From Bdellovibrio sp. (GTDB lineage: Bacteria > Bdellovibrionota > Bdellovibrionia > Bdellovibrionales > Bdellovibrionaceae), in NCBI GenBank assembly GCA_019104905.1, contig JAHRXB010000246.1, positions 1 to 12,107 of the forward strand: a stretch of DNA of 12,107 nucleotides, written 5' to 3'. A program made the position numbers and the translations under genes. Under the pieces are notes generated by a model. The model made no database searches, had not been told where the DNA came from, and was given only the letters and a program-made list of their open reading frames with translations. Numbering within the stretch: position 1 is the stretch's first letter; each line of letters begins with the position of its first letter. Positions 1-12,107 of this stretch are shown piece by piece.

Positions 1-90
1 TGTCCCACTTGCCGCCAAATCTATTGGGAAGGCTCTCATTTTGAAAAAATGCAGAGTAAGATTCAAAAAATAAAAAAGTCCCTGGGATAA
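1..90 (+). CDS. C-terminal end of a Mut7-C RNase domain protein (partial)
   Basis: Only the last 29 codons are present; the gene enters from the left edge in frame 1 and stops with TAA at 88-90. The peptide starts CPTCRQIYWEGSH and continues with Met at residue 17. A CxxC pair followed by a YW-x-GSH-x3-M signature is typical of the C-terminal zinc-ribbon part of Mut7-C (formerly DUF82) proteins. These couple a PIN-like putative RNase domain to a four-Cys ribbon, and here the second CxxC of the ribbon would be visible. Family function is assigned mainly from the exonuclease Mut-7 of animals; the role of the bacterial proteins is not established. The stop codon lies in the loop of the following terminator hairpin. 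The identification rests on a short motif, so it is likely but not certain. Confidence 0.7.
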   Translation, partial: CPTCRQIYWEGSHFEKMQSKIQKIKKSLG

Positions 91-107
91 CTCCAAGGGA
101 CTTTTTT
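72..107. terminator. Bidirectional rho-independent terminator
   Basis: A perfect 12-bp inverted repeat (72-83 with 96-107) has an A6 run on one outer flank and a T6 run on the other, so it gives a U-tract in both directions. It lies between convergent genes: the Mut7-C gene ending at 90 and the minus-strand membrane protein gene ending at 132. It therefore probably ends transcription from both sides. Confidence 0.9.
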
Positions 108-131
108 ATTTATAATGAACTGAGAGATAAT

Positions 132-497
132 TTAGAAAGGCTTATTGATGGCGATGAACGCCGCAGAGGTGCCCAAGCCCAAAAGAAGAACGGCGACAGG
201 CCAGCCGATATATCCTTTTCTTTTAACCAAAGAGATGCCCACACCTAAAAGAACCCAGATCGCAATTTTGGCGTGAACCCAACCTGGAAGACCGGCAGCC
301 AGTCCAAGACGAGCGGCCATTCCAAAACCACTCACTAAAATAAATAGAAGTCCCAGTCCATGTGTGATGAAGCCCATGATGCGAGCAGCCTTCTTAAGCT
401 CCGCCTTTGAGTAGGCCGCCACAAGAAGTCCTCCAAAGCCGAAGAACAAAAGCATAAGACCTAAAAGGTGAAGAACTTTATAAAATTCATAAGACAT
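132..497 (-). CDS. Small four-helix membrane protein, SirB/CopD-like
   Basis: This 121-residue, very hydrophobic protein has four likely membrane helices at about residues 7-29, 40-60, 73-91 and 98-117. Short basic segments (KAELKK, KRK) fit the cytoplasmic loops by the positive-inside rule. Three His residues, H10, H46 and H75, lie in or at the edge of helices 1-3, a layout seen in small SirB2-like and CopD/HemJ-like integral membrane families. Some of those relatives bind heme or metal, but no ligand can be proved here. The start is supported by AAGGAG (505-510, minus strand) seven bases before the ATG. That ribosome binding site overlaps the stop codon of lpxD upstream, so the two genes are almost certainly co-transcribed and possibly translationally coupled. 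Family assignment is tentative. Confidence 0.8.
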   Translation of the reverse strand: MSYEFYKVLHLLGLMLLFFGFGGLLVAAYSKAELKKAARIMGFITHGLGLLFILVSGFGMAARLGLAAGLPGWVHAKIAIWVLLGVGISLVKRKGYIGWPVAVLLLGLGTSAAFIAINKPF

Positions 498-508
498 GAG
501 CGGACTCC

Positions 509-1555
509 TTATTCTGCATTAAGACCCAAGTGTTTGAGCACTCGAGCCATATCTTTTCTGATTCTGGTAATATGGGTTTTATTAGCCAGGGTTTTCAGAG
601 CGTCACGCAGAGGTTCTAGGGGATATCCGCCGTATTGTCCAGGTTCTGTGATATCGTTAGTCACGGCGCTGCGTCCAGCAACGATCACGTGATCACAGAG
701 TTGAACGTGATCAGAGACCGCAACTTCGCCTCCGAACATGCAGTTATTGCCGATGGTGCTTGAACCCGCCACGCTAAATTTTGCGGCGATCAGGCAGTTC
801 TCACCAATAACAACGTTATGGGCGATGTGGCACAAGTTATCCATTTTTGTGTTGTTGCCGATTTTAGTTTCAGTCAAAGCGGCGCGGTCAATGGCGCAGT
901 TCGCACCGATTTCCACGTTGTTTCCGATGACGACTTTCCCAATCTGAGGAATCTTTTTGGGAACTCCATCTTTGCCGGTGGCAAAGGCAAAACCGTCAGA
1001 TCCAATCGTCGTGTTGGGATGGATTTCGCAGTGAGAACCTACGCTGCAATAAGCCCCCAAGAAGACATGGGGGTGAAGCAGACTGTGGTCGCCCACTTCG
1101 GCAAAACACTCCACAACAACATGAGCTCCTAAAGTTGCGCCATCGCCAATTTTGGCGTGTTCTCCAATCACCGCAAAGGGGCCGACACCCACATTTTTGC
1201 CCAGGTGAGCTGACGGGTGAATGGAGGCCGTTGGGTGAATCTTGGTCTCTTGGTTAAAACGATTCATCTTGCCATCGAAGAGCGGAAGAATCGCGGCCAT
1301 TCCCAACTGAATAGAACCGGTTGTGAAGAACGTTCCGGCGCTGTCGGTGGGGATTTGCAGGGCCTTGTGTGCCACGATGATCGGGGCTTGGGCCTTCAGG
1401 GCGAGTTCCAGTTGCTCTTTTTTAGAGACAAAAACCAAACTCTCAGAGTCGCAAAACTCGGGAGGTCGAACTTTTGTGGCAACGGCTTGAGAAGAACCAC
1501 TCACAAAGGAGAGGTCTGACGAATTGAGATCTTTAATAACTTCAGCTGTAATCAT
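509..1555 (-). CDS. lpxD: UDP-3-O-acylglucosamine N-acyltransferase (LpxD)
   Basis: LpxD transfers the 3-hydroxyacyl chain from acyl carrier protein to the 2-amine of UDP-3-O-acylglucosamine, the third step of lipid A synthesis, in the cytoplasm. From the ATG the protein has 348 residues, close to the usual 340-350. Residues about 1-98 form the N-terminal uridine-binding domain. Residues about 105-303 are hexapeptide repeats of the left-handed beta helix, and the rest is a helical tail. Family motifs present are [33 protein letters not shown] and [12 protein letters not shown]; the His in IAHN (H246) matches the catalytic base. A GTG at 1576 would add seven residues, but its AGGA is only two or three bases away. 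The ATG at 1555 has GAGG at a normal seven-base distance, so it is preferred. The usual bamA-skp-fabZ-lpxA neighbours are absent. Confidence 0.93.
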
Positions 1556-1591
1556 AGTGATGCCTCGCGCTAACACTTTCCTATTATTTTT

Positions 1592-1619
1592 TTGATGTCA
1601 AGACACTGGGTGATAGTAT
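1592..1619 (+). promoter_or_regulatory. Candidate sigma-70 promoter for the Lys/Ala-rich protein gene
   Basis: TTGATG (1592-1597) and TAGTAT (1614-1619) are separated by 16 bases, giving a start about 50 bases before the ATG at 1677. On the minus strand the same spot contains TATACT (1620-1615), a possible -10 for the divergent lpxD, though no convincing -35 was found for it. The assignment is by eye only. Confidence 0.35.
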
Positions 1620-1676
1620 AAGTCTGCTAACTAAACACTTTTGATCTTTTCTCACCTTATTAAGAGAGGAACTGAG

Positions 1677-2207
1677 ATGGCGAAAAAGGCTGCGAAAAAG
1701 GAAGCACCTGCGGCAAAGGCCAAGAAGGCGGCGAAACCCGTTGCAAAGGCGAAGGCACCCGCAAAGGCGGCAAAACCTGTAAAAGCTGCGAAACCAGCAG
1801 CAAAAGAAGTGAAGGCGACAAAAGCTCCCAAAGCGGCGCCGAAAGCCCCTGAAAAAAAGGCGGCTCCACCACCTCCAGCCCCTGTAAAGGCTCCGAAAGC
1901 CGAGAAAAAAGTGAAAGCCGAGGCTGTTCCTGCTGAGGTTGTGGTCGAAGCTCCCAAAAAAGAAAAAAAGGTCAAAATTGACAAGTCCGGGATGTCGGAA
2001 GATCAAGTCAAGTGGCATGAGTTTCGTGAAAAGTACAAAGGCATGAAGGCTCCTGCTTACAGTATTTCGGGTCAATTTGAGGCAAAGACTCCTTTGCAGC
2101 ATAAGATCTTTGGCTGGGGATTTATTCTATCCAATGAATATGACCGCTTAGAGGTTCTTTTTGAGGATGGAAAACGAATGCTGATCAGCAATAGGAAGCT
2201 GTCATAG
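1677..2207 (+). CDS. Histone-H1-like Lys/Ala/Pro-rich protein with a small C-terminal domain
   Basis: This 176-residue protein has two parts. Residues 1-102 are a low-complexity tail of KAAK, PAKA and KAP units, highly basic and surely disordered, like the tails of bacterial histone-H1-like proteins and AlgP. Residues 103-176 look folded. They include LQHKIFGWGFILS, then LEVLFEDGKRMLISNR, the pattern (H-x2-FG-x-G, then V-x-F-x-DG-x-R-x-L) of a small beta-barrel found at the C-terminus of UvrD/PcrA-type helicases and in stand-alone deltaproteobacterial proteins. DNA or RNA binding is therefore likely, with no known specific role. An in-frame ATG at 1641 would add 12 residues, but GAGAGGA precedes the ATG at 1677 at normal distance. 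The next gene, infA, follows after 50 bases. Confidence 0.85.
   Translation: MAKKAAKKEAPAAKAKKAAKPVAKAKAPAKAAKPVKAAKPAAKEVKATKAPKAAPKAPEKKAAPPPPAPVKAPKAEKKVKAEAVPAEVVVEAPKKEKKVKIDKSGMSEDQVKWHEFREKYKGMKAPAYSISGQFEAKTPLQHKIFGWGFILSNEYDRLEVLFEDGKRMLISNRKLS
1686..1900 (+). repeat. Degenerate Lys/Ala/Pro codon repeats
   Basis: Short imperfect direct repeats of the type GCAAAGGC / GCGGCAAAA encode the KAAK and PAKA units of the basic tail. The stretch is so biased that long open frames appear on the opposite strand; these are compositional shadows. Such repeats often change length between strains. Confidence 0.75.
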
Positions 2208-2219
2208 GGCAGAAAATTA

Positions 2220-2249
2220 TTGCAAGGCACTGCAATCTGACCTACTAAT
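2220..2249 (+). promoter_or_regulatory. Candidate promoter giving a near-leaderless infA transcript
   Basis: TTGCAA (2220-2225) is followed after 18 bases by ACTAAT (2244-2249), each matching four of six consensus bases. A start about seven bases downstream would fall at 2256-2258, on the infA ATG itself. The -35 overlaps a perfect inverted repeat ATTGCA-N6-TGCAAT (2219-2236). No Shine-Dalgarno sequence lies between 2226 and 2257, which fits a leaderless message. Promoter strength is modest. Confidence 0.35.
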
Positions 2250-2257
2250 TTATCTGC

Positions 2258-2476
2258 ATGGCAAAAGACGATTTAGTACAAATTGATGGAAAAGTGATCG
2301 ACGCCCTTGCGGGTGGACTCTATAAGATCGAACTCGATAATAAAGCGATCATCAACGCTAAACTTTGCGGAAAGATGAGACGCTTTAACATTCGTGTGGT
2401 CGTGGGCGACCGGGTGAGCGTAGGGGTTTCCCCTTACGACCCCACTCATGGTCTGATCATGTTCCGTCATAAATAA
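2258..2476 (+). CDS. infA: Translation initiation factor IF-1
   Basis: IF-1 binds the A site of the 30S subunit and, with IF-2 and IF-3, controls start-codon selection. The protein has exactly the family length, 72 residues, and one OB-fold (S1-like) domain. It aligns end to end from memory with E. coli IF-1: MAK-D at the start, GKMR at residues 38-41, IR at 45-46, GD-V-V at 50-55 and SPYD at 58-61. It is divergent elsewhere: the usual AHISGKMR is AKLCGKMR, and the usual G-R-I near the end is G-L-I. No ribosome binding site is visible upstream, and there is no alternative start nearby. tex follows after 44 bases, so the two are likely co-transcribed. Whether this is the only IF-1 or a second paralogue cannot be seen here. 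Confidence 0.95.
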   Translation: MAKDDLVQIDGKVIDALAGGLYKIELDNKAIINAKLCGKMRRFNIRVVVGDRVSVGVSPYDPTHGLIMFRHK

Positions 2477-2520
2477 ATTGATTTAATCACTCTAACTTCC
2501 CAATTAAATCTAGAGGTTCT

Positions 2521-4881
2521 ATGGATCAGGCTCTTCAGAGTTACTTGGCTCGTATTGCTCCCACCGTTTCTGCAAAATCAGCACAGGCTGTGATCGAACT
2601 TGCAGCGGAAGGCGCGACAGTCCCGTTCATCGCTCGTTACCGTAAAGAAAAAACCGGCAATTTGGACGAAGTTCAAATCCGCGCGGTGATTGAAGGTCAC
2701 GAAACTTACAACGAAATCATCAAGCGGAAGGCTTTCTTAATCAAAGAGATTGGAGAGCAAAACAACCTGACTGCAGAAATCCAAAAGCGTATCGAGCTTT
2801 CTTGGGATTTGGGTGAGCTTGAGGAGATCTATAAACCCTTCAAGAAAAAGAAGAAGACCAAGGCAACCATCGCGCGCGAAGCGGGATTGGAGCCTTTGGC
2901 TCAGTGGATCTGGGACATGGGTCACGGTCTGATCAAAGACGAATTGACCATGGAGATGAAGGCGAAGAACTTCCTCAATCCTGCCGCGAAGATCATGACC
3001 TACGAAGAGGCGCTTAAGGGCGCTCAGGACATCATCGTCGAAAAAATCGCCAATGACGCTGAACTGCGTGCGATGGTGGCGAAGAACTACAACGACAAAG
3101 GCCGCGTGATTGCGAAAGCGGCGAAGGGCTTCAAGCCGAACTCCAAGTACGACATGTACAAAGAGTTTGAAGAGCCCGTTAAGAATCTTCTCGATGCTAA
3201 AAACAATCACCGCTATTTGGCGATGAGACGTGGTTGGCAAGAAGAAGAATTGTCAGTGGATGTGAAGGGTGATGACGAAGATATCTTGAAGTCTTACGAA
3301 AAATTCGCGACTTCGACTCCCGACAATGCCATTGGTGATTATTTGAAACAGTGTGCGCGTTTGGCGTTGAATGTTTACGTCCTTCCTTCTGTGGTGAATG
3401 AAGTTCACCGCGTTCTTAAAGAAAAAGCGGATGCGGATGCCATCACGGTGTTTGCGGAAAACGTACGTAAACTTTTACTGGCGTCTCCTTATGGGCCAAA
3501 GTGCGTTCTGGGGGTTGACCCTGGTTTAAGAACGGGTTGTAAGGTGGCTTTGATTGATAAGTCGGGCGCCTTCATTTCTCACACGGTCCTTTACACTTTG
3601 GGTGATGATGCGGATAGAAAAGCCAAAGTTTTGTTTGGTGAAGTTCTTAAGCAGATTCAGATCGAAGCGATTGCGGTTGGAAATGGAACTGCAGGACGTG
3701 AAACCGAGTCTTTCTTGCGCAAAGTTTTGAAAGATCTTGGCAAGAATATTCCTGTTGTGATGGTCAGTGAGTCCGGGGCTTCCGTGTACTCAGCTTCTGA
3801 AGTGGCTCGTGAAGAGTTCCCAGATCTTGATGTCACTGTGAAGGGTGCCATTTCTATTGCTCGCCGTTTGCAAGACCCGTTGGCGGAACTTGTAAAGGTA
3901 GATCCTAAATCTATTGGTGTAGGTCAGTATCAGCATGACGTGAATCAGTCTCAACTGAAGAAGTCTTTGGAAGCGGTGGTTGAATCCTGCGTGAATAACG
4001 TGGGTGTTGACGTGAACACTGCTTCAGCGGCGCTTTTGTCGCATGTTGCGGGTATCGGTCCGGCCTTGGCGAAGGGGATTGTTGAGTACCGAAAGAAAAA
4101 TCTGTTCGGAGATCGTACGGAGCTTTTGAAAGTTCCTAAGTTCTCTGCAAAAGTATTTGAGCAAGCGGCGGGTTTCTTAAGAATCCCCTCTAGCAAACAG
4201 ATCTTGGATTCGACAGGCATCCATCCCGAGCGTTACCAAGCAGTGACGGATATGGCGAAGGACTTGGGTGTTTCTTTGTCTGAAGTGATCGGTGAAGGTG
4301 CGAAGAAACTTTTGGCACAAAGAACCAAGTGGGCACAACTCGTTGGTGAGTTTACGTTTGATGATATCGTGAAAGAGCTTGAAAAGCCGGGCCGTGATCC
4401 TCGTGATCCGTTCAAGGTTTTCCAATTCCGCGACGACATCATGGAGGTGAAAGACCTTCAAGAAGGTATGATCTGTCCAGGTATCGTGACGAACGTGACC
4501 AACTTCGGAGCGTTTGTGGATATCGGCGTTCACCAAGATGGCCTTGTGCATATCTCGGCGTTGTCTCATAAGTTCGTGGATGATCCTCGTAAAGTTGTGA
4601 ATCCCGGTGACCATGTGACCGTGAAAGTTCTTAAAGTGGATACGATTAAAAACCAAATCTCTTTAACTATGAAAATGGATGATGCTCCTGAGGCTGCAGC
4701 TCCTCGTGGGGAAAGACGTCCTGAGCAACGTGCGGGTGGTCCAAGACCGTCTGGCGGAGGACGTCCTCACGGTGGTGGCGGAGGTCGCGATCAACGTCCT
4801 TCTGGACCTCCAGCAAAACCTGCAAATCCGTTTAACAACCCATTTGCAGCATTGATGAACGTACCTACGAATAAAAAGTAA
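2521..4881 (+). CDS. tex: Transcription accessory protein Tex (S1 RNA-binding)
   Basis: Tex is a conserved cytoplasmic nucleic-acid-binding protein related to eukaryotic Spt6, involved in transcription and RNA metabolism. The 786 residues show the complete family plan. Residues 1 to about 325 are the helical Tex N-terminal region with YRKEKTG at 40-46. A YqgF/RNase H-like domain starts at GVDPGLRTG (331-339). Helix-hairpin-helix segments follow, with HVAGIGPALA at 508-517 and a second copy around 535-555. An S1 domain runs from about 648 to 718 (NFGAFVDIGVHQDGLVH). An Arg/Gly/Pro-rich tail (719-786) extends beyond the S1 domain. The start has GAGG five bases upstream. The 44-base gap after infA contains an AT-rich 8-bp inverted repeat (2480-2487 with 2503-2510) without a T-run, so read-through from infA is likely. 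Confidence 0.97.
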   Translation: MDQALQSYLARIAPTVSAKSAQAVIELAAEGATVPFIARYRKEKTGNLDEVQIRAVIEGHETYNEIIKRKAFLIKEIGEQNNLTAEIQKRIELSWDLGELEEIYKPFKKKKKTKATIAREAGLEPLAQWIWDMGHGLIKDELTMEMKAKNFLNPAAKIMTYEEALKGAQDIIVEKIANDAELRAMVAKNYNDKGRVIAKAAKGFKPNSKYDMYKEFEEPVKNLLDAKNNHRYLAMRRGWQEEELSVDVKGDDEDILKSYEKFATSTPDNAIGDYLKQCARLALNVYVLPSVVNEVHRVLKEKADADAITVFAENVRKLLLASPYGPKCVLGVDPGLRTGCKVALIDKSGAFISHTVLYTLGDDADRKAKVLFGEVLKQIQIEAIAVGNGTAGRETESFLRKVLKDLGKNIPVVMVSESGASVYSASEVAREEFPDLDVTVKGAISIARRLQDPLAELVKVDPKSIGVGQYQHDVNQSQLKKSLEAVVESCVNNVGVDVNTASAALLSHVAGIGPALAKGIVEYRKKNLFGDRTELLKVPKFSAKVFEQAAGFLRIPSSKQILDSTGIHPERYQAVTDMAKDLGVSLSEVIGEGAKKLLAQRTKWAQLVGEFTFDDIVKELEKPGRDPRDPFKVFQFRDDIMEVKDLQEGMICPGIVTNVTNFGAFVDIGVHQDGLVHISALSHKFVDDPRKVVNPGDHVTVKVLKVDTIKNQISLTMKMDDAPEAAAPRGERRPEQRAGGPRPSGGGRPHGGGGGRDQRPSGPPAKPANPFNNPFAALMNVPTNKK

Positions 4882-4887
4882 AACACG

Positions 4888-4907
4888 GAAGTCCCTTTGG
4901 GGGCTTC
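4888..4907 (+). other. Intercistronic RNA hairpin between tex and the 31-residue gene
   Basis: An 8-bp stem (4888-4895 with 4900-4907, one T-G wobble) closes a four-base loop. No T-run follows, so it is not a typical terminator. It starts seven bases after the tex stop and lies well before the ribosome binding site of the next gene. It could protect mRNA ends or mark a processing site. Confidence 0.5.
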
Positions 4908-4943
4908 GCGGAGACAGGTTTAAAGAAACATAAGGAGTTTAAG

Positions 4944-5039
4944 ATGGCAGTAAAAGGAAAATCAAAAAAAGGCATCCGTCACAGAATGAAAAGAATCGCT
5001 AAGAAAAAGCGTATGATCAAAGCAAAGATCCGCAAGTAA
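4944..5039 (+). CDS. 31-residue highly basic protein, bS22/mS38-like candidate
   Basis: A perfect AAGGAG (4932-4937) precedes an ATG by six bases and opens a 31-codon frame ending in TAA. Sixteen of 31 residues are Lys or Arg and none is acidic. The core RHRMKRIAKKKRMIKAKIRK resembles, in size and in its KR-x-MAKKK-x2-K pattern, the tiny ribosomal protein bS22 of mycobacteria and the AURKAIP1/COX24 (mS38) domain of mitochondrial ribosomes. That likeness is recalled, not computed, and low-complexity basic peptides can look alike by chance. The frame is immediately followed by a strong terminator, so the gene has clear translation and transcription-end signals. It sits next to infA and tex, both linked to translation or RNA. 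A ribosome-bound role is inferred. It is below the usual gene-finder length limit. Confidence 0.8.
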   Translation: MAVKGKSKKGIRHRMKRIAKKKRMIKAKIRK

Positions 5040-5064
5040 TTTTCTTGTAGTGAGATCAGCTAAG

Positions 5065-5100
5065 AAAACCCACTTCGCAAGAGGTGGGTTTTTGTTTTTT
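5065..5100 (+). terminator. Rho-independent terminator with GCAA tetraloop
   Basis: A 12-bp stem (5065-5076 with 5081-5092, one wobble) closes a GNRA-type GCAA loop and is followed by a T-rich run to 5100. It begins 26 bases after the stop of the 31-residue gene and ends the infA-tex unit. Confidence 0.92.
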
Positions 5101-5172
5101 AAGGTGTCTGTTTGAGGGACCTCGATTGGTTGTATCTCTGGACATCGGTCGGGAAAGCTACTTTCTGGAATG

Positions 5173-5189
5173 GTATCATATATTGATAC
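5173..5189. promoter_or_regulatory. Perfect dyad upstream of tldD, operator candidate
   Basis: GTATCA (5173-5178) and TGATAC (5184-5189) form a perfect 6-5-6 dyad around TATAT, ending 85 bases before tldD. AT-rich dyads of this size are typical of binding sites for dimeric repressors. No well-spaced -35/-10 pair could be placed next to it, so its link to tldD transcription is uncertain. Confidence 0.35.
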
Positions 5190-5274
5190 TTAGCGCGTCT
5201 CTTCTGCGCCCTGATCTTTTCTATTATGGAGGTGGCTCTTTTTTCGGCTATTCTGCCAAGATCAAGGAGGCGTC

Positions 5275-6663
5275 ATGATTGTTCAACCTCATATTCTTAC
5301 CAAAGCTCTGGATGCGGCCCTCAGTACGGGAGCGGACTTTGCGGATATTTTTCTTGAGGACACCTATTCTTCACAGCTCACGGTTTTAAATTCAAAGCCA
5401 GAACAAGCCATTGTCGGTCAGTTGTACGGAGCCGGGATTCGTTTGTTTTTTGGGCATGAAATTGTCTATGTCACGACCAATGATTTATCTGAAGCGGGTT
5501 TGGTTAAAGCGGCTCTGAATGCGGCTCAAACGCGTGGGGCCGGGGTCGCAAAGAAAACCATGCCCTTGATGCAAGTGCCTTTTGATTCCATTCATACTTA
5601 TGGTGAAAAACCCTGGGAGATGAATCGAGATCGTAAGTTTCAGTGGCTGAACTCGATCGATCAGTATTCACGGGCTCGTCATGCGGCGGTGACTCAGGTT
5701 GAGGCTGGTTTGAATGAGAAATTTCAAAGAGTGCAAATTGCCAACTCACGCGGCGTGATGGCATATGATGAGCGAGCGTATTCTCGTTTGCGTATGCAAA
5801 CCTTTGTTGAAAATAACGGAATCAAAGAAAGTGCCGCGGAAGATGAAGGCCACATGGGCACTTCCGAAATTTACGATCAGATCAATTTGAAAGAGCTTGC
5901 AGAGAGAAACGCAGACTGTGCCATGATGTTGACGACGGCGGCTTATGCCCCTGCAGGTGAGATGCCGGTGGTCATTGATAATGGTTTTGGCGGAGTGATC
6001 TTCCATGAAGCTTCAGGGCATGGCCTTGAGACGACAAGTGTGGCCAAAGACGCGTCTGTGTTTTGTGGAAAGCTGGGTCAAAAGATTGCCCACGAAAGTG
6101 TCACGGCGATTGACGATGGGACTATTCAGAATGGTTGGGGCTCTTTGACTATCGATGATGAAGGTAACAAGACGCAAAAAACAACTCTCATTGAAAACGG
6201 AGTCCTGAAGTCTTATATCGTCGATGAGATGGGCTCCCTTCAGACGGGGCATGCGATCACGGGAAGTGGCCGTCGCCAGTCTTACAAGTATGCTCCTGCT
6301 TCGCGAATGAGAAACACCTATATCGCGGCGGGGAAGGACACATTTGAAGATATGATTCGTGATGTGGATTACGGATTGTATGCAAAAAAAATGGGAGGCG
6401 GTTCCGTCAATCCTGGAACGGGAGACTACAACTTCCAAGTGAGCGAGGCTTATATCATTCGTAACGGGCGCATCGAAGAGCCCGTGAAAGGGGCTTGCTT
6501 AATTGGCCGAGGTATCGACACGCTTGGAAAGATCACTAAGGTTTCAAATGATTTAAAATTGGCCCGCGGCATGTGTGGTTCTGTGAGTGGAAGTATTCCA
6601 GCAGCAGTGGGACAGCCGCAGATCTTGGTTTCAAGTTTGATGGTCGGTGGGAGAGCAAAATAA
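5275..6663 (+). CDS. tldD: TldD-type metalloprotease, catalytic subunit
   Basis: TldD forms a heterodimeric cytoplasmic zinc protease with TldE that degrades unfolded peptides; in E. coli it also cleaves the microcin B17 leader and CcdA antitoxin. This 462-residue protein (E. coli about 481) has the N-terminal strand-rich half and a C-terminal half with the metal site: HEASGH at 244-249 fits the HExxxH motif. The MCG at 433-435 supplies the conserved third ligand, C434. Near it lie the family sequences GGGSVNPGTGDYNF and SGSIPAAVGQP. The start is firm: AAGGAGG (5264-5270) precedes it by four bases. The stop shares its last A with the start of tldE (TAATG), which points to translational coupling. 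The upstream terminator at 5065-5100 makes it the first gene of its own operon. Confidence 0.95.
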   Translation: MIVQPHILTKALDAALSTGADFADIFLEDTYSSQLTVLNSKPEQAIVGQLYGAGIRLFFGHEIVYVTTNDLSEAGLVKAALNAAQTRGAGVAKKTMPLMQVPFDSIHTYGEKPWEMNRDRKFQWLNSIDQYSRARHAAVTQVEAGLNEKFQRVQIANSRGVMAYDERAYSRLRMQTFVENNGIKESAAEDEGHMGTSEIYDQINLKELAERNADCAMMLTTAAYAPAGEMPVVIDNGFGGVIFHEASGHGLETTSVAKDASVFCGKLGQKIAHESVTAIDDGTIQNGWGSLTIDDEGNKTQKTTLIENGVLKSYIVDEMGSLQTGHAITGSGRRQSYKYAPASRMRNTYIAAGKDTFEDMIRDVDYGLYAKKMGGGSVNPGTGDYNFQVSEAYIIRNGRIEEPVKGACLIGRGIDTLGKITKVSNDLKLARGMCGSVSGSIPAAVGQPQILVSSLMVGGRAK

Positions 6664-8006
6664 TGGATGCTATTAAAGAAAACTTTCAAAAGATTGTTGA
6701 ACTGGCTCGTCAAGATGGCGCCAAGGTCGAGATGTTATTGTCTGGCGGTGAAAACCTGAGCATTGGCTATCAAAAGAATAAGCTCGAGTCTTTTGAGGCG
6801 ACGCAGTCCCAGATGGCCGGTCTGCGAGTCATCCTGGGGGCCAATCAAGGGTACGCCTACACAGAGAATCTTTCTGATGAATCTTTGTTGCGCACTTATC
6901 GAGAGGCTTTAAGTAACGCCAAGACCGTACAAAAAGGTGAGAGCTTAGAAGTGCCGCTTGTGAAACCTCAAACCGTGCAGGCCATGAATCATCTTTTTAA
7001 TCCGGAAAATGTAGCCATGGATAAAAAGATGGAAGTGGCTCGTCTTTTAGAAGAGATCAGTTTGAACGTGGATAAACGTGTTCAGGCTGTTCCCTATTCT
7101 GGATTTAGCGAGACAGTCAGTTTTAAACGCATTTTAAACTCTGAAGGTTTGGATCAAGAGTTCAAACAGAACTACTATTCTGGCTATGCTTATGCGTTGG
7201 CGAAAGAGGGAGAATCTTCGAAGATGGACGGCGAGGGGTTCTTTGTTCGCTCTTTTCAAGACATTAAAACCAAAGAAGTGGCGGAGGAGGGTGTGCGCAA
7301 AGCTCTTTCTCGCCTGGGGGCTCAGAAGTTGCCGACCGGAAATTATGCCGTGGTGATTGATCGCTCGCAGTTTCCGATGGTGCTGCAAATGATTTACTCC
7401 TATTTTTCAGCCAAACAAGTTCACGAGGGTAAGTCCTTGTTCAAAGGGAAGCTGGGACAGAAAATTGCCAGCGAAAAGTTTCAATTGGTGGATGATCCGT
7501 TTGAACTTCGTGGCAGTGCGGTTCGTCCCTTTGATGATGAGGGGGCTTCTTCTCAAAAGACGGTTCTTTTTGAAAAGGGAGTTCTGAAAAACTTCCTGAC
7601 TAATTTGGAATACGCAAACAAGATGGAGTTGCCTCACACGGCTCACGCCCGTCGAAGTCCGGCGTCTCAGTTGGAGATTGCTCCGACGAATCTTTTAGTG
7701 GCAAAAGGAACGAAATCTTTGCAGGAGCTTTTGTCTTCTCATACGAAGGTAGTTCATTTGACCGAGTTTTCAGGCGGTCTTCATGCCGGCTTCAAAGAAA
7801 CCACCGGAGACTTCTCGATGCCGGCCGAAGGATTCTTATATGAGAATGGCAAGTGCATCGGCCCCATCGATCAGTTTGTGATGTCGGGGAATGTTTTAGA
7901 CCTGCTACGAGATATCGAAGATCTGGGGAATGAATACAATAAACCCGGCAGCTCGATGATTTGTCCTGATGTTTTGGTGAAGTCGTTGAGTTTTGCGGGA
8001 GCCTAG
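6663..8006 (+). CDS. tldE: TldE/PmbA, partner subunit of TldD
   Basis: The 447 residues match the length of E. coli TldE/PmbA (about 450). The fold halves parallel those of TldD, with shared elements such as the segment KGKLGQKIAS (261-270) and DDEG-x3-QKT (291-300). At the place where TldD has HExxxH (about residues 236-250, FPMVLQMIYSYFSA) there is no His-Glu-His set, as expected for the non-catalytic partner. Later family-like segments are HTAHARRSPAS and GLHAGFKETTGDFSM. An in-frame ATG at 6573 would overlap tldD by about 90 bases. The ATG at 6663 is chosen because it forms the coupled TAATG junction and has GGGAG upstream. Together the two genes encode a complete TldD2E2-type protease; no peptide substrate gene is evident beside them. 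Confidence 0.95.
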   Translation: MDAIKENFQKIVELARQDGAKVEMLLSGGENLSIGYQKNKLESFEATQSQMAGLRVILGANQGYAYTENLSDESLLRTYREALSNAKTVQKGESLEVPLVKPQTVQAMNHLFNPENVAMDKKMEVARLLEEISLNVDKRVQAVPYSGFSETVSFKRILNSEGLDQEFKQNYYSGYAYALAKEGESSKMDGEGFFVRSFQDIKTKEVAEEGVRKALSRLGAQKLPTGNYAVVIDRSQFPMVLQMIYSYFSAKQVHEGKSLFKGKLGQKIASEKFQLVDDPFELRGSAVRPFDDEGASSQKTVLFEKGVLKNFLTNLEYANKMELPHTAHARRSPASQLEIAPTNLLVAKGTKSLQELLSSHTKVVHLTEFSGGLHAGFKETTGDFSMPAEGFLYENGKCIGPIDQFVMSGNVLDLLRDIEDLGNEYNKPGSSMICPDVLVKSLSFAGA

Positions 8007-8033
8007 ATTTTTTAAATATAGGTAACTTTAAGC

Positions 8034-8066
8034 AAAAACCCCTCTCGAGAAAAGAGGGGTTTTTTT
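8034..8066. terminator. Strong rho-independent terminator, probably bidirectional
   Basis: A 12-bp stem (8034-8045 with 8053-8064) with a seven-base loop is flanked by A5 on the left and T7 on the right. It lies 27 bases after the tldE stop and 11 bases from the stop of the convergent lipoprotein gene at 8078, so it can serve both. Confidence 0.92.
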
Positions 8067-8077
8067 ATGGCATCGGC

Positions 8078-9070
8078 TTAGCGACCAAGATTTGCAAGAA
8101 GCATTTGTAGGAAGGCAGCCATGGTCTGTTGTTGATTTGATCCCAAACCGATATTGGGAAGAGCGGAGTTTTGTCCCTGCATCAAACTGCCCAGCAAAGT
8201 CGTGATGGCCGAGTTGTTAATCATTTGAGAACCCGCCAGTTGACCCAATCCCAAGTTTGAACCCGAAGCGAAAGAGCCTAACAAAGTTTGTAGTAAAGAG
8301 GCGTTCATTCCGCCAGGAAGTGCAATTCCTGAAATACCTTGAACAGAGCCGGCACCAATTTGTGAAAGAATACTTGAGAATAAAGTGGAGTTCAGACCGC
8401 TAGTCCCATTGATGCCGCCGATACCCAACACGGCGCCAGAAGAAATACTTTGAATGATGTTTGAAAGATCACCAGAGCCTAATCCTGTTGAACCGAGGTT
8501 TCCCGTCAGAGATCCAATCAAAGATCCCGCGACTTGAGAAATATTTCCGGAAGAGATTCCGGCACTCGGCAAATTCTGAAAGAGGGAGCCCGTGAGAGTC
8601 TGAATAAGATCGGTGGGAACTCCGGTTCCCGAGCCAGAGCCAAGAATTGAACCCAGAGAGCCATTGCCAATAAGAGCTAAAACATCTGTGACCTGCCCGG
8701 TGGGAAGTCCCAGTCCGCCAACACCTTGAGAAGCTCCACCAATAAGAACAGGAAGGATCGCGCTAAGATCATTGCTGTTGCTGAGCCCAGCACCGCCAAG
8801 GGCAGAGCTGGCCATGCCAATAATAGTGCTGATCTGAGAGTTGTTAAGTGAAATTCCGGTGGTCGTGATTTTCTGAGCTGTGGCGTTGCCGGAATTCTGT
8901 GTGGTTCTTAGTGTCGCTTCAAGTTCTTGAAGCATCTTTTGTGCTTCGGACGTGTTCTGGACACTTTGTGGAGCGTTTTCACTGGCGGCATCAACGGCTG
9001 ACATATTGTTGTTGCATCCTGCAAGAAATCCAATCGCTAACAATGCTGAAACGAGTGCTTGCTTGTTCAT
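8078..9070 (-). CDS. Repeat lipoprotein, Gly/Ser-rich and nearly uncharged
   Basis: From the ATG at 9070 the protein has 330 residues; GAGGAGG ends seven bases upstream. A longer frame to 9223 is rejected because it lacks such a site and would bury the signal peptide. Residues 1-18 are a lipoprotein signal with lipobox LAGC, giving lipidated Cys19. The next residue is Asn, not Asp, so by enterobacterial rules it would go to the outer membrane. A Q/S/E-rich linker (20-75) is followed by about ten degenerate repeats of 22-30 residues (77-330). Each begins with N, D or Q, has a short hydrophobic stretch, then a GS turn and a Gly-rich segment. Between residue 68 and the final Arg330 there is no Lys, Arg or Glu and only four Asp. 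The family is not recognised. A surface or adhesive role is possible but unproven. Confidence 0.88.
   Translation of the reverse strand: MNKQALVSALLAIGFLAGCNNNMSAVDAASENAPQSVQNTSEAQKMLQELEATLRTTQNSGNATAQKITTTGISLNNSQISTIIGMASSALGGAGLSNSNDLSAILPVLIGGASQGVGGLGLPTGQVTDVLALIGNGSLGSILGSGSGTGVPTDLIQTLTGSLFQNLPSAGISSGNISQVAGSLIGSLTGNLGSTGLGSGDLSNIIQSISSGAVLGIGGINGTSGLNSTLFSSILSQIGAGSVQGISGIALPGGMNASLLQTLLGSFASGSNLGLGQLAGSQMINNSAITTLLGSLMQGQNSALPNIGLGSNQQQTMAAFLQMLLANLGR
8084..8842 (-). repeat. About ten degenerate 22-30-residue protein repeats
   Basis: Units start near residues 77, 101, 127, 154, 176, 201, 227, 256, 286 and 312 of the lipoprotein. The shared pattern is [N/D/Q]-x-[S/T]-x-hydrophobic pair, then GS, then G-x-G or G-x2-G. 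At the DNA level the copies have diverged, so this is an old expansion rather than a fresh tandem array. Confidence 0.65.
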
Positions 9071-9238
9071 GGTGGTCCCTCCTCTTGAGATCCAAAAACA
9101 GATTAGAGGAAATTCTGAAAAATAAAAATGGGCAGAAAAAAAATATAATTTTGTGTGTTTACGGAAAATGCAGATTTTAAAAAATTGCTGTCGAAGAAAT
9201 TTGCAGAAGATCGTGGATAACATAAGAATGTCTGAAGG

Positions 9239-9251
9239 GTGAACAGTTCAC
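9239..9251. promoter_or_regulatory. Perfect dyad GTGAAC-A-GTTCAC
   Basis: Six-base arms (9239-9244 and 9246-9251) around a single central base form a perfect 13-bp palindrome about 170 bases upstream of the lipoprotein start. Its form fits a binding site for a dimeric regulator; no regulator is identified. Confidence 0.35.
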
Positions 9252-9315
9252 AGAGCAATTCGTGAAAATGTCCCTTTAAGCAGGAAAAATAAATTCTTGA
9301 AGTGAGACGAATGAG

Positions 9316-9346
9316 TTAGAAATGCTCGTTTCTAAAGGTTTAGAAA
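9316..9346. repeat. Three alternating TTAGAAA arms forming exclusive hairpins
   Basis: TTAGAAA (9316-9322), its complement TTTCTAAA (9329-9336) and TTTAGAAA (9339-9346) lie in a row. The middle arm can pair with either neighbour: seven base pairs with a six-base loop on the left, or eight base pairs with a two-base spacer on the right. As DNA these are two overlapping dyads that could be operator half-sites. Confidence 0.45.
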
Positions 9347-9383
9347 TCGTCAAGGAAGCAGACAAAACCTGCAGGCGAGGCTT

Positions 9384-9863
9384 TTAAGGGGAACCTCGCT
9401 GACAATAACCCACGACATCCATGAAGGTGGCCATGATTTCGGCGTTGAAAACCTGTCTTTTTGCGATCCACATGATCAGAAGGAGATCGGGATTGGGCAG
9501 TTGGCAAAAGCCCGCCTCGATGTAGCACTTGTAGTGAGAGCGGATGCCGATGCTTTGAATGTTGTTACAGGAAAGATCGGGATTTTCGTAAAGATTGGCT
9601 AGCAGTTCTTGTTGCAGGCAAGCGCGAATGCCTTTAGCGACAACCTGCCCGGCGGGGGAAAAGGAATCGTGTCTTCTGAGATACTCTTGGCAGTAAGGCA
9701 GGGCAAATTTTCTGATGTAGGATTGATACCCACAACGCAGACTGTTTTCGATGTCGTAGTAGGTGTCACAGCTGTTTTCAAGATCAGAAAGTTCCTGAGT
9801 GTAGGCGGGAGTTGCTGAAAAAATCAGTGAGAGTAATAAGAGGGTGAAGATTGATGCCTTCAT
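9384..9863 (-). CDS. Secreted eight-cysteine protein with a stanniocalcin-like pattern
   Basis: The 159-residue protein starts with a Sec signal peptide (hydrophobic residues 5-17, cleavage probably near TPA-YTQ at 20-21). The mature part has eight Cys: 32, 44, 58, 82, 99, 113, 120 and 154, enough for four disulfides, so it is exported to the periplasm or beyond. Spacings from C58 on are 24-17-14-7-34. Human stanniocalcin-1, as recalled, has 24-16-14-7-35 for Cys 74, 98, 114, 128, 135 and 170. Residues between also agree: F-x3-G before C82, C-x2-[IF]-Q after C99, CY between the 113 and 120 cysteines, and NP after C120. By that alignment C82-C113 and C120-C154 would pair. GAGGA precedes the ATG by four bases. 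Homology is inferred by eye; the function in a bacterium is unknown. Confidence 0.85.
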   Translation of the reverse strand: MKASIFTLLLLSLIFSATPAYTQELSDLENSCDTYYDIENSLRCGYQSYIRKFALPYCQEYLRRHDSFSPAGQVVAKGIRACLQQELLANLYENPDLSCNNIQSIGIRSHYKCYIEAGFCQLPNPDLLLIMWIAKRQVFNAEIMATFMDVVGYCQRGSP

Positions 9864-9886
9864 AAAGTCCTCGATTCGTGGCCGCT

Positions 9887-9915
9887 AATATAAGGCGGCT
9901 TGAGCGAGAGCTCAA
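9887..9915 (-). promoter_or_regulatory. Sigma-70-type promoter for the eight-cysteine protein
   Basis: On the minus strand TTGAGC (9915-9910) and TATATT (9892-9887) are exactly 17 bases apart. Transcription would start near 9880, about 17 bases before the ATG at 9863 and just ahead of the GAGGA site. This is the best-formed promoter in the window and lets the gene be expressed separately from the phosphatase gene upstream. Confidence 0.6.
9900..9915. promoter_or_regulatory. Perfect dyad over the -35 box, operator candidate
   Basis: TTGAGC (9900-9905) and GCTCAA (9910-9915) form a perfect 6-4-6 inverted repeat. One arm is the -35 hexamer and the other lies in the spacer, the classic place for a repressor to block RNA polymerase. 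A second short hairpin, GCCGC/GCGGC (9881-9885 with 9894-9898), spans the -10. Confidence 0.4.
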
Positions 9916-9975
9916 TGTGGACTTTATGAGATGTAAACTTTCGTGTGCAGCCTCTTTACAGACCCCGGGGGTGGG

Positions 9976-10746
9976 CTATTTAAGAATGGCCGCTGCGATC
10001 TCCGTGAACCCCAGGCCGCCACGTTGTTGAGTGATATAGGCCGGCTTATCCTTAATCTGGTCTATAAAGTTCTGAATATTGGCAACCGCGAAGCTGTGGG
10101 GGAAGTACCGAAACATGGGCTCGTCATTGGGGGAGTCTCCACTGAAGCCGCACACTTTTTTTGCCTCGTCTGCGCTGACTCCAAATTCCTTTTCCAGGAA
10201 ACGCAAAGACATGGTGAGTTTGTCATAACTGCCAAACCACCCATTGACGTGAATCGAGCTGACTTTGGCTTGAGCGCCATGGGATTCAAAAATAGAAACG
10301 ATCTTTTGCACTTCACTGCGCGGAAGGGCGGGCACATCTTCGCAGAAATCAATGGCCAGATCCATTAAGCGACAAAACTGATCACTGGCAAGATCGCATC
10401 CGGGAACCTTATGAAGAATTTCTTTTTCAATTTGCTGAAGTTTTGTGCGATTTTCTTTTTGCATCTTTTCATCAAAGAAAAAATGCCGATGCATCTTTTT
10501 GTTGTGATACCTAAAGTAGAAGCCGCCGTTTTCTCCGATGATGCCACTCACGGGCCAAACTCGTGCGATCATTTCACACCAGCCTGCTGGACGACCGGTG
10601 ACGGGAATTACGTGAAGGCCAGAACGTGAAAGTTTCCATAAAGCCTCGTAAGCTTCAGGACCTAGGTGCCCATCGTCGGTCAGGGTGTCGTCGATATCCG
10701 TGAGAAGAAAGCGCAAAGAATCGGAGAACTCAGAGATGTTTTTCAT
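9976..10746 (-). CDS. HAD-IIB family sugar-phosphatase-like hydrolase
   Basis: The 256 residues carry all four HAD motifs. DIDDT at 17-21 gives the nucleophile D17 and acid/base D19; VTGRP gives T50; K176 in YDKLTMS is the motif III lysine; GDSPNDEPMF (203-212) gives the magnesium ligands D204 and D208. A type C2B cap lies between motifs II and III, at about residues 80-170, as in mannosyl-3-phosphoglycerate phosphatase, sucrose-phosphatase and Cof-type enzymes. It is therefore a cytoplasmic magnesium-dependent phosphatase, probably for a phosphorylated sugar or glycerate. The substrate cannot be named. No synthase partner such as mannosyl-3-phosphoglycerate synthase lies nearby. The ribosome binding site is weak (TAAG), but the start lies a normal distance before DIDDT. 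It is divergent from topA; the next gene on its strand has its own promoter. Confidence 0.88.
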   Translation of the reverse strand: MKNISEFSDSLRFLLTDIDDTLTDDGHLGPEAYEALWKLSRSGLHVIPVTGRPAGWCEMIARVWPVSGIIGENGGFYFRYHNKKMHRHFFFDEKMQKENRTKLQQIEKEILHKVPGCDLASDQFCRLMDLAIDFCEDVPALPRSEVQKIVSIFESHGAQAKVSSIHVNGWFGSYDKLTMSLRFLEKEFGVSADEAKKVCGFSGDSPNDEPMFRYFPHSFAVANIQNFIDQIKDKPAYITQQRGGLGFTEIAAAILK

Positions 10747-10868
10747 ACTACAAACTTACCGGAAAAAGCGCTTTGAGACCAAAAAGTATGAAGAGATGTT
10801 CGAGTCCTTTGGTACGGCTTGTTAAAAATTAGACTTGCACCTTAAGGCAATCACCTTCATTTTTTGTC

Positions 10869-10880
10869 TATATATATAGT
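10869..10880 (+). promoter_or_regulatory. Possible topA promoter -10 region
   Basis: The alternating TATATATATAGT block includes TATATA and TATAGT, both good -10 hexamers, about 45-55 bases before the topA start. No -35 with normal spacing is visible; TTGCAC at 10835-10840 is too far away. An easily melted TA-rich block would suit a supercoiling-sensitive promoter, but that is conjecture. Confidence 0.3.
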
Positions 10881-10926
10881 ACGGGCTACGCCATCGACTT
10901 TGGGCGAGTTCGAATAAGGACTTATC

Positions 10927-12107
10927 ATGGCTAAAAAAAGTGACGCATCTGATGGAATCAAATTGGTCGTTGTGGAGTCTCCCACAAAGGCAAAGACGAT
11001 TCGTAAGTTCTTGGGGAAGGATTATGTGGTGGAGTCCTGCATGGGGCATATCCGCGATCTTCCACAGTCAGCAAAAGACATTCCTGAAAAAGTAAAAAAA
11101 GAAAAATGGGCGCAGTTGGGAGTCAATGTCGATAAAAACTTTGAACCTCTGTACTGTGTTCCCAAAGATAAAACCAAAGTGGTGAAGAACCTCAAAGACA
11201 AACTTGAAGAAGCCTCAGAGCTTTACCTCGCGACGGATGAAGACCGCGAAGGGGAGTCGATCAGTTGGCATTTGTTGGAGGTTTTGAAACCCAAGGTTCC
11301 GACCAAACGAATGGTGTTCCATGAGATCACCAAAGAGGCGATTCAAAAAGCGCTGAAAGACACTCGTGAAATTGATTTGAATTTGGTGCGTGCTCAAGAG
11401 GCGCGTCGTATTCTGGATCGTTTGGTGGGTTACACGATTTCTCCACTGTTATGGAAGAAGGTCGCTTACGGATTGTCGGCGGGCCGTGTGCAGTCGGTGG
11501 CTGTGCGTTTGATCGCCGAAAGAGAACTTGAGCGCATCCGTTTTAAAAAGTCTTCTTATTGGGGCGTGTTGGCCGAACTTTCCAAGGACGGTGTGAACTT
11601 TGAATCTCGCCTTCAGCAGTATAAAAATCAACGTGTCGCCACGGGAAAAGACTTCGATGGTCTGACGGGGCAGTTGACAGCGGGAAAAGACGTCTTGGTG
11701 CTTGATGAAAAGACGGCCTCGGGTCTTGCTAAAGATTTGAAGTCGGGAAATTGGGCGGTGACCGATGTGGAAGAAAAACCCACGTTCAGAAAACCCGCTC
11801 CTCCTTTTATCACTTCGACTTTACAGCAAGAGGCCAACCGTAAGCTGGGTTTGAGTTCGCGTGAGACCATGCAGGTCGCGCAAAAGCTGTATGAACAAGG
11901 TTTCATCACCTATATGCGTACCGACTCGACGTTCTTGTCGAACGAGGCGATCACGGCGTCACGTGACTGTATTCAAAGTAAATATGGAAAAGAATATTTG
12001 ACCCCACAGCCACGCAATTATGCGGCGAAAAAAGTGAAGGGGGCCCAAGAGGCCCATGAAGCGATTCGTCCTGCTGGAAATCAGTTTATGGATCCGGATG
12101 AAACGGG
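10927..12107 (+). CDS. topA: DNA topoisomerase I (N-terminal part)
   Basis: This type IA topoisomerase relaxes negative supercoils through a 5'-phosphotyrosine link. The first 393 codons are present and the frame runs off the right edge. AAGGA (10915-10919) precedes the ATG by seven bases. The Toprim domain begins at [14 protein letters not shown], with catalytic E17, and contains TDEDREGE (103-110) with metal-binding D104, D106 and E108. The cleavage site is FITYMRTDS, putting the active-site tyrosine at Y329. Other family segments are [14 protein letters not shown] (183-196) and AHEAIRP near the edge. E. coli TopA has 865 residues, so over half of the protein, including any C-terminal zinc ribbons, lies outside the window. 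No frame break is seen. Confidence 0.97.

Follow-up and report, generated by a model that had tools for sequence, protein, structure and literature searches.

The reading frame at 9384-9863 in the Bdellovibrio DNA analysed here (a stretch of 12,107 nucleotides, hereafter the window) encodes a member of a bacterial family that profile comparisons and the predicted fold place in the stanniocalcin superfamily. We hold with high confidence that this family shares ancestry with the eukaryotic stanniocalcins. Stanniocalcins are hormone proteins known from vertebrates, and among the STC matches listed (120 of 303) the named ones were vertebrate. No hormone-like function is claimed for the bacterial family, and the window protein is not itself called a stanniocalcin, since it falls below the Pfam cut-off and lacks both the full set of ten cysteines and the dimer cysteine.

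Judging from its substitution pattern and from the relatives found across genomes of the order, the reading frame is a real gene. Comparison with the relative L002 in genome G021 indicated purifying selection (pN 0.139 vs pS 0.688). The gene and its product are laid out as follows.

9384..9863, minus strand: gene of the stanniocalcin-fold protein, stop codon included (159 aa, ATG start; from the ORF list)
9869..9872, minus strand: GAGG, 5 bases upstream of the start codon, a likely ribosome-binding site (read by eye)
9798..9863, minus strand: apparent Sec-type signal peptide, about residues 1-22, with Lys, a hydrophobic stretch and small residues (by eye)
9402..9770, minus strand: predicted domain of stanniocalcin fold, from C32 to C154, entirely alpha-helical as modelled
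9504..9692, minus strand: core, C58 to C120, YC-x2-YL-x5-FS-x2-G...CLQ...C-x13-CY-x5-C (from the alignments)

In the alignments, this core was the stretch with the greatest likeness between the bacterial and STC sequences. Only five residues follow C154, with no counterpart of the dimer cysteine (STC1 C202, STC2 C211). No N-x-S/T sequon was seen by eye among the 159 residues, and none is expected in such a bacterium. Also by eye, a HAD-like gene lies upstream on the same strand, and the downstream neighbour (window 8078-9223, minus strand) is lipoprotein-like and made up mostly of degenerate Gly/Ser/Leu-rich repeats. Elsewhere in the window, the ORF at 1641-2207 (plus strand) opens, by eye, with a long histone-like region rich in Lys, Ala and Pro, and adjoins an IF-1-like gene at 2258-2476.

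The eight cysteines of the window protein (positions 32, 44, 58, 82, 99, 113, 120 and 154) are spaced 12-14-24-17-14-7-34, and the equivalent eight in STC1 and STC2 are spaced 11-9-24-16-14-7-35. They align on STC1 C54, C65, C74, C98, C114, C128, C135 and C170. The original prediction had compared the spacings of the last six cysteines (24-17-14-7-34 against 24-16-14-7-35) and was exact for both proteins. It was equally exact for the motifs F-x3-G-x9-C, C-x2-[IF]-Q and CY, all of which are present in the window protein. Its proposal that the two earlier cysteines act as substitute disulfide partners did not hold, as both align with STC1 C54 and C65 themselves. Stanniocalcin pairing, in STC1 numbering, is C45-C59, C54-C74, C65-C114, C98-C128 and C135-C170. 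The window protein has eight of these ten cysteines and is without equivalents of C45 and C59, which form the fifth disulfide. Four disulfides (C32-C58, C44-C99, C82-C113 and C120-C154) are predicted from the alignment together with the STC2 pairing table in PMC9780223.

9768..9770, minus strand: C32 (STC1 C54, STC2 C65); putative partner C58 (STC1 C74, STC2 C85) at 9690-9692
9732..9734, minus strand: C44 (STC1 C65, STC2 C76); putative partner C99 (STC1 C114, STC2 C125) at 9567-9569
9618..9620, minus strand: C82 (STC1 C98, STC2 C109); putative partner C113 (STC1 C128, STC2 C139) at 9525-9527
9504..9506, minus strand: C120 (STC1 C135, STC2 C146); putative partner C154 (STC1 C170, STC2 C181) at 9402-9404

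The case for homology was made at the level of the family, with tests that mostly use one family profile and are not fully independent. The Pfam stanniocalcin profile (PF03298) matched 22 of 48 members at E<=0.1, with a best value of 1.3e-6, and every other listed Pfam family matched one of the 48. When seven proteins, five of them chosen for high STC-profile scores, were rescanned, 5 of the 7 scored above the 23-bit curated cut-off of PF03298; the other two, the kdesi protein and P0143 from a plasmid, had no PF03298 match in this rescan. An unselected PF03298 search of 140 genomes of the order gave 20 places at E<=0.1, 11 of which were family loci. Its eight best places, and the three over the cut-off (in 3 of 140 genomes), were all family loci, and the 9 non-family places were weak (E 0.008 and above). 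This search gave no place in the window's own genome and none in 14 control genomes.

In the opposite direction, the 48-row family profile detected three stanniocalcin-2 sequences in the PDB (E 6.2e-7 to 2.7e-6), the next match being at 1.4. Alignment of the family with the STC1/2 profile by hhalign gave an E value of 5.8e-6 and a probability of 85%; the earlier 25-row profile had given 1.9e-4 and 47%. All 14 STC sequences scored 29.3-42.4 bits with the 56-row profile, and the best of 5000 cysteine-fixed shuffles reached 17.9 bits for STC1 and 12.2 for STC2. With the STC profile, 36 of the 56 bacterial members beat all 50 of their own cysteine-fixed shuffles. Stanniocalcin-2 was top-ranked for the predicted folds, and both models matched STC2 chains best, so that a stanniocalcin fold is predicted for the family and STC1/STC2 homology is found at the family level by profile.

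The window protein is among the more divergent members. It scored 0.0 bits with the STC profile, which is not above its own shuffles, and lies outside the 36 of 56. Direct searches with it found no Pfam match at E<=10, no NCBIfam match at E<=1 and no PHROG match at E<=0.1. Its phmmer matches in the PDB were antibody chains (E 0.03 and above) and were taken as chance. Since it scores nothing alone, it is placed in the stanniocalcin fold by its family and not by itself. The relationship put forward in the original prediction is thus supported by the family profile, by hhalign, by the PF03298 matches and by the ranking of predicted folds, where another fold would have spoken against it. PF03298, the profile that it named, was matched by members of the family and not by the window protein, and related bacterial proteins were found.

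A single-sequence search among ~5.8 billion proteins found six relatives at E<=1, one of which had a source name, Bdellovibrio sp. At E<=0.01, and with the window's own genome included, relatives were found in 50 of 140 genomes of the order with the window protein as query and in 113 of 368 genomes of the phylum with the 25-row profile. Among genomes with completeness of 90% or more and contamination of 5% or less, the same profile and threshold found the family in 82 of 234. Carriers included Bdellovibrio bacteriovorus strain kdesi, whose member has all ten cysteines, Bdellovibrio sp. UBA4095, Bdellovibrio reynosensis, a Bacteriovoracaceae MAG and two other MAGs. A strict single-motif scan of contigs recovered five loci and carries little weight for distribution. 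Most genomes with the family had one copy, and source names, where given, were “hypothetical” or “uncharacterized” protein. Two or three diverged paralogues per genome were seen in G143 (L065-L067), G012 (L036, L089) and G063 (L004, L084), and these include one group with longer C-termini. The member from L054, a MAG titled Deltaproteobacteria and labelled Myxococcota in the tree (the label may be outdated), was sister to L046, a member from the window's phylum.

Around the family gene, which was recognised in 38 of 40 records, none of the remaining protein clusters was shared by more than 5 of the 40 (neighbours were clustered, not annotated), and recurring neighbour groups were mostly close Bdellovibrio strains. 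A cluster of 266-288 aa proteins was near the gene in 4 of the 40 records (L051:1185-2048, L053:3112-3945, L054:7131-7943 and L069:3704-4501).

The fetched loci, which are not all the matches of the 113-genome search, yielded 56 distinct members, 48 of them in set A6 and 42 in set A7. In the alignment all 56 kept the eight cysteines as well as Tyr35, Tyr49, Leu83, His110 and Tyr114, a full conservation that is partly selection, because the collecting profile contains the cysteines and these positions. Mean column identity was 20% in the bacterial family vs 52% in the STC set used. The fifth-pair cysteines (C45-C59) were both present in 42 members, both absent in 12 and represented by one in 2. 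The single cysteine counted in L091 is an artefact, its first cysteine lying before the residue cut of the counting rule, and L092 is a real exception. Joint presence or absence is expected from a disulfide bond. Six changes of state of the pair were counted along the tree (60 of 62 rows, with L092 and the Rhs domain described below left out). One eight-framework member (L006:1450-1920) has two extra cysteines, in NCIRPC and SGCGFC, which may form a fifth disulfide of another kind. In the member at L038:1480-1980, the N-terminal stretch CTPSANSCEFYxC is duplicated in frame beside the first cysteine pair.

Among the conserved residues, His110, Tyr49 and Tyr114 are candidates for a working site. 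The first two were located in the window as follows.

9534..9536, minus strand: H110, present in every one of the 56 bacterial members and also in the Rhs domain that lacks cysteines; the four STC sequences have Gln here
9717..9719, minus strand: Y49, likewise unchanged across all 56 bacterial members and in the Rhs domain; the four STC sequences have a gap here

Outside the phylum, our searches covered plasmids, phages and IMG/VR, together with one protein profile search. A tblastn search of plasmids found a member on a plasmid of the alphaproteobacterium Alisedimentitalea scapharcae, with E values of 3e-4 (kdesi query), 2e-12 (L073) and 8e-24 (L089). This member (L093:5983-6528) has Trp at the C120 position, keeps C154 and carries extra cysteines (CPC, CNC); with C120 replaced and C154 kept, its last disulfide should differ. 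The plasmid is mobilizable, and HipA-family and GIY-YIG nuclease genes adjoin the member.

With the Alisedimentitalea protein as query, a match was found on a plasmid of Persicobacter (Bacteroidota), in the C-terminal portion of an Rhs protein of 1183 residues (E 3e-7, and 5e-4 in the reverse search). The Rhs protein has Rhs_assc_core at residues 884-962, and its C-terminal domain, P0144, is a cysteine-free member of the family; two cysteines lie upstream of the matched stretch, between it and the Rhs core. P0144 keeps Tyr49, Leu83, Gln84, His110, Tyr114 and Leu122, and scored 35.6 bits with the family profile vs at most 2.5 for 5000 shuffles. As a query it found 24 of 368 genomes of the phylum at E<=0.01 (best 1.9e-8), and 21 of its 26 places there were family loci, the other 5 being weak. 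Its loss of cysteines would fit with action somewhere other than an oxidising compartment. P0144 was the single member found with an Rhs core, and the window protein stands alone. A 359-aa lipoprotein-like ORF six bases past the Persicobacter Rhs gene (L094:3559-4638) is a candidate immunity gene.

No family match was found in phages, and 49 pattern matches in viral contigs included 0 relatives. Matches on Streptococcus plasmids (E 0.2) and in a glycerol-kinase-like frame (L105) were taken as chance. A weak P0144 match in the viral contigs (L110, E 8e-5 among candidate stretches) was dropped; it falls within a 424-aa ORF in which the other motifs were not seen by eye.

We suggest that the gene product is an all-helical, disulfide-locked protein of this bacterial family, probably exported by the Sec pathway, as the signal peptide read by eye suggests. 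Outside the cytoplasm it may act on prey or other nearby cells as a small effector or binding protein, and the invariant His110, Tyr49 and Tyr114 would form part of the site involved. Taken as a whole, an exported, disulfide-locked, stanniocalcin-fold protein with an effector or binding role against other cells is the explanation we consider fairly probable; the role against other cells, judged by itself, is put forward tentatively. In favour of this role are the predatory habit of Bdellovibrio, the patchy presence of the family and the fact that the C-terminal domain of an Rhs protein is usually an effector. The cysteine-free P0144, being such a domain, suggests an effector role, though a single example is thin evidence. 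Two further readings of the role share the homology part of this explanation, so that the confidences given here do not sum to one.

One, which we regard as doubtful, makes the exported protein a protease inhibitor that would bind an exosite of a secreted metallopeptidase (the cell's own, its prey's or a rival's), by analogy with STC2 and PAPP-A. The aligned region corresponds to the stanniocalcin core, STC2 blocks PAPP-A by binding an exosite (PMC9780223, PMC9579167), and pappalysin-family peptidases are reported from bacteria in PMC11674741. However, Peptidase_M43 (PF05572) was over the cut-off in 18 of 140 genomes of the order, mostly as weak matches to short stretches, and the one strong match (E 1.3e-12) was in genome G076, which lacks the family. 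Family presence in 7 of the 18 M43 genomes vs 43 of the 122 others shows no association. No peptidase was recognised among the neighbours, which were clustered and not annotated, and the window protein has nothing equivalent to Cys120, the STC2 residue bonded to PAPP-A.

About as unlikely is an ordinary periplasmic protein, that is, a disulfide-stabilised component of the cell's own envelope or a binding protein with no role against others. The patchy occurrence (113 of 368 genomes), the divergence between members (20% mean column identity) and the Rhs-linked member all argue against it, whereas it would account for a gene that stands by itself and is held by purifying selection, with an apparent signal peptide, one copy in most carrier genomes and no widely shared neighbour.

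Convergence, in which a disulfide-rich helical bundle would share the stanniocalcin cysteine spacings by chance, is very improbable; it draws on the window protein alone being no better than its own cysteine-fixed shuffles and on the middling structural scores that helical bundles reach by chance. Contamination of a single assembly, or an animal gene recently transferred into it, could be suspected from the fragmented window genome (317 contigs) and is refuted by distribution, with members in 113 of 368 genomes, including the single-contig genomes G007, G010, G011 and G014 (3.3-4.0 Mb), and with a bacterial family more diverse (20%) than the STC set (52%).

Shared ancestry gives the so far isolated stanniocalcin fold bacterial relatives, and with them an evolutionary context and simple proteins for study. 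One group's search found no other protein with a fold similar to that of STC2 (PMC9579167), and the stanniocalcin-2 receptor is called unclear in PMC9063168. Among the titles and abstract openings of open-access literature, we recognised no description of a bacterial stanniocalcin. Carriers of the fold in bacteria comprise 113 of 368 genomes of one phylum and scattered other bacteria, and a widespread protein of Bdellovibrio-type bacteria receives a first idea of its identity. The invariant His and Tyr residues, with the Rhs-linked member, suggest activities that one would not think to seek in a hormone family.

With the tree rooted at the midpoint, the STC rows lay inside the bacterial rows; the root is arbitrary and the vertebrate STC rows number four, so no direction is claimed. 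As a speculation that we consider improbable, the fold might have originated as a bacterial effector module or weapon, and early eukaryotes might have taken up the scaffold and lost the His/Tyr site, so that a vertebrate hormone would descend from a bacterial effector. The cysteine-free form would then be that of Rhs proteins, the disulfide-locked form that exported by predatory bacteria, and the eukaryotic scaffold would have become a secreted binding protein.

Compared with Stanniocalcin (PF03298), the bacterial family has the same ten-cysteine framework in 42 of 56 members (eight cysteines in the window protein), near-identical spacings of the last six, the three motifs and, in the models, an all-helical fold. 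The window protein differs in being shorter (159 aa), without the C-terminal tail, the dimer cysteine, the C45-C59 pair, an N-x-S/T site or a PF03298 match of its own. The interval between its counterparts of C65 and C74 is five residues longer, and its His110 and Tyr49 stand opposite Gln and a gap, respectively, in the four STC rows. The solved stanniocalcin structures that were found are those of the PAPP-A/STC2 complex (8A7D, 8A7E, 7Y5Q, 8HGH), and both models matched STC2 chains best, but no pappalysin partner is indicated for the bacterial family, and the covalent STC2 Cys120 is absent. The likeness to polymorphic Rhs effector domains lies in P0144, the C-terminal domain of the Persicobacter Rhs protein, which belongs to the family; unlike such domains, the window protein is rich in cysteines, is apparently exported by Sec and stands by itself without an Rhs core.
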